Positions 1 through 64,000 of a stretch of DNA of 64,000 nucleotides are shown one piece after another; the first letter of the stretch is position 1, and each line of letters starts with the position of its first letter. Origin of the DNA: Dechloromonas denitrificans. GTDB taxonomy: Bacteria > Pseudomonadota > Gammaproteobacteria > Burkholderiales > Rhodocyclaceae. The notes under the pieces are model-generated. The model had not been told where the DNA came from and ran no database searches. It saw nothing but the letters and a program-made list of their open reading frames with translations. The DNA lies in contig NZ_CP075185.1 of assembly GCF_020510685.1 (NCBI RefSeq), forward strand, positions 1,116,001 to 1,180,000, read 5' to 3'. Made by a program: the position numbers and the translations under genes.

Positions 1-464
1 GCGACACCTTCGATGACTTCGCCGTCGGCAGGGATGGTTTCATGAGCCTGGATCAGAACAACGTGATCCTTTCTCAACTCACTCGCCGGAGTCAGTACCC
101 ACTTGGCCTGATGGTGTGGCTCCATCAGTTTCTTGGCCCAGGTTTCTTTTTTAAGGCCACGTAGCGAAGCGGCCTGGGCCTTGCTGCGGCCTTCGGCCAG
201 GGCTTCGGCGAAATTGGCGAAGAGCACGGTAAACCACAGCCAGACGGAGATCGCCAGGATGAAGCCGGGATTTTCCACGACGCCCGCCTCGCCCTGACCG
301 CCAAGGGCTTGCATCCAGATGATGGTGGTCAGGATGCTGCCGACGTAGACGACGAACATCACCGGATTGCGCCACTGCACAGTAGGATTGAGCTTCCGGA
401 AAGCATCGGCGATGGCCGGCAGGGCCAGATCCGGGTCGAACAGGGTAAAAGTCTTGCGTGTCAT
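1..464 (-). CDS. kdpB: KdpB, ATPase subunit of the K+-transporting Kdp pump (partial, 3' end outside window)
   Basis: This is the catalytic P-type ATPase subunit of the high-affinity KdpFABC potassium pump in the inner membrane. Only the first ~154 codons are present. They give a start [17 protein letters not shown], then a first hydrophobic hairpin with GSILTTIIW, then the actuator-domain approach with [12 protein letters not shown] and [15 protein letters not shown], all typical of KdpB. The phosphorylation site DKTGT lies beyond the left edge. The start ATG at 464 is preceded by GGAG about seven bases upstream. The gene follows kdpA with an 18-bp gap, so it belongs to the kdpFAB operon. 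kdpC and kdpDE would be expected further left. Confidence 0.95.
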
Positions 465-482
465 TATTTTCTCCCCAAGCGC

Positions 483-2261
483 TTAGTGAGCGGCCCAGAG
501 CACCAGGTGCTCGATGACGGGGCCGAGAGCCAACGCCGGGACGTAATTCAGGAGGCCGACCAGCAGCACGGTGCCGATCAGCAGCGTGACGAACAGCGGG
601 CCATGGGTCGGCAAGGTGCCGGCGCCAACGGCGATGCGTTTCTTGGCGGCCAGCGCGCCGGCAATGGCGAGCACCGGGACGATCACCCCGAAGCGACCGA
701 ACCACATGGCGATGCCGAGCATCACGTTGTAGAAGGGCGTATTGGCGGACAGGCCGGCAAAGGCGCTGCCGTTGTTGTTGGCGGCCGAGGTGAAGGCATA
801 GAGGATTTCCGAGAAGCCGTGGGCGCCCGGATTGGCGATGCCGGCCCGGCCGTCGACAGCCATCACCGCGATGGCCGTACCGACCAGCACGAGCAGCGGG
901 GTGACCAGGATGGCAATCGAGACCATTTTCATTTCGAAGGCTTCGATCTTCTTGCCCAGGTATTCCGGCGTGCGGCCGATCATCAGGCCGGCCACGAATA
1001 CCGCCAGGATGGCAAAGACCAGCATGCCGTAGAGACCGGTGCCGACTCCGCCGAAGACCACTTCGCCGAGTTGCATGTCGATCAGCGGGACCAGACCGCC
1101 GAGCGGGGTGAACGAGTCATGCATGGCGTTCACTGCGCCACAGGAGGCAAGCGTGGTGATGGTGGCGAACAGACCGGAATCGGCGATGCCGAAGCGGGTT
1201 TCCTTGCCTTCCATGTTGCCACTGCTTGGATCGACAGATAGTTGGGTGAGCAGCGGATTGGCCTGTTGTTCGAAATGCATGGCGGCATAGGCCAGCGCGA
1301 CGAACATCAGGGTCATCGCCGCGAGCACGGCCCAGCCCTGGCGCGTATCGCCGACTATGCGCCCGAAGGTGAAGCAGAGCGCCGCCGGAATCAGGAAGAT
1401 GGCCAGCATTTGGATGAAATTGCTCAGCGGCGTCGGATTTTCATAGGGATGCGCCGAATTGGCGTTCATGAAGCCGCCCCCGTTGGTCCCCAGCATCTTG
1501 ATCGCTTCCTGCGAGGCGACCGGACCCATCGGCAGGGTCTGGGTTTGCGTCTGGGCCGGTTCGGTGATGGCAACGCCCTTGTCATCCTTGAGCGGCTGAC
1601 CGGCATCATCAAGTTTCGGATTGTCAAAGCTGGTTACTTCCAGCGTCGTCACGTCCTTGTAGGCATCGAAATTCTGGATGACGCCCTGGCTGGTCAGGGC
1701 CAGCGCACAAAGGACAGAAAGCGGCAGCAGGATATGCAGCGTGGCACGGGTCAGATCGACCCAGGCGTTGCCGACGGTTTTCGCCGAATGACGTGCAAAG
1801 CCGCGAATCAGGGCGATCACCACGACAATGCCGGTGGCAGCCGAGAGAAAGTTCTGAACTGCCAGACCCAGCATCTGGGTCAGATAACTCATCGTTGCTT
1901 CGCCGCTGTAGCCTTGCCAGTTGGTATTGGCGACAAAGCTGATTGCCGTGTTGAATGACGAATCCGGGCTGACATTGGCGAAAGCCTGCGGATTGAGGGG
2001 CAGGTAGGCCTGCAGGCGTTGCAGGGCGTAAACCGCGAGGAAGCCGAGAAGATTGAATAAAAGAATGGCAAAGGCGTATTTCAGCCAGCCCATTTCCTCG
2101 TCCTGACGGATGCCGCACAGGCGATAGAGCGGGCTCTCGATCTTGCCGGCGAGACGGAAGCGGCCCTCCATCACATTGGCGATGTAAGTGCCCAATGGCT
2201 TGACGGTCACCAGAAGAATGGCGAGAAAAATCCCGAGCAGAATCCAGGCATGATTGCTCAT
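483..2261 (-). CDS. kdpA: KdpA, K+-selective channel-like subunit of the Kdp pump
   Basis: KdpA is the multi-spanning subunit that selects and admits K+ in the KdpFABC pump. The 592-residue product starts [18 protein letters not shown] and keeps the selectivity-filter-like loops of the family: [35 protein letters not shown] and [14 protein letters not shown]. It is about 35 residues longer than E. coli KdpA. Most of the excess is a polar stretch ahead of the second filter (around residues 215-255, with repeated QTQTQT). An upstream in-frame ATG at 2372 exists, but 2261 is preferred because it overlaps the kdpF stop by ATGA and gives the normal KdpA N-terminus. Confidence 0.97.
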
Positions 2262-2350
2262 GAGAAATCCTCCGGATTGATAAGCGCTGCGATCAGGTAG
2301 ACCAGCAGACCGACGGCGACCGCGCCGCTCAGTACGAAAAGCCAGGTCAT
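2258..2350 (-). CDS. kdpF: KdpF, small stabilising subunit of the Kdp pump
   Basis: This 30-residue single-span peptide begins [20 protein letters not shown] and ends NPEDFS. Both the size and the pattern of one transmembrane helix followed by a short acidic tail match KdpF, which stabilises the KdpABC complex in the inner membrane. Its stop overlaps the kdpA start by ATGA, and its own start overlaps the stop of the upstream microprotein by ATGA. Translation of the whole set is therefore probably coupled. It is easy to miss in automated calling because a longer out-of-family extension of the same frame is open upstream. Confidence 0.92.
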
Positions 2351-2439
2351 TTGGCACCCCCAAGCCGGGCACAACCGGCGGCGAGGCCGAGGATCAGGAC
2401 GAAGAACAGCCCGATACCGGCAAGATAGACGAGATCCAT
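2347..2439 (-). CDS. 30-residue membrane microprotein leading the kdp operon
   Basis: I do not recognise a named family. The frame starts with ATG at 2439 and encodes [20 protein letters not shown] followed by a short tail containing a Cys and ending GGAK. It has one hydrophobic span of about 18 residues with an acidic N-terminus and a basic C-terminus. The stop codon overlaps the kdpF start as ATGA, the same coupling seen between kdpF and kdpA. This makes it the first cistron of the operon. From position and topology I infer a KdpF-like accessory or leader peptide of the pump. It could also be only a translational leader that sets kdpF expression. Confidence 0.65.
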
Positions 2440-2509
2440 AAACACACCCCAAATAAGTATTGCGACATGCTCATCGTATGAAAAGCACTATCAAAATTCT
2501 CAAGAAATT

Positions 2510-2541
2510 GGGGGCCGGGGTATAAAAATAAGGTAAAGATG
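2510..2541 (-). promoter_or_regulatory. Candidate KdpE-binding site upstream of the kdp operon
   Basis: Read on the minus strand, this AT-rich run (CATCTTTACC, then TTATTTTTATA) passes straight into a C/G-rich run (CCCCGGCCCCC). From memory, the E. coli KdpE target ahead of kdpFABC has the same arrangement of two T-rich half-sites followed by CCCCGCCC. The site lies about 70-100 bases upstream of the first cistron, a suitable place for an activator. I see no good -35 element downstream, which also fits activator dependence. No kdpDE genes are in the window. Confidence 0.45.
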
Positions 2542-2690
2542 AACTGACCGTATTTGCGCGAGTAAAGATGGCTCGTGGTCTGGAAATGAGGGGGGGGCGT
2601 CAGGCAGGATGGTGGTCCCGATGCCTTCTGGAATCGAGATGGCGTGAGGGTAGGGAGCGACGCTGCGCTGGGGAGTCTTCTTGCGCTGGC

Positions 2691-2716
2691 TATATAAATT
2701 AGCGTATTCTTATATA
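2691..2716 (+). promoter_or_regulatory. Inverted repeat and -10-like element just upstream of the efflux/sqr operon
   Basis: TATATAA (2691-2697) and TTATATA (2710-2716) form a perfect 7-bp inverted repeat with a 12-bp spacer, ending one base before the start codon of the membrane fusion protein. A second pair, ATTC and GAAT, straddles the start codon. TATAAA at 2693-2698 could serve as a -10 element, giving a 5' leader of only about a dozen bases. A repressor bound here would block transcription. ArsR-type sulfide or persulfide sensors use short AT-rich repeats of this kind, but the match is only suggestive. Confidence 0.35.
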
Positions 2717-2717
2717 C

Positions 2718-3713
2718 ATGAATAAATACTTCTTTCGCAGCCTGATTCTTGGCCTTTTCGTGGCAGCGACCCCGGCAATCTCGGCCGAGGGTTTGCCGGT
2801 CGTGCAGGTGAAACGGCATCTGGTCGATCTGAGCTTTCCTGCCGAGTCGCTGGTCGAGGCCGTGCAGCAGACGACGGTCGGCGCCCAGGTGGCGGGGCGC
2901 GTGCTCGAAGTGAAGGCCGATGCCGGGCAGGTCGTCAGGAAAGGCGAACTGCTGATGCGCATCGATGCCCGCGAGGCCGAGGAGATGGCCCGCGCCGCGC
3001 AGGCGCAGTACGCCAATGCCAAGGTCAGTTACGAGCGGACGAAAAGTCTCGTCGCCCAGAAATTCATGAGTTCGGCCGCGCTCGACAAGGCCCGTGCCGA
3101 TTTCGACGCCGCCGCCGCCAATCGTGCCGCGGCCGGGGCCAGCCAGAGCCACGCCAGCATCGTCTCGCCGATCAACGGCATCGTCGCCCGGCGCCACGCC
3201 GAGCAGGGCGACATGGCGACGCCGGGCAAGCCCTTGTTCACCATCTACGAACCGGGCAGCTTGCGGGTCACCGCCAGCGTGCCGCAGTACCGGCTGAAGG
3301 AAATGCGCAACGTCAGGACGGCGCGCGTCGAGTTCCCCGAACTCGGCAAGTGGGTCGACGCCACCGGCGTCAATCTGCTGCCGACCGCCGATGCGACGAC
3401 CCATGTCTCGCAGGTCCGCGTCGCGCTGCCGCCATTGCCGGAAGCGACGCCGGGCATGTTCGCGCGCGTCCATTTCGTGATCGGCCAGGCCGAAAAGCTG
3501 ACCGTCCCGGCGGTCGCCGTGTTGCGCCGGGGCGAAGTCGCCGCCGTCTACGTGCAGATGCCCGATGGTCGCCTGAGTCTGCGCCAGCTGCGCCTCGGCG
3601 ATCTGGTCGGGCCGGGCGAGATCGAAGTGCTGGCCGGTCTGCTGGCTGGCGACAAGGTGGTGACCGACCCGGTGAAGGCCGGCATCGCCCAGAAGCAGAA
3701 TTCAGGCAAATAA
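2718..3713 (+). CDS. Periplasmic membrane fusion protein (HlyD/AcrA type) of an RND efflux system
   Basis: The 331-residue protein begins with a signal peptide (MNKYFFRSLILGLFVAATPA, cleavage likely after ISA near residue 23). It then shows the two halves of a lipoyl/barrel-sandwich domain: AQVAGRVLEVKADAG around residues 55-70 and SPINGIVARRHAEQGD around 150-165. An alpha-hairpin rich in Ala lies between them, and a beta-barrel and membrane-proximal region follow. It would link the RND permease to an outer-membrane channel. No lipobox Cys is visible, so it is probably not a lipoprotein. No Shine-Dalgarno sequence is seen ahead of the ATG. It heads a unit with sqr and the permease; the partner TolC-like protein is not in the window. 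Its substrate is unknown. Confidence 0.88.
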   Translation: MNKYFFRSLILGLFVAATPAISAEGLPVVQVKRHLVDLSFPAESLVEAVQQTTVGAQVAGRVLEVKADAGQVVRKGELLMRIDAREAEEMARAAQAQYANAKVSYERTKSLVAQKFMSSAALDKARADFDAAAANRAAAGASQSHASIVSPINGIVARRHAEQGDMATPGKPLFTIYEPGSLRVTASVPQYRLKEMRNVRTARVEFPELGKWVDATGVNLLPTADATTHVSQVRVALPPLPEATPGMFARVHFVIGQAEKLTVPAVAVLRRGEVAAVYVQMPDGRLSLRQLRLGDLVGPGEIEVLAGLLAGDKVVTDPVKAGIAQKQNSGK

Positions 3714-3770
3714 GCGGTTGCTTCACAAAAAGCCGCATTGCTTTCACCACCGTCGAGGAGCGAGACATCC

Positions 3771-5045
3771 ATGGCACACATCATCATCGTAGGAAGTGGT
3801 CTGGGCGGCATGACCATGGCGTTCGAAATGCGCGCCGACGCCCGTCCGGGCGACCGCATTACCGTCGTATCGAACAATCCGAAATTCCATTTCGTGCCGT
3901 CCAATCCCTGGGTGGCGGTGGACTGGCGCAAGCGCGAGGACATCGAGGTCGAGGTCGGGCCGGTGCTGGAAAAGCGCAATATCGATTTCATTCCGGTCGG
4001 GGTCAAGCGCCTGCATCCGGAACGTAACCAGCTCGAACTCGATGACGGCCGTTTCCTGGACTACGATTTTCTGATCCTGTCGACCGGGCCAAAGCTGGCT
4101 TTCGACGAAATCGAGGGTTTCGGCCCGCAAGGCCACACCCAGTCGATCTGCCACGTCGATCACGCGGTCACGGCCGAAAAGAGCTGGCAGGATTTCGTCG
4201 CCGATCCCGGGCCGATCGTCGTCGGTGCCGTGCAGGGGGCCTCCTGCTTCGGGCCGGCTTACGAATTCACGATGATCATGGAAACCGACCTGCGCCGGCG
4301 CAAGATCCGCGACCAGGTGCCGATGACTTTCGTCACCGCCGAACCCTACATCGGCCATCTCGGCCTCGGTGGGGTCGGCGACTCGAAGGGACTGATGGAA
4401 TCGATGTTCCGCAGCAAGCACATCAAGGCCATCTGCAACGCCAAGGTGAGCAAGGTCGAAGCCGGCCAGATGTTCGTCACCGAGCACGACGATGAAGGCA
4501 AGCCGAAGAAGGAGCACGTGCTGCCCTTCAAGTATTCGATGCTGCTGCCGGCCTTCAAGGGGATCGATGCGGTTTTCGGCATCGAGGGCCTGACCAATCC
4601 GCGCGGCTTCGTGCTGATCGACCAGTACCAGCGCAATCCGAAATATCCGAACGTGTACGCCATCGGCGTCTGCGTCGCCATTCCGCCGGTCGAAGTGACG
4701 CCGGTGCCGACCGGTACGCCGAAGACCGGCTACATGATCGAATCGATGGTCACGGCGACTTCGAAGAATGTCCGGGCGGCGCTCGACGGTCGGGCGCCGA
4801 CCGAGAAGGCCACCTGGAACGCCATCTGCCTCGCCGATTTCGGCGATGGCGGCGCGGCTTTCGTCGCCCTGCCGCAGATTCCGCCGCGCAACGTCAACTG
4901 GTTCGGCGAAGGCAAGTGGGTGCATGTCGCCAAGATCGGTTTCGAGAAATACTTCATGCACAAGATCAAGAAGGGCAGCAGCGAAACCTTCTACGAAAAA
5001 TTCATTCTTGATGCCATGGGTATCATGAAACTGAAAGGAAAATAG
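3771..5045 (+). CDS. sqr: Sulfide:quinone oxidoreductase, type I-like
   Basis: This FAD enzyme oxidises sulfide at the membrane and passes electrons to quinone, forming polysulfide or persulfide. The 424-residue product starts MAHIIIVGSGLGGMTMAFEM, with the FAD-binding GxGxxG at the N-terminus. Cysteines 127, 159 and 353 fall at the spacing of the three redox Cys of the Acidithiobacillus enzyme (128, 160, 356), in the contexts SICHVD, GASCFGPAYEF and NAICLADFGDGG. The second FAD contact region reads YAIGVCVAIPP, and an amphipathic lysine-rich C-terminus suits monotopic membrane binding. The start at 3771 was chosen over 3738 for its upstream GAGGAGCGAG and the family N-terminus. It sits 57 bases after the fusion protein and 6 bases before the permease, an unusual placement. 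Confidence 0.92.
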   Translation: MAHIIIVGSGLGGMTMAFEMRADARPGDRITVVSNNPKFHFVPSNPWVAVDWRKREDIEVEVGPVLEKRNIDFIPVGVKRLHPERNQLELDDGRFLDYDFLILSTGPKLAFDEIEGFGPQGHTQSICHVDHAVTAEKSWQDFVADPGPIVVGAVQGASCFGPAYEFTMIMETDLRRRKIRDQVPMTFVTAEPYIGHLGLGGVGDSKGLMESMFRSKHIKAICNAKVSKVEAGQMFVTEHDDEGKPKKEHVLPFKYSMLLPAFKGIDAVFGIEGLTNPRGFVLIDQYQRNPKYPNVYAIGVCVAIPPVEVTPVPTGTPKTGYMIESMVTATSKNVRAALDGRAPTEKATWNAICLADFGDGGAAFVALPQIPPRNVNWFGEGKWVHVAKIGFEKYFMHKIKKGSSETFYEKFILDAMGIMKLKGK

Positions 5046-5051
5046 CTTTTT

Positions 5052-8000
5052 ATGGGTATCTCGGGACGCATCGCCGCCGCCTTCCAGGATTCGCGCATGA
5101 CGCCGTTGCTGGCGTTGGTCGCCTTCCTGCTCGGCCTGTTCGCCACGCTGGTTACGCCACGCGAGGAGGAACCGCAGATCGATGTGACGATGGCCGATGT
5201 CATGGTCGTCTTTCCGGGCGCCTCGGCCAAGGATGTCGAGAATCTCGTCGCCCGGCCGGCCGAGCAGGTGCTGTCGCGGATGCATGGCGTCGAGCATGTC
5301 TATTCCATGGCGCGGCCCGGCATGGCGGTGATCACCGTGCAGTTCGACGTCGGCGTCAAATACAACGACGCCGTCGTTCGCCTGTACGACACCGTGCATT
5401 CGCACCGCGACTGGCTGCCGCCCAATCTCGGGGTCATGGAGCCGGTCATCAAGCCGCGCGGCATCGACGATGTGCCGATTGTCGGGCTGACCTTCTGGAG
5501 CAAGGATCCGGCGCATTCGGCCTTCGACCTGCAGCAGGTGGCGCGCGCCGTCGAAATCGAACTGAAGCGGATCAAGGGGACGCGCGACGTGTCCACCATC
5601 GGCGGTCCGGATCACGCCATTCGCGTCTTGATGGATGCCGACCGGATGACCGCCTACGGCGTGACGCCGCAGGATATCTCCGGCGCATTGAAAATGTCCA
5701 ACGCCTTGCAGTCGTCCGGTAGCCTGACCGCCGGCAACCGCGAAATCCTGGTCCAGACCGGCACCTATCTCGAATCGGCGGCTGACGTGAAACAGCTGGT
5801 GATCTCGGTACACGAGGGCAAGCCGGTATTCATGAGCGACGTCGCCAAGGTCGAGGATGGCCCCGATCAGCCCAAGGCCTATGCCTGGTTCGGCAGCAAG
5901 GAAGGCGAATTCCCGGCGGTGACGATGCAGATTTCCAAGCAGCCCGGCGTCAATGCTGCGGATGTGGCAACGGCGGCGATCAAGCGCATCGACGACCTGA
6001 AAAACGCGGTGATTCCGGAAGGGGTCGAGGTCACGGTGACGCGCAACTACGGCGAAACCGCGACCGACAAGGCGCAGAAGCTGATCGGCAAACTGGTCTT
6101 TGCCACCGCCTTCGTCGTACTGCTGGTCTTCTTTGCCCTCGGCAAGCGCGAGGCGGTGATCGTCGGCGTCGCGGTGACGCTGACCCTGGCTGCCACGCTG
6201 TTCGCTTCCTGGGCCTGGGGGTTCACGCTGAACCGCGTGTCGCTGTTCGCGCTGATTTTCTCGATCGGCATTCTGGTCGATGATGCGATTGTCGTGGTCG
6301 AGAACATCCACCGCTGGCAGGGCCTCTATCCCGAAAAGAAATTGCTGGAAATCATTCCGCCGGCAGTCGATGAAGTCGGCGGCCCGACCATCCTGGCGAC
6401 GCTGACGGTAATCGCCGCATTGTTGCCGATGGCTTTCGTGACAGGCCTGATGGGCCCTTACATGAGCCCGATTCCGATCAATTCGTCGATGGGCATGGCC
6501 ATTTCGCTGGCCGTCGCCTTCGTCGTCACGCCCTGGTTGGCCGGCAAGCTGATGAAGTCGCACGCCGCTGGCCATGTACCGCCGGTCTCGAAACTCGACA
6601 GCCAGCTGGATTCGACTTTCCGCAAGCTGCTGACGCCCTTCCTCGATCCGCTCAAGGGGGCCGCGATGCGCCTCAAGCTCGGCATCGCCATTGGGCTGCT
6701 GATTCTCGGTTCGGTGTCGCTCGCCTACTTCCAGCTCGTCGTCTTGAAAATGCTGCCCTTCGACAACAAGAGCGAATTTCAGGTCATCCTCGACATGCCG
6801 GTCGGCACTCCGCTCGAGGAAACGGCGCGGGTGCTGCATGAAATCGGCAGCGAACTGGCCAGGGAAGACGACGTGACCAATTACCAGGCCTACGCCGGCA
6901 CCGCCAGCCCGATCAATTTCAACGGTCTGGTCCGTCAGTACTACCTGCGGGCCGTGCCGGAAAAGGGCGATATCCAGGTCAATCTGGCCGACAAGCATCA
7001 CCGTTCGCGGCAGAGTCACGAGATTGCCGTCTCGGTGCGCCAGCGCATCGAGACCATCGGCAAGAGGAACGGCGGCGTCGCCAAGGTCGTCGAAGTGCCG
7101 CCCGGGCCGCCGGTGATGTCGCCGATCCTCGCCGAAATCTACGGCCCGGACTACAAGGGCCAGATGAGCGTCGGCAAGCAGGTGCGCGCCGTCTTCGAAA
7201 AGACGCCGGACATCGTTGCCGTCGACGACTACATCGAGGCCGATGCGCGCAAGGCCGTGCTGCATGTGCTGCAAAGCAAGGCGGCGCTGCTCGGCGTGGC
7301 GCAGAGCGACATCATCGAAGTGGTCAGCACCGGCCTGGCCGGCCTCGACGTGACGCCGGCCCACAACGCCGACAGCAAGTTCGAGATCCCGGTGCGCGTC
7401 ACCTTGCCGGCCGAGCAGCAGTCGAATCTCGATGCCCTGCTGAAACTCCGCGTCCGGGCGCAGAGCGGCCAGCTGGTGCCGATTTCGGAAGTCGTCGAAG
7501 TGCGCGATGCGGCGCGCGAGAAGGCCATCTACCACAAGGACCTGCTGCCGGTGGTGTACGTCGTCGGCGACATGGGCGGCAAGCTCGATTCGCCGCTCTA
7601 CGGCATGTTCGACATCCGCTCGCAGATCAAGGGCATGGAGCTCAAGGAAGGCGGCACGCTGGGCGAATGGTTCATCCGCCAGCCGAGCGATCCCTATGCT
7701 GGCTACAGCGTCAAGTGGGACGGCGAATGGAAGGTGACCTACGAGACCTTCCGCGACATGGGCCTGGCCTATGGCGTCGGGCTGATCCTGATCTACCTGC
7801 TGGTCGTCGCCCACTTCGGCAGCTACCTGGTGCCGCTGATCATCATGGCACCGATCCCGCTGACCATCATCGGCGTCATGCCGGGTCATGCGCTGTTCGG
7901 CTCGCAATTCACTGCGACCTCGATGATCGGCATGATCGCGCTGGCCGGCATCATCGTTCGCAATTCAATCCTGCTGGTCGATTTCATCAAGCTGCAGGTT

Positions 8001-8234
8001 GCCGCCGGCATGCCGTTCGCCGAAGCGGTCGTCCAGTCGGCCGCCGTGCGCGCCAAGCCGATCGCGCTGACCGCGTTGGCCGCGATGCTCGGCGCGCTGT
8101 TCATTCTCGACGATCCGATCTTCAACGGTCTGGCTCTCAGCCTGATTTTCGGCATCCTGGTCTCCACGCTGCTCACGCTGGTGGTGATTCCGGTTCTCTA
8201 TTTCTCAGCCTTTCGCAAGGAGCATCAAGCATGA
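5052..8234 (+). CDS. RND-family efflux permease (AcrB-like, HAE superfamily)
   Basis: This 1060-residue inner-membrane antiporter has the full RND length and duplicated architecture: a TM1 start, a large periplasmic loop, and TM2-6 around residues 340-560. A second periplasmic loop and TM7-12 follow. The proton-relay pair in TM4 is intact in GILVDDAIVVVENIHR (Asp410, Asp411). In TM10 the conserved Lys of AcrB is replaced by Arg970 in GIIVRNSILLVDF, which separates it from classic multidrug pumps. Its stop overlaps the next gene by ATGA. Co-transcription with sulfide:quinone oxidoreductase suggests that it exports a product or by-product of sulfide oxidation; this is inference. A long antisense open frame across it is a GC shadow. 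Confidence 0.93.
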   Translation: MGISGRIAAAFQDSRMTPLLALVAFLLGLFATLVTPREEEPQIDVTMADVMVVFPGASAKDVENLVARPAEQVLSRMHGVEHVYSMARPGMAVITVQFDVGVKYNDAVVRLYDTVHSHRDWLPPNLGVMEPVIKPRGIDDVPIVGLTFWSKDPAHSAFDLQQVARAVEIELKRIKGTRDVSTIGGPDHAIRVLMDADRMTAYGVTPQDISGALKMSNALQSSGSLTAGNREILVQTGTYLESAADVKQLVISVHEGKPVFMSDVAKVEDGPDQPKAYAWFGSKEGEFPAVTMQISKQPGVNAADVATAAIKRIDDLKNAVIPEGVEVTVTRNYGETATDKAQKLIGKLVFATAFVVLLVFFALGKREAVIVGVAVTLTLAATLFASWAWGFTLNRVSLFALIFSIGILVDDAIVVVENIHRWQGLYPEKKLLEIIPPAVDEVGGPTILATLTVIAALLPMAFVTGLMGPYMSPIPINSSMGMAISLAVAFVVTPWLAGKLMKSHAAGHVPPVSKLDSQLDSTFRKLLTPFLDPLKGAAMRLKLGIAIGLLILGSVSLAYFQLVVLKMLPFDNKSEFQVILDMPVGTPLEETARVLHEIGSELAREDDVTNYQAYAGTASPINFNGLVRQYYLRAVPEKGDIQVNLADKHHRSRQSHEIAVSVRQRIETIGKRNGGVAKVVEVPPGPPVMSPILAEIYGPDYKGQMSVGKQVRAVFEKTPDIVAVDDYIEADARKAVLHVLQSKAALLGVAQSDIIEVVSTGLAGLDVTPAHNADSKFEIPVRVTLPAEQQSNLDALLKLRVRAQSGQLVPISEVVEVRDAAREKAIYHKDLLPVVYVVGDMGGKLDSPLYGMFDIRSQIKGMELKEGGTLGEWFIRQPSDPYAGYSVKWDGEWKVTYETFRDMGLAYGVGLILIYLLVVAHFGSYLVPLIIMAPIPLTIIGVMPGHALFGSQFTATSMIGMIALAGIIVRNSILLVDFIKLQVAAGMPFAEAVVQSAAVRAKPIALTALAAMLGALFILDDPIFNGLALSLIFGILVSTLLTLVVIPVLYFSAFRKEHQA

Positions 8235-8458
8235 CCACTGAACGCATCATCCGCATCATGGCGGGTTTCTTCATCCTGCTCTCGCTGGCCCTCGGATTCG
8301 ACGGCAGCCCGATTTTCGTCAGCAAGTGGTTCCTCGCCTTTACCGCCTTCGTCGGTTTCAACCTGCTGCAAAGTGGCTTTACCGGCTTCTGTCCGCCGGA
8401 AAAATTGCTGACCAAACTGGGCGTCAAAAAGGGTAGCGGCGGCAGTTGCTGCGGTTAG
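8231..8458 (+). CDS. Small membrane protein, YgaP-type transmembrane domain (DUF2892) with Cys-Cys tail
   Basis: The 75-residue product starts MTTERIIRIMAGFFILLSLA and has two hydrophobic spans separated by a short polar turn (GSPIFVSKW), then FTGFCPPEKLLTKLG and a glycine-rich end SGGSCCG. This is the transmembrane module that in YgaP is fused to a rhodanese domain, here free-standing. Such modules commonly accompany sulfur-handling genes. The ATG overlaps the permease stop (ATGA), so it is translationally coupled to the efflux unit. One Cys lies in the FCPP motif and two adjacent Cys at the C-terminus could carry persulfide or bind metal. No rhodanese gene is nearby. Confidence 0.8.
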   Translation: MTTERIIRIMAGFFILLSLALGFDGSPIFVSKWFLAFTAFVGFNLLQSGFTGFCPPEKLLTKLGVKKGSGGSCCG

Positions 8459-8620
8459 CAAAATTATCAGAATCGGCACTAATATCAGACCTTAAAAAGG
8501 TGCCGTAAGCACTTGTAATATATGCATTTGGTCTATATTTTTTGGGGCCAAAATTAGTCGCTGAAACAATGCGGGCGGTCGGTTACACTGCCTCCCCGTC
8601 TATGGTTTTGGTAGTTAATC

Positions 8621-10570
8621 TTGAAGCAACGCCCGGCCCTGTGCGGCAACAAAATCGTCCTGGTAATGTTGGCCGCAATCTCCCTCGTCTGGCTATTGAT
8701 CGGCCTTGATCTATGGGCCCTCCATTTGCGACCGAGCGGCGCAACGGCCAGCCTGTCGGGCAGTGAGACGGAGGGCGACGTCGCCGCAAAAATGCTGCCG
8801 CTGCTCGTCGCCGGCTTCCTGCTCTCGGTCCTCGCCGTGTTCGGCGGTCGCTTCGTCTTCCGCATATTGCGGCAGATGCTCGAGCAGCTTCATTTGCAGC
8901 GGATGATCATCGACCATACCTCGGAGGCGATGATGGTCACCGATCTGGCGCAGCGCATCCTCACCGTCAGTCCGGCCTTCGAGCAAATTACCGGCTACCC
9001 GGCCGCCGAGGTGATCGGCCGGACGCCATTGATGCTGAGTTCCGACCGGCATGGTCCGGAGTTCTACCAGGCGATCTGGGCGCGGGTCGCCGAGACCGGC
9101 CAGTGGGAGGGCGAGACCTGGGATCGCCGCAAGGACGGCCAGATCTACCCCAAGCAGATGCGCATCCGGGCGGTTCGCGAGGGGCGCCAGCAGCGCGTTT
9201 CGCATTACGTCGCGGTCTTCTCCGACATCAGTGCGCACAAGGCACAAGAGGCGCGCATCGACTATCTGGCGCACCACGATCCGTTAACCAGCCTGCCCAA
9301 CCGCCTCGCCCTCGACATCCATCTCGCCGACGTGCTTGGCGCGGCGGCCCGCAGTGCCAGCCGGGTGGCGGTGATCATCATCGATCTCGACCATTTCAAG
9401 ACGGTGAACGATTCGCTCGGCCATCACGCCGGCGACCTGTTGCTCGGCGAAATCGCCCGCCGACTGCAGGCCATTCTCGAGGTCGGGAGCCGGCTGTTCC
9501 GCCTCGGCGGCGACGAGTTCGTCGTGGTGCTCGAAGAAGCGAATCAGGCCGAAACCGTCGTCGAGCTGGTACACCAGATCGAGCGGGCGTTTACCGAACC
9601 CTGCCAGGTCAATGATCACCTGCTGCATACCAGCCCGTCGATCGGCATCAGTCTCTATCCGATCGATGGCGAGACGGCCGAGACGCTGGTCCGCAATGCC
9701 GATACGGCGATGTATTACGCCAAGTCGAATGGCCGCAACAATTACCAGTTTTTTGCCGAACCGATGAATGCGGCAGCCAACAAGCGCCTGCATCTGGAAA
9801 CCGAATTGTGGGATGCGCTGGCCCAGAATCAGTTGTTGCTGCACTACCAGCCGCAGATCGATCTGCCGAGCGGCAACATCGTCGGCGTCGAGGCGCTCGT
9901 GCGCTGGCAGCACCCGGTCCGCGGCATGATCGGGCCGGGCGAATTCATTCCGGTCGCCGAGGAATGCGGCCTGATCCTGCCGCTCGGTCATTGGGTCCTG
10001 CTCACCGCCTGCCGCCAAGCGAAGGCCTGGATCGACGCCGGGGTCGATATCGGCGAAATTGCCGTCAATATCTCGGCGCTGCAGTTCCGCCAACCGGAAT
10101 TCGCCCAGTCGGTGCATGCCATCCTGCTCGAAACCGGCTTGCCGCCCGAGCGGCTGGAACTGGAAATCACCGAGAGCACGGTGATGCACAGCGCCGACTC
10201 ATCGATCAAGACGCTGGCCGAATTGAAGCGGATGGGCGTCAAGCTGGCGATCGACGATTTCGGTACCGGCTATTCGTCGCTCGCCTACCTGCGGCGTTTC
10301 CCGATCGATCGCCTGAAAATCGACCGCGCCTTCGTCGCCGATGTCGAGTCGGACACCGACGCCGCCTCGCTGGTCTCCTCGATCATTTCGCTCGGTCGCT
10401 CGCTGGGCCTGCATCTGGTAGCCGAGGGCGTCGAGAATTCGGCACAGGCCGATTTTTTGCGGGCCCTCGATTGCCAGCGCGTCCAGGGTTTCCACTTCTT
10501 CCGGCCGGTGGTCGCAGAAGAAGTCGCCGCCGTCAGCGAAATTATCCGGCTTGCCCGAGGCGCCGCCTGA
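8621..10570 (+). CDS. Membrane-bound PAS-GGDEF-EAL protein (c-di-GMP synthase/phosphodiesterase)
   Basis: The 649-residue protein has two N-terminal membrane spans (about 12-33 and 62-84), a PAS domain (about 95-205), a GGDEF domain with intact GGDEF at 296-300, and an EAL domain with EAL at 424-426 and DDFGTGYSSL further on. Both catalytic signatures are complete, so synthesis and hydrolysis of c-di-GMP are both possible. The RxxD inhibitory site five residues before GGDEF is absent (EVGS occupies it). The frame opens just after a TAG at 8612, and the only start that keeps the first membrane helix whole is TTG at 8621. ATG at 8666 would cut into it. It stands alone, 54 bases upstream of the next operon. 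Confidence 0.9.
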   Translation: MKQRPALCGNKIVLVMLAAISLVWLLIGLDLWALHLRPSGATASLSGSETEGDVAAKMLPLLVAGFLLSVLAVFGGRFVFRILRQMLEQLHLQRMIIDHTSEAMMVTDLAQRILTVSPAFEQITGYPAAEVIGRTPLMLSSDRHGPEFYQAIWARVAETGQWEGETWDRRKDGQIYPKQMRIRAVREGRQQRVSHYVAVFSDISAHKAQEARIDYLAHHDPLTSLPNRLALDIHLADVLGAAARSASRVAVIIIDLDHFKTVNDSLGHHAGDLLLGEIARRLQAILEVGSRLFRLGGDEFVVVLEEANQAETVVELVHQIERAFTEPCQVNDHLLHTSPSIGISLYPIDGETAETLVRNADTAMYYAKSNGRNNYQFFAEPMNAAANKRLHLETELWDALAQNQLLLHYQPQIDLPSGNIVGVEALVRWQHPVRGMIGPGEFIPVAEECGLILPLGHWVLLTACRQAKAWIDAGVDIGEIAVNISALQFRQPEFAQSVHAILLETGLPPERLELEITESTVMHSADSSIKTLAELKRMGVKLAIDDFGTGYSSLAYLRRFPIDRLKIDRAFVADVESDTDAASLVSSIISLGRSLGLHLVAEGVENSAQADFLRALDCQRVQGFHFFRPVVAEEVAAVSEIIRLARGAA

Positions 10571-10624
10571 TTCTTCGGCCGGGTGGCCTGCTAAAATCCG
10601 GCCATCCCTGACTCGGAGTTCAGT

Positions 10625-11491
10625 ATGAAAATCGGATTTCTCGGCTTAGGCATCATGGGGCGCCCGATGGCCCTCAATCTCCTCAAGGGCGGTCATTCGG
10701 TGACCGTCTGGGCACGGCGCGCCGCATCGATGCAACCGCTGCTCGAAGCCGGGGCGAAAGCCGCGACCGGGCCGGCCGATGCCGCCCGCGGCCAGGAACT
10801 GGTGATTTCCATGGTGGCCGATGCGCCGGATGTCGCCGAGGTGATGCGCGGCGTTGCCGGCGGTGCCGAAGCGGGGCTGGTCGCCGTCGACATGAGTACC
10901 ATCGCACCGGCCGCCGCCCGGCGGATCGGTGAGGAACTGGCCGCCGCCGGGGTCGATTTTCTCGACGCCCCGGTTTCCGGCGGCGAAGTCGGGGCCATTG
11001 CCGGCACCCTGTCGATCATGGCCGGCGGTTCGTCTGCCGCCTTTGCCAGGGCCTTGCCGGCCTTCGAGTGCCTGGGCAAGAACATCGTCCATGTCGGGGC
11101 CAGCGGCGCCGGGCAGGTGACCAAGGCGGCCAACCAGATCGTCACCGGCATGGGCGTGCTGGCGGTTGCCGAGGCCTATGCCTTTGCTGCCAAGAACGGC
11201 GTCGATTGCGGCAAGGTGCGCGAAGCGCTGCTCGGCGGTTTCGCTTCTTCCAAGATTCTCGAAAACCACGGCCAGCGCATGCTCGACCGCAATTTCAAGC
11301 CGGGTTTCAAAAGCTGGATGCATGAGAAGGATCTGAACATCGTCATGCAGACGGCGCACGAACTCGGCCTCTGTCTGCCGGGCTCGGCCGCGACGGCCCA
11401 GATGTTCAACGCCATGGTCGGTTCCGGGTTGGGCGAAGAGGATTCGATCGCCGTGCTCAAATTGCTGGAAAAGCTCTCAGGCCAGGCATGA
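10625..11491 (+). CDS. NAD(P)-dependent beta-hydroxyacid dehydrogenase (tartronate semialdehyde reductase/3-hydroxyisobutyrate dehydrogenase family), copy 1
   Basis: This family reduces or oxidises small beta-hydroxyacids such as tartronate semialdehyde or 3-hydroxyisobutyrate. The 288-residue product has the N-terminal Rossmann motif GFLGLGIMGRPMA, the substrate loop DAPVSGGEVGAIAGTLS, and catalytic Lys167 in GAGQVTKAANQ, followed by the helical C-terminal domain. Size and motif order are normal. TCGGAG lies 6-7 bases ahead of the ATG, and TAAAAT at 10592-10597 is a possible -10. Its stop overlaps the start of a close paralogue by ATGA. A role as tartronate semialdehyde reductase would fit the glycolate/hydroxypyruvate operon 28 kb away, but the substrate cannot be read from the sequence. 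Confidence 0.85.
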   Translation: MKIGFLGLGIMGRPMALNLLKGGHSVTVWARRAASMQPLLEAGAKAATGPADAARGQELVISMVADAPDVAEVMRGVAGGAEAGLVAVDMSTIAPAAARRIGEELAAAGVDFLDAPVSGGEVGAIAGTLSIMAGGSSAAFARALPAFECLGKNIVHVGASGAGQVTKAANQIVTGMGVLAVAEAYAFAAKNGVDCGKVREALLGGFASSKILENHGQRMLDRNFKPGFKSWMHEKDLNIVMQTAHELGLCLPGSAATAQMFNAMVGSGLGEEDSIAVLKLLEKLSGQA

Positions 11492-12342
11492 AGATCGGTT
11501 TCATCGGACTCGGCGTGATGGGGCGCCCGATGGCGCTGCATCTGCAGCGGGCCGGGCATGAACTTATGGTCTGGGCGCGTCGCCCGGCTGCGGCCGACGG
11601 CTTGCCGGCGATCACCTGCGCGACGCCGGCGGAACTCGGGCGGCGCTGCGCGGTGGTGTTCACGATGGTTACCTCGAGCGCCGATGTCGCCGCTCTCGCC
11701 CTCGGTGCCGACGGCCTAAGCGAAGGCATGGCGCCCGGCTCGGTGCTGATCGATTGCTCGACCATCGCGCCCGACGCCGCCCGGCAGATATCCGCCCAAC
11801 TCGCGGCAAAGGGCATCGCCATGCTCGACGCCCCGGTTTCCGGCGGCGCCCAGGGCGCCATCGACGCGACGCTGGCGATCATGGTCGGCGGCGATGCCGG
11901 CGTGCTGGAAAAGGTCCGGCCGCTGCTCGAGTGCCTGGGCCGGCGCATCGTCCATGTCGGCCCGAACGGGGCCGGCCAGGTTGCCAAGGCCTGCAACCAG
12001 ATGGTCATGGTCGCCGCCATCGAAGCGGTGGCCGAGGCAATGCGCCTGGCGGCCGCTTCCGGCGTCGATTGCGCCAAGGTGAAACAGGCCCTGGCCGGCG
12101 GCTCGGCGGCCTCGCGGGTGCTTGAGGTGATGGGCGAACGCATGGTCCGCCGCGATTTCTCGGCCGGGGTCGAAGCCCGGCTGCATCACAAGGATTTTGG
12201 CCTGGTGCTCGAAGCGGCCCGCGCCAGCGGGGTGGCCATGCCGTTGACCGCGGCCGTCGGCCAACAACTGAATGCGCTGATGGCGCAAGACTGGGGCCGC
12301 GACGATACGGCTTCACTGTTACGTGTACTGGAAACCCGATGA
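11488..12342 (+). CDS. NAD(P)-dependent beta-hydroxyacid dehydrogenase, copy 2 (tandem paralogue)
   Basis: This 284-residue product is a paralogue of the preceding gene. It keeps the same landmarks at the same positions: GFIGLGVMGRPMA at the N-terminus, DAPVSGGAQGAIDATLA from residue 114, and catalytic Lys167 in GAGQVAKACNQ. It therefore arose by tandem duplication without loss of catalytic residues. The two copies differ between residues 35 and 90 and in the C-terminal helices, so their substrates may differ. It is coupled by ATGA to the paralogue upstream and to the PilZ gene downstream, giving a three-gene operon. Candidate activities are tartronate semialdehyde reductase, 3-hydroxyisobutyrate dehydrogenase or succinic semialdehyde reductase. 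Confidence 0.85.
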   Translation: MKIGFIGLGVMGRPMALHLQRAGHELMVWARRPAAADGLPAITCATPAELGRRCAVVFTMVTSSADVAALALGADGLSEGMAPGSVLIDCSTIAPDAARQISAQLAAKGIAMLDAPVSGGAQGAIDATLAIMVGGDAGVLEKVRPLLECLGRRIVHVGPNGAGQVAKACNQMVMVAAIEAVAEAMRLAAASGVDCAKVKQALAGGSAASRVLEVMGERMVRRDFSAGVEARLHHKDFGLVLEAARASGVAMPLTAAVGQQLNALMAQDWGRDDTASLLRVLETR

Positions 12343-13076
12343 CTCAGATCGCCCTGTTATCCGAAGCGGAAATCGAGGAGCGCTACCATGTTACCGGTGC
12401 CCGGCCGGTGGCCTTCATGCTGGCCGGTTTCGTCCGCGATGGCGATTCCTTCACGGTGCAACTGGAGGGGGATTTTTTCCCGACCAAGCTGCTTGCCGTG
12501 CTGCCGGAAAAGGGCCAGCTGATTTTTGATTGCAGCGGCAGCCCGGAAACCAATCGTCGCCTGCTGCAGAGCAAGGACAATGTCTTTATCGGCCGGCCTG
12601 GTGGCATCCATGTCCAGTTCTCGACCGGCGCCGCAGTCGAGGTCGTCCATGAGCGGGCCGCGGCTTTCGCCGCCCCGTTGCCGAAATTCCTCGTCCGGCT
12701 GCAGCGCCGCGAATCGTTTCGCGCCCAGACGCCGCTCACCCGGCCGCTGCAATTCTTCGGCCGGTTGCCGGACGGCAAACTGCTCAACCTGCCGACTCAC
12801 GACATTTCAGTGACCGGCATCGGTCTTTCGGCGAGCGAGTTGCCGGAGGATCTGACGATCGGCATGGTTCTGCCGAATTGCCATTTTGCCCTGCCGGAAG
12901 AAACGCAGGAGCTGTTTTGCAGCGCCACGATCTGCAACCTGAGCGAGCGCAAAAGCCGTTCCGGCGGCCAGCAGTGGCATGTCGGCCTGCGCTTCAACGA
13001 CCTGCCGCCGGCCGCCGAGAATCGCATCCAGCGCTACATCGACAAACTCGAACGCGAGCGGCGCGAACGAAGCTGA
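12339..13076 (+). CDS. ycgR: YcgR-type PilZ protein, c-di-GMP effector (flagellar brake-like)
   Basis: The 245-residue protein has an N-terminal YcgR domain (about 1-115) and a C-terminal PilZ domain (about 118-240). The c-di-GMP-binding residues are present: RxxxR as Arg124-Arg128 in RRESFR, and DxSxxG as Asp155-Ser157-Gly160 in HDISVTGIGL. In E. coli, YcgR bound to c-di-GMP slows the flagellar motor. The ATG overlaps the stop of the second hydroxyacid dehydrogenase by ATGA, which is odd company for a motility effector; no flagellar genes are nearby. A convergent histidine kinase ends only four bases beyond its stop, with no terminator between. Confidence 0.88.
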   Translation: MTQIALLSEAEIEERYHVTGARPVAFMLAGFVRDGDSFTVQLEGDFFPTKLLAVLPEKGQLIFDCSGSPETNRRLLQSKDNVFIGRPGGIHVQFSTGAAVEVVHERAAAFAAPLPKFLVRLQRRESFRAQTPLTRPLQFFGRLPDGKLLNLPTHDISVTGIGLSASELPEDLTIGMVLPNCHFALPEETQELFCSATICNLSERKSRSGGQQWHVGLRFNDLPPAAENRIQRYIDKLERERRERS

Positions 13077-13080
13077 TGGG

Positions 13081-15924
13081 CTAGCGTCGGGCGAGTCTGC
13101 CGAGCGTCGCCAGCAAGGCCTTGACATCGATCGGTTTGGCGACGAAATCGTCCATCCCGGCGGCGCTGCAGCGCTGGCGATCTTCTTCGTAGGTGGCGGC
13201 GCTGAGGGCGATGATGTAGAGGGGCGGGCGGTTGTTCGCCTGTTCCCACTGACGAATCTGGCGCGTCGCCGCAAAGCCGTCCATGACCGGCATCTGGCAG
13301 TCCATCAGGACGATATCCGGGGTCAGGCCATCGCCGGTAATGGCCCGCACGGCCTGTTCCCCATCCTCGACGCAGACGGTGGCAATCCCGTTCTTGTTCA
13401 GGATGGATTGGATGACCAGGCGGTTGATCCCGTTGTCTTCGACGATCAGCGCCGACTTCGGTGTCTTTTCGCCGAGCGGGAGGCTGGCCGGTTGGCGTTC
13501 GCTCTGGCGGCTGTCCTCATTATCGGCGACGCGCTCGGCCGGAATTTCAAACCAGAAACGCGAGCCGCGGCCGATTTCGCTGGTGACACCGGTCGCGCCG
13601 CCCATCTGTTCGGCGATCCGCCGGACGATCGAAAGTCCGAGGCCGGTGCCGGAAAATTTGCGGGTGTTCGAACTGTCGACCTGGGAGAAGGGCTGGAAGA
13701 GATTCGCCTGCTGCTCGGGGCCGATGCCGATGCCCGAGTCGATCACCGTGAACACCAGAACCACCTGTCCGTCGCGGCCGGTTCTTTCCTCGCCCTCGAT
13801 GCGCAGGAAACCCTTTTCGGTAAATTTGATGGCGTTGCTGACCAGATTCGAGAGCATCTGGCGGATGCGGATCGGATCGCCCCAGTAGCGCTGATCGGGG
13901 TTGCCCGGCCAGCTGGTTTCCAGGGCGAGGCCGCGGGCTCTCGCGCTTTCCTGGAAAAGGGTTGCCGTATCGCTGATCAGACGGGTCGGCGCGAAGGCCT
14001 TGCGGGCCAGTTCCAGCTTGCCGGCTTCGATCTTCGAAAGGTCGAGAATGTCATTGAGCAGGGTCAGCAGCGTCTGCCCGGAATTGAGAATGGTCCGCGC
14101 CGCCTCCTGTTTCTCGTCGGGCTCCAGGCCGGGCATCAGCAGAATCTGGGCCATCCCGAGAATGCCGTTGAGCGGCGTGCGGATCTCATGCGACATCGTC
14201 GCAAGGAACTGGCTCTTCGCCAGATTGGCCGCTTCGGCGGCTTGTTTGGCGGTCAGCAGTTCGCTTTCGTGCTGCTTGCGCAAGCTGATGTCTTCCTTGA
14301 CCGCGATGAAGTGGGTGATCGTTCCCGCCGCATCGGCGACCGGCGAAATGGTGGTCATTTCCCAGTACAACTCGCCGCTTTTCTTGCGGTTGTAGATCTC
14401 GCCGCGCCAGGTCCGGCCTGCAATGATGGTTTGCCAGAGTTCCTGGTAAACCGCCTGCGGCGTCCTTCCCGACTGCAGCAGGCGGGGGGTCAGGCCGATC
14501 ACCTCGGCCCGGGGGTAGCCGGTCGTCCGTTCGAAGGCATCGTTGACGAAGGAGATATTGCCGGCCGCATCGGTCATCATAATGGCCGCATTGCTTTGCG
14601 TGACGGCGGCGCTGAGCAGACGGCTCTCCGCCTCCAGCCGCTTGCGTTCGGTGATGTCGTGAATGATCGAATACAGCATCGGCCGGCCGTCAATTTCGCC
14701 CGGGCCGGAATACACCTCGACATCGCGAATTTCGCCGGAGGCCAGATGGTGACGGGAATTGTCGTAGCGGCGATGTTCGCTGTCGGCGCTCTTCGCTGCC
14801 AGCCCCAAGGCTTCCGCCGAGCGGCCGTCGATCCGCGCGAACGGCATGCCGAGCAGGGTGTCGCGGGGGTAGCCGTAGAAGTCGAAGGCGGCCTGGTTGG
14901 CATCGGTAATCAGGCCGCTTTGCGGGTCGATCACCAGCTTGATCGCGGTATTGACCTGGAAGAACTGGCGGTAACGCTCCTCGCTCGCCCACAAGGCCTG
15001 GGTTGCCGTATCCCGGGCCTGCAGCGAGCGCAAGACCAGGCCGATGAGCAGCAGGACCATCAGGCTGACGAGCGAGGCCGTGATCAGCACCTGGTTGCGG
15101 TGGGCGACATGCGGCAGGAACAATGTCTCGAGCCTTTCGCCGAGCATGAAGATCATCCGGTATTCCGGCAGCTTGTAATAGCCGTAGAGGCGCTCGACGC
15201 CATCGGTCTGGGCGCGTTTGACGAAGGCCCCGGCGCCCCCGGCGTCCGGGCGGTCAAAGGCCGCTCCGGTCAGCGTTTTGCCGTAGTACGGCTCGCCATC
15301 CGGCAGGCGGGCCAGGATCGCCCCGTCGCGGGCAACCGTGGCGATCCCTTCCGGGCTGAGTTCGAGATAGCCGCGAAAGCCGGAAAACACTTCCGGGCTG
15401 GCCGAGACGACGATGACCCCGGCGAACTTCCCCTGGCGCAGGATCGGCCGGGTGAACTGGATCGACCATTTGCCCGAGACCTTGCCGAGCAGGGGCTTGC
15501 TGATGAACAGGCGGTCGCTCTCGCCAGCCTGGCGATGGACGCGGAAATGTTCGCGCTGGGAGAGGTCGATCGGCGTGGTTATCGGCTGAAGATTGGAGAA
15601 GATCAGCATGCCATCGGGGCCGATGATGCCGATCTGTATGGCGATATCCGCCAGGATGCCCTGCCGGCGCCTGACCAGTTCGGCAAAGGCGGCGGCATCG
15701 CCATGCCAGGAATCGCGCAGGTCGAGCAGCAATTCGTCGAGGCGCTTGATGGTCGACTGGCTATGTTCGGCAAAGGCCTGCGACTGGAGGAGCAGCGACG
15801 ATTCCGCTTCGCGCAGCACGCTTTTCTTGCTGCGGCTCAGTTCGGCCGCCGTCGAAATCCAGATGGCGGCGAGGCAGAGGGCCAGCAGCAGGAAAATCTG
15901 GGGACGCGTTGATGGGGCTTTCAT
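13081..15924 (-). CDS. Hybrid sensor histidine kinase (Cache-PAS-PAS-HisKA-HATPase-REC)
   Basis: This 947-residue membrane kinase has a first span at 9-27, a periplasmic double-Cache-like region (about 30-275) and a second span at 278-299. Two PAS domains follow (about 312-428 and 432-550). The HisKA H-box has His579 in MSHEIRTPLNG. HATPase motifs N (NLVSNAIKF) and G (DSGIGIG, GTGLGLSI) come next. The C-terminal receiver has Asp875 in IVLMDCQMPVMDG and the usual Lys in FVAKPID. It should sense an extracellular small molecule and relay phosphate internally, then to an unknown Hpt partner. No cognate output regulator is adjacent. The start at 15924 gives a short basic N-terminus before the first span. 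Confidence 0.92.
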   Translation of the reverse strand: MKAPSTRPQIFLLLALCLAAIWISTAAELSRSKKSVLREAESSLLLQSQAFAEHSQSTIKRLDELLLDLRDSWHGDAAAFAELVRRRQGILADIAIQIGIIGPDGMLIFSNLQPITTPIDLSQREHFRVHRQAGESDRLFISKPLLGKVSGKWSIQFTRPILRQGKFAGVIVVSASPEVFSGFRGYLELSPEGIATVARDGAILARLPDGEPYYGKTLTGAAFDRPDAGGAGAFVKRAQTDGVERLYGYYKLPEYRMIFMLGERLETLFLPHVAHRNQVLITASLVSLMVLLLIGLVLRSLQARDTATQALWASEERYRQFFQVNTAIKLVIDPQSGLITDANQAAFDFYGYPRDTLLGMPFARIDGRSAEALGLAAKSADSEHRRYDNSRHHLASGEIRDVEVYSGPGEIDGRPMLYSIIHDITERKRLEAESRLLSAAVTQSNAAIMMTDAAGNISFVNDAFERTTGYPRAEVIGLTPRLLQSGRTPQAVYQELWQTIIAGRTWRGEIYNRKKSGELYWEMTTISPVADAAGTITHFIAVKEDISLRKQHESELLTAKQAAEAANLAKSQFLATMSHEIRTPLNGILGMAQILLMPGLEPDEKQEAARTILNSGQTLLTLLNDILDLSKIEAGKLELARKAFAPTRLISDTATLFQESARARGLALETSWPGNPDQRYWGDPIRIRQMLSNLVSNAIKFTEKGFLRIEGEERTGRDGQVVLVFTVIDSGIGIGPEQQANLFQPFSQVDSSNTRKFSGTGLGLSIVRRIAEQMGGATGVTSEIGRGSRFWFEIPAERVADNEDSRQSERQPASLPLGEKTPKSALIVEDNGINRLVIQSILNKNGIATVCVEDGEQAVRAITGDGLTPDIVLMDCQMPVMDGFAATRQIRQWEQANNRPPLYIIALSAATYEEDRQRCSAAGMDDFVAKPIDVKALLATLGRLARR

Positions 15925-15985
15925 GGGCTGTCGAGTCTAGCGCGATCCGCCCAGAGGGGCCTTGGTTTCCATCGGCCTCAGGCGC

Positions 15986-16945
15986 TCAGGCGCATTCATC
16001 GCAGCGGTGGATTTCGATGGTCAGATGGACGATTTCCTGATGCACGGTGAGGGCCTCGCGAATTTGCTGCGGGGTCAGTTGGCCGTCATGGGTCAGCAGG
16101 CTGAGCGCGCAGGCATAGGCGCCGGTGCCGACGCGCCAGACGTGCAGGTCGGTCAGGCGGGTGTCGCCGGCCGCCGGCAACTGTTCGATCACCTCACGGA
16201 TTTCGGCGACCACCGGATGATCCATTTCGCGGTCGAGCAGCACCCGGCCGCTTTGCCTGAGCAGGTTCCTCGCCCACAGTCCGACCAGCACGGCGCCGAC
16301 CAGGCCGCTCGCCGGATCGAGCCAATTCCAGCCATAGAGCCAGCCGCCGGCCAGGGCGGCGATGGCGAGCAGCGAGGTGGCGGCATCGGTGATGACGTGG
16401 ATGTAGGCCGACTTCAGGTTGAGGTCGTCGTGATGGTGGTGGTCGTGATCGTCGCCATGCCCGTGCTGATGTCCGCCATGTCCGTGGGCTTGCCCGAGGA
16501 TCAGGGCGCAGACGAGATTGACCGCGAGGCCGAGCACGGCGACGGTGATGGCTTCCGGGAAATGAATCGGTTGCGGCGCCCACAGCCGTTCCAGCGAGCC
16601 GAAGATCATCATGCCGGCGACGCCGAGCAGGAAAATGGCGCTGGTGTAGCCGGCCAGCACTTCGATCTTCCAGGTGCCGAAAGCAAAGCTCGGGTCGCTG
16701 GCATAGCGGCGGGCGGCGGCATAGGCAAAAGCCGACAGGCCGATGGCCAGTGCGTGCGAACTCATGTGCCAGCCGTCGGCGAGCAGCGCCATCGAGTTGA
16801 AGGTCAGGCCGGCGACGATCTCGATCAGCATCGTCGCCAGGGTGATCCACAGCACCAGCCGGGTGCCGCGTTCGGCCGCCGGGTTGCCGGTCGAGAACTG
16901 GTGCGGGTGGATCCAGCGCGAGAGGTCGTGGTGCTTGGCGTTCAT
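15986..16945 (-). CDS. Cation diffusion facilitator family metal exporter (DmeF/CzcD-like)
   Basis: The 319-residue inner-membrane protein has six spans typical of CDF proton/metal antiporters. The transport site is seen in TM2 (Asp57 and His60 in LLADGWHMSSHA) and TM5 (His183 and Asp187 in YIHVITDA). Between TM4 and TM5 lies a His-rich loop (about 154-172) with many HG and DH repeats. The C-terminal cytoplasmic domain ends in HRCDECA, offering more thiol and imidazole ligands. The N-terminal HHDLSRWIHPHQF resembles DmeF cobalt/nickel exporters, so Co, Ni or Zn are plausible substrates. Its start overlaps the stop of the class II aldolase by ATGA, an unexpected pairing with sugar-phosphate metabolism. 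Confidence 0.9.
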   Translation of the reverse strand: MNAKHHDLSRWIHPHQFSTGNPAAERGTRLVLWITLATMLIEIVAGLTFNSMALLADGWHMSSHALAIGLSAFAYAAARRYASDPSFAFGTWKIEVLAGYTSAIFLLGVAGMMIFGSLERLWAPQPIHFPEAITVAVLGLAVNLVCALILGQAHGHGGHQHGHGDDHDHHHHDDLNLKSAYIHVITDAATSLLAIAALAGGWLYGWNWLDPASGLVGAVLVGLWARNLLRQSGRVLLDREMDHPVVAEIREVIEQLPAAGDTRLTDLHVWRVGTGAYACALSLLTHDGQLTPQQIREALTVHQEIVHLTIEIHRCDECA

Positions 16946-17563
16946 TGTTGTCCGTAGCCGGCGAATTTTTCCAGAACGGCCGCCATCTCGTTGGCCGAGA
17001 GCAGCACCGGCTGGCCGAGCTGGCAGGCGCGCCAGTATTGCTCACAGAGTTCTTCCAGTTCGACGGCGAGGGCCAGGGCCTCGGCCAGATCGCGGCCGGC
17101 GACGAGCAGGCCGTGATTGGCCAGCAGGCAGCCGCGGCGGTCGCGCATGGCGGCCAGTGCAGCGGCGGAGAGCTCGGCCGAGCCGAAAATCGCGTAGTCG
17201 GCACAGCGGATGCTGTCGCCGCCAAAGCGGGCAATCATGTAATGAAAGGGCGGAATGTCGTAGCGCAGGCAGGCCAGGCTGACGGCGAATGGCGAATGGG
17301 CGTGCAGCACGGCGCCGATTTCCGGCCGGCCGGTATAGAGGTCGCGATGGAAGCGCCATTCCGAGGACGGCTTGCGCCGGCCCTGATGGCTGCCATCGAG
17401 CGCCATCAGCGGGATGTCGTCGGCTTCAAGCGCGGCATAGGGCATGCCGGTCGGGGTGATGTAAAAGCCTTGCTCGTGGCGCACGCTGACGTTGCCGGCC
17501 GTGCCGCGATTGAGGCCGGCCGGCTGCATGGCCCGGGCGGTGGCGATCAGTTCGGCGCGCCGG

Positions 17564-17571
<8 letters not shown>
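16942..17571 (-). CDS. Class II aldolase family protein, FucA-like
   Basis: The 209-residue protein carries every catalytic residue of E. coli L-fuculose-1-phosphate aldolase at a constant offset of two: Glu71, His90, His92 and His153 (FucA Glu73, His92, His94, His155), in SSEWRFH, VLHAHSPFAV and ANHGLLVAG. A Zn2+-dependent cleavage of a ketose 1-phosphate to DHAP and an aldehyde is therefore likely. The start at 17571 overlaps the mtnA stop by eight bases and follows GGAAG; a longer frame to 17625 would run into mtnA. With mtnA it could split 5-deoxyribulose or 5-methylthioribulose 1-phosphate, as in the DHAP shunt. The homologous dehydratase MtnB is the main alternative. Confidence 0.85.
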
Positions 17572-18652
<1,081 letters not shown>

Positions 18653-18776
18653 GAGTTAACCGGGGGAAATGTTCGCGGCTCGCTGCCAGGAGCGGTGCTG
18701 GCCGGTGGGCGATGCCTGGGTTGAAGGTTTTCGGGGGAGCGACGGCGCCAATGTTACGCGTTTTTGTCGGCCGTTC

Positions 18777-20483
18777 TCAGCTTGCCGGAGACCAGCTCGC
18801 CCCGTAACGGCCGCCGGCGTAGTAGCGGTAGGTGTTTTTGCCGCCCTCCTTGGCCCGGTACATCGCCAGATCGGCGTTCTTGACCAGCTCGTTGGCGTTG
18901 TTCGCGTCATCCGGGTAAAGGCCGATGCCGATACTGGCTGAAACCTGCAATTCGTGGCCGCGGAAATGGCAGGGAAGGGCCAGCGCGTCGACCAGCTTGC
19001 CGGCCACTGCGCCGGCGTGTTCCTGGCTCGCCAGGTGGCGCAGGACGATCAGGAATTCGTCGCCGGCCAGGCGGCCGGCCAGATCGCTTTCGCGAATCCC
19101 GGCCTGCAGCCGCTGGGCGGTCTGCTGCAGCAGATAGTCGCCGGCTTCGTGGCCGAATGCATCGTTGATCGCCTTGAATCCGTCGAGATCGACGAAAAGC
19201 AGGGCGATGATTTCCCGGCAACGCCGGGCCTCGGAGATCATCTGTTCGAGCCGGTGGCTGAGCAGGCGGCGGTTGGCCAGCCCGGTCAGCGGGTCGTAAT
19301 TGGCCTGATGCCAGATGTTGGCTTCGGCCGCCTTGCGCAGCGTGATGTCGGCGAAGTTGACCACGGCGCCGATCGGCCCCTCGTCGTCGATCGGGTCGAG
19401 ACGAATTTCGACATGGAAGGCGGTGCCGTCGGCCCGTTGGAAAAGGCAGTCGTCGCTGTGCAGGCGCTGCCCGAGCCGCAAGGCGTCGTGCAGGCCCTGA
19501 TCGCGCGCCGCGTCCGGCGTGATCAGGTCGAGGATCGGCCGGCCGAGCAGGGTGTCGGCCCGCTCATGGCCAAGCAGGCGCAGGGCCACCGGGTTGATGA
19601 AGGTGCATTCGCCATTGGCGGCCAGCCCGAAAATGCCGTTGCCGGAGGCATCGACCAGCAGCCGCAAGCGGGTTTCCGCCTGCCGGCGCTCGACCACTTC
19701 GCGGAGCAATTCGCCGGTCCGCTGCTCGACCAGGGCCTCCTGCTCGCTCTTCGCCCGGTCCAGGGCGAGGACCTGCTGGCGCGAGCGGCTCAGGGCAAAC
19801 AGCGTGAGGGCGGCAAACAGCGCCCAGCCGACCAGATGGACCAGCAGGGAATTGCGTTTCTGGTGACGCAGCGGCTCGGCGAACGGAGTGGTATCGAAGG
19901 TGACGCTGATGCCGCCGCGGATGTCGCCGATCCGGTAGCCTTGTTTGGCATGGCAGCCGAGACAGGCCTGCCGGGTGACGAGCGGTGCCATGAAGCGGAC
20001 GAAAGTCCGTCCCTGCTGCTCGATCAGTTCGGCGCGTTCCCGGACGCCGCGCTCGAAGTCGCGCAGCACCGCCGTTTCCCAGGGATCGGCCAGGTTGCCG
20101 GGATTGATCGGCTTGAGGCTGGTCATATGGATCTGGACGCCGGTCAGTTCGCGGACGGTCTCCGTCACCTGGCGCGTCATGTAGGCCGGGTTGAGCAGCG
20201 TCAGGCGGACGCCGTCGCGGGTGACCACGTCCCGGTCGGGAACGTCGAGATAGGGGTTGGCCGGGTTGTCCTCGGTCACTCTGGCGTAAACGCCGCCATG
20301 CCGGGCATTCCACAGGCGCATCGCGTCCATCATGTGGAACACCTCGCGACCCTGGCTGGTACTGAGTTCGAGCACCTGGCGCTGGATCACGAACAGGTTC
20401 CAGGCCAGCGAGGCCAGCACGATCGCGCTCCACAAGGCTAGCGGGACGAGCCAGTAGCGACGATCGAGAAGAAACCTGTTCAT
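18777..20483 (-). CDS. Diguanylate cyclase with periplasmic c-type heme sensor domain
   Basis: The 568-residue protein has a first span at 11-33, a periplasmic domain (about 34-211) and a second span at 212-232. A short coiled linker follows, then a PAS domain (about 272-385) and a GGDEF domain (about 390-555). The periplasmic part is of the DUF3365/Tll0287-like type and carries a heme c motif CLGCH at 174-178. The active-site signature is AGDEF (473-477), a variant common in active cyclases. An inhibitory I-site RESD lies at 464-467. I infer c-di-GMP production controlled by heme redox state or a gas ligand, with product feedback. It is transcribed divergently from the aminotransferase across 185 bases. 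Confidence 0.9.
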   Translation of the reverse strand: MNRFLLDRRYWLVPLALWSAIVLASLAWNLFVIQRQVLELSTSQGREVFHMMDAMRLWNARHGGVYARVTEDNPANPYLDVPDRDVVTRDGVRLTLLNPAYMTRQVTETVRELTGVQIHMTSLKPINPGNLADPWETAVLRDFERGVRERAELIEQQGRTFVRFMAPLVTRQACLGCHAKQGYRIGDIRGGISVTFDTTPFAEPLRHQKRNSLLVHLVGWALFAALTLFALSRSRQQVLALDRAKSEQEALVEQRTGELLREVVERRQAETRLRLLVDASGNGIFGLAANGECTFINPVALRLLGHERADTLLGRPILDLITPDAARDQGLHDALRLGQRLHSDDCLFQRADGTAFHVEIRLDPIDDEGPIGAVVNFADITLRKAAEANIWHQANYDPLTGLANRRLLSHRLEQMISEARRCREIIALLFVDLDGFKAINDAFGHEAGDYLLQQTAQRLQAGIRESDLAGRLAGDEFLIVLRHLASQEHAGAVAGKLVDALALPCHFRGHELQVSASIGIGLYPDDANNANELVKNADLAMYRAKEGGKNTYRYYAGGRYGASWSPAS

Positions 20484-20668
20484 GCTGCTCCGGATGGTGC
20501 TTTCGGGTACTCCACAGGGTAGCAGGATATCGGCTGAAAATCATCGCCCAGCAGGGCTGGGCCGGTCATCCGCTGTGCCGGCCTAGCGGCGGTTTTGCTT
20601 GATCAATGGCCGGGCTTCTTCAACAATACCGGGCGTAATCCCACCCCTTATTTGATGGCGTCTCTTCC

Positions 20669-21844
20669 ATGATCGAAAATCAGCAGCTTGCAGTGCATTC
20701 GAAATTCCCGGCCATGGGCACCACGATCTTCACCGTGATGTCGCGGCTGGCGGCCGAATGTGGCGCGGTCAACCTGTCGCAAGGCTTTCCGGACTTTCAG
20801 GCCGAACCGGTGCTGTTCGATGCGGTGCATCGCCACATGTGCGCCGGGCGCAACCAGTATCCGCCGATGGCGGGCGTGCCGGAGTTGCGCCAGGCCATCG
20901 TAGACAAGGTCGCGGCGCTGTACGGGACGCGTTTCGATGTCGAGTCGGAAGTGACGGTGACGGCCGGCGCGACCCAGGCCATCTTCACCGCCATCGCCGC
21001 CTTCGTCCGGCCGGGCGACGAGGTCATCGTCTTCGAGCCGGTGTACGACTGTTACGTGCCGGCCATCGAAACGGTCGGCGGCACGGCGGTCTATGCCCAG
21101 CTCAAGTTCCCGGATTACGCGCCGGACTGGGCGCAGGTGGCGCAACTGATCACGCCGCGAACGCGGATGATCATCGTCAACTCGCCGCACAATCCGACCG
21201 GCAGCCTGCTCACCGCGGCCGATCTCGAGCAGTTGGCGGCGCTGGTTCGCGGCACCGACATCGTGATCCTTTCCGACGAGGTTTACGAACACATCGTCTT
21301 CGATGGCGCGGCGCACCTCAGCCTGTCCGGCCATGCCGAACTGGCGGGGCGCAGCATCGTCGTTTCCAGCTTCGGCAAGACCTATCACATCACCGGCTGG
21401 AAGATCGGCTACGTGGTCGGTCCGGCGGTGTTGATGGCGGAGTTCCGCAAGGTGCACCAGTTCAATGTGTTCACGGTGCATGGGCCGTCGCAACTGGCGA
21501 TCGCCGAGTACATGCAGGATGCCTCGCGCCATCTCGGACTGGCCGCCTTCTATCAGGAAAAACGCGATTTCTTCCGCCGCCTGCTGGAAAAAACCCCGTT
21601 CACGCTGTTGCCCTGCCGCGGTACCTATTTCCAGCTGGCCAGCTACGCCGGGCTTTCCGCCTTGCCGGATCGTGCCTTTGCCGAATGGATGGCGCGTGAG
21701 GTCGGCGTCGCGGTGATCCCGGTATCGGTGTTCTATGCCGACGGGCGGGATGACCAGGTGGTCCGTTTCTGCTTCGCCAAAAAGGAGGAAACGCTGCTGG
21801 CGGCCGCCGAGCGTCTGAACAAGGCTTTTGCCGGGCCGGCGTGA
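20669..21844 (+). CDS. PLP-dependent aminotransferase, methionine aminotransferase-like (YbdL type)
   Basis: This fold-type I aminotransferase of 391 residues shows VNLSQGFPDF near the N-terminus, the substrate/PLP region VTAGATQAIF, NSPHNPTGS, the Asp-Tyr pair in LSDEVYEH, the Schiff-base Lys in SFGKTYHITGWKIGY, and a C-terminal Arg in VVRFCFAK. The pattern is closest to the YbdL group, which prefers methionine with 2-oxo-4-methylthiobutyrate. That would be the last step of methionine salvage, and mtnA lies 2 kb away on the other strand. Aspartate or kynurenine aminotransferase activity remains possible. An ATG at 20669 follows a short AT-rich leader; no strong Shine-Dalgarno sequence is seen. 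Confidence 0.85.
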   Translation: MIENQQLAVHSKFPAMGTTIFTVMSRLAAECGAVNLSQGFPDFQAEPVLFDAVHRHMCAGRNQYPPMAGVPELRQAIVDKVAALYGTRFDVESEVTVTAGATQAIFTAIAAFVRPGDEVIVFEPVYDCYVPAIETVGGTAVYAQLKFPDYAPDWAQVAQLITPRTRMIIVNSPHNPTGSLLTAADLEQLAALVRGTDIVILSDEVYEHIVFDGAAHLSLSGHAELAGRSIVVSSFGKTYHITGWKIGYVVGPAVLMAEFRKVHQFNVFTVHGPSQLAIAEYMQDASRHLGLAAFYQEKRDFFRRLLEKTPFTLLPCRGTYFQLASYAGLSALPDRAFAEWMAREVGVAVIPVSVFYADGRDDQVVRFCFAKKEETLLAAAERLNKAFAGPA

Positions 21845-21924
21845 GCGGTCAATCTCAGCTTGACGCTGGCGCCGCCCGGTGCGAATAATTAGCCCAATCA
21901 ACAGTCATGGATAAAGGAGTGGTC

Positions 21925-22350
21925 ATGAGCATGCTGCAGGAATTCAAGGAATTCGCCGTCAAGGGCAACGCGATGGATCTGGCGGTCGGCGTCATCATCG
22001 GCGGGGCCTTCGGCAAGATCGTCGATTCCATCGTCGGCGACCTGATCATGCCGCTGGTTGGCCGGGTCATCGGCAATCTCGATTTTTCCAACCTTTTTGT
22101 CGTGCTTGGCGACAACCCGAACAAGCTGGTCGCGCTGGCCGAGATCAAGAAGGCCGGCATTCCGGTCTTCGCCTACGGTTCCTTTCTGACCATCCTGGTC
22201 AATTTCGTCATTCTCGCCTTCATCATCTTCATCATGATCAAGCAGATGAACCGTTTGCGTCCGGCTGCCCCGGCCGCCGAACCGGCCGCCCCGGAGACGC
22301 CGGAAGACGTGCTGCTGCTGCGCGAAATCCGCGATTCGCTGAAGAAGTAA
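21925..22350 (+). CDS. mscL: MscL, large-conductance mechanosensitive channel
   Basis: MscL opens under membrane tension and protects against hypo-osmotic shock as a homopentamer in the inner membrane. The 141-residue product has the S1 amphipathic helix [15 protein letters not shown], pore-lining TM1 ([20 protein letters not shown]) and TM2 ([20 protein letters not shown]). A Pro/Ala-rich linker and the C-terminal bundle helix [15 protein letters not shown] follow. ATG at 21925 is chosen because AAAGGAG lies directly upstream; an in-frame ATG at 21907 would include that ribosome-binding site. A good terminator follows. Confidence 0.97.
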
Positions 22351-22367
22351 GGATTTCCGCAAACCGT

Positions 22368-22395
22368 AAAAAAAGCCGCTCGATGCGGCTTTTTT
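22368..22395 (+). terminator. Rho-independent terminator after mscL
   Basis: GCCGC (22375-22379) and GCGGC (22385-22389) pair around a five-base loop and are flanked by a run of A on the left and six T on the right. The A/T flanks also pair, so the structure can stop mscL transcripts and, on the other strand, those of glnE, which converges from the right. Confidence 0.9.
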
Positions 22396-22425
22396 CTTGC
22401 GGAGGACGGGCCCTGGCCGTCCGGC

Positions 22426-25134
22426 TCAGCTGCCGAAAACCGCCTGCCACAGCGCGCTGACCGCGCCGATGTGCTTTTCGATAGCATCGCGCGGGACCAG
22501 CGCCTTCGGCGTCGCCGTCAGGCGCTTGGCGTGTTGCAGGCGGCGGTATTCGCGATAGGCGTTGCCGGCCGCCTGGCCGAGTTGCGGCTCGATCAGGCCG
22601 AGTTCGCCGGCCATCCGGAGTAGCGCGATGTTGCCGAGATTGCCGGTCAGGCTGGCGTGCTGGTTGGCAAACGCGAGTATCAGGTACTGCACGATGAACT
22701 CGACATCGACGATGCCGCCGCGATCGTGCTTCAGGTCGAACTCGGTCTCGCTGTTCGAGGCATGGGCATCGACCATCTTCTTGCGCATGGCGACGACTTC
22801 GTCCCGCAGCGTCGCAAGATCGCGCGGCTGGCGCAGGATTTCGCAGCGGATTGCCTCGAAACGGGCACCGACCGCCGGATCGCCGGCGCAGAAGCGGGCC
22901 CGGGTGAGCGCCTGGTGTTCCCAGACCCAGGCGTTTTTCAGCTGGTAGTCGCGGAAGGAATCGACCGATACCGCGAGCAGGCCGGAGTCGCCATTCGGCC
23001 GCAGGCGGAGGTCGGTTTCGAACAGGATGCCGGCCGAGGTCTGGCTCGACAGCCAGGTGTTCAGGCGCTGGCCGAGGCGGGTGTAATTTTCCGCCGCTTC
23101 CTGCGAATCGTCGTCGAACAGGTAGACCAGATCGAGGTCGGAGGCGTAGCCGAGTTCCTTGCCGCCCATTTTGCCGTAACCGATGACGGCGAATTTCGGC
23201 ACCGCGCAGTGGCGTTTCTTGATCGTGCTCCAGCACAGCGGCAAGGTCTCCTGGACGATGGTGTCGGCCAGTTCGGTGAGGTGGTCGGAGAGCGTTTCGA
23301 TGGTCTGCAGGCCGGCCAGATCCTGGGCCAGCAGCCGGAACACCTGGGCGTGGTGCACTTCGCGCAGGATGTCCATTTCGCGCTCGGTGTCGCCGGCGTG
23401 GTCAGCCAGGTTGCGCTTCAGCTCATCGCGGAAGCCGGCCCAGTTGGTGGCGATTTCGTAGAGGCGCGGGTCGAGCAGCTCGTCGAGCAGCAGCGGGTAG
23501 TGGTTCAGGTAGTCGGCCGCCCAGTTCGAGGCGCAGATCACGTCGGCGACGCGGCGCAGTGCCATCGGGTACTGTTGCAGCAGCGCCAGGTAGGAGCCGC
23601 GGCGGGCGATGCATTCGAGGAAGGTCAGGCCGCGGACCAGCGTCAGGTCCGGTGCGCTGGTCGCCCCGGCCGCTTCGATCAGACGCGGGCCGACAGCGTC
23701 GAGCCGTGAGCGGTTGGTGCTCGGCAGTTGCTGGTAGCGGTTCGAGGCGCGCAATTCGGCCAGGCGCCGGATGGCTTCCCGCGGTTGGCGAAAGCCGAGG
23801 TTGCCGAAGGCTTCGATGGCCGTCTCTTCTTCGAGCTGACTCAGCCACAATCCGGTCAGCGGATGCTCGCCGGCTTCCGGGTCCGAAAAAATCTGTTCGA
23901 AGTGCCGGGCGACCTTTTCCCGATGGCCGTTGAGCACCGCCAGCATCGCGGCCCAGTCGGGAAAATCCATGCTGCGGGCGATGATCGCCCGGCCGGCGTC
24001 GTCCACCGGCAGCATGTGGGTCTGCTTGTCTTCGACGTATTGCAGCCGGTGTTCGAGGCGGCGCAGGAAAACGTAGGCGGCGTGCAGCTCCTGTTCGCTT
24101 TCGGCCGGCAGCAATTGGCGTTCGACGAGCAGCTTGAGTACCGAAAGGGTCGGGCGAATCTGCAGCGTGGTGTCGCGGCCGCCGCGAATCAGCTGGAAGA
24201 CCTGGGCGATGAACTCGATTTCGCGAATGCCGCCCGGGCCGAGCTTGACGTGGTCGGCCATGTCCTTGCGCGCCACTTCGCGGCGGATCTGGGCGTGCAG
24301 GTCGCGCATCGCGTTGATCGCCCCGAAATCGAGGTATTTACGGAAGACGAAAGGCCGCGAGATCCGGCGCAGCGCCGTCATCCATTCGCCGAGCGCCGCC
24401 CCGTCGGCATTCGGGCCGGTATTCATGACCCGCGACTTGATCCAGGCGTAGCGTTCCCACTCGCGGCCCTGGGTGACGAAATAATTTTCCAACGCGTCGA
24501 GCGAGCAAACCAGCGGGCCGGAGTCGCCATTCGGCCGCAGCCGCATGTCGACGCGGAAAACCTGGCCGTCGGCGGTCAGGTCGCCGAGCGCCGAAATCAC
24601 CCGCTTGCCGAGGCGGGTGAAGAAATCGTAGTTCTCGATGCTCTTCTTGCCGTTGGTGTCGCCTTCTTCCGGGTAGATGAAGATGTAATCGACGTCCGAC
24701 GAGACGTTCAGTTCGCGGCCGCCCAGCTTGCCCATGCCGATGATCAGCAGGCGTTGCGGCTGGCCGGCCCGGTCGAGCGGCTCGCCGTAGGTGAGGGCGA
24801 GCTGGCGGTGGTGGTAATCGAGCGCAAAATTGGTCGTGATGTCGGCGAGCAGGGTCATGCTCTCGACCACTTCGTCGAGCGGCGCCAGGCCGCACAGGTC
24901 GCGCAGTGCGATATGGGCCATCGCCCGGTGACGCAGCCGGCGCAGCGCCGACTTGACCGCCTCGTCGTCGGCAAAGGCGACCTTCAGCGGGGCCAGCAGC
25001 AGGTCTTCGGAGAGCGGCTGGAGCCAGCTGGCGGCCAATTCCGGAATCATCTCGGGATGGGCCTGCAGCTGGTTGGCCAGATAGCGGCTGTGGCTGAGGG
25101 CGTTATGCCAGCGGGGATCGAGTGTGGTGTCCAT
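22426..25134 (-). CDS. glnE: Glutamine synthetase adenylyltransferase/adenylyl-removing enzyme
   Basis: GlnE adds and removes AMP on glutamine synthetase in response to PII proteins. The 902-residue product has the two nucleotidyltransferase cores expected of the bifunctional enzyme: IIGMGKLGGRELNVSSDVDY in the N-terminal half (de-adenylylation) and VIGYGKMGGKELGYASDLDL in the C-terminal half (adenylylation). A repeated RPNGDSGPLV/RPNGDSGLLA segment appears in each. Its length is slightly under the 946 residues of E. coli. It is transcribed divergently from yhdP across about 100 bases, an arrangement common in betaproteobacteria. Confidence 0.97.
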   Translation of the reverse strand: MDTTLDPRWHNALSHSRYLANQLQAHPEMIPELAASWLQPLSEDLLLAPLKVAFADDEAVKSALRRLRHRAMAHIALRDLCGLAPLDEVVESMTLLADITTNFALDYHHRQLALTYGEPLDRAGQPQRLLIIGMGKLGGRELNVSSDVDYIFIYPEEGDTNGKKSIENYDFFTRLGKRVISALGDLTADGQVFRVDMRLRPNGDSGPLVCSLDALENYFVTQGREWERYAWIKSRVMNTGPNADGAALGEWMTALRRISRPFVFRKYLDFGAINAMRDLHAQIRREVARKDMADHVKLGPGGIREIEFIAQVFQLIRGGRDTTLQIRPTLSVLKLLVERQLLPAESEQELHAAYVFLRRLEHRLQYVEDKQTHMLPVDDAGRAIIARSMDFPDWAAMLAVLNGHREKVARHFEQIFSDPEAGEHPLTGLWLSQLEEETAIEAFGNLGFRQPREAIRRLAELRASNRYQQLPSTNRSRLDAVGPRLIEAAGATSAPDLTLVRGLTFLECIARRGSYLALLQQYPMALRRVADVICASNWAADYLNHYPLLLDELLDPRLYEIATNWAGFRDELKRNLADHAGDTEREMDILREVHHAQVFRLLAQDLAGLQTIETLSDHLTELADTIVQETLPLCWSTIKKRHCAVPKFAVIGYGKMGGKELGYASDLDLVYLFDDDSQEAAENYTRLGQRLNTWLSSQTSAGILFETDLRLRPNGDSGLLAVSVDSFRDYQLKNAWVWEHQALTRARFCAGDPAVGARFEAIRCEILRQPRDLATLRDEVVAMRKKMVDAHASNSETEFDLKHDRGGIVDVEFIVQYLILAFANQHASLTGNLGNIALLRMAGELGLIEPQLGQAAGNAYREYRRLQHAKRLTATPKALVPRDAIEKHIGAVSALWQAVFGS

Positions 25135-25236
25135 GATTGCTCAATCGGCACATTTGCCGAACAGGATAGAATGCCGGTTTTGGCGAATTTTTGATTGTAG
25201 TGACCTATTCCACTTTCTGGCAAAGCAGTTTTATCC

Positions 25237-28200
25237 GTGAGTAATCCGCAGCTTCGTGCGGAACTCCGCAGCGCGCTCTATCACCGCTTGCACTGGCTGT
25301 GGCCGATCCTGGCCAAGCCGGCCGTTCGCCGTGGGGTACGGATGCTCGGCTGGGGGCTGTTCGTCGCCTGGCTGGCCTTCGTCGTGCTCGTGCTCGCCTT
25401 GCGCTATGTCGTGCTGCCCAAGGTCGGCGATTACCTGAGCGAAATCGAGCAGGCGGCGACGCGGGCCGTCGGGCAAACGGTCAGCATCGGCCGAGTCGAG
25501 GCGCGCTGGCAGGGCTTGAACCCGGATCTCGTGCTCGACGACGTGCGGATTCTCGACCGTCAGGGAGGCCTGGCCTTTTCGCTGGCCCGGGTCGAGAGCG
25601 TGCTGTCCTGGCAGTCGTTGTGGCGCTTGCGGCCGACCTTGTCGCTGCTCGCCTTTGAAGGCCCGGTGCTGCAGGTGCGCCGCGATACCAGCGGCCGGAT
25701 CAGCGTGGCCGGCATGGCGGCGGAAGGCGAGAGCGACCCGGCTTTTGCCGAATGGGTGCTCGAACAGCGGCGCATCCGCATCCGCAACGCGACGATCGTC
25801 TGGGACGACCGCTTGCGGCAGGCGCCGCCGTTGATTCTGGAAGATCTGCAGTTTGCCCTCGACAATAGCGGCAGTCGCCATCGCTTCGGCTTGTCGGCCG
25901 CGCCGCCCGACGAACTGGCCGCCCGTATCGACATCCGTGGCGAGGTTAAGGGCGATCTCGGCGATGCCTTGGACAGTCTTTCCGGCAAGGTCTTTGTCCA
26001 GCTCGACTACGCCGACCTGGCCGGCTGGCGGAGCTGGGTCGATTATCCGCTGCGTCTGCCGCAAGGCCGCGGCGCGCTGCGCGTCTGGGGCGATCTGGAA
26101 GATGGCGGCGGCAAGCTGACCGCCGATGTGGCGCTGGAAGAACTGCGGATCGGGCTGGGGAGCAAATTGCCCGAACTCGATCTGGCCAGCCTGCGTGGCC
26201 GTCTCGAGGGGCGCTATCGGCCCGGTGTCTGGGCGGTCGTCGGGCGCAAGCTCGAATTGCTGACGCAGCAAGGCGTCCGTGTCGCGCCCACCGATTTTCA
26301 GGTCGAATGGCGGCGCAATCCGCAAACGGCCACCGTCAGTGGCAGCGCCAGTGCCAGTTTCCTCGATTTTTCGGCGCTCGCCAGCCTGGCTGCCTACATG
26401 CCGCTTGACGAGCGGAGCCGCGAATTGCTGCAAAAACACCAGCCGCAAGGGCGAATCAGCGAATTGCGCGCTAGTTGGGGGCTGGAAGGCGAGGCCTTGA
26501 AGCGCTATTCGTTGAAAGCCGGTTTCGCCCAGCTGGGCATTCTTCCCGGCGGCTATTTTCCCGGAGCGAACGGCCTGTCCGGCAGCATCGACCTGACCGA
26601 GAAAGGTGGCGAACTGCTGCTCGACGCGGGGCCTTCCGGGCTGTCGCTGCCGGCGGTCTTTCCCGAGCCGGATATTGCCTTCGACAGCCTGAAGGCCAGA
26701 ACCACCTGGAAAACGGTCGGTGCCAGTGTCGATATCAAACTGGAGAAACTCGATTTTGCCGGCCCGGATGCCGCCGGTTCGGCGCGCGGCACCTATCGGT
26801 TCACCGGCGACGGTCCCGGTGAAATCGACCTGGTGGCCCATGTGGACCGCGCCGATGGGCGCGCCGTCTGGCGTTACATGCCGCATGCCGTCAATGCCGA
26901 TGCCCGTGCCTGGATCCGCCGCGGCATCGTCGCCGGCCGCGGTTACGACGGCCGACTGGTGCTGCAAGGCAACCTGAAGGATTTCCCTTTCCGCGACGGG
27001 CGCGGCGGCAAGTTCATCGTCACCGCCAAGGCGGCCGATGCCAAGGTCGATTACGCGCCGGGCTGGCCGGTCATCGACAATATCGCCGCCGACATGACCT
27101 TTGGCGTTGGCATGAAGATCGCGGCCAGCCAGGGCGGCATTTTCGGCGCCAAGCTGTCCGACGTGACGGTCGAAATCCCGGATTTCGAGTCGCACGAGGA
27201 AATGTTGCTCGTCCGCGGGCTGGCCCAGGGGCCGACCAGCGAGTTTTTCCGCTTCATCGATCACAGCCCGGTCGCCGATTCGATCGATCGCTTCACCGAA
27301 GGCATGAAAGCCAGCGGCAACGGCCGGCTCGACCTCGAACTGGACATTCCGCTGCGCCACGCGCTGGATACCAAGGTGCGCGGCGACTACCGCTTCCAGA
27401 ACAATCAGTTGCAGCCGCTGGCCGGCTTGCCGCCGCTGACCCAGGTCAATGGCCGGCTGTCGATCACCGAGAACAGCGTTTCGGCCCAGGACATCAGCGG
27501 CAAGGTCTTCGGCGGACCGCTCAAGGTCCAGGTCCGGAATGTCGGCGACAAGGTCGGGGTGCTGGCCAGCGGGACCGCCAACATGGCGGACGTGAGCAGT
27601 CACTTCGGCTGGCCCCTGATCAATCACCTGACCGGCCGGACCGGCTGGAAGGCCGACATCAGCATCCGCAAGCGCAATGCCGACATCGTCGTCGAGTCGG
27701 ACCTGCTCGGCATCAGTTCGCCGCTGCCCGAGCCGCTCAACAAGAATGCGACGATGCCTTTGCCGCTGCGCATCGAACGCAGTGCGCCGGACGCCACGCG
27801 GGAGCAGTATCGGATTACGCTGGGCAAGGTCGCCCAGGGCTTGATCATTCGTCAGCAGGGCAACTGGGAGCGCGGCGTCTTCGCGGTCGGCGAGGCCGAG
27901 CCGCGGCTGCCCGATAAAGGCCTGGCGGTGCGCGTCGCGACCCCGAAAATCGACGCCGATGCCTGGAAGAACTTCCTGCCGGAAGGCGCGGCGAGTCCGG
28001 ATGGCAGCGCCAGTCCGGGGGCTGCCAATGGCGGCGGCCTGGGCCTCAACGTGGTTACGCTGAAAACGCCGCAGCTGCACTTGATGGGCCGCGATTACAG
28101 CCAGGTTGACGTCAGCCTGCGGCCGCGCGATACCGGCTGGCAGATCGGCCTGAATACCCGCGAAGCGGTCGGCGACGTGTTCTGGCGCAGTAGCGGCGAG

Positions 28201-29127
28201 GGCTGGGTCGAGGGCAATTTCAAGCGCCTGATCGTCCGCCCGGCTGCCGAGGTCGCCGAAGGCAGCACGACGCTGATCAACTCCCTGCCGGGCATGAGTC
28301 TGGTCGTCGACGATTTCCGTATCGGCGAAAAGGCGCTCGGCAAGCTGGAACTCAAGGCACGCAACGACAAGGGCGCCTGGAATCTCGACCTGCTCAGCCT
28401 GCAGAACCCGGACGGTGCCCTGAAAGGCAAGGGGGTCTGGAACAATACCGGCAAGCATCAGACGCGGATGGATTTCGAATTGACGGCCAAGGATGTCGGC
28501 AAGCTCCTCGAACGTCTCGGCTACGTCGATGCGGTCCGCCGGGGGACAGCCAAACTGAGCGGCGACCTGCAGTGGAACGGTCCGCTGACCGGGATCGATT
28601 ATCCGTCGCTGACCGGTCAGATGACGGTCAATGCCGAAAAAGGCCAGTTCAACAAGCTGGAGCCGGGCGTCGGCAAGCTGCTCGGCCTGATCTCGCTGCA
28701 ATCCCTGCCGCGCCGGCTGACCCTGGATTTTCGCGATATTTTCAGCGACGGCCTGGCTTTTGACAGCATCGAGGGCAAGCTGGCGGTGAAAAAGGGCGTG
28801 ATGCGCACAAACGATCCCCTGCGCATCAAAGGACCGGCGGCGCAGATCGAGATCCAGGGCGAAACCGATCTGAAAGCGGAAACCCAGGACATGCAGGTCG
28901 TCGTCCGGCCGGAAATCGGCAATGCCGCGGCGATGGGCGCCGCGCTGGTCAATCCGGTGGTCGGCGCGGCAACGCTGCTGGCCAATGCCGTTCTGCAAAA
29001 TCCGCTGAGCCGGCTGTTCAGCTACCGCTATCATGTGACCGGCAGCTGGAGCGATCCGCAAGTCGACAAGGCGGGCGAATCGCCGCCGCAAGCAAAACCG
29101 AAGAATGAAGGGGAAAGCAAACCTTGA
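25237..29127 (+). CDS. yhdP: YhdP family AsmA-like protein, envelope lipid transport
   Basis: YhdP is a very long periplasm-spanning protein anchored in the inner membrane and implicated in phospholipid movement to the outer membrane. The 1296-residue product has one N-terminal span (GLFVAWLAFVVLVLALRYVV, about 41-60), a long beta-rich body of DUF3971/AsmA type, and the conserved C-terminal part with TAKLSGDLQWNG, GLISLQSLPRRLTLDF and NPVVGAATLLANAVLQNPL. The start is GTG at 25237 with no clear Shine-Dalgarno sequence; an ATG at 25342 would leave almost no cytoplasmic tail. The stop overlaps the nitrilase start (TTGA). Length and order match E. coli YhdP (1266 residues). Confidence 0.93.
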   Translation: MSNPQLRAELRSALYHRLHWLWPILAKPAVRRGVRMLGWGLFVAWLAFVVLVLALRYVVLPKVGDYLSEIEQAATRAVGQTVSIGRVEARWQGLNPDLVLDDVRILDRQGGLAFSLARVESVLSWQSLWRLRPTLSLLAFEGPVLQVRRDTSGRISVAGMAAEGESDPAFAEWVLEQRRIRIRNATIVWDDRLRQAPPLILEDLQFALDNSGSRHRFGLSAAPPDELAARIDIRGEVKGDLGDALDSLSGKVFVQLDYADLAGWRSWVDYPLRLPQGRGALRVWGDLEDGGGKLTADVALEELRIGLGSKLPELDLASLRGRLEGRYRPGVWAVVGRKLELLTQQGVRVAPTDFQVEWRRNPQTATVSGSASASFLDFSALASLAAYMPLDERSRELLQKHQPQGRISELRASWGLEGEALKRYSLKAGFAQLGILPGGYFPGANGLSGSIDLTEKGGELLLDAGPSGLSLPAVFPEPDIAFDSLKARTTWKTVGASVDIKLEKLDFAGPDAAGSARGTYRFTGDGPGEIDLVAHVDRADGRAVWRYMPHAVNADARAWIRRGIVAGRGYDGRLVLQGNLKDFPFRDGRGGKFIVTAKAADAKVDYAPGWPVIDNIAADMTFGVGMKIAASQGGIFGAKLSDVTVEIPDFESHEEMLLVRGLAQGPTSEFFRFIDHSPVADSIDRFTEGMKASGNGRLDLELDIPLRHALDTKVRGDYRFQNNQLQPLAGLPPLTQVNGRLSITENSVSAQDISGKVFGGPLKVQVRNVGDKVGVLASGTANMADVSSHFGWPLINHLTGRTGWKADISIRKRNADIVVESDLLGISSPLPEPLNKNATMPLPLRIERSAPDATREQYRITLGKVAQGLIIRQQGNWERGVFAVGEAEPRLPDKGLAVRVATPKIDADAWKNFLPEGAASPDGSASPGAANGGGLGLNVVTLKTPQLHLMGRDYSQVDVSLRPRDTGWQIGLNTREAVGDVFWRSSGEGWVEGNFKRLIVRPAAEVAEGSTTLINSLPGMSLVVDDFRIGEKALGKLELKARNDKGAWNLDLLSLQNPDGALKGKGVWNNTGKHQTRMDFELTAKDVGKLLERLGYVDAVRRGTAKLSGDLQWNGPLTGIDYPSLTGQMTVNAEKGQFNKLEPGVGKLLGLISLQSLPRRLTLDFRDIFSDGLAFDSIEGKLAVKKGVMRTNDPLRIKGPAAQIEIQGETDLKAETQDMQVVVRPEIGNAAAMGAALVNPVVGAATLLANAVLQNPLSRLFSYRYHVTGSWSDPQVDKAGESPPQAKPKNEGESKP

Positions 29128-29933
29128 GCAAACAGAATTGCCGGATTGCCGCATTGCAGATGGTCTCCGGGCCGCGTGTCGCCGATAACCTGGCGAGCGC
29201 CGGCCGGCTGGTCGACGAGGCGGTGGCGCAGGGCGCGCAACTGGTCGTCCTGCCCGAATATTTTCCGATCATCGGCGCGGCCGACGCCGACCGCGTCAAG
29301 GCGCGCGAGGATTTCGGCCACGGGCCGGTCCAGGACTGGCTGGCCGAAACCGCGGCACGGCACGGCATCTGGATTTTTGCCGGCTCCCTGCCGCTGGCCG
29401 CCTCGGTGCCGGATAAAATGCGCAATGCCAGTCTGGTGTACAACCCGGCCGGCGAATGCGTCGCGCGCTATGACAAAATTCATCTGTTTGGCTTCCGGAA
29501 AGGCCTTGAGGCTTACGACGAAGCGGCCTTCATCGAGCCCGGCTCGCAACCGGTCGCCGTCGATACGCCGTTCGGCCGCATTGCCCTGTCGATCTGCTAC
29601 GACCTGCGCTTCCCAGAGTTGTACCGGACCCTCGGGACGGTCGATCTGATCATGATGCCGGCCGCCTTCACCGATACCACCGGCCGCGCCCACTGGGAAA
29701 TTCTGCTGCGCGCCCGGGCCATCGAGAACCAATGCTACCTGCTGGCGGTCGGACAGGGAGGCAGGCATGAAAATGGTCGGCTGACCCACGGCAACAGCAT
29801 GATCGTCGACCCCTGGGGTGAAATCCTCGATCGCAAGATGAAAGGGCCGGGCGTCGTCATTGCCGATCTCGACCACGCCCGTATTGCCGAAATTCGCGAG
29901 AGCCTGCCGGCCCTTGCCCACCGAATTCTCTGA
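29124..29933 (+). CDS. Carbon-nitrogen hydrolase (nitrilase family, Nit1-like)
   Basis: The 269-residue enzyme has the catalytic triad of the nitrilase superfamily: Glu45 in LPEYFP, Lys118 in YDKIHLF and Cys158 in [11 protein letters not shown]. The overall pattern is that of Nit1/YbeM-type amidases, several of which hydrolyse deaminated glutathione; omega-amidase activity is another possibility. Translation starts at TTG 29124, which overlaps the yhdP stop. GAAGGGGAAAG upstream supports this start, and no ATG lies near. The set yhdP-nitrilase-tldD is a conserved order in betaproteobacteria and suggests one operon, without showing a shared function. Confidence 0.9.
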
Positions 29934-29943
29934 CGGAGTATCA

Positions 29944-31389
29944 ATGAATCCAAACAGTGCCCTGGCGCAAGCCGAATCCCTGCTGCTCGCCCCTTTTTCG
30001 CTGACCGAGGGCGATCTGTCGCGGACTTTCGGGCAGATCCTGAAGCACCAGGTCGATTACGCCGATCTCTATTTCCAGTATTCGCGTTCCGAAGCCTGGA
30101 GCCTGGACGAGGGGATCGTCAAGTCGGGCAGTTTCAATATCGACCAGGGCGTTGGCGTGCGGGCCATTTCCGGGGAAAAGACCGCTTTCGCCTACTCCGA
30201 CGACATCAGTTCGCGGGCTCTCGGCGATGCGGCCAATGCTGTCCGGGCGATTGCTTCGGTTGGCCAGAGCGGCACGCTGCCGGCCCTGAAACACGGCGCG
30301 GCCGGGCACCGCCTGTATGTGCCGAATGATCCGATCGCCTCGCTGCCGGCCGAAGCCAAGGTCAAGCTGCTCGAGCGTCTGGAAGGTTTCGCCCGCGCCC
30401 TCGATCCGCGCGTGATCCAGGTCATGGCCTCGCTGGCCGGCGAATACGAAGTGGTCATGGTGGCCGGTTCGGATGGCCGCATGGCGGCCGATATCCGGCC
30501 GCTGGTCCGTTGTTCGGTGTCGGTGGTGGTCGAGGAAAACGGCAAGCGCGAGCAGGGCGGGGCGGGCGGCGGCGGGCGTTTCGACTTCGCCTATTTCTCC
30601 GACGAAGTTCTCCAGCACTACGCGCAGGAAGCGGTCCATCAGGCGATCATCAATCTCCATGCCGAAGCGACGCCGGCCGGCCAGATGACGGTGGTGCTCG
30701 GCGCCGGCTGGCCGGGCATCCTGCTGCACGAAGCGGTTGGCCACGGCCTGGAGGGCGATTTCAATCGCAAGGGCAGTTCCGCCTTCTCTGGCCGGATCGG
30801 CCAGCGCGTTGCCGCCAAGGGCGTCACGGTGATTGACGACGGCACGATTGTCGACCGCCGCGGTTCCTTGAACATCGATGACGAAGGCAATCCGACGCAG
30901 CGGACCGTGCTGATCGAAGACGGCATCCTCAAGGGCTACCTGCAGGACAGCCTGAATGCCCGCCTGATGGGCGTCGCGCCGACCGGCAACGGGCGCCGCG
31001 AATCCTTTGCCCACCTGCCGCTGCCGCGCATGACCAACACCATGATGCTGGCCGGTCAGTACGATCCGCAGGAAATCATCCAGTCGGTGAAAAAAGGCAT
31101 CTACGCCGCCAACTTCGGCGGCGGCCAGGTCGATATCACCAGCGGCAAGTTCGTCTTCTCGATGAGCGAGGCCTATCTGATCGAAGACGGCAAGGTGACC
31201 CGGCCGATCAAGGGCGCGACGCTGATCGGCAACGGCCCGGACGTGCTGACCCGGGTGTCGATGATCGGCAACGACCTCAAACTCGATCCCGGCGTCGGTA
31301 CTTGCGGCAAGGAAGGCCAGAGCGTGCCGGTCGGCGTCGGCCAGCCAACCCTGCGTATCGATGGACTGACGGTGGGTGGAACGGCATAA
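29944..31389 (+). CDS. tldD: TldD, metalloprotease subunit
   Basis: TldD pairs with TldE (PmbA) to degrade or process unstructured peptides. The 481-residue product carries the Zn-binding HExxxH as [14 protein letters not shown] and the conserved C-terminal segment [17 protein letters not shown]. An N-terminal helical domain ([17 protein letters not shown] region) precedes it. The start at 29944 is preceded by GGAGTATCA; the frame is open further back into the nitrilase gene but has no signal. It lies 10 bases after the nitrilase. The tldE/pmbA partner is not in the window, as is usual. Confidence 0.96.
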
Positions 31390-31417
31390 TGTCACCACAA
31401 CTTGAAGGGGGATTGTG

Positions 31418-32041
31418 ATGCGTGGATTGTTCTTGCTGCTTGGCCTGCTGGCGTCTACGTCGGTTTTCGCGGAGTCACCGGCGGCGTTGCAGGAGCGGCT
31501 CAAAGTCATCGGGTCCGATCCGGTGGCATTGCGGGCAGCAATCGACTCCGGCAAGAAGGTCTCCTTCTTCTGCGCCAACTGCCACGGCGAAGACGGCATC
31601 AGCAAGACGCCCGAAGTGCCCAATCTGGCCGGCCAGAACCCGGCCTATCTGCTCGAGCAGATTCGCAAGTTTGGCGCCGGCGAGCGCAAGGACCCGTTCA
31701 TGCAGGGCCTGATCAAGGTGCTCAAGGATGAAGAGCGGGTGCAGATCGCCACCTACTACGCCAGTACCACCGTTCCGCCGTCGCGTGCCGACGCGGCGCA
31801 GGCGGCGCGCGGCAAGGAGCTGTTCGCCAAGCTGTGCGTCCGCTGCCACGGCGAGCAGGCGCGCGGCAACGAACTCTACCCGCGCCTGGCCGGACAGAAA
31901 CTGCCCTACCTGCAAACCTCGATTACCCGCTATCGCGATGGCACGGGGATCCGCAACAACCAGTTGATGAGCATCGCCACCGCGACGCTGAAGAACGAAG
32001 ACATCCTCGCCGTGGCCAATTACCTGACGCAACTGCGCTGA
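31418..32041 (+). CDS. Diheme cytochrome c (c4 type), periplasmic
   Basis: The 207-residue product has a signal peptide (MRGLFLLLGLLASTSVFA) and two class I cytochrome c domains with heme motifs CANCH (52-56) and CVRCH (140-144). Met95 and Met184 are the likely axial ligands. Two similar halves of about 85 residues are typical of cytochrome c4, which carries electrons between the bc1 complex and terminal oxidases or reductases. ATG at 31418 is chosen over the adjacent GTG at 31415 because of its spacing to the upstream AAGGGGGA. It follows tldD by 28 bases. Quinol-derived electrons, for example from sulfide oxidation, could pass through it; that link is inference. Confidence 0.92.
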   Translation: MRGLFLLLGLLASTSVFAESPAALQERLKVIGSDPVALRAAIDSGKKVSFFCANCHGEDGISKTPEVPNLAGQNPAYLLEQIRKFGAGERKDPFMQGLIKVLKDEERVQIATYYASTTVPPSRADAAQAARGKELFAKLCVRCHGEQARGNELYPRLAGQKLPYLQTSITRYRDGTGIRNNQLMSIATATLKNEDILAVANYLTQLR

Positions 32042-32047
32042 TCGACG

Positions 32048-32067
32048 ATCTGACCGGCCGGTCAGAT
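32048..32067. promoter_or_regulatory. Perfect 20-bp palindrome between the cytochrome and PilJ-like genes
   Basis: ATCTGACCGGCCGGTCAGAT is a perfect palindrome that starts six bases after the cytochrome c stop. It has no loop and no following T run, so it is a poor terminator. Its core TGACCGNNCGGTCA resembles operators of TetR-family repressors. It lies only two bases before the FNR-like box of the next gene, where a bound repressor could compete with the activator. Confidence 0.5.
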
Positions 32068-32069
32068 TG

Positions 32070-32083
32070 TTGATGCACATCAT
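32070..32083 (+). promoter_or_regulatory. FNR/Dnr-like box upstream of the PilJ-domain gene
   Basis: TTGAT GCAC ATCAT matches nine of the ten fixed bases of the FNR/CRP-type anaerobic consensus (TTGAT-N4-ATCAA). The box centre is about 30 bases before TATCCT (32107-32112), a possible -10, which places the site near -41 in class II activator position. The leader to the TTG start at 32146 would be about 28 bases. Confidence 0.5.
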
Positions 32084-32145
32084 GGTGGTGGGGTTTACCC
32101 GACGGCTATCCTCCGGGCTTGCAAAAAGCCATAGGCGGAGGCAAA

Positions 32146-32928
32146 TTGAAGGCCGTTCTCAGTGTTCTGCTCGTATTTTTCCTGGGTATAGTCGCTAACG
32201 ACGCGCTGGCCCAGATCAGCGACATCAATTCGGCCATCAACAAGGCCGGGCGACAGCGAATGCTGTCGCAGCGCATGGCCAAGGCCTATTTTCAGATCGG
32301 CCAACAGATCGAGGTGGAGCGCAGCAAGCGCGTCATGGATGCGTCGATTGCCGCCTTCGACCGCCAGCTGGTCGAGTTGAAGAATTACGCGCCGACGCCG
32401 GAAATCAAGGATACCTACCTGAAGCTGGAAAAGTCATGGCTGGCTTACAAGGATCTGCTGCTCGGTGCCGCTCCCTCGCCGCAAAATGGCCGCAAGGTGC
32501 TGGCGATTTCCGAGGAGGTGCTGGCGCTGGCCCAGCAGGGAACCGTTCAACTGGAAAAGCGTTCCGGCTCGCTGGCCGGTCAACTGGTCAACGTTTCGGG
32601 ACGCCAGCGCATGCTGTCGCAACGCATCGCCAAGTTCTATCAGGCGGGAGCCTGGGGCGTGGCGGACGACAAGAGTGCCGCCAACCTGGACAAAGCGCGC
32701 AAGGAATTTACCGAGGCCCAGCAGGATCTGCTGGCTTCCCAGGCCAATACCGCCCAGATCAAGGATGCGCTGGACCTGGTCAAGCAGCAGTGGTTCTTCT
32801 TTGACAGTGCGCTGGGCCAAAGGACGCTGGCCGACAAGCGCGCGCAAACGGCGGTCGCGACAACCAGCGAACGCATTCTGGAAGAGATGGAAGGCGTTGT
32901 CGGACTCTACGAAAAGCTGTCAAAGTAA
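32146..32928 (+). CDS. Periplasmic protein with two PilJ-type sensor domains, no transducer module
   Basis: The 260-residue product has an N-terminal signal (MKAVLSVLLVFFLGIVANDA, cleavage near LAQ) and then two PilJ N-terminal-type helical domains. These are marked by the repeated AGRQRMLSQRMAKAYF near residue 33 and SGRQRMLSQRIAKFY near residue 149. In chemoreceptors such as PilJ and in NarX-like sensors, this helix bundle faces the periplasm and binds small ligands. Here no HAMP, kinase or methyl-accepting part follows, so it must act as a free binding protein or partner. TTG at 32146 is preferred over TTG at 32119 because GGAGG lies just upstream and the signal peptide then begins correctly. 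Confidence 0.8.
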   Translation: MKAVLSVLLVFFLGIVANDALAQISDINSAINKAGRQRMLSQRMAKAYFQIGQQIEVERSKRVMDASIAAFDRQLVELKNYAPTPEIKDTYLKLEKSWLAYKDLLLGAAPSPQNGRKVLAISEEVLALAQQGTVQLEKRSGSLAGQLVNVSGRQRMLSQRIAKFYQAGAWGVADDKSAANLDKARKEFTEAQQDLLASQANTAQIKDALDLVKQQWFFFDSALGQRTLADKRAQTAVATTSERILEEMEGVVGLYEKLSK

Positions 32929-33035
32929 GCGGCACAGCCTGAGGCATCGCGCTTTGCCCGGCCGCGCAAGAGCGAAATCTTCGCTGGCCATCCGGTAGAA
33001 TGCTTGCCTTTCTCCAATCTTGAATGGGGCTGGCC

Positions 33036-34115
33036 ATGACGCCGCAAAGTAAACCGAATACCGACGACATTCGTATCAGGGAAATCAAGGAACTGGTGCC
33101 GCCGGCCCACGTCTTCCGCGAATATCCGGTATCCAATCGGGCGGCGCAAACCACCTACACCGCGCGCCAGGCCATCCACCGCATCCTGCACGGCGCCGAC
33201 GACCGTCTGCTGGTGGTGATCGGCCCCTGCTCGATCCACGATTACGACTTGGCCATCGACTACGCCAGGAAGCTGGCCAAGGAAGCGGAAAAATACGCCG
33301 ACGACCTGGTCGTCGTGATGCGCGTCTATTTCGAAAAGCCGCGCACTACGGTCGGCTGGAAGGGGTTGATCAACGATCCGCGCCTCGACAACACCTTCCG
33401 CATCAACGAAGGCATTCGCCTGGCTCGCCGCATCCTGCTCGAAATCAACGAACTCGACCTGCCTTGTGCCACCGAGTTCCTCGACACCATCACGCCGCAA
33501 TACACCGCCGACCTGATCGCCTGGGGCGCCATCGGCGCCCGCACCACCGAATCGCAGGTGCATCGCGAACTGGCTTCCGGCTTGTCCTGCCCGGTCGGTT
33601 TCAAGAACGGCACCGACGGCAACATGCGCATCGCCGTCGACGCCATCCGCTCGGCCAATTCGCCGCACCATTTCCTGTCGGTGACCAAGACCGGCCATAC
33701 CGCCATCGTCTCGACGCTGGGCAACGAGGATTGCCACGTCATCCTGCGCGGCGGCAAGGAGCCGAATTTCGATCCGGCCAGCGTCGACGCCGCCTGCACC
33801 GAAATCGCCAAGGCCGGCCTTGCCGCCCGACTGATGATCGACTTCTCGCATGGCAACAGCCGCAAGCAATTCAAGCTGCAGATGGAGGTTAGCGACAGTG
33901 TCGCTGCCCAACTGGCGGCCGGTGAAGAGCGCATCGTCGGGGTGATGGTCGAATCGCACCTGGTCGAAGGCCGCCAGGATCTGGCGCCGGAAAAGGAACT
34001 GACCTACGGCCAGAGCATCACCGACGCCTGCATCAACTGGGACGACAGCGTGAAGGTTCTCGAGCAACTGGCCGCCGCCGTGCGCGCCCGGCGGCTGGCC
34101 GAAGCGGCCGAGTAA
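33036..34115 (+). CDS. aroG: 3-deoxy-7-phosphoheptulonate synthase, class I (AroFGH type)
   Basis: DAHP synthase joins phosphoenolpyruvate and erythrose 4-phosphate to start the shikimate pathway. The 359-residue product has VVIGPCSIHD (metal-binding Cys), VMRVYFEKPRTTVGWKGLIND, GAIGARTTESQVHRELASG, GFKNGTDGN and MIDFSHGNS, all diagnostic of the AroFGH class. The feedback specificity (Phe, Tyr or Trp) cannot be told safely. ATG at 33036 follows TGGGGC at proper spacing; ATG at 33024 is in frame but lacks a ribosome-binding site. TAGAAT at 32996-33001 is a candidate -10. A strong terminator follows. Confidence 0.95.
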   Translation: MTPQSKPNTDDIRIREIKELVPPAHVFREYPVSNRAAQTTYTARQAIHRILHGADDRLLVVIGPCSIHDYDLAIDYARKLAKEAEKYADDLVVVMRVYFEKPRTTVGWKGLINDPRLDNTFRINEGIRLARRILLEINELDLPCATEFLDTITPQYTADLIAWGAIGARTTESQVHRELASGLSCPVGFKNGTDGNMRIAVDAIRSANSPHHFLSVTKTGHTAIVSTLGNEDCHVILRGGKEPNFDPASVDAACTEIAKAGLAARLMIDFSHGNSRKQFKLQMEVSDSVAAQLAAGEERIVGVMVESHLVEGRQDLAPEKELTYGQSITDACINWDDSVKVLEQLAAAVRARRLAEAAE

Positions 34116-34151
34116 GCTGGCCCGGCTCACCGCGTCAGCGGCCCGAACCAC

Positions 34152-34177
34152 GGGGAGGCAGATTGCCTCCCCTTTTT
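34152..34177 (+). terminator. Rho-independent terminator after aroG
   Basis: GGGGAGGCA (34152-34160) pairs perfectly with TGCCTCCCC (34164-34172) around a three-base loop, followed by TTTTTC. It is a strong stem with a U-tract and separates aroG from the P-type ATPase gene. Confidence 0.95.
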
Positions 34178-34298
34178 CATTGTGGCCTCCTCCCGTCCGG
34201 GATTGCTGCAATTACTGCCCAACAGGCGATTTAGTTAATTCAAATTGGCTTTTTTTGGGCTAGCCTGAACAGGTGATGAAAACGACCTGGTCCGGCCA

Positions 34299-36953
34299 AT
34301 GCACATCGCCAATATTTCCGTTCCGGATGCCCTGAACAGCCTGCGCAGTTCGAGCGATGGCTTGAGCTCGGTCGAGGCGCAAAGACGCCTGCGCGAGTAC
34401 GGTGCCAACACCATCGCCGAAGTGCGGCGGGCGCCGCTGTGGCGGCAGTTTCTCAAGGAGTTTTCGCATTTCTTTGCGCTGATCCTGTGGGTGGCTGCCG
34501 GCCTGGCCTTCTTCGCCGAATCGCAAAGCCCGGATGAAGGCATGTGGCAACTGGGCGCAGCCATCGTTGCGGTGATCCTGATCAATGGCAGTTTTTCCTT
34601 CTGGCAGGAATACCGGGCCGAACAGGCGATTGCCGCGCTGCGCAAGCTGCTGCCGCCGTCGGCCAAGGTCATGCGCGATGGCCAGTTGTTCACCTTGCCG
34701 GCCGCTTCCCTGGTGCCCGGCGATATCGTGCTGCTCGAAGAGGGGGACAACGTCCCGGCCGACTGTCGCCTGATTGCCGGGAGCGACGTCCGGGTCAATA
34801 CTTCGACCATCACCGGCGAGTCGCAGCCCAAGGCGCGCACGCCGGAAAGTGTCGGCGGGGACGTGCCGTTCGATGCGAAAAATCTGCTGCTCGCCGGCAC
34901 CTCGCTGATCTCCGGGCAGGGGCGGGCCCTGGTCTTTGCTACCGGCATGCACAGCGAGTTCGGCAAGATCGCCCACCTGACGCAGACGGCGACCAAATCG
35001 GTGTCGCATCTGCAACTGGAGATTGCCCGCCTGTCCAAACTGGTGGCCATCTTCGCCACCACGCTCGGCCTGGTGTTCTTCGCCATTGGCACGGTGATCG
35101 GCTTGCCGTTCTGGACCAATCTGATGTTCGCCATCGGCATCATCGTCGCCAACGTGCCGGAAGGTCTGTTGCCGACCGTCACCTTGTCGCTGGCCATGGC
35201 GACCCAGCGCATGGCCCGGCGCAACGCCCTGGTCCGCCACCTGCCGGCGGTCGAAACGCTGGGGGCGACCACTGTCATCTGCAGCGACAAGACCGGCACG
35301 CTGACCGAGAACCGGATGAGCGTCCGCCAGGTTTTTGTCGACGGTGCCTTGCTGCCGGGCGAGCATCCGGCGGCGCTGTCCGGAGCCGGGCATCTGCTCA
35401 GCAATATCCACCATTGCCACAATCTCAAGCGCAGCCAGGCGGCGGGCTGCGAAGTCTGGCTGGGCGACCCGATGGAAGTGGCGCTCCGCAGCTATGCCGA
35501 ACAGGCCGGGGTTGGTGGCGACACGCCGATCCTCGGGCAGCTGCCTTTCGACAGCGACCGGCGGCGGATGTCGGTTATCGTCGAGCAGGCCGGCGAGCGC
35601 TGGCTGTACTGCAAGGGCGCGCCGGAAGTGGTGTTGCAGCTCTGTGCGACGCGACAGGACGGTGGCCGCGAAATGGCGCTGGACGATCCTGCCCGGCAAG
35701 GCATCCTCAAGGCGCAGGAGGCGATGGCCGACCAGGGCCTGCGAGTCCTCGCCTTTGCCTGGCGCCGGCTGGCCAAGGCCGAGCCGCTGGTCGAACAGGG
35801 GCTGGTCTTTTCCGGCTTGATCGGCTTGCATGATCCGCCCCGGCCGGAAGTGCCGGAAGCCATCGCCCGCTGCCATTCGGCCGGGATCAAGGTGATCATG
35901 GTGACCGGCGACCATCCGCATACGGCCCTCGCCATCGCCCGGGAAATCGGCCTGGTGCGGGGGCCGCAGCCGCAGACGGTCCTCGGTGAAAGCTTGCGCA
36001 AGATGACGCCGGCGCAACTGCAGATCGCCCTCGACAGCCCGGAAATCATCTTTGCCCGCGTTACCGCGGAACAGAAGATGCTGGTCGTCAATGCGCTGAA
36101 GAACAAGGGCGAAATCGTCGCCGTCACCGGCGATGGCGTCAATGATGCGCCGGCCCTGAAGGCCGCCCATATCGGCATCGCCATGGGTGTTTCCGGGACC
36201 GATGTGGCCAAGGCGGCGGCCGACATGATCCTGCTCGACGACAATTTCGCCAGTATCGTCAATGCCGTCGAGGAGGGCCGGGCGGTTTTCGAGAACATCC
36301 GGAAATTCCTGACCTACATCCTGACCTCGAACATTCCCGAGCTGATGCCCTATCTGGCCTACATGCTGTTCCGGATTCCGCTGCCGCTGACCATCATCCA
36401 GATTCTCGCCGTCGATCTCGGGACCGACATGCTGCCGGCCCTGGCGCTCGGCGCCGAACGGCCGGACCCCAAGCTGATGCAGCAGCCGCCGCGGCCGGCC
36501 GAAGAGCGCCTGCTGTCATGGTCCTTGCTGGCCCGCGCCTATCTCTGGCTGGGCATGCTGGAAGCCGGCGTGGCGCTGACCGTGTTCTTCGGTGTGCTGC
36601 AACTCGGCGGCTGGCAATACGGAGTCTCGCTCGCCACGCTGGATCCGCTCTATCTGCAGGCGACCACAGCCTGTCTGGCGGCCATCGTCGTCGCGCAGAT
36701 GGTCAATGTCTTTGTCTGCCGGCATCCGCGGGAAGCCGCCGCGAGTTTCTCGCTGCGCCAGAATCCGTTGTTGCTGCTTGGCGTGGCGGTCGAACTGGGT
36801 TTGATCCTGCTCATCGTCTATAGCCCGCCGGGCCATGCACTGTTCGCGACGCAGGCCTTCGAGCCGCAGGTTTGGCTATGGATCGTCCTGCTCGCCCTCG
36901 GCCTTGGCTTGCTCGAAGAAGGCCGCAAATACCTGGTGCGGCGCCGCGGCTGA
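34299..36953 (+). CDS. P-type cation ATPase, type II, Na,K-ATPase alpha-like
   Basis: The 884-residue protein has the N-terminal cation-ATPase domain, the actuator TGES loop (TITGESQPKA), the phosphorylation site Asp330 in ICSDKTGTLTENRMSV, and the hinge VTGDGVNDAPALK. The transport helices resemble animal Na,K-ATPase rather than SERCA: NVPEGLLPTVTLSLAMATQR begins at residue 285, and LTSNIPELMPYLAYM and DLGTDMLPALALGAERPDP come later. The two Asp of DLGTD that help bind K+ in Na,K-ATPase are kept. It would export Na+ or Ca2+, perhaps in exchange for K+ or H+. It stands alone, with no beta-like subunit. No Shine-Dalgarno sequence is evident at ATG 34299. Confidence 0.9.
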   Translation: MHIANISVPDALNSLRSSSDGLSSVEAQRRLREYGANTIAEVRRAPLWRQFLKEFSHFFALILWVAAGLAFFAESQSPDEGMWQLGAAIVAVILINGSFSFWQEYRAEQAIAALRKLLPPSAKVMRDGQLFTLPAASLVPGDIVLLEEGDNVPADCRLIAGSDVRVNTSTITGESQPKARTPESVGGDVPFDAKNLLLAGTSLISGQGRALVFATGMHSEFGKIAHLTQTATKSVSHLQLEIARLSKLVAIFATTLGLVFFAIGTVIGLPFWTNLMFAIGIIVANVPEGLLPTVTLSLAMATQRMARRNALVRHLPAVETLGATTVICSDKTGTLTENRMSVRQVFVDGALLPGEHPAALSGAGHLLSNIHHCHNLKRSQAAGCEVWLGDPMEVALRSYAEQAGVGGDTPILGQLPFDSDRRRMSVIVEQAGERWLYCKGAPEVVLQLCATRQDGGREMALDDPARQGILKAQEAMADQGLRVLAFAWRRLAKAEPLVEQGLVFSGLIGLHDPPRPEVPEAIARCHSAGIKVIMVTGDHPHTALAIAREIGLVRGPQPQTVLGESLRKMTPAQLQIALDSPEIIFARVTAEQKMLVVNALKNKGEIVAVTGDGVNDAPALKAAHIGIAMGVSGTDVAKAAADMILLDDNFASIVNAVEEGRAVFENIRKFLTYILTSNIPELMPYLAYMLFRIPLPLTIIQILAVDLGTDMLPALALGAERPDPKLMQQPPRPAEERLLSWSLLARAYLWLGMLEAGVALTVFFGVLQLGGWQYGVSLATLDPLYLQATTACLAAIVVAQMVNVFVCRHPREAAASFSLRQNPLLLLGVAVELGLILLIVYSPPGHALFATQAFEPQVWLWIVLLALGLGLLEEGRKYLVRRRG

Positions 36954-36961
36954 GCCCCTGC

Positions 36962-37804
36962 TCAGTCGGCGAAGCGGGGTTGCCGTCGTTCGCGCTGGGC
37001 GGCGATCGCTTCCTCGAGATCGCCGGAGAGCAGCAATGCGGCGTTCCAGGTGGCGACGAAGTTGAGGCCGTCGGCGACCGAATGGTCGCGGCTGAAGTTC
37101 ATCACTTCCTTCAGACCGCGCATCGCCAACGGCGACTTGGCGGCGATGGCGAGGGCCAGTTCGCGGACTGCGGCGACCAGGTCTTCAGTCGAGGCAAACT
37201 CGCGGTTGATCAGGCCGAGCGTTGCCGCCTCGGCCGCCCCGACATGGCGCCCGGTGTAGGCCAGCTCGCGGCTCATGCCGTCGCCGATCAGGCGGGGCAG
37301 GCGTTGCAGGGTGCCGACATCGGCGACCATGGCGAGGTCGATTTCCTTGATCGAGAAAATGGCATCGCTCGTCGCATAGCGCATGTCGCAGCAGGTGACG
37401 AGGTCCAGCGCGCCGCCGACGCAGGCGCCGTGGATGGCGGCGAGTACCGGCTTGCGGCAGCGTTCGATCGCGGTGAGGCAATCCTGCAGGTCGAGAATCA
37501 GGCGGCGCAGGGCTTCGCGGCTGCGCGCCCCGTCCGGGCCGGCGATCCGCTGCTGGATGCTGCCGAGCATGGCGAGGTCGATGCCGGCGCAAAAGTTCTT
37601 GCCGGCGCCGCTGAGGATGGCGACGCGCGCTTCCGGGGTGGCATCGACCCACTCGAAAGCCTGGCGGATTTCCTGCCACATCGCATCGTTCATCGCGTTC
37701 GACTTGTCCGGCCGGTTCAGGCGGACTTCGGCGATGCCCTGATCGAGGCTGAGGGCGAGGGTGGCAAAGGTCGGCAGGGTCATCGCGGGGCTCGCAAGCG
37801 TCAT
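36962..37804 (-). CDS. Enoyl-CoA hydratase/isomerase family, dienoyl-CoA isomerase (ECH1)-like
   Basis: This crotonase-fold protein of about 280 residues has the oxyanion segment GKNFCAGIDLAMLGS and the core CVGGALDLVTCCDMRYATSD. It then reads SIKEIDLAMVADVGTLQRLP. The acidic residues used by delta3,5-delta2,4-dienoyl-CoA isomerase (Asp176, Glu196 and Asp204 in rat ECH1) all have counterparts here, and the VADVGTLQRLP stretch is characteristic of that group. It would help degrade unsaturated fatty acids. ATG at 37804 overlaps the stop of the DUF1330 gene (ATGA) and is taken as the start; ATG at 37783 gives a more usual N-terminus. The P-type ATPase gene converges on it, eight bases apart. Confidence 0.85.
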   Translation of the reverse strand: MTLASPAMTLPTFATLALSLDQGIAEVRLNRPDKSNAMNDAMWQEIRQAFEWVDATPEARVAILSGAGKNFCAGIDLAMLGSIQQRIAGPDGARSREALRRLILDLQDCLTAIERCRKPVLAAIHGACVGGALDLVTCCDMRYATSDAIFSIKEIDLAMVADVGTLQRLPRLIGDGMSRELAYTGRHVGAAEAATLGLINREFASTEDLVAAVRELALAIAAKSPLAMRGLKEVMNFSRDHSVADGLNFVATWNAALLLSGDLEEAIAAQRERRQPRFAD

Positions 37805-38088
37805 TGGTCGGAAAAAGTCAGCAGGTCGAGATCGGCCGCCTGCCGGCGCAGCGGAATCAGCGCCTGGTAGGCGGCTGAGTCGTGCCAGCCATCGACCGCG
37901 GCGCGATCGGGAAAGCGGATGACGACGGTGTCGGTGTGAGCATGCCGGCCGTCGAGAATGTCGGCCAGTTGCCCACGAAAGAGCAGCTCGGCGCCCCACG
38001 GGGCGAGGGTCGCCGGCACCTGGGCGCGGTATTGCGCCCATTTTTCGGCATCCTTGACGGTGATGTGGCCGATCACGCAGGCGCTCAT
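37801..38088 (-). CDS. DUF1330 family protein
   Basis: The 95-residue product (start MSACVIGHITVKDAEKW) has the ferredoxin-like dimeric alpha/beta-barrel pattern of DUF1330: a beta strand, then AEKWAQYRAQVPATLAPWGA, then LFRGQLADILDG, VVIRFPDRAAVDGWHDSAAY and a closing strand. Members have no firmly known reaction. The start at 38088 overlaps the stop of the adenosyltransferase (ATGA), and its own stop overlaps the next start (ATGA). It is therefore the middle member of a tightly coupled three-gene unit. The frame is open further upstream, but the extension has no family similarity. Confidence 0.85.
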   Translation of the reverse strand: MSACVIGHITVKDAEKWAQYRAQVPATLAPWGAELLFRGQLADILDGRHAHTDTVVIRFPDRAAVDGWHDSAAYQALIPLRRQAADLDLLTFSDQ

Positions 38089-38663
38089 GCGGCGTTCTTG
38101 CCTTTTTGCCACAACACGTCGCCGCGGCCGCCGGCCCGGTTGAGGGCCCGGCCGAGAATGAACAGCAGATCGGACAGCCGGTTGATGTATCGGCGAGCCG
38201 CTTCGGACAAGCCTTCGGCGCCGTGCAGGCGAACCATCGAGCGTTCGGCCCGGCGGCAGACGGTACGGCTCAGGTGGGCGAGGGCGGCGGCGCGGGTGCC
38301 ACCGGGCAGGATGAATTCCTTGAGCATCGGCAGGTCGGCATTGAACTGGTCGGCCAATTCCTCGAGGCGGGCCACCTGGATGTCCTTGATGACCGCCATG
38401 CCGGGCAGGCAGAGTTCGCCGCCGAGATCGAACAGGTCGTTCTGGATGTCGAGCAGTGCGGTGCGCACGCTGTCCGGCATCTCTTCGCAGAGCAGCACGC
38501 CGAGGCCGGAATTCAGCTCGTCGACTTCGCCGATGGCATCGATGCGCAGGCTGTCCTTGGTGGTCCGGCTGCCATCACCGAGGCCGGTGGTGCCGGCATC
38601 GCCGGTACGGGTGACGATTTTCGACAGGCGGTTGCCCTTGCGTTCTTTTTCGGTTTCGCTCAC
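38085..38663 (-). CDS. Cob(I)alamin adenosyltransferase, PduO type
   Basis: This enzyme transfers the adenosyl group of ATP to cob(I)alamin to make coenzyme B12. The 192-residue product has the ATP-binding N-terminus KIVTRTGDAGTTGLGDGSR, then IDAIGEVDELNSGLG, then LPGGTRAAALAHLSRTVCRRAER and the final YINRLSDLLFILGR, the standard order for the PduO trimer. GTG at 38663 is the start because AAGGAG lies nine bases upstream and no ATG suits. It heads the operon with DUF1330 and the ECH1-like gene, and is divergent from the glycolate operon across 62 bases. Confidence 0.93.
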   Translation of the reverse strand: MSETEKERKGNRLSKIVTRTGDAGTTGLGDGSRTTKDSLRIDAIGEVDELNSGLGVLLCEEMPDSVRTALLDIQNDLFDLGGELCLPGMAVIKDIQVARLEELADQFNADLPMLKEFILPGGTRAAALAHLSRTVCRRAERSMVRLHGAEGLSEAARRYINRLSDLLFILGRALNRAGGRGDVLWQKGKNAA

Positions 38664-38688
38664 GGTTGTCTCTCCTTGTAGTGGCCGG

Positions 38689-38696
38689 ATTATACT
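38689..38696. promoter_or_regulatory. Possible shared bidirectional -10 element between two operons
   Basis: The sequence ATTATACT contains TATACT on the plus strand (38691-38696) and TATAAT on the minus strand (38689-38694). Starts placed seven bases downstream of each would give leaders of about 20 bases for both hyi (ATG 38726) and the adenosyltransferase (GTG 38663). The only other candidate element in the 62-base gap is a weak plus-strand -35 (TTGTCT, 38666-38671, 19-base spacer). Confidence 0.45.
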
Positions 38697-38725
38697 TTTG
38701 GCCCGTTCCAAAGACTGTCGCCCCG

Positions 38726-39526
38726 ATGCCAAAGTTCGCCGCCAATCTAAGTTTTCTTTTTGCCGACGTGGCGTTCCCCGAGCGCTTCCAGCGCGCGGCT
38801 GCGGCCGGCTTCACCGGCGTCGAATACCTGTTTCCCTATGCCTGGCCGGCGCCCGAGCTGGCGCAATGGCTGCAGACCGCCGGGCTCGAACAGGTGCTGT
38901 TCAACCTGGCGCCCGGCGACTGGGCGGCCGGCGAGCGCGGCCTGGCCTGCCTGCCCCAGCGCCGCGGCGAGTTTGCCGAAAGCGTCGACCAGGCGCTGGA
39001 ATACGCCATGCTGCTCGATTGCCGGCGCGTCCATTGCATGGCCGGCCTGCGCCCGGCTGGCGTCGCCGAGGCCGAACTCGAGGCGACCTATATCGCCAAC
39101 CTGCGCCATGCCGCCGACCGTTTCGCCAGTATCGGCGCCAGCGTGCTGATCGAGCCGATCAACAGCCGGCTCGACATGCCGGGTTACTGGCTGGATGACG
39201 TGGCCAAGGCTTTTGCGCTGCTCGACACCATCGACCGCCGCAATGTCAAAGTGCAGTACGACATTTATCACGCCCAGGTGCTGGGCGACGACCTGGCACG
39301 CACGCTGGAAAACAATATTGAGCGCATCGGCCATATCCAGATTGCCGACTTTCCCGGCCGGCATGAACCGGGCAGTGGCGAAATCGATTACCCGGCCCTG
39401 TTTGCCTTGCTCGACCGCCTGGGCTACGCCGGCTGGGTTGGTTGCGAATACCGGCCGCTGGCCGGCACCGAGGCCGGGCTAGGCTGGCTGTCGCAGCCCG
39501 ACGGTGCGGCCGGCAGGGCGTCATGA
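38726..39526 (+). CDS. hyi: Hydroxypyruvate isomerase
   Basis: Hyi interconverts hydroxypyruvate and tartronate semialdehyde. The 266-residue TIM-barrel protein (AP endonuclease 2 family) starts MPKFAANLSFLFADVAFPER and carries AAAAGFTGVEYLFPY, LIEPINSRLDMPGYWL, VKVQYDIYHAQVLGDDLART, HIQIADFPGRHEPGSGEIDY and a final CEYRP. The acidic and His residues of the metal site are in these motifs. ATG at 38726 was chosen over the frame's earlier start at 38666 because the family begins with MPKFAANL. It is the first gene of a five-gene run; its stop overlaps ttuD by ATGA. Confidence 0.92.
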   Translation: MPKFAANLSFLFADVAFPERFQRAAAAGFTGVEYLFPYAWPAPELAQWLQTAGLEQVLFNLAPGDWAAGERGLACLPQRRGEFAESVDQALEYAMLLDCRRVHCMAGLRPAGVAEAELEATYIANLRHAADRFASIGASVLIEPINSRLDMPGYWLDDVAKAFALLDTIDRRNVKVQYDIYHAQVLGDDLARTLENNIERIGHIQIADFPGRHEPGSGEIDYPALFALLDRLGYAGWVGCEYRPLAGTEAGLGWLSQPDGAAGRAS

Positions 39527-40785
39527 CGCCGCGCGAAACTCTCCGCCGTTTGTTCGATGCGGCGATTGCCGCGGCCGATCCGGCCTTGTGCGTGCCGCCG
39601 CAGCTGCCGCCGGATGACGGCGGCCGGCTGATCGTGATCGGCGCCGGCAAGGCTTCGGCGGTGATGGCGCGGGCCGTCGAGCAGCACTGGTCGGGGCCGC
39701 TCGACGGGCTGGTCGTCACCCGCTATGGCCATGGCGTGCCGTGCGAACGGATCGAGATTGTCGAAGCCGCCCATCCGGTGCCCGATGCGGCCGGCGAACA
39801 GGCGGCGCAACGGATGCTCGCCAAGGTTCACGGTTTGGCTGAAAACGACCGCGTGCTGGCGCTGATTTCCGGCGGCGGCTCGGCGCTGCTGGCGGCTCCG
39901 GCCGACGGCATCGGGCTGGCCGACAAGCGGGTCATCACCGCGGCGCTCCTCAAGTCGGGGGCGGCCATCGGCGAGATCAACTGCGTGCGCAAACACCTCT
40001 CGGCGATCAAGGGGGGGCGGCTGGCCGCTGCCGCCAGGCCGGCCCAAGTCCTGACCCTGGCGATTTCCGACGTGCCGGGCGACGACCCGGCGGTCATTGC
40101 CTCGGGACCGACCGTGGCCGATCCGACGTCGGCCGCCGAGGCGCTCCGGATTCTCGATTTCTACGCCATCGCTGTTCCCCCGGCGCTGCGCGCCCGGTTG
40201 GCCTCGGGCGCCTTCGAAACGCCGAAACCGGGCGATCCGCGCCTCGCCAACAGCGCCTTCCGGCTGATCGCCAGTCCGCGCCAGATGCTCGAAGCGGCCG
40301 CCGCTGCTGCGCGCCAGCTTGGCATCACGCCGCTGATTCTCGGTGATGCGATTGAGGGCGAAGCGCGCGAAGTCGGCAAGGTGCTGGCCGGTGTGGCACT
40401 CAGTTGCGCCAGGCACGGGTTTCCCGCTACCAAGCCCTGTGTCCTGCTGTCCGGCGGGGAAACGACGGTGACGCTGAAAGGCCAGGGGCGTGGCGGGCGC
40501 AATACGGAATTCCTGCTTGGCCTGGCCCTGGCCCTCGACGGCGCACCGGGCATTTATGCGCTGGCCGCCGATACTGATGGCATCGATGGTTCCGAGGACA
40601 ATGCCGGCGCCTACATCGGGCCGGAAACCCCGGGCCGGGCTCGGGCGCTCGGGCTGGACGGCCGGGCCCGTCTGGCGGACAACGATGCCTGGGGCTACTT
40701 CGCGGCGCTCGGCGACCTGCTGGTTACCGGGCCGACGCGGACCAACGTCAACGACTTTCGCGCCATTATCGTGGGGTTAGAATGA
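39523..40785 (+). CDS. ttuD: Glycerate 2-kinase / hydroxypyruvate reductase family (TtuD/GckA, MOFRL)
   Basis: The 420-residue protein belongs to the DUF4147-MOFRL family of glycerate kinases, long annotated also as hydroxypyruvate reductase (TtuD). Landmarks are GAGKASAVMARAVEQHW, EAAHPVPDAAGEQAA, LALISGGGSALLAAPADG, CVRKHLSAIKGGRLA, SDVPGDDPAVIASGPTV and the C-terminal MOFRL region with LLSGGETTVTLKGQGRGGRN and AADTDGIDGSEDNAGA. It would phosphorylate D-glycerate to 2-phosphoglycerate, feeding carbon from glyoxylate into glycolysis. The start overlaps hyi (ATGA) and the stop overlaps glcD (ATGA). Confidence 0.9.
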   Translation: MTPRETLRRLFDAAIAAADPALCVPPQLPPDDGGRLIVIGAGKASAVMARAVEQHWSGPLDGLVVTRYGHGVPCERIEIVEAAHPVPDAAGEQAAQRMLAKVHGLAENDRVLALISGGGSALLAAPADGIGLADKRVITAALLKSGAAIGEINCVRKHLSAIKGGRLAAAARPAQVLTLAISDVPGDDPAVIASGPTVADPTSAAEALRILDFYAIAVPPALRARLASGAFETPKPGDPRLANSAFRLIASPRQMLEAAAAAARQLGITPLILGDAIEGEAREVGKVLAGVALSCARHGFPATKPCVLLSGGETTVTLKGQGRGGRNTEFLLGLALALDGAPGIYALAADTDGIDGSEDNAGAYIGPETPGRARALGLDGRARLADNDAWGYFAALGDLLVTGPTRTNVNDFRAIIVGLE

Positions 40786-42272
40786 CCGTCATGCCAAGTA
40801 GCGAACCGACCTTTGCGACCGACCGCCAGCTGCTGGCGGCAAACCTGCGCAACGTGCTGCTGGCGCATTGCCTGCTGAGCGACGAAGAGGATCTGCGCCC
40901 CTACGAGTGCGACGGCCTCACCGCCTACCGCGAACTGCCGCTCGCCGTCTGTCTGCCGGAAAACGAAGGGCAGGTGATCGATGTGCTGCGCACCTGTCAC
41001 CGGCTCGGCGTGCCGGTCGTCGCCCGTGGCGCCGGCACCGGCCTGTCGGGCGGCGCAATGCCGCATGCCCAGGGCGTCGTGCTGTCGCTGGCCCGTTTCA
41101 ACAAGATTCTGCGCGTCGACCGCGAAGCCCGTCTCGCCGTCGTTCAGCCCGGCGTGCGCAATCTGGCGGTGTCGGAAGCGGCGGCCCCGTTCGGCCTGTA
41201 TTACGCGCCCGATCCGTCGTCGCAGATCGCCTGCACGTTGGGCGGCAACGTCGCCGAGAACTCGGGTGGCGTGCATTGCCTGAAATACGGCCTGACCGTG
41301 CATAACGTGCTGCGTATCCGTGTCGTCAGCATTGAAGGCGAGATTTTCGAGATCGGCTCGGCGGCCCCCGACGCCCCGGGCTACGACCTGCTGGCCCTGC
41401 TCATCGGCTCCGAGGGCATGCTCGGCGTGGTCACCGAAGTCACCGTCAAGCTGGTGCCCAAGCCAGAGCTGGCCCAGGTCGTCATGGCCTCCTTCGCCGA
41501 TGTCGCCAAGGCCGGCGACGCGGTGGCGGCGATCATCGCCGCCGGCATCATCCCGGCCGGCCTGGAAATGATGGACAAGCCGGCGACCGCCGCCGTCGAA
41601 CCCTACGTCAAGGCCGGCTATGACCTGGATGCAGCGGCCATTCTGCTCTGCGAGTCGGACGGCACGCCGGAGGAAGTGGCTGAGGAAATCGCCCGCGTCA
41701 CGGCGGTGCTGACGGCGGCCGGCGCCAGCGACATCCGCGTCTCGCAGTCGGAAGCCGAACGGCTGCGCTTCTGGGCCGGGCGCAAGGCGGCTTTCCCGGC
41801 GATCGGGCGGATCACGCCGGACTACTACTGCATGGACGGCACCATTCCGCGCAAACGGCTGGCCGAAATGCTGGCGGCGATCGCCGAGATGGAAAAGAAA
41901 TACCGCCTGCGCTGCGCCAACGTTTTCCATGCCGGCGACGGCAACCTGCATCCGCTGATCATGTACGACGCCGCCCAAGCCGGCGAATGGGCGCGGGCCG
42001 AAGCCTTCGGGGCGGAAATCCTCGAGTTGTCGGTGGCGCTTGGCGGCTCGATCACTGGTGAACACGGGGTCGGCATCGAGAAGATCAACCAGATGTGCGT
42101 CCAGTACAAGACGCCGGAACTCGAAGCCTTCCGCCGCATCAAGACGGCGTTCGACGAACAGGGCCTGCTCAATCCGGGCAAGGCCGTGCCCAGCCTGCAC
42201 CGCTGCGCCGAGTACGGGCGCATGCATGTGCATCACGGCGATTTGAAATTTCCCGAGCTGGAGCGTTTCTGA
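40782..42272 (+). CDS. glcD: Glycolate oxidase subunit GlcD (FAD-linked)
   Basis: GlcD is the FAD-binding catalytic subunit of the GlcDEF complex that oxidises glycolate to glyoxylate. The 496-residue product has the PCMH/FAD_binding_4 motif VVARGAGTGLSGGAMPHAQG, then PDPSSQIACTLGGNVAENSGG, LIGSEGMLGVVTEVTVK, and the C-terminal NVFHAGDGNLHP and GGSITGEHGVGIEK, all standard for the D-lactate/glycolate dehydrogenase family. The N-terminus starts MTVMPSSEPTFATDRQ from the ATGA overlap with ttuD. The presence of separate GlcE and GlcF genes downstream supports glycolate rather than D-lactate as substrate. Confidence 0.95.
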   Translation: MTVMPSSEPTFATDRQLLAANLRNVLLAHCLLSDEEDLRPYECDGLTAYRELPLAVCLPENEGQVIDVLRTCHRLGVPVVARGAGTGLSGGAMPHAQGVVLSLARFNKILRVDREARLAVVQPGVRNLAVSEAAAPFGLYYAPDPSSQIACTLGGNVAENSGGVHCLKYGLTVHNVLRIRVVSIEGEIFEIGSAAPDAPGYDLLALLIGSEGMLGVVTEVTVKLVPKPELAQVVMASFADVAKAGDAVAAIIAAGIIPAGLEMMDKPATAAVEPYVKAGYDLDAAAILLCESDGTPEEVAEEIARVTAVLTAAGASDIRVSQSEAERLRFWAGRKAAFPAIGRITPDYYCMDGTIPRKRLAEMLAAIAEMEKKYRLRCANVFHAGDGNLHPLIMYDAAQAGEWARAEAFGAEILELSVALGGSITGEHGVGIEKINQMCVQYKTPELEAFRRIKTAFDEQGLLNPGKAVPSLHRCAEYGRMHVHHGDLKFPELERF

Positions 42273-43321
42273 TGCGCCTCGATTACATCGTTGACGCGCT
42301 AAGCCTGGCGGCTGATAGCCGTAGCCCGCTGCGCATTCGCGGTGCCGGCAGCAAGGATTTCTACGGCGGCATGCTGGCCGGCGACGTGCTCGACGTGTCG
42401 GCCTATCGCGGCATCGTCGCCTACGAACCGACCGAGTTGTACATCACCGCCCGTTGCGGCACACCGCTCGCCGAGATCGAGGCGGCGCTGGCCGAAAAAG
42501 GTCAGATGCTGGCCTTCGAGCCGCCGCACTTTTCGGGCGCGACGCTCGGCGGCTGCGTCGCGGCCGGGCTGTCCGGTCCGCGCCGGCAGCAAGCCGGGGC
42601 GGTGCGCGATTTCGTCCTGGGCGTCAAACTGATCGACGGTGCCGGCCAGGTCCTCGATTTCGGCGGCCAGGTGATGAAAAACGTCGCCGGTTACGATGTC
42701 TCGCGGTTGCTCGCCGGCAGTCTCGGTACGTTGGGCGTGCTGGCCGAAGTCACGCTGAAAGTGTTGCCGAAGCCGGTTGCCGAACAGACGCTGCTTTTTG
42801 AAATGAGCGAAAGCGAGGCGCTTGCCCGGCTCAACCAGTGGGGCGGGCAACCGCTGCCGATTTCGGCATCGTTCTGGCACGCCGGGCAGCTCAGCCTGCG
42901 CCTGGCCGGCACCCATGCCGCAGTCGAGGCGGCGTGCCGGATGCTCGGCGGCACTGCGGCGGTCGCCCCGGAACAACTGTGGCTGGTCATCCGCGAGCAG
43001 ACCCATCCGGCCTTTGCCGGCGGCGTGCTGTGGCGGCTGGCCCTGCCGTCGACTGCGGCCGTGCCGGGGCTGGCAGGCTTGCGGGCCATCGAGTGGGGCG
43101 GCGGGCTGCGCTGGTATGGCGGCGAGGCGGCTGGCATCCGCGACGCCGCCACTGCGGCCGGCGGCCATGCGGTGCTGTACCGCGCCCCCGAGTCGTTGCG
43201 TTGCCGGGAGGGTGCTTTTGCTCCGCTGTCGCCGGCTTTGCTGGCCCTGCACCGGCGCCTGAAAAAATCGTTCGACCCACACGGCATTCTCAATCCCGGC
43301 CGTCTCTACGCGGAGCTTTGA
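42272..43321 (+). CDS. glcE: Glycolate oxidase subunit GlcE (FAD-binding)
   Basis: GlcE is the second, shorter FAD-binding subunit of glycolate oxidase. The 349-residue product has RIRGAGSKDFYGG near the N-terminus, PPHFSGATLGGCVAAGLSGP, GQVMKNVAGYDVSRLLAGSLG and FDPHGILNPGRLY at the end. The second half is shortened relative to GlcD, as is normal for GlcE. The start shares one base with the glcD stop (TGATG) and the stop shares one base with the glcF start. It should form a complex with its two neighbours at the inner membrane. Confidence 0.94.
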   Translation: MRLDYIVDALSLAADSRSPLRIRGAGSKDFYGGMLAGDVLDVSAYRGIVAYEPTELYITARCGTPLAEIEAALAEKGQMLAFEPPHFSGATLGGCVAAGLSGPRRQQAGAVRDFVLGVKLIDGAGQVLDFGGQVMKNVAGYDVSRLLAGSLGTLGVLAEVTLKVLPKPVAEQTLLFEMSESEALARLNQWGGQPLPISASFWHAGQLSLRLAGTHAAVEAACRMLGGTAAVAPEQLWLVIREQTHPAFAGGVLWRLALPSTAAVPGLAGLRAIEWGGGLRWYGGEAAGIRDAATAAGGHAVLYRAPESLRCREGAFAPLSPALLALHRRLKKSFDPHGILNPGRLYAEL

Positions 43322-44559
43322 TGGATACCCGACTCGCCGATTTCATCCGCGACACGCGTGCCGGCCAGGAGGCCGAAGCGATTCTGCGCAGTTGCGTGCA
43401 CTGCGGTTTCTGTACCGCCACCTGTCCGACTTACCAGTTGCTGGGCGACGAACTGGATGGCCCGCGCGGCCGCATCTACCTGATCAAGCAATTGCTCGAA
43501 GGCCAGGCGGTCAGCGAAAAGACCCGCCTGCATCTCGATCGTTGCCTGACCTGCCGGTCTTGCGAGACGACCTGTCCGTCCGGTGTCAGATACAGCCACC
43601 TGCTCGATATCGGGCGTCAGGTGCTCGAGGAAAAACTGCCGCGCCGAGGTGGCGGCGCCTGGCTCCGCTTCGCGCTGCGCGAAATCCTGCCACGGCCGGC
43701 GCTCTTTGGCCCGGCCGTCAAACTCGGCCGGATGCTGCGTCCCTTGCTGCCAAGCGCCCTGGCCGACAAACTGCCACCCGAGGCCGCCGGCCAGGCCCGG
43801 CCGTGGCCGGCAAAAGCCGGGCACCGGCGACGGGTGCTGGCGCTGGCCGGCTGCGTCCAGCCGGCGCTGGTGCCGAATATCAATGCGGCGACGGCCCGCG
43901 TGCTCGATCGCCTGGGCATCGAACTGTTCGAGGAGGCCAAGGCCGGTTGCTGTGGCGCCCTGCGTTTCCACCTCAATGACCAAGCCGCCGGCCGCGCCGA
44001 CATGCGGCGCAATATCGACGCCTGGTGGCCGCATGTCGACGCCGGCATCGAGGCAATCGTCGTCACCGCCTCCGGTTGTGGCGTGCAGGTCAGGGACTAC
44101 GGCCATGCCCTGATTGATGATCCGGCATATGCCGAAAAGGCGGCAAAAATCAGCGCGTTGTGCCGTGATCCTTCGGAAATCCTGGTTGCCGAACGCACTG
44201 CGGTGCTCGCCCGGTTGGCGGCGGTGGAGGGAAAACGCGGCAAGCTTGCCTTCCATTCGCCGTGCACACTGCAGCATGGTTTGAAGATTCGCGGCACCAT
44301 CGAGGAGTTTCTCGGTGCCGCCGGCTACGCCCTGACCCCGGTCGGTGATGCCCACCTGTGTTGCGGTTCGGCCGGAACCTATGCGGTTCTCCAGCCGGAG
44401 TTGTCGGCGCGGTTGCGTCACGACAAGCTAGCCGCCTTGAACGCAGGTTCGCCGCAGGCGATTGCCACGGCCAATATCGGCTGTCTGACCCATCTGCAGG
44501 CTGGCAGTCTTTTGCCGGTGCGGCATTGGATCGAATTGATCGACGAAGTGCTGGGGTGA
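43321..44559 (+). CDS. glcF: Glycolate oxidase iron-sulfur subunit GlcF
   Basis: GlcF passes electrons from the FAD subunits to the quinone pool. The 412-residue product has two [4Fe-4S] motifs near the N-terminus, Cys25-28-31-35 (SCVHCGFCTATCP) and Cys75-78-81-85 (RCLTCRSCETTCP). Two CCG domains follow (AKAGCCGALRFH and AHLCCGSAGTY). This is the GlcF/LutA-type layout. ATG at 43321 directly follows glcE. It ends the operon; a short hairpin without a T run follows. Confidence 0.95.
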   Translation: MDTRLADFIRDTRAGQEAEAILRSCVHCGFCTATCPTYQLLGDELDGPRGRIYLIKQLLEGQAVSEKTRLHLDRCLTCRSCETTCPSGVRYSHLLDIGRQVLEEKLPRRGGGAWLRFALREILPRPALFGPAVKLGRMLRPLLPSALADKLPPEAAGQARPWPAKAGHRRRVLALAGCVQPALVPNINAATARVLDRLGIELFEEAKAGCCGALRFHLNDQAAGRADMRRNIDAWWPHVDAGIEAIVVTASGCGVQVRDYGHALIDDPAYAEKAAKISALCRDPSEILVAERTAVLARLAAVEGKRGKLAFHSPCTLQHGLKIRGTIEEFLGAAGYALTPVGDAHLCCGSAGTYAVLQPELSARLRHDKLAALNAGSPQAIATANIGCLTHLQAGSLLPVRHWIELIDEVLG

Positions 44560-44583
44560 GCGGCAGGCGTACTGAGCTGCCGC
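44560..44583 (+). other. Hairpin after glcF
   Basis: GCGGCAG (44560-44566) pairs with CTGCCGC (44577-44583) around a ten-base loop. No T tract follows, so it is at best a Rho-assisted stop or an mRNA 3' stabiliser for the glycolate operon. Confidence 0.4.
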
Positions 44584-44650
44584 CCCGGGCATGGCGGTGA
44601 GCCCGCTCCAAGACTTTCGTGATAACCTTTCGCCGCTACAGGGAGGCCGG

Positions 44651-45448
44651 ATGGCGATAACAATCGATGCCTGCGCAGCGCAGCATCAAGGGGACCGTAA
44701 AGAACAACAGGATCGCGTCGCGATCTTGCCGCACGCCCGCCGAAAGGGCGTGGCGCTGGCCGTCGTTGCCGATGGCATGGGCGGCCATACCGGCGGCGCA
44801 TTGGCTGCCGAGCAGGTGGTCCATACCGCCAAGAACAATCTCGACCATTTCGCGCCGGCCGAGGAAAGCCCGCATTGCATGCTGGAAAACAGCATGCGCG
44901 AAGCGCATACGATGATCAAGGCATCGCGCTTCATGAATGAAAAGGATCCGCACAGCACCGCCGTGATGTTGCTGTTGCAGCCCGGACGGATTACCTGGGC
45001 GCACTGCGGCGACAGCCGGCTCTATCACTTTCGCGGCAAGCAGTTGCTGGCCCGTACCGTCGATCATTCCTACGTCGAACACCTGGTTTCTATCGGGAAA
45101 ATAACCGCCGAACAGGCCTTGACCCATCCCAATCGCAATGTGCTGCTGACCTCGTTGGGCGGCCAGGAAGAACCGAAATTCGATTTCTCGGACACGGCCG
45201 ACCTCCAGGCCGGCGATGCTTTCGTCCTCTGTTCGGATGGACTCTGGGCGTACTTCGACGATGGCGAAATGGCGACCCTGGTTGCCGACAATTCGGCCCG
45301 CAATGCCTGCGAAATCCTCATCGACACGGCGCGCAAAAGAGCGGCCGGTGAGGGGGACAACCTGTCGCTGGCGATCATCAAGCTGGTTGAAGCCGTATCG
45401 AGCAAGCCGACGCCGCCGGCTGGCTTTGTGCCACGCGCCAAGAGTTAG
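44651..45448 (+). CDS. PP2C-family serine/threonine protein phosphatase
   Basis: The 265-residue protein is a stand-alone PPM/PP2C phosphatase, a metal-dependent enzyme that removes phosphate from Ser or Thr. The conserved motifs are DRKEQQDRVAI near the N-terminus, VVADGMGGHTGGALAA, AHCGDSRLYHFRG, LTSLGG, FVLCSDGLWAYFDD and GEGDNLSLAII, which together supply the acidic metal ligands. ATG at 44651 follows GGGAGG; an upstream in-frame ATG at 44591 would put that site inside the gene. No partner kinase is seen in the window. It converges on the helicase gene across a bidirectional terminator. Confidence 0.92.
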   Translation: MAITIDACAAQHQGDRKEQQDRVAILPHARRKGVALAVVADGMGGHTGGALAAEQVVHTAKNNLDHFAPAEESPHCMLENSMREAHTMIKASRFMNEKDPHSTAVMLLLQPGRITWAHCGDSRLYHFRGKQLLARTVDHSYVEHLVSIGKITAEQALTHPNRNVLLTSLGGQEEPKFDFSDTADLQAGDAFVLCSDGLWAYFDDGEMATLVADNSARNACEILIDTARKRAAGEGDNLSLAIIKLVEAVSSKPTPPAGFVPRAKS

Positions 45449-45468
45449 CGGAAGCAACGCAAATAAAA

Positions 45469-45497
45469 ACGGCGCCGAAGGCGCCGTTTGTTTTTTT
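45469..45497. terminator. Bidirectional Rho-independent terminator between PP2C and helicase genes
   Basis: ACGGCGCC (45469-45476) and GGCGCCGT (45480-45487) form an eight-pair stem with a GAA loop, flanked by AAATAAAA on the left and TTGTTTTTTT on the right. It can serve both converging transcripts. Confidence 0.93.
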
Positions 45498-45509
45498 ACC
45501 GGGAGTGGT

Positions 45510-47027
45510 TTATTTCCGGCCGATGCCACCGAGCAAGGCCGCCACCACCCGTTTCGGCTTGTGCGGATCGGCCTTGGCAGGGGCATTCGGCGAGTCCGGC
45601 ACTTCGCCGCGCGGTGCGGCATCTTCGTAGGGCTTGCTGAAATCGAAACCATCCGCAGCAATCATCGGGTTGCGGCGGGGCGGGCGACGGTCCGAACGCT
45701 CGCTGCGTTCGTTGCGCTCCGGACGTTCCGAACGCTCGGGGCGGTGCGCCACGGGAGCCTTGGCCGGTGCTGCGGCGGAACGCTTCTTCTTGTTTCCCGG
45801 CGGATATTCGTATTCCGGTTCCGGCTCGAATCCGGCGACTTCAACCTGCTCGATCGGCCGCTTGATCAATTTCTCGATATCGACCAGATAGCCGACTTCA
45901 TGTGCGCTGACCAGCGAAATGGCGTTGCCGGTCTTGCCGGCCCGGCCGGTCCGGCCGATGCGGTGCACGTAGTCTTCCGGGGTGTGCGGCAATTCGTAGT
46001 TGATGACGTGCGGCAGGTCGTCGATATCCAGGCCACGTGCTGCGACGTCGGTGGCGATCAGCGCTACCGTCGTGCCGCTCTTGAAGTCATCGAGCGCCTT
46101 GATCCGTTCGAGCTGGCTCTTGTCGCCGTGGATCGCATCGGCCCGGATGCCGGCCCGCTGCAGTTCGCGGGTCAGCCGCGAGCAGCCTTGCTTGGTGCGC
46201 ATGAAGACCAGGCACTGGTTGATTTCGCTCGATTTCAGCAGCTTGATCAGCAGATTGCGCTTGCCAAACTCCGAGACCGGATGCACCCGGTGCGTAATGG
46301 TGTCGGAAACCTGATTGCGCCGGGCAACCTCGATCAGCACCGGCGATTTCAGCATGGTATCGGCGAGCTTCTTGATTTCGTCCGAGAAGGTTGCCGAGAA
46401 AAGCAGGCTCTGCCGTTGTTGCGGCAGCATGTTCAGAATACGGGTGACGTCGGGTACGAAGCCCATGTCGAGCATGCGGTCGGCTTCGTCGAGAACCAGG
46501 GCCTGCACCGAATTGAAGCTGACGCTCTTGTTTTCGACGTGGTCGAGCAGGCGGCCTGGCGTGGCGACGAGAATCTCAACGCCTTTTTTCAGTTCGGCGA
46601 TCTGCGGCCGGATATCGACGCCGCCGAAGGCGCACATCGAGCGCAGATGGGTATGCTTGCTGTAGGCTTTGACCGACTCATAGACCTGCAGGGCCAGTTC
46701 GCGGGTCGGCGCGAGGATCAGCGCGCGCACCGGGTGCTTGGCTGGCGACGGGCTGCTGCTGGCGAAAGGCAGGATGCGCTGCAGGATCGGCAGCGTGAAC
46801 GCCGCCGTCTTGCCGGTGCCGGTCTGGGCGCCGCCCATGATGTCCTGGCCGCGGATGACCAGCGGGATCGCCTGGGCCTGGATCGGCGTTGGTTTGGTGT
46901 AACCCTCGTCAAGCACGGCACGCAACAGTTCGGGTGCCAGGCCAAGGTCGGCAAAGGTGATTTCGGGCGCTACATCGGCAGCGGCTATAACGGCGCTATC
47001 GCCGGCTAAGGTATTGATTTCAGACAT
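45510..47027 (-). CDS. rhlE: DEAD-box RNA helicase, RhlE type
   Basis: The 505-residue helicase has the full motif series: Q motif (GYTKPTPIQAQAIP), motif I AQTGTGKTAAF, Ia PTRELALQV, Ib TPGRLLD, II DEADRM, III SATFS, IV CLVFMRTK, V ATDVAARGLDI and VI HRIGRTGRAGK. After residue about 400 a basic, low-complexity tail follows with repeated RPERSERPERNERSERS-like blocks, ending GGIGRK; such tails bind RNA. RhlE enzymes act in ribosome assembly and RNA decay. No Shine-Dalgarno sequence precedes the ATG, and a perfect -10 lies only nine bases upstream of it. Confidence 0.95.
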   Translation of the reverse strand: MSEINTLAGDSAVIAAADVAPEITFADLGLAPELLRAVLDEGYTKPTPIQAQAIPLVIRGQDIMGGAQTGTGKTAAFTLPILQRILPFASSSPSPAKHPVRALILAPTRELALQVYESVKAYSKHTHLRSMCAFGGVDIRPQIAELKKGVEILVATPGRLLDHVENKSVSFNSVQALVLDEADRMLDMGFVPDVTRILNMLPQQRQSLLFSATFSDEIKKLADTMLKSPVLIEVARRNQVSDTITHRVHPVSEFGKRNLLIKLLKSSEINQCLVFMRTKQGCSRLTRELQRAGIRADAIHGDKSQLERIKALDDFKSGTTVALIATDVAARGLDIDDLPHVINYELPHTPEDYVHRIGRTGRAGKTGNAISLVSAHEVGYLVDIEKLIKRPIEQVEVAGFEPEPEYEYPPGNKKKRSAAAPAKAPVAHRPERSERPERNERSERSDRRPPRRNPMIAADGFDFSKPYEDAAPRGEVPDSPNAPAKADPHKPKRVVAALLGGIGRK

Positions 47028-47035
47028 GGGGCAGG

Positions 47036-47041
47036 ATTATA
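47036..47041 (-). promoter_or_regulatory. Consensus -10 element unusually close to the rhlE start
   Basis: On the minus strand this is TATAAT, with its 3' end eight bases from the ATG at 47027. Transcription starting about seven bases downstream would give a leader of only 1-3 bases. No convincing -35 is visible. Confidence 0.5.
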
Positions 47042-47112
47042 CGCTTACCTGCTCCCGAGTACCCGGATATGTCCGCTCGGTGCTGCGCGGAAAATTGGCA
47101 GTGGAGGGCCGC

Positions 47113-47475
47113 TTACCCAGCTCCGATCAGTTCTTCAAGGCGCTGGCGGTTGATCGGTTTGACCAGAATGTCGTCGAAGCCGGCAGCGAGAAAGCGTGCG
47201 CGATCTTCCGGGAAGGCATGGGCGGTGTAGGCCAGAATGCGCAGTTTTCTGTCGCCTTTGATTTCGCGCAACTGGCTGCAGGTTTCTTCGCCGGAGAGTC
47301 CCGGCATGCTGATGTCGAGCAGGACGAGTTGGAATGTCTGGCGCGCCGCGAGGATCAGCGCGGCCTCTCCGGTTTCAGCTTCGTGCGCCGTCCAGCCCAG
47401 CTTTTTCAGCAACGCACAGGCCAGCAGGCGATTGATCGGGTGGTCGTCGACGACCAGTGCGTGAAGTTCAGGCAT
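47113..47475 (-). CDS. Single-domain response regulator (CheY-like receiver)
   Basis: The 120-residue product is one receiver domain and nothing more. It has the acidic pair Asp10-Asp11 in VVDDHPINR, the phosphoacceptor Asp54 in LVLLDISMPGLSG, the Thr/Ser position in LAYTAHAF and Lys106 in ILVKPINR. The sequence resembles the receiver domains at the C-terminus of hybrid kinases rather than CheY. It may therefore be a shuttle between kinase and phosphotransfer proteins; the orphan hybrid kinase at 13-16 kb is one possible partner. The start is ATG 47475, with TTG immediately upstream in frame as an alternative. Confidence 0.88.
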   Translation of the reverse strand: MPELHALVVDDHPINRLLACALLKKLGWTAHEAETGEAALILAARQTFQLVLLDISMPGLSGEETCSQLREIKGDRKLRILAYTAHAFPEDRARFLAAGFDDILVKPINRQRLEELIGAG

Positions 47476-47677
47476 CAATTATTGCCAGTTGCTGGTGAAT
47501 GGTGAGGGGCGGGCCAACGGCGCATGTTGGGTTGAGATCGACCGAGCATTGATTATTCCACCGCTTGCCTGGCCGGCGCCAGCATTTAGCCGGGGCCGAG
47601 CGCTTCCCCGCTCAGACCGTTTTCGGTTGGGGGCGTGCGCCAAGAGCAACCGCGGCCCCGATCGTGAGGCCGTGCGT

Positions 47678-48118
47678 TCAGTGTTTGGCGCTGCTCTTTT
47701 CGGCGTCTTTGCTCGCTGCCGGCTCGGCAGCTTTGGCTGCGGCGGGTTCGCCAGCTTTTGCCGGATCGCCCTCGACGGCGCCTTCGGGTGCTGCTGTCTT
47801 TTTCTTTTTCTTGGCTGCGCCGGGTGGTTCGGCCGGGGGCAGTTGCGGGGTTATCGTTTCGATCTTGTTTTCCCGCATGTACTCGTCCATTTCGCGCCAG
47901 CCGGCGTAAATGCCGGCCTTGGGGAGCCATCCGTAGATCGAGTAACAATCCTCGATGGCCCGTCCGGAATGTCGGCAGGCGCTGCCGACCGCCTTGGCTT
48001 CGGCTTCGAGGCGGGCTTCTTTGACGACAGGATCTTCCAGTCCAAGCTTCTGGTTGATCTGGTCGCAGCCGGCGAGGGCCAGAATGGCGGTGGAGATGAG
48101 TAACGCGCGCTTGAGCAT
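47678..48118 (-). CDS. Putative lipoprotein with Lys/Ala-rich C-terminal tail
   Basis: I do not recognise a named family. The 146-residue product starts MLKRALLISTAILALAGCDQ with a clear lipobox (LAGC), so it should be lipid-anchored at Cys18. The middle region has two Cys (SACRHSG and EDCYSIYGWLPKAG) that could form a disulfide and a WREMDEYMRENKIE helix. The C-terminus is a low-complexity AAKKKKKTAAPEG and repeated AAK/EPAA tail that may cross the periplasm or bind the cell wall. The frame is open upstream of 48118 but lacks any signal. It is divergent from the UgpB-like gene. Confidence 0.8.
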   Translation of the reverse strand: MLKRALLISTAILALAGCDQINQKLGLEDPVVKEARLEAEAKAVGSACRHSGRAIEDCYSIYGWLPKAGIYAGWREMDEYMRENKIETITPQLPPAEPPGAAKKKKKTAAPEGAVEGDPAKAGEPAAAKAAEPAASKDAEKSSAKH

Positions 48119-48178
48119 GGCGCGAATTCTCGCACATTCGCAGCGAATATGGAGGGCGTCCGGGCTGGGGGCGGGCGT

Positions 48179-48184
48179 TATAAT
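48179..48184 (+). promoter_or_regulatory. -10 element of the ugpB-ugpQ pair
   Basis: TATAAT at 48179-48184 is a perfect -10 about 30 bases before the ATG at 48214. The leader would carry the ribosome-binding site GGGAG. No good -35 is visible upstream, which suggests activator control. Confidence 0.45.
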
Positions 48185-48213
48185 CCTTGCCTTTCTGATC
48201 CACGGGAGTACCC

Positions 48214-49521
48214 ATGTCGTATCGTTTTCATCCCTTGGTGGCAGCAGTTGCTCTGGCCCTCGCCTGTTCGGCCCACGCGGCCAAGCCGGCCAAGGCAACC
48301 AAGCAGGCAGCCAAGGCTGTCGCCCCGGTTGCTGCCGCCGACGCCGAACTCGCCCACAACCTCAGTCCTGACGCCGCCGAACGTTTGCAGGCGGTGGTCG
48401 ACCGTTTCAACAAGGAAAACGGTGGAAACCTGAAGCTGGTGCGTCTGGAAAAGGGCGACAAGCCGGCCGGACTCAACCTGTTGCGCCGCTACGACATGAG
48501 CGAAGTGCTCAGCCAGCCGAAAGAATTCATCCCGCTCGCCGATATGATGGCCAAGGCCAAACAGCCGCTGAATGTCGGCGAACTTTCGGCTGATCTGAAG
48601 GCTACGGTGGTCAATGCCAAGGGCAAACTGGTGGCCCTGCCGCTGATTTATTCGACGCCGGTCCTCTTCTACAACAAGAATGCTTTCCGCAAGGCCAAGC
48701 TCGATCCGGAGCAGCCGCCGAAAACCTGGTTTGAAATGCAGGGTGTCCTCGACAAGTTGCAGGATGCCGGCTACGCCTGCCCTTACACCTCGTCGTGGCC
48801 GGTCTGGGTGCATGTCGATAATGTCAGCGCGATTTCCGGCTCGCCGGCCACCGGCGACAAAGGCCAACTGGTTTTCAACGGCCTGCCGCAGGTCAAGCAT
48901 ATCGCGATGATGGCGACCTGGAGCAAGGCCGGCTATTTCCGTCTGTTCGGGCGGCGTGACGAAGCCAGCAAGAAATTCCATGAAGGCGAGTGCGCGATGA
49001 TCAGCACCGATTCCCGTGAGCACATCGATTTCCGTGATGCCCGGGGTGTCGAGTTGGGCGTCGCGCCGTTGCCTTATCACGACGATGTGTATGGTGGCCG
49101 CCAGCCGTCGCTGGCCGACGGCGCCTCGCTGTGGGTCGGCGCCGGTCGCTCGGCTGCCGAATACAAGCAGGCGGCGAAGTTCGTTTCCTTCCTGCTGTCG
49201 CCCGAAATGCAGGTCGAAGTGGTGCGCGTCTATGGCGGCCTGCCGCTTACCGCCGCCGGACGTGCCGCGGCCCGCAGCAAGATCCTCAAGGACGATGGCG
49301 ATAGGACGCTGGAGGTCGCCTACGCTTCGTTGAAGGGTAACGCCGGCAAGCAAGTGTCCCATGTCGCCGATGTCGATGCGGTTCGCCAGATCACCGACGA
49401 AGAAATGGAAGCGGTCTGGGCCAACCAGAAACCAGCCAAGGCCGCGCTCGATATCTCGGTTAGCCGTGGTAACGCCGTGCTGGCTGCCAAGCCGGCGCTG
49501 AAGAAGGCACAGCCCTTCTGA
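48214..49521 (+). CDS. Extracellular solute-binding protein, UgpB-like
   Basis: The 435-residue periplasmic protein has a signal peptide (MSYRFHPLVAAVALALACSA, cleavage near HAA) and the mid-region of UgpB, the sn-glycerol-3-phosphate/glycerophosphodiester binding protein. YNKNAFRKAKLDPEQPPKTW, then PYTSSWPVWVHVDNVSAISG and YGGLPLTAAG follow the UgpB order. The first 60 mature residues differ from UgpB: an Ala/Lys-rich stretch replaces the usual WHSM-containing start. The mature protein has few N-terminal ligand contacts, so the substrate may have changed. It is joined to a UgpQ-like gene by a TGATG overlap. The permease and ATPase genes (ugpAEC) are not beside it. Confidence 0.82.
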   Translation: MSYRFHPLVAAVALALACSAHAAKPAKATKQAAKAVAPVAAADAELAHNLSPDAAERLQAVVDRFNKENGGNLKLVRLEKGDKPAGLNLLRRYDMSEVLSQPKEFIPLADMMAKAKQPLNVGELSADLKATVVNAKGKLVALPLIYSTPVLFYNKNAFRKAKLDPEQPPKTWFEMQGVLDKLQDAGYACPYTSSWPVWVHVDNVSAISGSPATGDKGQLVFNGLPQVKHIAMMATWSKAGYFRLFGRRDEASKKFHEGECAMISTDSREHIDFRDARGVELGVAPLPYHDDVYGGRQPSLADGASLWVGAGRSAAEYKQAAKFVSFLLSPEMQVEVVRVYGGLPLTAAGRAAARSKILKDDGDRTLEVAYASLKGNAGKQVSHVADVDAVRQITDEEMEAVWANQKPAKAALDISVSRGNAVLAAKPALKKAQPF

Positions 49522-50264
49522 TGCGGAAGCCGCTGCCGCGCTGGTTTGCCCATCGCGGCGGCGGTTCGCTGGCCCCGGAAAACACGCTGGCCGGCATCCG
49601 GCTGGCAGCTCGGCTGGGTTTCCGGGCCGTCGAATTCGATGTGATGTTGAGTGGCGACGGGACGCCGGTCCTGATTCACGATGAGACGCTGGAGCGGACG
49701 ACCAACGGTGTTGGTCGCGTCTGCGATACTTCGGATGCCGTTCTGTTTGTGCTCGATGCCGGCCATGGCGAGCGCATCCCCCGGTTTGTCGAGGCGGCCG
49801 AATTGTGCCGCGAGCTTGGCCTGCTCGCCAATGTCGAGATCAAACCGGCGTTCGGCCACGAGCAGGCGACGGCGGAAGTAGTCTCACGTTTGACTGCCGA
49901 GTTGTGGCGCGGCGCCACGGTGCCGCCGTTGATTTCCTCGTTTTCGCTGGAAGCGCTGGAAATTGCCCGCGATCTGGCACCGGAAATCGATCGTGGTGTG
50001 CTATTTGAGGCGGTTCCCGCTCAATGGCTGGACTACATGCGGCGCCTGCAAGCCGTTTCGCTGCATTGCGATGCCCAATTGCTCGGCGACGAGGTGCTGG
50101 CCGAGGCTGCTGTCCGCAACATTCCGGTGCTGTGTTACACGGTCAACCGCCCCGAAATCGCGAAGGCGCTTGTCGGCCGTGGGGTCAGCTCGATGTTTAC
50201 CGATCGTCTCGATCTCTTTGCGCCGGTAACCGGTGCTGACGATGGCTTGCATTCAGGCGGCTGA
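49521..50264 (+). CDS. ugpQ: Glycerophosphodiester phosphodiesterase, UgpQ-like (cytoplasmic)
   Basis: The 247-residue TIM-barrel enzyme hydrolyses glycerophosphodiesters to glycerol 3-phosphate and an alcohol. Catalytic and metal residues appear in FAHRGGGSLAPENTLAG and VEFDVMLSGDGTPVLIHDETLERTT, with a later Glu in VEIKPAFG. No signal peptide is present, so it acts inside the cell like UgpQ rather than GlpQ. Translation begins at ATG 49521, sharing one base with the stop of the binding protein. The pairing suggests uptake followed by cleavage of membrane-lipid breakdown products. Confidence 0.93.
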   Translation: MRKPLPRWFAHRGGGSLAPENTLAGIRLAARLGFRAVEFDVMLSGDGTPVLIHDETLERTTNGVGRVCDTSDAVLFVLDAGHGERIPRFVEAAELCRELGLLANVEIKPAFGHEQATAEVVSRLTAELWRGATVPPLISSFSLEALEIARDLAPEIDRGVLFEAVPAQWLDYMRRLQAVSLHCDAQLLGDEVLAEAAVRNIPVLCYTVNRPEIAKALVGRGVSSMFTDRLDLFAPVTGADDGLHSGG

Positions 50265-50425
50265 TTTTTAATCGGCTTTGCCTTTGAGCGGCTCGGCGGG
50301 TTTTTCATTCCGGCCGGCGCTTTCCGGCTTTACGTCGGCTTTGCCGAGATGAGCCTTCACTGAAGCCTGGCGCTTTCATTTAAAATCACGGCTTTCGAAT
50401 TCCACGCCTTTGAGGCCGCCAGCTT

Positions 50426-53043
<2,618 letters not shown>

Positions 53044-53047
<4 letters not shown>

Positions 53048-53352
53048 AAGCCGCCGCGTTAATCCTGATTTTGGCTACGGTGGCCGGTCCCGGCCTGGCT
53101 GCCGAGCTGGACCGCGTGCCGCTCGAGGCGCTCACCGTTGATGGCCAGAAAGTGCATCTGTTCCCCAACGGCCGCTGGGAATATGTCGACGCCGCCAAGG
53201 CCGCGGCAGCCAACGAAGTGGCAGCTCAGTACCCGGAAAACAAGACGCGGCCGATCGAGGCGCAGGGTGGATTGTTCGGCGGCATCGGCCGCACCATCAT
53301 GCCCGGTGACAAGGATTACAACCGCGGTTCGCTGAATCCGAAGATACGCTGA
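53044..53352 (+). CDS. Small secreted protein, function unknown
   Basis: I do not recognise a named family. The 102-residue product starts with GTG at 53044, overlapping the alaS stop. It has a signal peptide ([20 protein letters not shown]), then a short beta-rich region with [23 protein letters not shown], which reads like a small SH3/WD-type beta hairpin in secreted proteins. The C-terminus is [21 protein letters not shown], rich in Gly and polar residues. No Cys is present in the mature part. Coupling to alaS suggests a constitutive housekeeping level. Confidence 0.75.
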
Positions 53353-53426
53353 ACGAGGTCGGTTTTTTTTGGTGCGGCCGCTCAGGATCTGATGCTGAAA
53401 TTGACCATTCAAATAATGTGGTTATA

Positions 53427-53467
53427 TTGATGCAGGTCAAATTGTCGATATTGGCCGGCAGTAACAT
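53427..53467 (+). promoter_or_regulatory. FNR-type box and -10 element of ompW
   Basis: TTGAT GCAG GTCAA (53427-53440) matches nine of ten fixed bases of the FNR consensus. TAACAT at 53462-53467 is a suitable -10, which puts the box centre near -41, the class II activator position. The expected leader of about 28 bases contains the ribosome-binding site GCGGAGG. OmpW/OprG genes are known FNR/Anr targets in other Proteobacteria. Confidence 0.75.
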
Positions 53468-53501
53468 CCCCTTCTTTCAACGAAGTGCGGAGGGTGTGTT
53501 T

Positions 53502-54098
53502 ATGCAAAGGAAGATTCTTGTTGCTGCGTTGGCGGTTGGTGTTCTGTCGGCGAACGTCGCTCAGGCCGAAGGTCCGCTGATGGTCAGGGCGCGTGCGGTA
53601 TTTCTCGATTTCAAGAACGGCCAGAATGATCTGGCTGCCAAGGTTGAAGCAGATAACCGCTGGATTCCTGAAGTCGATATCAGCTACTTCTTCACCCCGA
53701 ATTTTGCGACCGAACTGGTCCTGACCTATCCGCAAAACATCGACATCAAGGTGAACGGTGACAAGCAGGGAACCATCAAGGCGCTGCCGCCTTCGCTGAT
53801 GTTCCAGTACCACGTCACCGAACTGGGTGCCTTCAAGCCTTACGTCGGTCTGGGCCTGAACTACACCATTTTCACCAAGACGCGGAACATTCTTGGTGGC
53901 GCTGCTTCGGTTGACGGTTCCAGCTGGGGTCTGGCTGCCCAGGTTGGTTTCGACTACATGCTGACCAAGAACGTTGCGCTCAATCTGGACGTCAAGTACA
54001 TCCAGATGGATACCGACGTAAAGGTTGGCGGCAACAAGATTGGTACGCTGGATCTCAACCCGATTACCGCGGGTGTCGGCATCGGCTATCGCTTCTGA
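53502..54098 (+). CDS. ompW: OmpW family outer-membrane protein
   Basis: OmpW forms an eight-stranded outer-membrane barrel with a hydrophobic channel for small nonpolar molecules. The 198-residue product has a signal peptide (MQRKILVAALAVGVLSANVAQA) and alternating beta strands: VRARAVFLDF, VDISYFFTPNFATELVLTYP, LMFQYHV, FKPYVGLGLNYT, WGLAAQVGFDYMLTKNVALNLDVKYI and a final ITAGVGIGYRF ending in the aromatic Phe needed for assembly. ATG at 53502 follows GGAGG; a GTG in frame at 53418 would lie upstream of the FNR-controlled transcription start. A terminator follows. Confidence 0.95.
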   Translation: MQRKILVAALAVGVLSANVAQAEGPLMVRARAVFLDFKNGQNDLAAKVEADNRWIPEVDISYFFTPNFATELVLTYPQNIDIKVNGDKQGTIKALPPSLMFQYHVTELGAFKPYVGLGLNYTIFTKTRNILGGAASVDGSSWGLAAQVGFDYMLTKNVALNLDVKYIQMDTDVKVGGNKIGTLDLNPITAGVGIGYRF

Positions 54099-54120
54099 GG
54101 TATCTGTAGCGATCTGCGAT

Positions 54121-54154
54121 GAGGGGCGTCAAGGGGGCGCCCCTCTTCTTTTTT
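54121..54154 (+). terminator. Rho-independent terminator after ompW
   Basis: GAGGGGCG (54121-54128) pairs with CGCCCCTC (54138-54145) around a nine-base loop, followed by TTCTTTTTT. It lies just before the 3' end of the converging membrane protein gene. Confidence 0.92.
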
Positions 54155-54156
54155 GG

Positions 54157-54501
54157 TCAGGGCAATAGTCGGCCGCTAGCCGTCGGCTGATCGGCATCGC
54201 GCACGACTTCGCCTTCGATGATCTGGCCGCCGCCATATTCGGTATGGGGCATGGTGCGAAGCTGCTTGCGGATGGCACGCGTTTTCCACCACAGCCAGCC
54301 GGCCAAACTAATCCCGACGACGGCAACGACAGCCAGTGCGGCCAGCGAAAAAATGAATCCCAGAACCAACAGGCCGGCACTGAGCAGGAAGGCCAGCACC
54401 TTGCCCAGGAATCCGGTGGCCGGTCGCCCGGTGTTGGCGAAGTGATGGCGTGTTTGTTGATTCATCGTCGATTCGCTATGGGCGTTTTCGTTGGCGGTCA
54501 T
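54157..54501 (-). CDS. Small membrane protein, function unknown
   Basis: I do not recognise a named family. The 114-residue product has a polar N-terminus, a hydrophobic region from about residue 34 to 72 (VLAFLLSAGLLVLGFIFSLA then VVAVVGISLAGWLWW) that can form one long or two short spans, a basic segment (KTRAIRKQLR) and a polar tail with GGGQIIEGEVV. ATG at 54501 is preferred because AGGAG lies just upstream; the frame extends to 54546 without a signal. The IIEGEVVRD tail occurs in small inner-membrane proteins of uncertain role. It converges on ompW. Confidence 0.75.
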   Translation of the reverse strand: MTANENAHSESTMNQQTRHHFANTGRPATGFLGKVLAFLLSAGLLVLGFIFSLAALAVVAVVGISLAGWLWWKTRAIRKQLRTMPHTEYGGGQIIEGEVVRDADQPTASGRLLP

Positions 54502-54639
54502 GCTGCTCCTGGATAAGTTCCGGCGAAAGTAGGGGCCGGGCGACAATCGTGCCGGGTTTGTTCCAGTCTGTCTGTGTCGCGACTGTCATCCCTTTGTCAC
54601 GGCCTGTAATCGAACTGCACGCAGCTTACTGCACCGCGA

Positions 54640-55884
54640 TCATTTGTCCTGCCCGATGCAGTTGGCCCAGTGCAGGGCACTGGTCTGGGCGCGATTGAGT
54701 GCCTTCGGGGTCAGGCCGGGAAGTCGGCCCAGATTTTCGGCCAGTTGCTCAAGATTGCCGCCCTCGCTGCTTTCCGCCAGGCGGAGCAGGTCGCCGAGCG
54801 GACCGCTGCCGGCGCACAGGGCTTCGCGCAATTCGGGGTTGAGTCCGAGTGAGGCGATCAGTTCGCTGATCGGCAGGCCGATCAGCGCCGGCATCAGTGA
54901 CATGATGCCGGTCATGAAAGCCTTGTCGGCAAATGGCGCGTCTCCGGCCCGCATTTCCTCGGCCAGCAGTTCCATCAGTCGGCCACGCGTCGCCGCGATG
55001 AGCAGCAGGGGGTTGCTGGTTCCCGGCTGCTTGCCGGAGGCGAAAACCAGCAGTTGCAGCCAGCGCTGCAGCTGGCGGCGGCCGAGCACGGTGATCGCGT
55101 GGCGCAGCGAGGTAATCGTTTCGGTGGTTCCGGAGCCGACCGAGTTGGTCATGCGCAGCAGGTTGACCGTCAGGCCCGGCTCCGGTTTCAAGGCTTCTTC
55201 GAGTTCGCCGGTATCGGCATCGCCAAGCAGCAGGCCCATCAACTTCATCAGCGATACTTGCGAATGATCGAGCTTGCGGCCGGCAATGATCGTCGGCTTG
55301 GCAAAATAGTAGCCCTGGAACAGCGAAAACCCCAGTTTCAGACAGAGTTCCATCTGCTCGCGGGAATCCACCTTCTCGGCCAGCAATTGTTTGCCCAGTG
55401 GTTTCAGTTTAATCACCAGTTGCATCAGCTGGACGCGCGACAGCGGCTGGATATCGACCTTGACGATTTCGACCAGGGTGAGCAGCTCGACGAATTCCGG
55501 CTGGAGCTGGATGACGTCATCGAGGGCCAGCGTGAAGCCCGCCGCCTTCAGCGCCTTGCAGCGTTCGACGACGGCCGGGCTGGGCGGCACGGTCTCGAGA
55601 ATTTCAAGAACCACGCAGTGGCGGGGCAGCAGTTCCAGCATGTCGCTGAACAGGAACTGCTCGTCGACATTGATGAAGCCGCGGCAGGTGCCCAGTGCCG
55701 CCTCGACACCCAGTTCGGAGAACGCGTTGGCAATGACCGTGGCGGTGGCTTGTACATCATCGGTGACTTCGGCGGCATTGCGTGTTCCGTTACGGAACAG
55801 GAGTTCGTAGGCGACGAGCCGCTGCTCGCGGTCGAGAATGGGCTGGCGTCCGAGAAATAACTGATCGGCGGCATCTTCGCTCAC
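54640..55884 (-). CDS. EAL-HDOD signalling protein, EAL domain partly degenerate
   Basis: The 414-residue protein has an N-terminal EAL-like domain (about 8-200) and a C-terminal HDOD domain (about 205-400), the YuxH/CdgJ layout. The EAL signature reads YELLFR. Other ligand positions are partly kept (FINVDEQ, LEILET, LALDDV, VKVDI), but the DDFGTG loop is altered. Catalytic phosphodiesterase activity is therefore doubtful, and binding or protein-interaction roles are more likely. HDOD proteins often influence motility or type IV pili. It stands nine bases upstream of algC, facing the same way, with no terminator between. Confidence 0.88.
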   Translation of the reverse strand: MSEDAADQLFLGRQPILDREQRLVAYELLFRNGTRNAAEVTDDVQATATVIANAFSELGVEAALGTCRGFINVDEQFLFSDMLELLPRHCVVLEILETVPPSPAVVERCKALKAAGFTLALDDVIQLQPEFVELLTLVEIVKVDIQPLSRVQLMQLVIKLKPLGKQLLAEKVDSREQMELCLKLGFSLFQGYYFAKPTIIAGRKLDHSQVSLMKLMGLLLGDADTGELEEALKPEPGLTVNLLRMTNSVGSGTTETITSLRHAITVLGRRQLQRWLQLLVFASGKQPGTSNPLLLIAATRGRLMELLAEEMRAGDAPFADKAFMTGIMSLMPALIGLPISELIASLGLNPELREALCAGSGPLGDLLRLAESSEGGNLEQLAENLGRLPGLTPKALNRAQTSALHWANCIGQDK

Positions 55885-55893
55885 GAATACTCC

Positions 55894-57270
55894 TTAAAAC
55901 GGTAGTTTAATCCCCGGCCAGACGGCATTCAGGGCCTGTCGGAAGTCGGCTTGAATCCGTTCCAGGGCGACCGCGTCATCCGCCTCGAAGCGCAGCACGA
56001 CGACCGGAGTGGTGTTCGACGGCCGGGCCAGGCCGAACCCATCAGCGTATTCTACCCGCACGCCGTCGATGGTGATGATCTGCTCGGCACCGGCGAACTG
56101 GCCGGCGGCTTTCAGCTTGTCGATCAGCGTGAAGGGTTCGCCTTCGGCCATCTTGATATTCAATTCCGGGGTCGATGGCGAATTCGGCAGGTCTTTCAGC
56201 AGCGGATTGCCGTCGCTTGCACGCGCCAGGATTTCGAGCAGGCGGGCGCCGGTGTACAGGCCGTCGTCAAAGCCGTACCAGCGTTCCTTGAAGAAGCAGT
56301 GGCCGCTCATTTCGCCGGCCAGCGGGGCACCGGTTTCCTTCAGTTTGGCCTTGATCAGGGCGTGGCCGGTGTTCCACATCAGCGGTACGCCGCCGTGCTG
56401 GCGGATCCACGGGGCGAGGAGGCGGGTGCATTTGACGTCGTAAATGATCTGACCACCCGGTACGCGGGACAGCACGTCGGCCGCGAACAGCATCAATTGG
56501 CGATCCGGGAAGATGATTTCGCCGTCCTTGGTGACGACACCCAGCCGGTCGCCGTCGCCGTCGAAGGCGATGCCGAGTTCTGCGTCGGTTTCCTGCAGGG
56601 CGCGGATGACGTCGGCCAGGTTCTCCGGCTTCGACGGATCGGGGTGGTGATTCGGGAAGTTGCCGTCGACCTCGCAGAACAGCGGCACGATTTCGCAGCC
56701 GAGGCGCTTGAACAATTCCGGTGCAATCGCCCCGGCGACGCCGTTGCCACAGTCCATGACGATCTTCATCGGACGGGCCAGCTTGACGTCGCCGACGATT
56801 TTCTCGATGTAGGCGGACATCACGTCAGCCGTGCGTCGTTTGCCCTGACCATGCTGCAGCTTGCCGGACTCGGCGCGCCGCTTCAGATCCTGAATGGCAT
56901 CGAGGGCCAGCGTCGTACCGCCGATGACCATCTTCAGGCCGTTGTAGTCCGGCGGGTTGTGGCTGCCGGTCACCGACACACAGGAGTGGCAGCCGAGTTC
57001 GTAGGCGGCGAAATAGGTGACCGGAGTCGGCACGCAACCGACATCGATCGCATCGATCCCGGCGGCGCAGATGCCATCCATCAGGGCGCCAGCCAGTTCG
57101 GGGCCGGAGAGGCGGCCGTCGCGGCCGACGGCGATGGCCGTCTGGCCCTGTTCGGCGGCCAGCGAGCCGAGGGCGTGGCCGATCCGGCGGACGACGTCGG
57201 CGGTCAGGGATTTGTTCACGATGCCGCGAATGTCGTAGGCCTTGAAGATTTCAGCGGGAAGTTGGCTCAT
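55894..57270 (-). CDS. algC: Phosphomannomutase/phosphoglucomutase (AlgC type)
   Basis: This enzyme interconverts 1- and 6-phosphates of mannose and glucose for lipopolysaccharide and exopolysaccharide precursors. The 458-residue product starts MSQLPAEIFKAYDIRGIVNK. It has the phosphoserine loop SVTGSHNPPDYNG, the Mg2+ site AFDGDGDRLGV, the sugar-binding GEMSGHCFF and the phosphate-binding RPSNTTPVVVLRFE near the end. All four domains are present, with the length of Pseudomonas AlgC (463). A tightly spaced EAL-HDOD gene follows. It shares a polysaccharide theme with waaF 1.5 kb upstream. Confidence 0.95.
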   Translation of the reverse strand: MSQLPAEIFKAYDIRGIVNKSLTADVVRRIGHALGSLAAEQGQTAIAVGRDGRLSGPELAGALMDGICAAGIDAIDVGCVPTPVTYFAAYELGCHSCVSVTGSHNPPDYNGLKMVIGGTTLALDAIQDLKRRAESGKLQHGQGKRRTADVMSAYIEKIVGDVKLARPMKIVMDCGNGVAGAIAPELFKRLGCEIVPLFCEVDGNFPNHHPDPSKPENLADVIRALQETDAELGIAFDGDGDRLGVVTKDGEIIFPDRQLMLFAADVLSRVPGGQIIYDVKCTRLLAPWIRQHGGVPLMWNTGHALIKAKLKETGAPLAGEMSGHCFFKERWYGFDDGLYTGARLLEILARASDGNPLLKDLPNSPSTPELNIKMAEGEPFTLIDKLKAAGQFAGAEQIITIDGVRVEYADGFGLARPSNTTPVVVLRFEADDAVALERIQADFRQALNAVWPGIKLPF

Positions 57271-57374
57271 TGGTTATCCAGTCGAGAGGTTGAAAGCGGG
57301 CGAAGGGCCAAGAATGCGCGGGTTTCGTTGCGGTTTCTTTGCGTCAGACCCAAGCTCACCTCGAGTGCACGAGT

Positions 57375-58331
57375 TTATGTGGTTTCAAAAAGAAAGAAAT
57401 GCAGCAGGCGTTGTGGCAACCAGTCCAGGTTGCCCGGGAAACCGTCACTGACAAAGCCGACATGGCCGCCGCCGGCCGGTTGTTCCAGTTTGACGAGCGG
57501 GCTGACGTCGGCAGCGCCGGGCAGATGGCTGGCCGGGAAGAATGGATCGTTTGTCGGATTGACTGCCAGGGCCGGCACGGCAATCGATTTCAACCACGGC
57601 TTGGCTGAAGCACGTTGCCAGTAATCGTCGGCGCCGGCGAAACCGTGCAGGGGTGCGGTGACGGCATCGTCGAACTGGTACAGGTTGCTCGCCTGGCGCA
57701 TGCGTATTTCATCGAACAGCCCGGGGAATCGGCGCAGACGGGCGGCCGAAACGGCTTTCAGGGTTTTCAGGAAATGCTGCGTGTAAACGCGGTTGAAGCC
57801 GTGCGCCAGATGGTGGCCGCAGGCCGCCAGGTCGAGCGGCGCGCACATGCCGGCGACGCCGGTAACCAGCTCGGCGGCAGTGCTGCCGCGTTCGCCAGCC
57901 CATTTGAGCAGCGCGTTGCCGCCCAGCGAAACGCCGGCCGCATGTAGCGGCCGGCCGTGGTTGGCGGTGTGCAGGCGGCGCAGGATCCAGTCGATTTCTG
58001 CCGAGTCGCCGGAGTGGTAGGCCCGCGGCCGGCGGTTCAACTCGCCGGAGCAGCCGCGGAAGTGCGGCAGGGCCAGACGCCAGCCGGCGGCCTGGCAGGC
58101 GTAGGCGGTGGATATGGCGTAGTGGCTGCGGGCGCTGCCTTCGAGGCCGTGGAAGAGCACCAGCCAGGGAGCGTCGGGCGGGCCATCGAGATGATCGACA
58201 TCGATGAAGTCGCCATCCGGGGTGGTCCACCGTTCGCGCCGCAGTTTTAGCGGCTGTGGCTTGATCAGCAGCGGCCAGAGGGTTTGTGCCTGGCCGCCGG
58301 GCAACCAGGCCGGCGCTTGGTAGGGCTTCAA
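57375..58331 (-). CDS. YheT-family alpha/beta hydrolase
   Basis: The 318-residue enzyme is of the YheT/ABHD group of esterases. It has the oxyanion/HG region LVLFHGLEGSARSHY, the nucleophile elbow GVSLGGNALLKW, a catalytic Asp in NPTNDPFFP and His in GGGHVGFVSDG. Physiological substrates are unknown; related proteins act on acyl esters. The start is TTG at 58331, overlapping the stop of the upstream SnoaL-like gene as TTGA, and no ATG or GTG suits better. It ends a run of five same-strand genes that begins with ilvE. Confidence 0.9.
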   Translation of the reverse strand: MKPYQAPAWLPGGQAQTLWPLLIKPQPLKLRRERWTTPDGDFIDVDHLDGPPDAPWLVLFHGLEGSARSHYAISTAYACQAAGWRLALPHFRGCSGELNRRPRAYHSGDSAEIDWILRRLHTANHGRPLHAAGVSLGGNALLKWAGERGSTAAELVTGVAGMCAPLDLAACGHHLAHGFNRVYTQHFLKTLKAVSAARLRRFPGLFDEIRMRQASNLYQFDDAVTAPLHGFAGADDYWQRASAKPWLKSIAVPALAVNPTNDPFFPASHLPGAADVSPLVKLEQPAGGGHVGFVSDGFPGNLDWLPQRLLHFFLFETT

Positions 58332-58759
58332 TGCAGGGTATGCGGCACAGCGTCCGCCATGGCCTGGTGGCTGTCATCGGCCGCCGAGGCGTGCCGGCTG
58401 ACCAGGCGCCAACCGTGGGCGCCACGGCTGTACACGTGCGTTACGTGCAACGGGCCGTGCGGGCTTGGGTCGTCGCCGACGAACAGCACTTCGGTCAGGT
58501 GATGAATGGCCAGCACCGAGCATTGCCAATGGGTGATCTGTTCGGCCTGGACACGAATTCGGGCGGTCGTGAAGATATTGCGCCAGCTTTCGCGAATCGG
58601 CACGATGCCGGTCAGCCGAACCCCGGTCGGGTGCACGCAGAGCGTTTCCTCATCTTCGGCCCAGAGCTGGATCAACAGATCGGCATCACCTTTGACGATG
58701 CTGTCGTAGAAGGCGTGTTCGACATCTTCGGGCGAGGCAAAGCTGGCTGGTGTGCTCAT
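58328..58759 (-). CDS. SnoaL/NTF2-like domain protein
   Basis: The 143-residue protein has the cone-shaped NTF2-like fold of the SnoaL/DUF4440 group: an N-terminal helix pair (PEDVEHAFYDSIVKGDADLL), the strand DEETLCVHPTGVRLTGI, RESWRNIFT, and strands with AEQITHWQCSVLAIHH, VTHVYSRGAHGWRLVSRHAS. Such domains bind small hydrophobic ligands or serve as structural modules; the exact role is unknown. The ATG overlaps the waaF stop (ATGA) and the stop overlaps the hydrolase start (TTGA). The CVHP motif is common in the bacterial subgroup. Confidence 0.83.
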   Translation of the reverse strand: MSTPASFASPEDVEHAFYDSIVKGDADLLIQLWAEDEETLCVHPTGVRLTGIVPIRESWRNIFTTARIRVQAEQITHWQCSVLAIHHLTEVLFVGDDPSPHGPLHVTHVYSRGAHGWRLVSRHASAADDSHQAMADAVPHTLH

Positions 58760-59766
58760 GCGGCTATCCGTTTCAGTGCGGCTTCAAAAACCATGTCTGG
58801 CGAGAGCTTGTTGAGGCAGTCGAGATGGCCGAGCGGACATTCGCGCTTGAAACAGGGGCTGCACGCGAGTTTCAGGCTGAGGATGGCGGCCCGGTCGGAG
58901 AGCGGCGGCGTGAAGCCCGGGGAGGACGAGCCGTAGAGCGTGACCAGTGGACGGTTGAGCGCTGCCGCGATATGCATCAGGCCGGAGTCGTTGCAGACGA
59001 CGAGGTCGGTCATGGCCAGCAGGTCGACCGCCTGGCCGAGCGAGGTGGCGCCGCACAGGTTGCGGCAGAGGCCGGGAGCGAGTTGGGCGATTTCCTCGGC
59101 GACGGCGTGATCCTTGGGCGAGCCGAACAGCCAGATGGCGCAGCCCTGCTCGGCCAGTTTCCGTGCCAGCGCAGCGAAGTGGGCAGCCGGCCAGCGCTTG
59201 GCCGGGCCGTATTCGGCACCCGGGCAGAAGGCGACGATACGCGCTGGCCGTTGCAGCGCCAGTTCGCCCAGTGTTCTTTGCTGATCGGCGGCCGACGACC
59301 GAATTCTCGGGTAAGCAATCGGTTTGCTCGGCGCAACGCCGGGGGCTTCGGCCAACTGGGCGAAACGTTCGACCATCAGCGGCAAGGCCGCTTTGTCGAG
59401 GCGGTGATGGATGTTGATCAGGCCGTAGCGCGCTTCGCCGGTAAAGCCAATGCGTTGCGGGATGCCGGCCAGGAAGGGGACGAGTGCTGACTTCAGCGAA
59501 TTGGGCAGGATGTAGGCGGCGTCATAGCCGCGCCGGGCAAGGTCGCGGCCAAGCTGCCAGCGCGCTTTCAGCGAGAGCTGGCCATGGGCGAAGGGGTTGT
59601 CGATCACTTCGCCGATTTCGGCCATGCGCTGCAGAACCGGGGCAACCCAGCGCGGCGCCAAGGCATCGAGCTGGAGGCCCGGATGCCTGGCGTGCAGTCG
59701 CGCGAACAGCGGCTGCGCCATGATGGTGTCGCCGATCCACGAGGGGGCGACGATGAGAGCCTTCAT
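58756..59766 (-). CDS. waaF: Lipopolysaccharide heptosyltransferase II
   Basis: WaaF adds the second L-glycero-D-manno-heptose to the inner core of LPS. The 336-residue GT-9 enzyme starts MKALIVAPSWIGDTIMAQPL and shows PNSLKSALVPFLAGIPQRIG, FCPGAEYGPAKRWPAAHFAAL, LFGSPKD, NLCGATSLGQAVDLLA, VCNDSGLMHIAAAL and YGSSSPGFTPPLS. The C-terminal part has ACSPCFKRECPLGHLDCL, typical of the heptosyltransferase II group. ATG at 59766 is chosen on the family N-terminus; an earlier in-frame start at 59805 lies within the inverted repeat upstream. Confidence 0.95.
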   Translation of the reverse strand: MKALIVAPSWIGDTIMAQPLFARLHARHPGLQLDALAPRWVAPVLQRMAEIGEVIDNPFAHGQLSLKARWQLGRDLARRGYDAAYILPNSLKSALVPFLAGIPQRIGFTGEARYGLINIHHRLDKAALPLMVERFAQLAEAPGVAPSKPIAYPRIRSSAADQQRTLGELALQRPARIVAFCPGAEYGPAKRWPAAHFAALARKLAEQGCAIWLFGSPKDHAVAEEIAQLAPGLCRNLCGATSLGQAVDLLAMTDLVVCNDSGLMHIAAALNRPLVTLYGSSSPGFTPPLSDRAAILSLKLACSPCFKRECPLGHLDCLNKLSPDMVFEAALKRIAA

Positions 59767-59776
59767 AAGAGCGGTT

Positions 59777-59844
59777 ATTAGTCGCTGGTCATTAGTTGTT
59801 AGCAAAACCCGCTAGCGACTAACGACTGGCAACTACCGACTAAT
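59777..59844. repeat. Nested inverted repeat built from TTAGTCG-like units
   Basis: ATTAGTCG (59777-59784) is repeated inverted as CGACTAAT (59837-59844), and TAGC (59800-59803) pairs with GCTA (59811-59814) at the centre. Further TTAGT/ACTAA variants fill both arms, so the whole segment can fold into one long imperfect hairpin. It lies between the zinc-finger gene and waaF and touches the last codons of the former. It looks like a small dispersed repeat that could act as an mRNA processing site. Confidence 0.6.
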
Positions 59845-60028
59845 GATGTCCCTTGGGCGCTTCGCCCTTGAAGACGTATTTGGTGCTGCAGTAGGGGCAA
59901 ACCACTTCACCGCTCGCCAGCACATCGAGGAAGACGCGCGGGTGCTGGCTCCACAGCGGTGCAGCGGGCTGTGGGCAGTGCAGCGGCAGGTCGTGGGCAG
60001 TGATTTCTACGGTCTTGTTGTCGGACAT
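59840..60028 (-). CDS. Small zinc-finger protein (zf-CHCC type)
   Basis: The 62-residue protein carries the metal-binding set Cys18, His29, Cys44 and Cys47 (LHCPQP, SQHPRVFLD, VVCPYCSTKYVF), the CHCC zinc-finger signature related to the NDUFS6 subunit of complex I. It is very short, has no signal and is likely cytoplasmic. GGGAG lies upstream of ATG 60028. It is 16 bases after ilvE. Homologues next to ilvE and LPS core genes are common in betaproteobacteria. The cellular partner is unknown. Confidence 0.88.
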   Translation of the reverse strand: MSDNKTVEITAHDLPLHCPQPAAPLWSQHPRVFLDVLASGEVVCPYCSTKYVFKGEAPKGHH

Positions 60029-60044
60029 CGTGTGCTCCCTGAAC

Positions 60045-60965
60045 TTAGATGTAGGCCAGCCAATCGGCGTGGGCTGCCGAGCGGCCGTTGACCACGTCGA
60101 AATACTTGTCCTGCAGCGCCTTGGTGATCGGGCCACGGAAGCCGGCGCCGATCTGGCGGTTGTCGAGTTCGCGGATCGGCGTCACTTCGGCGGCGGTGCC
60201 GGTGAAGAAGGCTTCGTCGGCGCAGTAGACTTCGTCACGCGTGATGCGCTTTTCGATCACTTCGATGCCCAGCTCGCTGGCCAGCTGAATGACCGTGGCG
60301 CGGGTGATGCCTTCCAGGCAGGCCGTCAGGTCCGGCGTGTACAGCTTGCCCTTCTTGACGATGAAGATGTTCTCGCCGGCGCCTTCGCAGACATAGCCTT
60401 CCGGATCGAGCAGCATGGCTTCGTCGTAGCCGTCGGTCAGCGCCTCGTTGTTGGCGAGGATGGAGTTCATGTAGTTGCCGGAGGACTTGGCCCGCACCAT
60501 GGTGATGTTCACGTGGTGGCGGGTGAAGGACGAAGTCTTGATGCGGATGCCGCGCTGCATGCCTTCCTCGCCGAGGTAGGCGCCCCAAGGCCAGGCGGCG
60601 ATAACGACGTGCACCTTGGCGCCCTTCGGCGAAACGCCCATCTTTTCCGAGCCGTAGAAGGCGATCGGGCGGATGTAGCCGGATTCCAGATTGTTGGCGC
60701 GGATCACTTCCTTCTGCGCTTCGTTGATGGTGGCCTTGTCGAACGGCATGCCCATCTGGAAGATGTGCGAGGAATTGAACAGGCGGTCGGTGTGGTCTTC
60801 CAGGCGGAAGATCGCGGTGCCGCGTTCGGTCTTATAGGCACGGACGCCCTCGAATACGCTCATGCCGTAGTGCAGTGAGTGGGTGAGGACGTGGGTGGTG
60901 GCTTCGCGCCAGGGCACCAGCTTGCCGTCTTGCCAAATAAAGCCGTCGCGATCCGACATGGACAT
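60045..60965 (-). CDS. ilvE: Branched-chain amino acid aminotransferase
   Basis: IlvE makes the last step of leucine, isoleucine and valine synthesis. The 306-residue fold-type IV PLP enzyme has HYGMSVFEGVRAYKTERG, the PLP-Lys region, YGSEKMGVSPKGAKVHV, NSILANNEALTDGYDEAMLL and GYVCEGAGENIFIVKKG, followed by ARVTxxQLA-like helices and TGTAAEVTPIREL. ATG at 60965 has GGAG eight bases upstream; a second ATG at 60959 is possible. It is the first gene of the minus-strand run that continues through the zinc-finger gene and waaF. Confidence 0.96.
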   Translation of the reverse strand: MSMSDRDGFIWQDGKLVPWREATTHVLTHSLHYGMSVFEGVRAYKTERGTAIFRLEDHTDRLFNSSHIFQMGMPFDKATINEAQKEVIRANNLESGYIRPIAFYGSEKMGVSPKGAKVHVVIAAWPWGAYLGEEGMQRGIRIKTSSFTRHHVNITMVRAKSSGNYMNSILANNEALTDGYDEAMLLDPEGYVCEGAGENIFIVKKGKLYTPDLTACLEGITRATVIQLASELGIEVIEKRITRDEVYCADEAFFTGTAAEVTPIRELDNRQIGAGFRGPITKALQDKYFDVVNGRSAAHADWLAYI

Positions 60966-61054
60966 GTTCGATTCTCCGTGTTGCGCCTGTGAAAGCCCAT
61001 AATTCTAGCCCAATTCAGACGTTAAAATAACGCTTTTGACGATTGAGCCGTATC

Positions 61055-61501
61055 ATGATCTGGAAACCGAATGTGACCGTTGCCGCTGTCGTGCAGCGCG
61101 ACGGAAAATTTCTGCTGGTCGAGGAAGAAACCGATAGCGGGCTGGCTTTCAACCAGCCGGCCGGTCACCTTGAGGAAGGCGAGTCGTTGATCGACGCAGT
61201 CGTGCGCGAGGCGCTCGAGGAAACGGCCTACCATTTCAAGCCGACGCATCTGATCGGCGTCTATAACTGGAAGCATCCGAGCAAGGACGTGACCTATCTG
61301 CGCTTTGCCTTCGGCGGCGAGTTGCGCGGCTTTGAGGCGGAACGCAAGCTCGATGAAGGCATCGTTGCCGCCCGCTGGCTGACCCTCGACGAAGTGAAGG
61401 CGACGCAAGGCCGGCATCGCAGCCCGCTGATCCTGCGCTGTATCGAAGACATGGTCGCCGGCAAGTCGTATCCGCTCGATCTGCTGGTCCATTACGGCTG
61501 A
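61055..61501 (+). CDS. nudJ: Nudix hydrolase, NudJ-like
   Basis: NudJ of E. coli hydrolyses nucleoside triphosphates and hydroxymethylpyrimidine pyrophosphate. The 148-residue product starts MIWKPNVTVAAVVQRDGKF and has a Nudix box GHLEEGESLIDAVVREALEE followed by TAY. The Glu residues that bind Mg2+ are kept, but the Gly after the last EE is replaced by Ala. It ends with WLTLDEV and a C-terminal helix, matching NudJ in length. ATG at 61055 is preferred to TTG at 61043. The gene order nudJ - secreted protein - mnmA resembles nudJ-mnmA in enterobacteria with an insertion. Confidence 0.9.
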   Translation: MIWKPNVTVAAVVQRDGKFLLVEEETDSGLAFNQPAGHLEEGESLIDAVVREALEETAYHFKPTHLIGVYNWKHPSKDVTYLRFAFGGELRGFEAERKLDEGIVAARWLTLDEVKATQGRHRSPLILRCIEDMVAGKSYPLDLLVHYG

Positions 61502-62055
61502 TGCGTCGCTGGCTGCTCGCCGTTCTGCTGGTGCTGGCTGGCGCCGCCGCGGCCGACGAGCAGGTGCGCATCTGCTATGGCTACGGTTGCCTGGTGCAGG
61601 CCGATATTCGGTACACGGAGCGGCAGCTAGGCGATGTTGACCGGCTGTTATCGGCAGCGCTGGATGCCGCCGACGAGCGCAAATTGCTGGCGCAGGCCGT
61701 CGGGCGGCTTTACGCTTTGGCTGGCGAGCAGTCCGATATCCACAATGACCGCGGCGGCAATTTCGCCGATGCCGGTATTTCCGGCAAGATGGACTGTATC
61801 GATCATTCGACCTCGACGACGCGCCTGTTGCAACTGCTCGACGCCCGCGGCTATCTGCGGTGGCACCGAGTGTTGGGTGCCGACGTCCGTTATTGGGCGT
61901 TGCTGTTCCCGGCGCATTATTCGGCGGTGATCGAAGAGAAAATGGATGGCGAAGCGGCGCGCTTCGTCGTCGATAGCTGGTTTGTCGATAATGGACAGCC
62001 GGCGGTGATTTTGCCGCTGGCCGACTGGAAAAAAGGGGCTGGGCCCGATGTCTGA
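61501..62055 (+). CDS. Secreted protein with possible Cys-His-Asp catalytic triad
   Basis: I do not recognise a named family. The 184-residue product starts at ATG 61501, sharing one base with the nudJ stop (TGATG). It has a short signal peptide ([20 protein letters not shown]). Cys25 and Cys30 ([10 protein letters not shown]) may form a disulfide. Further on lie Cys99 in [19 protein letters not shown], His139 in [10 protein letters not shown] and Asp158 in [11 protein letters not shown]. The order Cys at a helix start, His in a strand and Asp in the next strand is that of transglutaminase-like and related cysteine peptidases. A periplasmic peptidase or amidase role is inferred only. It overlaps mnmA by eight bases. 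Confidence 0.72.
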
Positions 62056-63145
62056 GAAAACTGTAGTCGTCGGCTTGTCCGGCGGGGTCGATTCTTCCGT
62101 TGCCGCCTTGCTGCTGAAGCGGCAGGGCTGGAAAGTGATCGGCCTGTTCATGAAGAACTGGGAAGATGACGACACCGAGGAATACTGTTCGTCGCGCCAG
62201 GATCTGATCGATGTGATGAGCGTCGCCGACCGGATCGGTATCGATGTCGAGGTGGTCAATTTTGCCGCCGAATACCGCGACCGGGTCTTTGCCGAGTTCC
62301 TCCGCGAATACCAGGCCGGGCGGACGCCGAATCCCGACATCCTGTGCAATTCGGAAATCAAGTTCAAGGCTTTTCTCGACCACGCCATGCAGCTTGGCGC
62401 CGACAAGATCGCCACCGGCCACTATGCCGGCGTCCGCGAGTTCAATGGCGAGTACCAGTTGCTGAAGGCCGAGGACGGTACCAAGGATCAGAGCTACTTC
62501 CTGTATCGCCTGAACCAGGCGCAGCTGGCGAAAACCCTGTTTCCGCTGGCCGATCTCTACAAGCGCGAAGTGCGCAAGATCGCCGAGGCCGAGGGCCTGC
62601 ACGTGGCCACCAAGAAGGATTCGACGGGCATTTGCTTTATCGGCGAACGGCCGTTCAAGGATTTTCTCAGTCGCTATCTGCCGCCGAAGAAAGGCGAGAT
62701 TCGCCGCCTCGACGACGGCAAGGTGATGGGCGAGCACGACGGGCTGATGTTCCACACGCTCGGTCAGCGCAAGGGCTTGCATATCGGCGGCATCAAGGAA
62801 AAGGGCCGGGCCGGTGGCGGCGATCACGATGCATGGTTCGTCGCCGGCAAGGACATGGAGCAGAACATCCTCTACGTGGTGCAGGGGCATGATCATCCGG
62901 CCTTGTTCAGCGATGCGCTGACCGCCGAACAGCTATCCTGGGTATCCGGCCGGGCGCCGCATCCACACTGGGTCTATACCGCCAAGCCGCGTTATCGCAC
63001 CGCCGACCAGCCTTGCGAAGTCGAGCGCGTCGATGGCGAAACCTGCGAAATCCGTTTTGCCGAGCCGCAATGGGCGCTGACGCCGGGTCAGTCGGTAGTC
63101 CTCTACGAGAGCCGGGTGTGCCTGGGGGGCGGGGTTATCCGCTAA
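62048..63145 (+). CDS. mnmA: tRNA-specific 2-thiouridylase MnmA
   Basis: MnmA places sulfur at C2 of the wobble uridine in tRNA for Lys, Glu and Gln. The 365-residue product has the ATP-binding P-loop [15 protein letters not shown], catalytic Cys100 in [12 protein letters not shown] and Cys196 in [12 protein letters not shown] (E. coli Cys102 and Cys199), [19 protein letters not shown] and the C-terminal beta-barrel ending LGGGVIR. The start overlaps the upstream gene by eight bases. It would draw sulfur from the cysteine desulfurase/Tus relay, so it is separate from the sulfide oxidation genes. Confidence 0.97.
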
Positions 63146-63151
63146 CGGCGA

Positions 63152-63730
63152 TCAGTCGTCGCGGGCTCGCATCTCGGACTTCTCGATAATTGCCGAGAAG
63201 GCATGGAGCAGGTCGGGGTCGTGTTTGATGCCGCCCTCGCTGACCATGATGTCCATCACCGCCTGGTGGCGGCGGGAGGTGTGATAGGGGCGGCTGGCCG
63301 CCATCGCGTCGTAATTGTCGGTCAGTGAAATGATTCGCGAAAAAAGCGGGATGTCGATCCCCTTCAGCCCGTCCGGGTAGCCCGAACCATCGAAGTTCTC
63401 ATGGTGATGGCGGACGATGCGGGCGACGTCGCTGGAGCCGTTGGCGCCGATTGCGAGGATGATGCGTTCGCCGATCATCGGATGCTGCTTCATGCACTCC
63501 CATTCCTCTTCCTCAAAAGGCGCCGGTTTGCCGAGAACGCTGTCGGGAATCCCGATCTTGCCAATATCGTGAAACTGGGCGCCCAGCGAAAGCAGGGCCA
63601 GTTCTTTTTCCGAGAGATCGATGTGGCAACCCAGCTCGGCCGCCAGGCGGACCACGCGTTCCGAATGCAGGCGGGTGTGATGGTCGCGTTCGCCCAGGGC
63701 GACGGTCAGGGATCGGACAATGTTTTCCAT
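63152..63730 (-). CDS. HD-GYP domain protein, probable c-di-GMP phosphodiesterase
   Basis: The 192-residue protein is nearly one HD-GYP domain. It carries HTRLHSERVVRLA, the metal-binding His54-Asp55 in AQFHDIGKIGIPDSVL, HPMIGERI, and the GYP loop HHENFDGSGYPDGLKG at 109-124, followed by RIISLTDNYDAM. All residues needed for c-di-GMP hydrolysis seem present. No sensor domain is attached if translation starts at ATG 63730 (GAGAG upstream); ATG at 63754 or the open frame to 63883 would add a short unmatched N-terminus. It converges on mnmA, six bases apart. Confidence 0.88.
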   Translation of the reverse strand: MENIVRSLTVALGERDHHTRLHSERVVRLAAELGCHIDLSEKELALLSLGAQFHDIGKIGIPDSVLGKPAPFEEEEWECMKQHPMIGERIILAIGANGSSDVARIVRHHHENFDGSGYPDGLKGIDIPLFSRIISLTDNYDAMAASRPYHTSRRHQAVMDIMVSEGGIKHDPDLLHAFSAIIEKSEMRARDD

Positions 63731-63947
63731 GGTCACACTCTCGTCTTTTTGCATCAAGGCTGTTGTTTGCTCCGCGAAGGGCGACAGATCTGCCGGTTGG
63801 ACCAGAAATTGGGCGCAAGGGTTCGCACCAACGCAGCAAAATTTCCCGGGATATTCGTTTTTGCCGGATTGCGCCGCGCCCACCGCTTGGTGGGGCCGGC
63901 GCTGCAGTCGGCAAGAACCGGTCGAGCAGGGCTCGCCGGTGTGTCAT

Positions 63948-64000
63948 TCAGTCGTGCGGCAGGGTGTCCGCGAACGACGGGCGCTGGATCAGCTTGGCGT
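63948..64000 (-). CDS. C-terminal end of a gene cut by the window edge (possibly glutathione S-transferase)
   Basis: Read leftward from the window edge, the frame gives AKLIQRPSFADTLPHD and then TGA at 63948-63950. The RPSFADT pattern resembles the end of many glutathione S-transferases (RPS-x-x-x-T), but 16 residues are too few for a firm call. The stop is followed by about 215 bases with no further gene before the HD-GYP start. Confidence 0.4.
   Translation of the reverse strand, partial: AKLIQRPSFADTLPHD

Follow-up and report, generated by a model that had tools for sequence, protein, structure and literature searches.

Comparison among relatives suggests one sulfur-stress switch for an SQR-linked RND pump and an outer-membrane channel in Dechloromonas denitrificans

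Described systems and the layout of the locus

The order of four genes that we analyzed here is already published in Azospira suillum PS, where Dsui_3440-3443 encode a membrane fusion protein (MFP), a sulfide:quinone oxidoreductase (SQR), a cation/multidrug efflux pump, and a product of unknown function; in the available parts of that paper, the operon is highly expressed with H2S and its involvement is indicated by Bar-seq (PMC5358917). Removing Dsui_3440-3443 did not alter the rate of sulfide oxidation (0.49 vs 0.50 mM/h), nor did deleting sqr, for which the paper does not display the data, and no report on sulfide tolerance or extracellular sulfur of the mutants was found in those same parts (PMC5358917). 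The likeness of the 2 loci lies in the four-gene order and the sulfide link, as compared by the paper's description, whereas the Azospira authors propose metal-sulfide export and, in the text available, make no mention of an operator, a link to TolC, or a clade of the permease. Beyond PMC5358917 and PMC12423496, no RND pump exporting polysulfide or persulfide was found in the CC-licensed PMC literature, as far as its texts were available; PMC12423496 notes RND pumps near regulators of the SqrR/BigR/YgaV kind, and this permease clade is not described in the portion available.

Other described systems share single traits with the locus. HAE1 pumps (AcrAB-TolC, MdtABC) likewise combine an adaptor with a permease carrying an Asp pair in TM4, but the clade described here has Arg and not Lys in TM10, stands on its own, and has sub-cut-off scores against the NCBIfam multidrug models, and the operon lacks the TolC gene of a tripartite pump. 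HME pumps (CusA/CzcA) share the RND architecture and differ in the TM10 residue, which is Glu in CusA, and in their model score. The YgaP-like membrane domain also occurs in Escherichia coli ygaVP, in the setting of a persulfide sensor; YgaP of E. coli carries a thiosulfate sulfurtransferase annotation, whereas the protein found here has no rhodanese domain. As in the SqrR/BigR/YgaV regulons, two-Cys ArsR genes adjoin the pump in several lineages, but no ArsR gene lies at the present locus and any repressor binding there would be a predicted one.

The window, a 64-kb stretch of the Dechloromonas denitrificans genome, carries the genes in the order MFP, SQR, RND permease, and YgaP-like protein, with gaps of 57 bp and 6 bp followed by an ATGA overlap; the window coordinates confirmed this arrangement as it had been described in the sequence-only reading. 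The features are as follows.

2696..2715, no strand assigned: predicted operator AAATTAGCGTATTCTTATAT, matching 13/14 fixed positions of ATATWAG-N6-CTWATAT
2718..3713, + strand: RND periplasmic adaptor (MFP), 331 aa; RND_mfp TIGR01730, HlyD_D23, HlyD_3
3771..5045, + strand: SQR, 424 aa; PDB 3sz0 match, Cys127/Cys159/Cys353
5052..8234, + strand: RND permease of the TM10-Arg clade, 1060 aa; ACR_tran, separate clade
6279..6284, + strand: codons of permease TM4 Asp410-Asp411, from the clade alignment
7959..7961, + strand: codon of permease TM10 Arg970 (Lys in AcrB, MdtB, and MdtC), from the clade alignment
8231..8458, + strand: YgaP-like small membrane protein (DUF2892; PF11127), 75 aa, with a Cys-rich tail

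The MFP scored 178.7 bits against the NCBIfam model TIGR01730 (cut-off 94.9) and matched HlyD_D23 and HlyD_3 in Pfam, and the SQR matched Pyr_redox_2. The best PDB match of the SQR was 3sz0 (520 bits, residues 2-422, hence full-length similarity to a solved SQR), which we take to be one of the near-identical SQR entries from Acidithiobacillus ferrooxidans. Cys127, Cys159, and Cys353, presumably the redox cysteines of SQR, align with cysteines of the 3sz0 chain, so that all 3 are kept, as had been read before, and by similarity the product of 3771..5045 is an SQR of the 3sz0 type. The 75-aa protein had PF11127 (YgaP-like_TM) as its sole Pfam match (51.3 bits), showing no fused rhodanese domain, and matched the solved YgaP domain with E 0.0019. 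The Cys of its FCP motif was conserved in 96/97 relatives and a tail Cys in 74/97; the protein is probably a small pump partner or a sulfur-handling membrane protein.

Within 6 kb of the permease gene, a search for markers identified neither TolC nor rhodanese nor persulfide dioxygenase, and a search of the whole genome, run without a positive control, gave no persulfide dioxygenase match. The earlier statement that the unit has no TolC or rhodanese is thus right for the locus itself, yet another operon, preceded by an exact palindrome and described below, encodes the two.

A separate permease clade and its linkage to SQR

The permease belongs to the RND superfamily (Pfam ACR_tran, 516.8 bits, cut-off 28) and fell below the cut-off of every NCBIfam RND model that it matched. 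Ordinary HAE1 membership was rejected on the curated multidrug models (NF033617, 457.5 against a cut-off of 1250; NF000282, 369 against 1250; TIGR00915, 306.6 against 940.35), and HME metal pump membership on the CusA/CzcA model TIGR00914 (270.7 bits, cut-off 701.45). In a tree from which rows shorter than 950 aa were left out, as they were from the alignment, and for which FastTree gave a warning about meeting long branches, the permease formed its own RND clade, apart from AcrB, MdtB, MdtC, CusA, and those paralogs of the same genome that were sampled; a grouping with known multidrug or metal pumps, which would have weakened the sequence-only reading, was not recovered. That reading's TM4 Asp pair and TM10 Arg in place of Lys are both present. 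The Arg was found in 162/162 aligned clade members and in 0/11 valid outgroup rows (a twelfth, L002, being a wrong-frame artefact), the first Asp in 162/162, and the second in 160/162, and most clade permeases (113/132) have no Cys.

We identified the permease in 45 of the 61 genomes of the window's family (Rhodocyclaceae, as judged from the nearest contigs). SQR was present in 22 of these 45 genomes versus 1 of the 16 without the permease (p = 0.0024), and in D. denitrificans itself the gene described here was the only strong SQR match. At 12 of the 24 SQR places in the family, SQR lay directly upstream of the permease, and the gene order is accordingly not confined to one strain; the 2 genes were adjacent in only 12 of the 45 permease-bearing genomes. 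An SQR was found within 6 kb at 14/46 family loci of this permease (L143 was left out as a duplicate of L176), one of which, L136, has a weak SQR match of 142 bits that is absent from the 24-place count, versus 0/40 control RND loci, hand-picked among the matches listed (Fisher p = 6e-5). Further, SQR occupied at least 3 different positions relative to the pump genes and was found beside them in a cyanobacterium too, and the neighboring SQR of distant relatives was of different kinds, nearest 3sz0 in Methylocella, 3hyv in Pseudanabaena, and mitochondrial SQR in Paracoccus. TolC, SQR, and permease stood in a single cluster at L036, L037, L061, L062, L068, and others. Since SQR is missing from the surroundings of most loci of this permease, it is an accessory of these loci and not a core member.

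A palindrome common to the pump and TolC operons

The 20-bp palindrome of the ATATWAG-N6-CTWATAT type is separated from the start codon of the MFP by 2 bp. It is new here and is the sole site scoring at least 12 in the window; across the genome, three places have at most 1 mismatch, this one among them. Sites scoring at least 12 lay upstream of the MFP at 33/43 family loci, a count that is partly circular because the motif was derived from those same upstream regions, compared with 0.23% for shuffled sequence and 0/39 controls. The scan upstream of TolC and the genome scan for exact copies also cover DNA other than the motif's source: among the best 30 TolC loci scanned, 17 had a site scoring at least 12, and the 61 family genomes held 26 exact palindromes versus 0 for the reversed pattern. 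Nine of the 26 stand before the pump operon and 15 before a pcm(-rhodanese)-TolC operon, with the rhodanese absent in G018 and partly seen in G004; the remaining 2 lie beside a CoA-disulfide/persulfide reductase-rhodanese-TusA-DsrE fusion and at an AhpD-like gene. G018 has no permease and carries the exact site before pcm-TolC nonetheless.

The single exact copy in D. denitrificans is located before its pcm-rhodanese-TolC operon, 19 bp from pcm, and sites with at most 2 mismatches numbered 11 versus 5 in the reversed control, about twofold; OEP repeats occur elsewhere in this genome in 15 pairs. We infer that the palindrome is an operator, which would place the TolC channel under the same predicted control as the pump operon, and the comparison of relatives suggests one sulfur-stress switch for pump and outer-membrane channel, perhaps expelling reactive sulfur.

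Candidate repressors belong to the ArsR family. YgaV Cys31 and Cys98 form a tetrasulfide, according to the available part of PMC9774250, and an ArsR gene with both YgaV-type cysteines was found within 6 kb of the permease at 16/80 named-contig loci; clustered ArsR genes of another type, without the first sensor Cys, made up 12/22, and the one ArsR among the 40 control RND loci is a methyltransferase fusion that also lacks it. The D. denitrificans genome has 2 ArsR genes with both sensor cysteines (C1:3801240 and C1:2207110). The former, the likely repressor gene, scores 74.7 bits against NCBIfam BigR, below the cut-off of 155, and its own 3.3-kb locus has no site scoring at least 11. The palindrome matches the E. 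coli ygaV promoter at 11/14 positions and the published HlyU operator oligo at 10/14; SqrR sites of R. capsulatus are given as ATTC-N8-GAAT in the portion of the source available.

Readings of the pump's function

Given the separate clade, the SQR linkage, and the palindrome common to the pump and TolC operons, the four genes probably, though by no means surely, encode the inner components of a tripartite efflux pump that is released by sulfane-sulfur build-up and borrows a co-regulated TolC. A two-Cys ArsR repressor of the SqrR/BigR type, encoded elsewhere, would sit on the 2696-2715 palindrome and on the matching one before the pcm-rhodanese-tolC operon, and persulfidation of its cysteines would free both promoters. 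SQR would oxidize sulfide at the membrane to polysulfide or S8, and permease, adaptor, and TolC would expel sulfane-sulfur species, with the periplasm or the inner membrane's outer leaflet as the source; most likely these species would be hydrophobic or amphiphilic (long polysulfide, S8, or organic polysulfane). We infer the identity of the repressor, the partnership with TolC, and the substrate from these patterns. Against this reading speak the unchanged sulfide-oxidation rate of the Azospira deletions, the missing site at the likely repressor gene and its low BigR score, the mere twofold excess of near-matching sites in D. denitrificans, the different form of the published SqrR sites, the exact site in G018 despite its lack of the permease, the clustered ArsR genes of the other type, the rarity of Cys in the permease, and the distant relatives described below. 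The sulfide-detoxification unit of the sequence-only reading stands as regards its tie to sulfide and sulfane sulfur, on account of the recurrent SQR, the linkage to ArsR of the persulfide-sensor type, the common palindrome, and the published sulfide induction in A. suillum PS; export of polysulfide or persulfide by the pump stays a proposal.

The strongest rival, which we consider rather unlikely yet well worth weighing, is a general envelope or hydrophobe pump for which sulfane-sulfur stress is one inducer, the link being regulatory and the substrate some organic hydrophobe that sulfur damages or displaces. In its TM4 Asp pair the permease resembles AcrB, and sulfane sulfur is reported, in the available part of PMC8614764, to induce MarR. 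Distant relatives speak against the sulfane-sulfur reading. From a phylum sample of 94 rows we took 40, namely all 17 full-length non-own rows at 53-60% identity, 20 at 42-45%, and 3 at 40-44%, leaving out three loci split in two pieces; no sulfur marker was found within 6 kb at 29/40 loci, including 17/17 at 53-60% and 12/20 at 42-45%, and sites scoring at least 12 occurred in 2/17 and 1/20 relatives of the 2 groups. In favor of the rival, nine of the 17 closer loci are TolC-MFP-RND clusters without sulfur markers, and a 13-row permease subclade has no marker at any locus. Against it, SQRs of different kinds are linked to the pump repeatedly and in several arrangements, a pattern that a link through stress alone would have no obvious reason to favor, and the exact-palindrome set is narrow, with two operons accounting for 24/26.

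Export of metals, or of metal-sulfide complexes formed by sulfide and cellular metals, with SQR merely co-expressed, has a small probability in our judgment. It is the interpretation put forward for Azospira, in which several RND pumps rose with H2S, as did proteins of iron uptake, in the parts of the paper available (PMC5358917). In addition, one exact palindrome of the 26 also points toward a methyltransferase that matches TehB (tellurite) weakly, at 23 bits (cut-off 20.4). The permease's TIGR00914 score, its separation from CusA in the tree, Arg in place of the Glu of CusA, and the 24/26 palindromes upstream of pump or pcm(-rhodanese)-TolC operons all speak against it. That SQR is a chance arrival or a passenger in the operon, unrelated to the pump, would accord with the low rate of adjacency, but is very improbable given the control RND loci, none with SQR nearby (on which chance placement was rejected), the varied positions, and the cyanobacterium case.

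Returning to the efflux of sulfane sulfur, we see it as possible, on a tentative view, that a widespread machine exists in which an Arg-TM10 RND pump and a co-regulated TolC would drive SQR-made polysulfide or S8 out under a persulfide-sensing repressor, an undescribed class of zero-valent-sulfur transport. To our knowledge, the exit route of zero-valent sulfur from sulfide-oxidizing cells is not settled. The palindrome, the co-regulated TolC, and the Arg-TM10 clade are concrete handles on it, with the operon deletion already made in A. suillum PS, a laboratory strain that can be cultured, and the sequence marks may separate sulfur-linked RND pumps from ordinary ones annotated as multidrug transporters.

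A neighboring rhodanese was not adopted as a constant mark of sulfur function, as the rhodanese of Thiobacillus/Gallionella-type loci belongs to a chromosomal neighborhood that also contains genes resembling secB and gpsA, as named by eye. At these loci, the pump operon lies between that rhodanese and a two-Cys ArsR gene.

Pump operon and published precedent

The pump operon lies on a single strand of the window (G000:C1:1116001-1180000; genome of 4.62 Mb, single contig) and encodes a periplasmic adaptor (MFP), a sulfide:quinone oxidoreductase (SQR), an RND permease, and a 75-aa YgaP-like membrane protein.

483-2372, minus strand, kdpA, opposite to and upstream of the pump operon
2696-2715, predicted operator, 13/14 palindrome copy
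2718-8458, single strand, MFP, SQR, RND permease, YgaP-like gene
8621-10570, PAS-GGDEF-EAL protein, directly after the pump operon
10625-11491 and 11488-12342, overlapping tandem genes, 3-hydroxyisobutyrate dehydrogenase family-like (by eye)

With kdpA upstream on the other strand, the predicted operator sits between divergent genes. At a Vibrio locus (L188), too, the permease is followed by an EAL gene, there on the other strand. The compact order and the three SQR cysteines described in the sequence-only reading were borne out, with spacings of 57 bp and 6 bp, then an ATGA overlap, and a full-length match to the solved SQR 3sz0 aligning all three cysteines. The genome had no second strong SQR match; two further matches were weak and partial, one of them within a flavocytochrome c sulfide dehydrogenase (FCSD) gene.

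The same order occurs in Azospira suillum PS (Dsui_3443 to Dsui_3440), where, according to PMC5358917, expression of the genes was high under H2S, Bar-seq singled them out, and metal-sulfide export was suggested for the pump. Counting against a sulfur link, the sulfide-oxidation rate there was the same after operon deletion. RND pumps are also among the genes near two-Cys ArsR regulators and are counted as proven or likely sulfur-compound transporters in PMC12423496. The operon as such is already known; the permease clade, palindrome, and TolC link appear new, with no report of them found in searches of the CC-licensed PMC literature. That the operon forms part of a tripartite pump, induced by sulfane sulfur and working with a co-regulated TolC, is in our view likely. 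Our best explanation as worded, a pump released by sulfane sulfur, with an ArsR repressor, TolC, and sulfane-sulfur export, is somewhat favored, and sulfane sulfur itself as the substrate is a tentative assignment that we lean slightly against.

Permease clade and linkage to SQR

The window permease is an ACR_tran protein that fell below the cut-off of every NCBIfam RND model matched and reached at most 229 bits against solved RND pumps, compared with ~1300-2100 bits for full-length orthologs. Its nearest named relative was from an Azonexus MAG (90%). The phylogeny proposed earlier as a check (FastTree, 174 rows, with 1 outgroup row an artefact and long branches flagged) placed 162 relatives apart from AcrB, MdtB, MdtC, CusA, and sampled own paralogs with support of 95. 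The Arg previously noted in place of the TM10 Lys was confirmed and was present in all 162 aligned relatives versus none of 11 valid outgroup rows (Lys 9, Glu 1, Leu 1), thus marking the clade rather than being a quirk of a single protein; the TM4 Asp pair was retained in 160 of 162. Arg-TM10 permeases of one subclade (L214-L224, L226, and L141) have long open frames, with sulfur, YgaP-like, or TolC markers in 0 of 13 rows.

Among 61 family genomes, one per genus, the permease (E <= 1e-200) was identified in 45 and SQR (E <= 1e-60) in 23, at 24 places. Gene order, whose conservation had been put forward as a check, was conserved across genomes, SQR being directly upstream of the permease at 12 of the 24 places and within 4 kb at 1 more. 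SQR was encoded in 22 of the 45 permease-bearing genomes versus 1 of the 16 lacking the permease (Fisher p = 0.0024). Within 6 kb, SQR and YgaP-like genes were found at 14 and 39 of 46 family permease loci and at 21 and 59 of 80 named-contig loci, 16 of the latter having an ArsR with both YgaV-type cysteines. At 40 control AcrB-like RND loci out of the same phylum sample, SQR, YgaP-like, rhodanese, dioxygenase, and YeeE markers were found at none, and ArsR at 1, of the type without the first sensor Cys.

SQR was located between MFP and permease in the window, L010, L012, L025, L034, and L058; after the permease in L067, L077, L079, L080, L084, and L086; and after the YgaP-like and TolC genes in L036, L037, L061, L062, and L068. 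Distant plasmid-borne permease relatives (~42-44% identity) were close to SQRs of other kinds. The SQR near the Paracoccus relative was mitochondrial-like, accompanied by MBL-fold, YeeE, sulfurtransferase, and ArsR genes; that in Pseudanabaena was 3hyv-like (with ArsR and rhodanese), and that in Methylocella 3sz0-like.

Against a sulfur link, sulfur markers were found at 11 and lacking at 29 of 40 phylum-sample relatives. They were found at 0 of the 17 closest (53-60%), 9 of which have TolC adjoining MFP, and were lacking from one permease subclade (n = 13). Flammeovirga and Vibrio relatives had no sulfur enzyme in the neighborhood, and a Rhizobium relative had ArsR and DUF2892 nearby and no SQR. 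The palindrome (>=12) was found in just 2 of the 17 closest and 1 of 20 more distant phylum-sample loci. Mapping the sulfur label on the permease tree required 22 or more changes along starred branches, so the link was often gained and lost.

Palindrome and TolC link

Scanning upstream regions identified the palindrome ATATWAG-N6-CTWATAT. At least 12 of 14 positions matched before MFP at 33 of 43 loci of the family (0.23% after shuffling) and at 28 of 75 named-contig loci versus 0 of 39 controls, counts that are partly circular because the motif was derived from the same regions. The own genome had 3 places with at most 1 mismatch (1 exact, the window site, and 1 more) and 11 with at most 2, versus 5 for the reversed control. 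Across the 61 family genomes, 26 exact sites were found, spread over 23 of them; the reversed pattern had no exact match. By coordinates, 9 of the 26 are upstream of the pump operon, separated from the permease by 1.0-2.6 kb that hold MFP, alone or together with SQR. Another 14 are 0.8-1.2 kb upstream of a TolC gene; at 12 of these 14 examined, the intervening genes included pcm (12) and rhodanese (11, one a short match only). A fifteenth TolC-side site (G006) is followed by pcm, rhodanese, and a TolC gene truncated by the contig end. Of the 2 remaining sites, one lies where an AhpD-like gene begins, and the other is flanked by a methyltransferase and by a CoA-disulfide/persulfide reductase-rhodanese-TusA-DsrE fusion gene in two pieces. 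At L328 (531-3002, minus strand), these 4 domains lie side by side, in two reading frames of this assembly, with an exact palindrome in front.

The exact own-genome site lies 19 bp before pcm, in locus L285 (C1:4385422 on):

5423-5442, exact palindrome copy
5462-6115, pcm
6112-6438, rhodanese
6446-7774, TolC-type channel gene

This channel is likely the pump's outer-membrane partner. The palindrome (>=12) was found upstream of the TolC ortholog at 17 of the 30 best family TolC loci (shuffled, 0.33%), comprising 16 of 25 where the genome has the permease versus 1 of 5 where it does not.

Candidate repressor

A two-Cys ArsR is the likely repressor predicted to act at the palindrome. Its gene precedes MFP in 7 Thiobacillus-, Sulfurimicrobium-, and Gallionella-type loci, with palindrome scores near the junction of at least 12 in L022, L024, L029, L030, and L044, 11 in L023, and <11 in L026. 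L025 has 2 sites in the interval separating ArsR from a dioxygenase-like gene, and L085 has 1 in that separating ArsR from the YgaP-like gene. The own genome encodes 2 two-Cys ArsR genes, one beside rhodanese and a secB-like gene (secB by eye). In E. coli, the ygaV promoter carries an 11/14 match just before ygaV, with no second match of this score in 4 kb, and PMC9774250 describes YgaV footprinting at this promoter and a Cys31-Cys98 tetrasulfide.

Several observations, however, count against this assignment. The likely own-genome ArsR is below the NCBIfam BigR cut-off, and its locus has no palindrome site >=11. R. capsulatus SqrR sites are published as ATTC-N8-GAAT. Further, of 22 clustered ArsR genes beside the pump, 12 belong to a different type, and among those loci only L061 has the palindrome (>=12). 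This second type (12 loci, L035-L068) carries a C-x(3)-C pair near its end, is without the first sensor Cys, and is divergent to MFP; 11 of the 12 loci score <12. Locus L286 (C1:2688000-2700000) harbors a cluster of molybdopterin oxidoreductase, ArsR, cytochrome c, and flavocytochrome c sulfide dehydrogenase genes, with a weaker, 12/14 palindrome at 5346; in the own genome, matches of this level are close to chance expectation.
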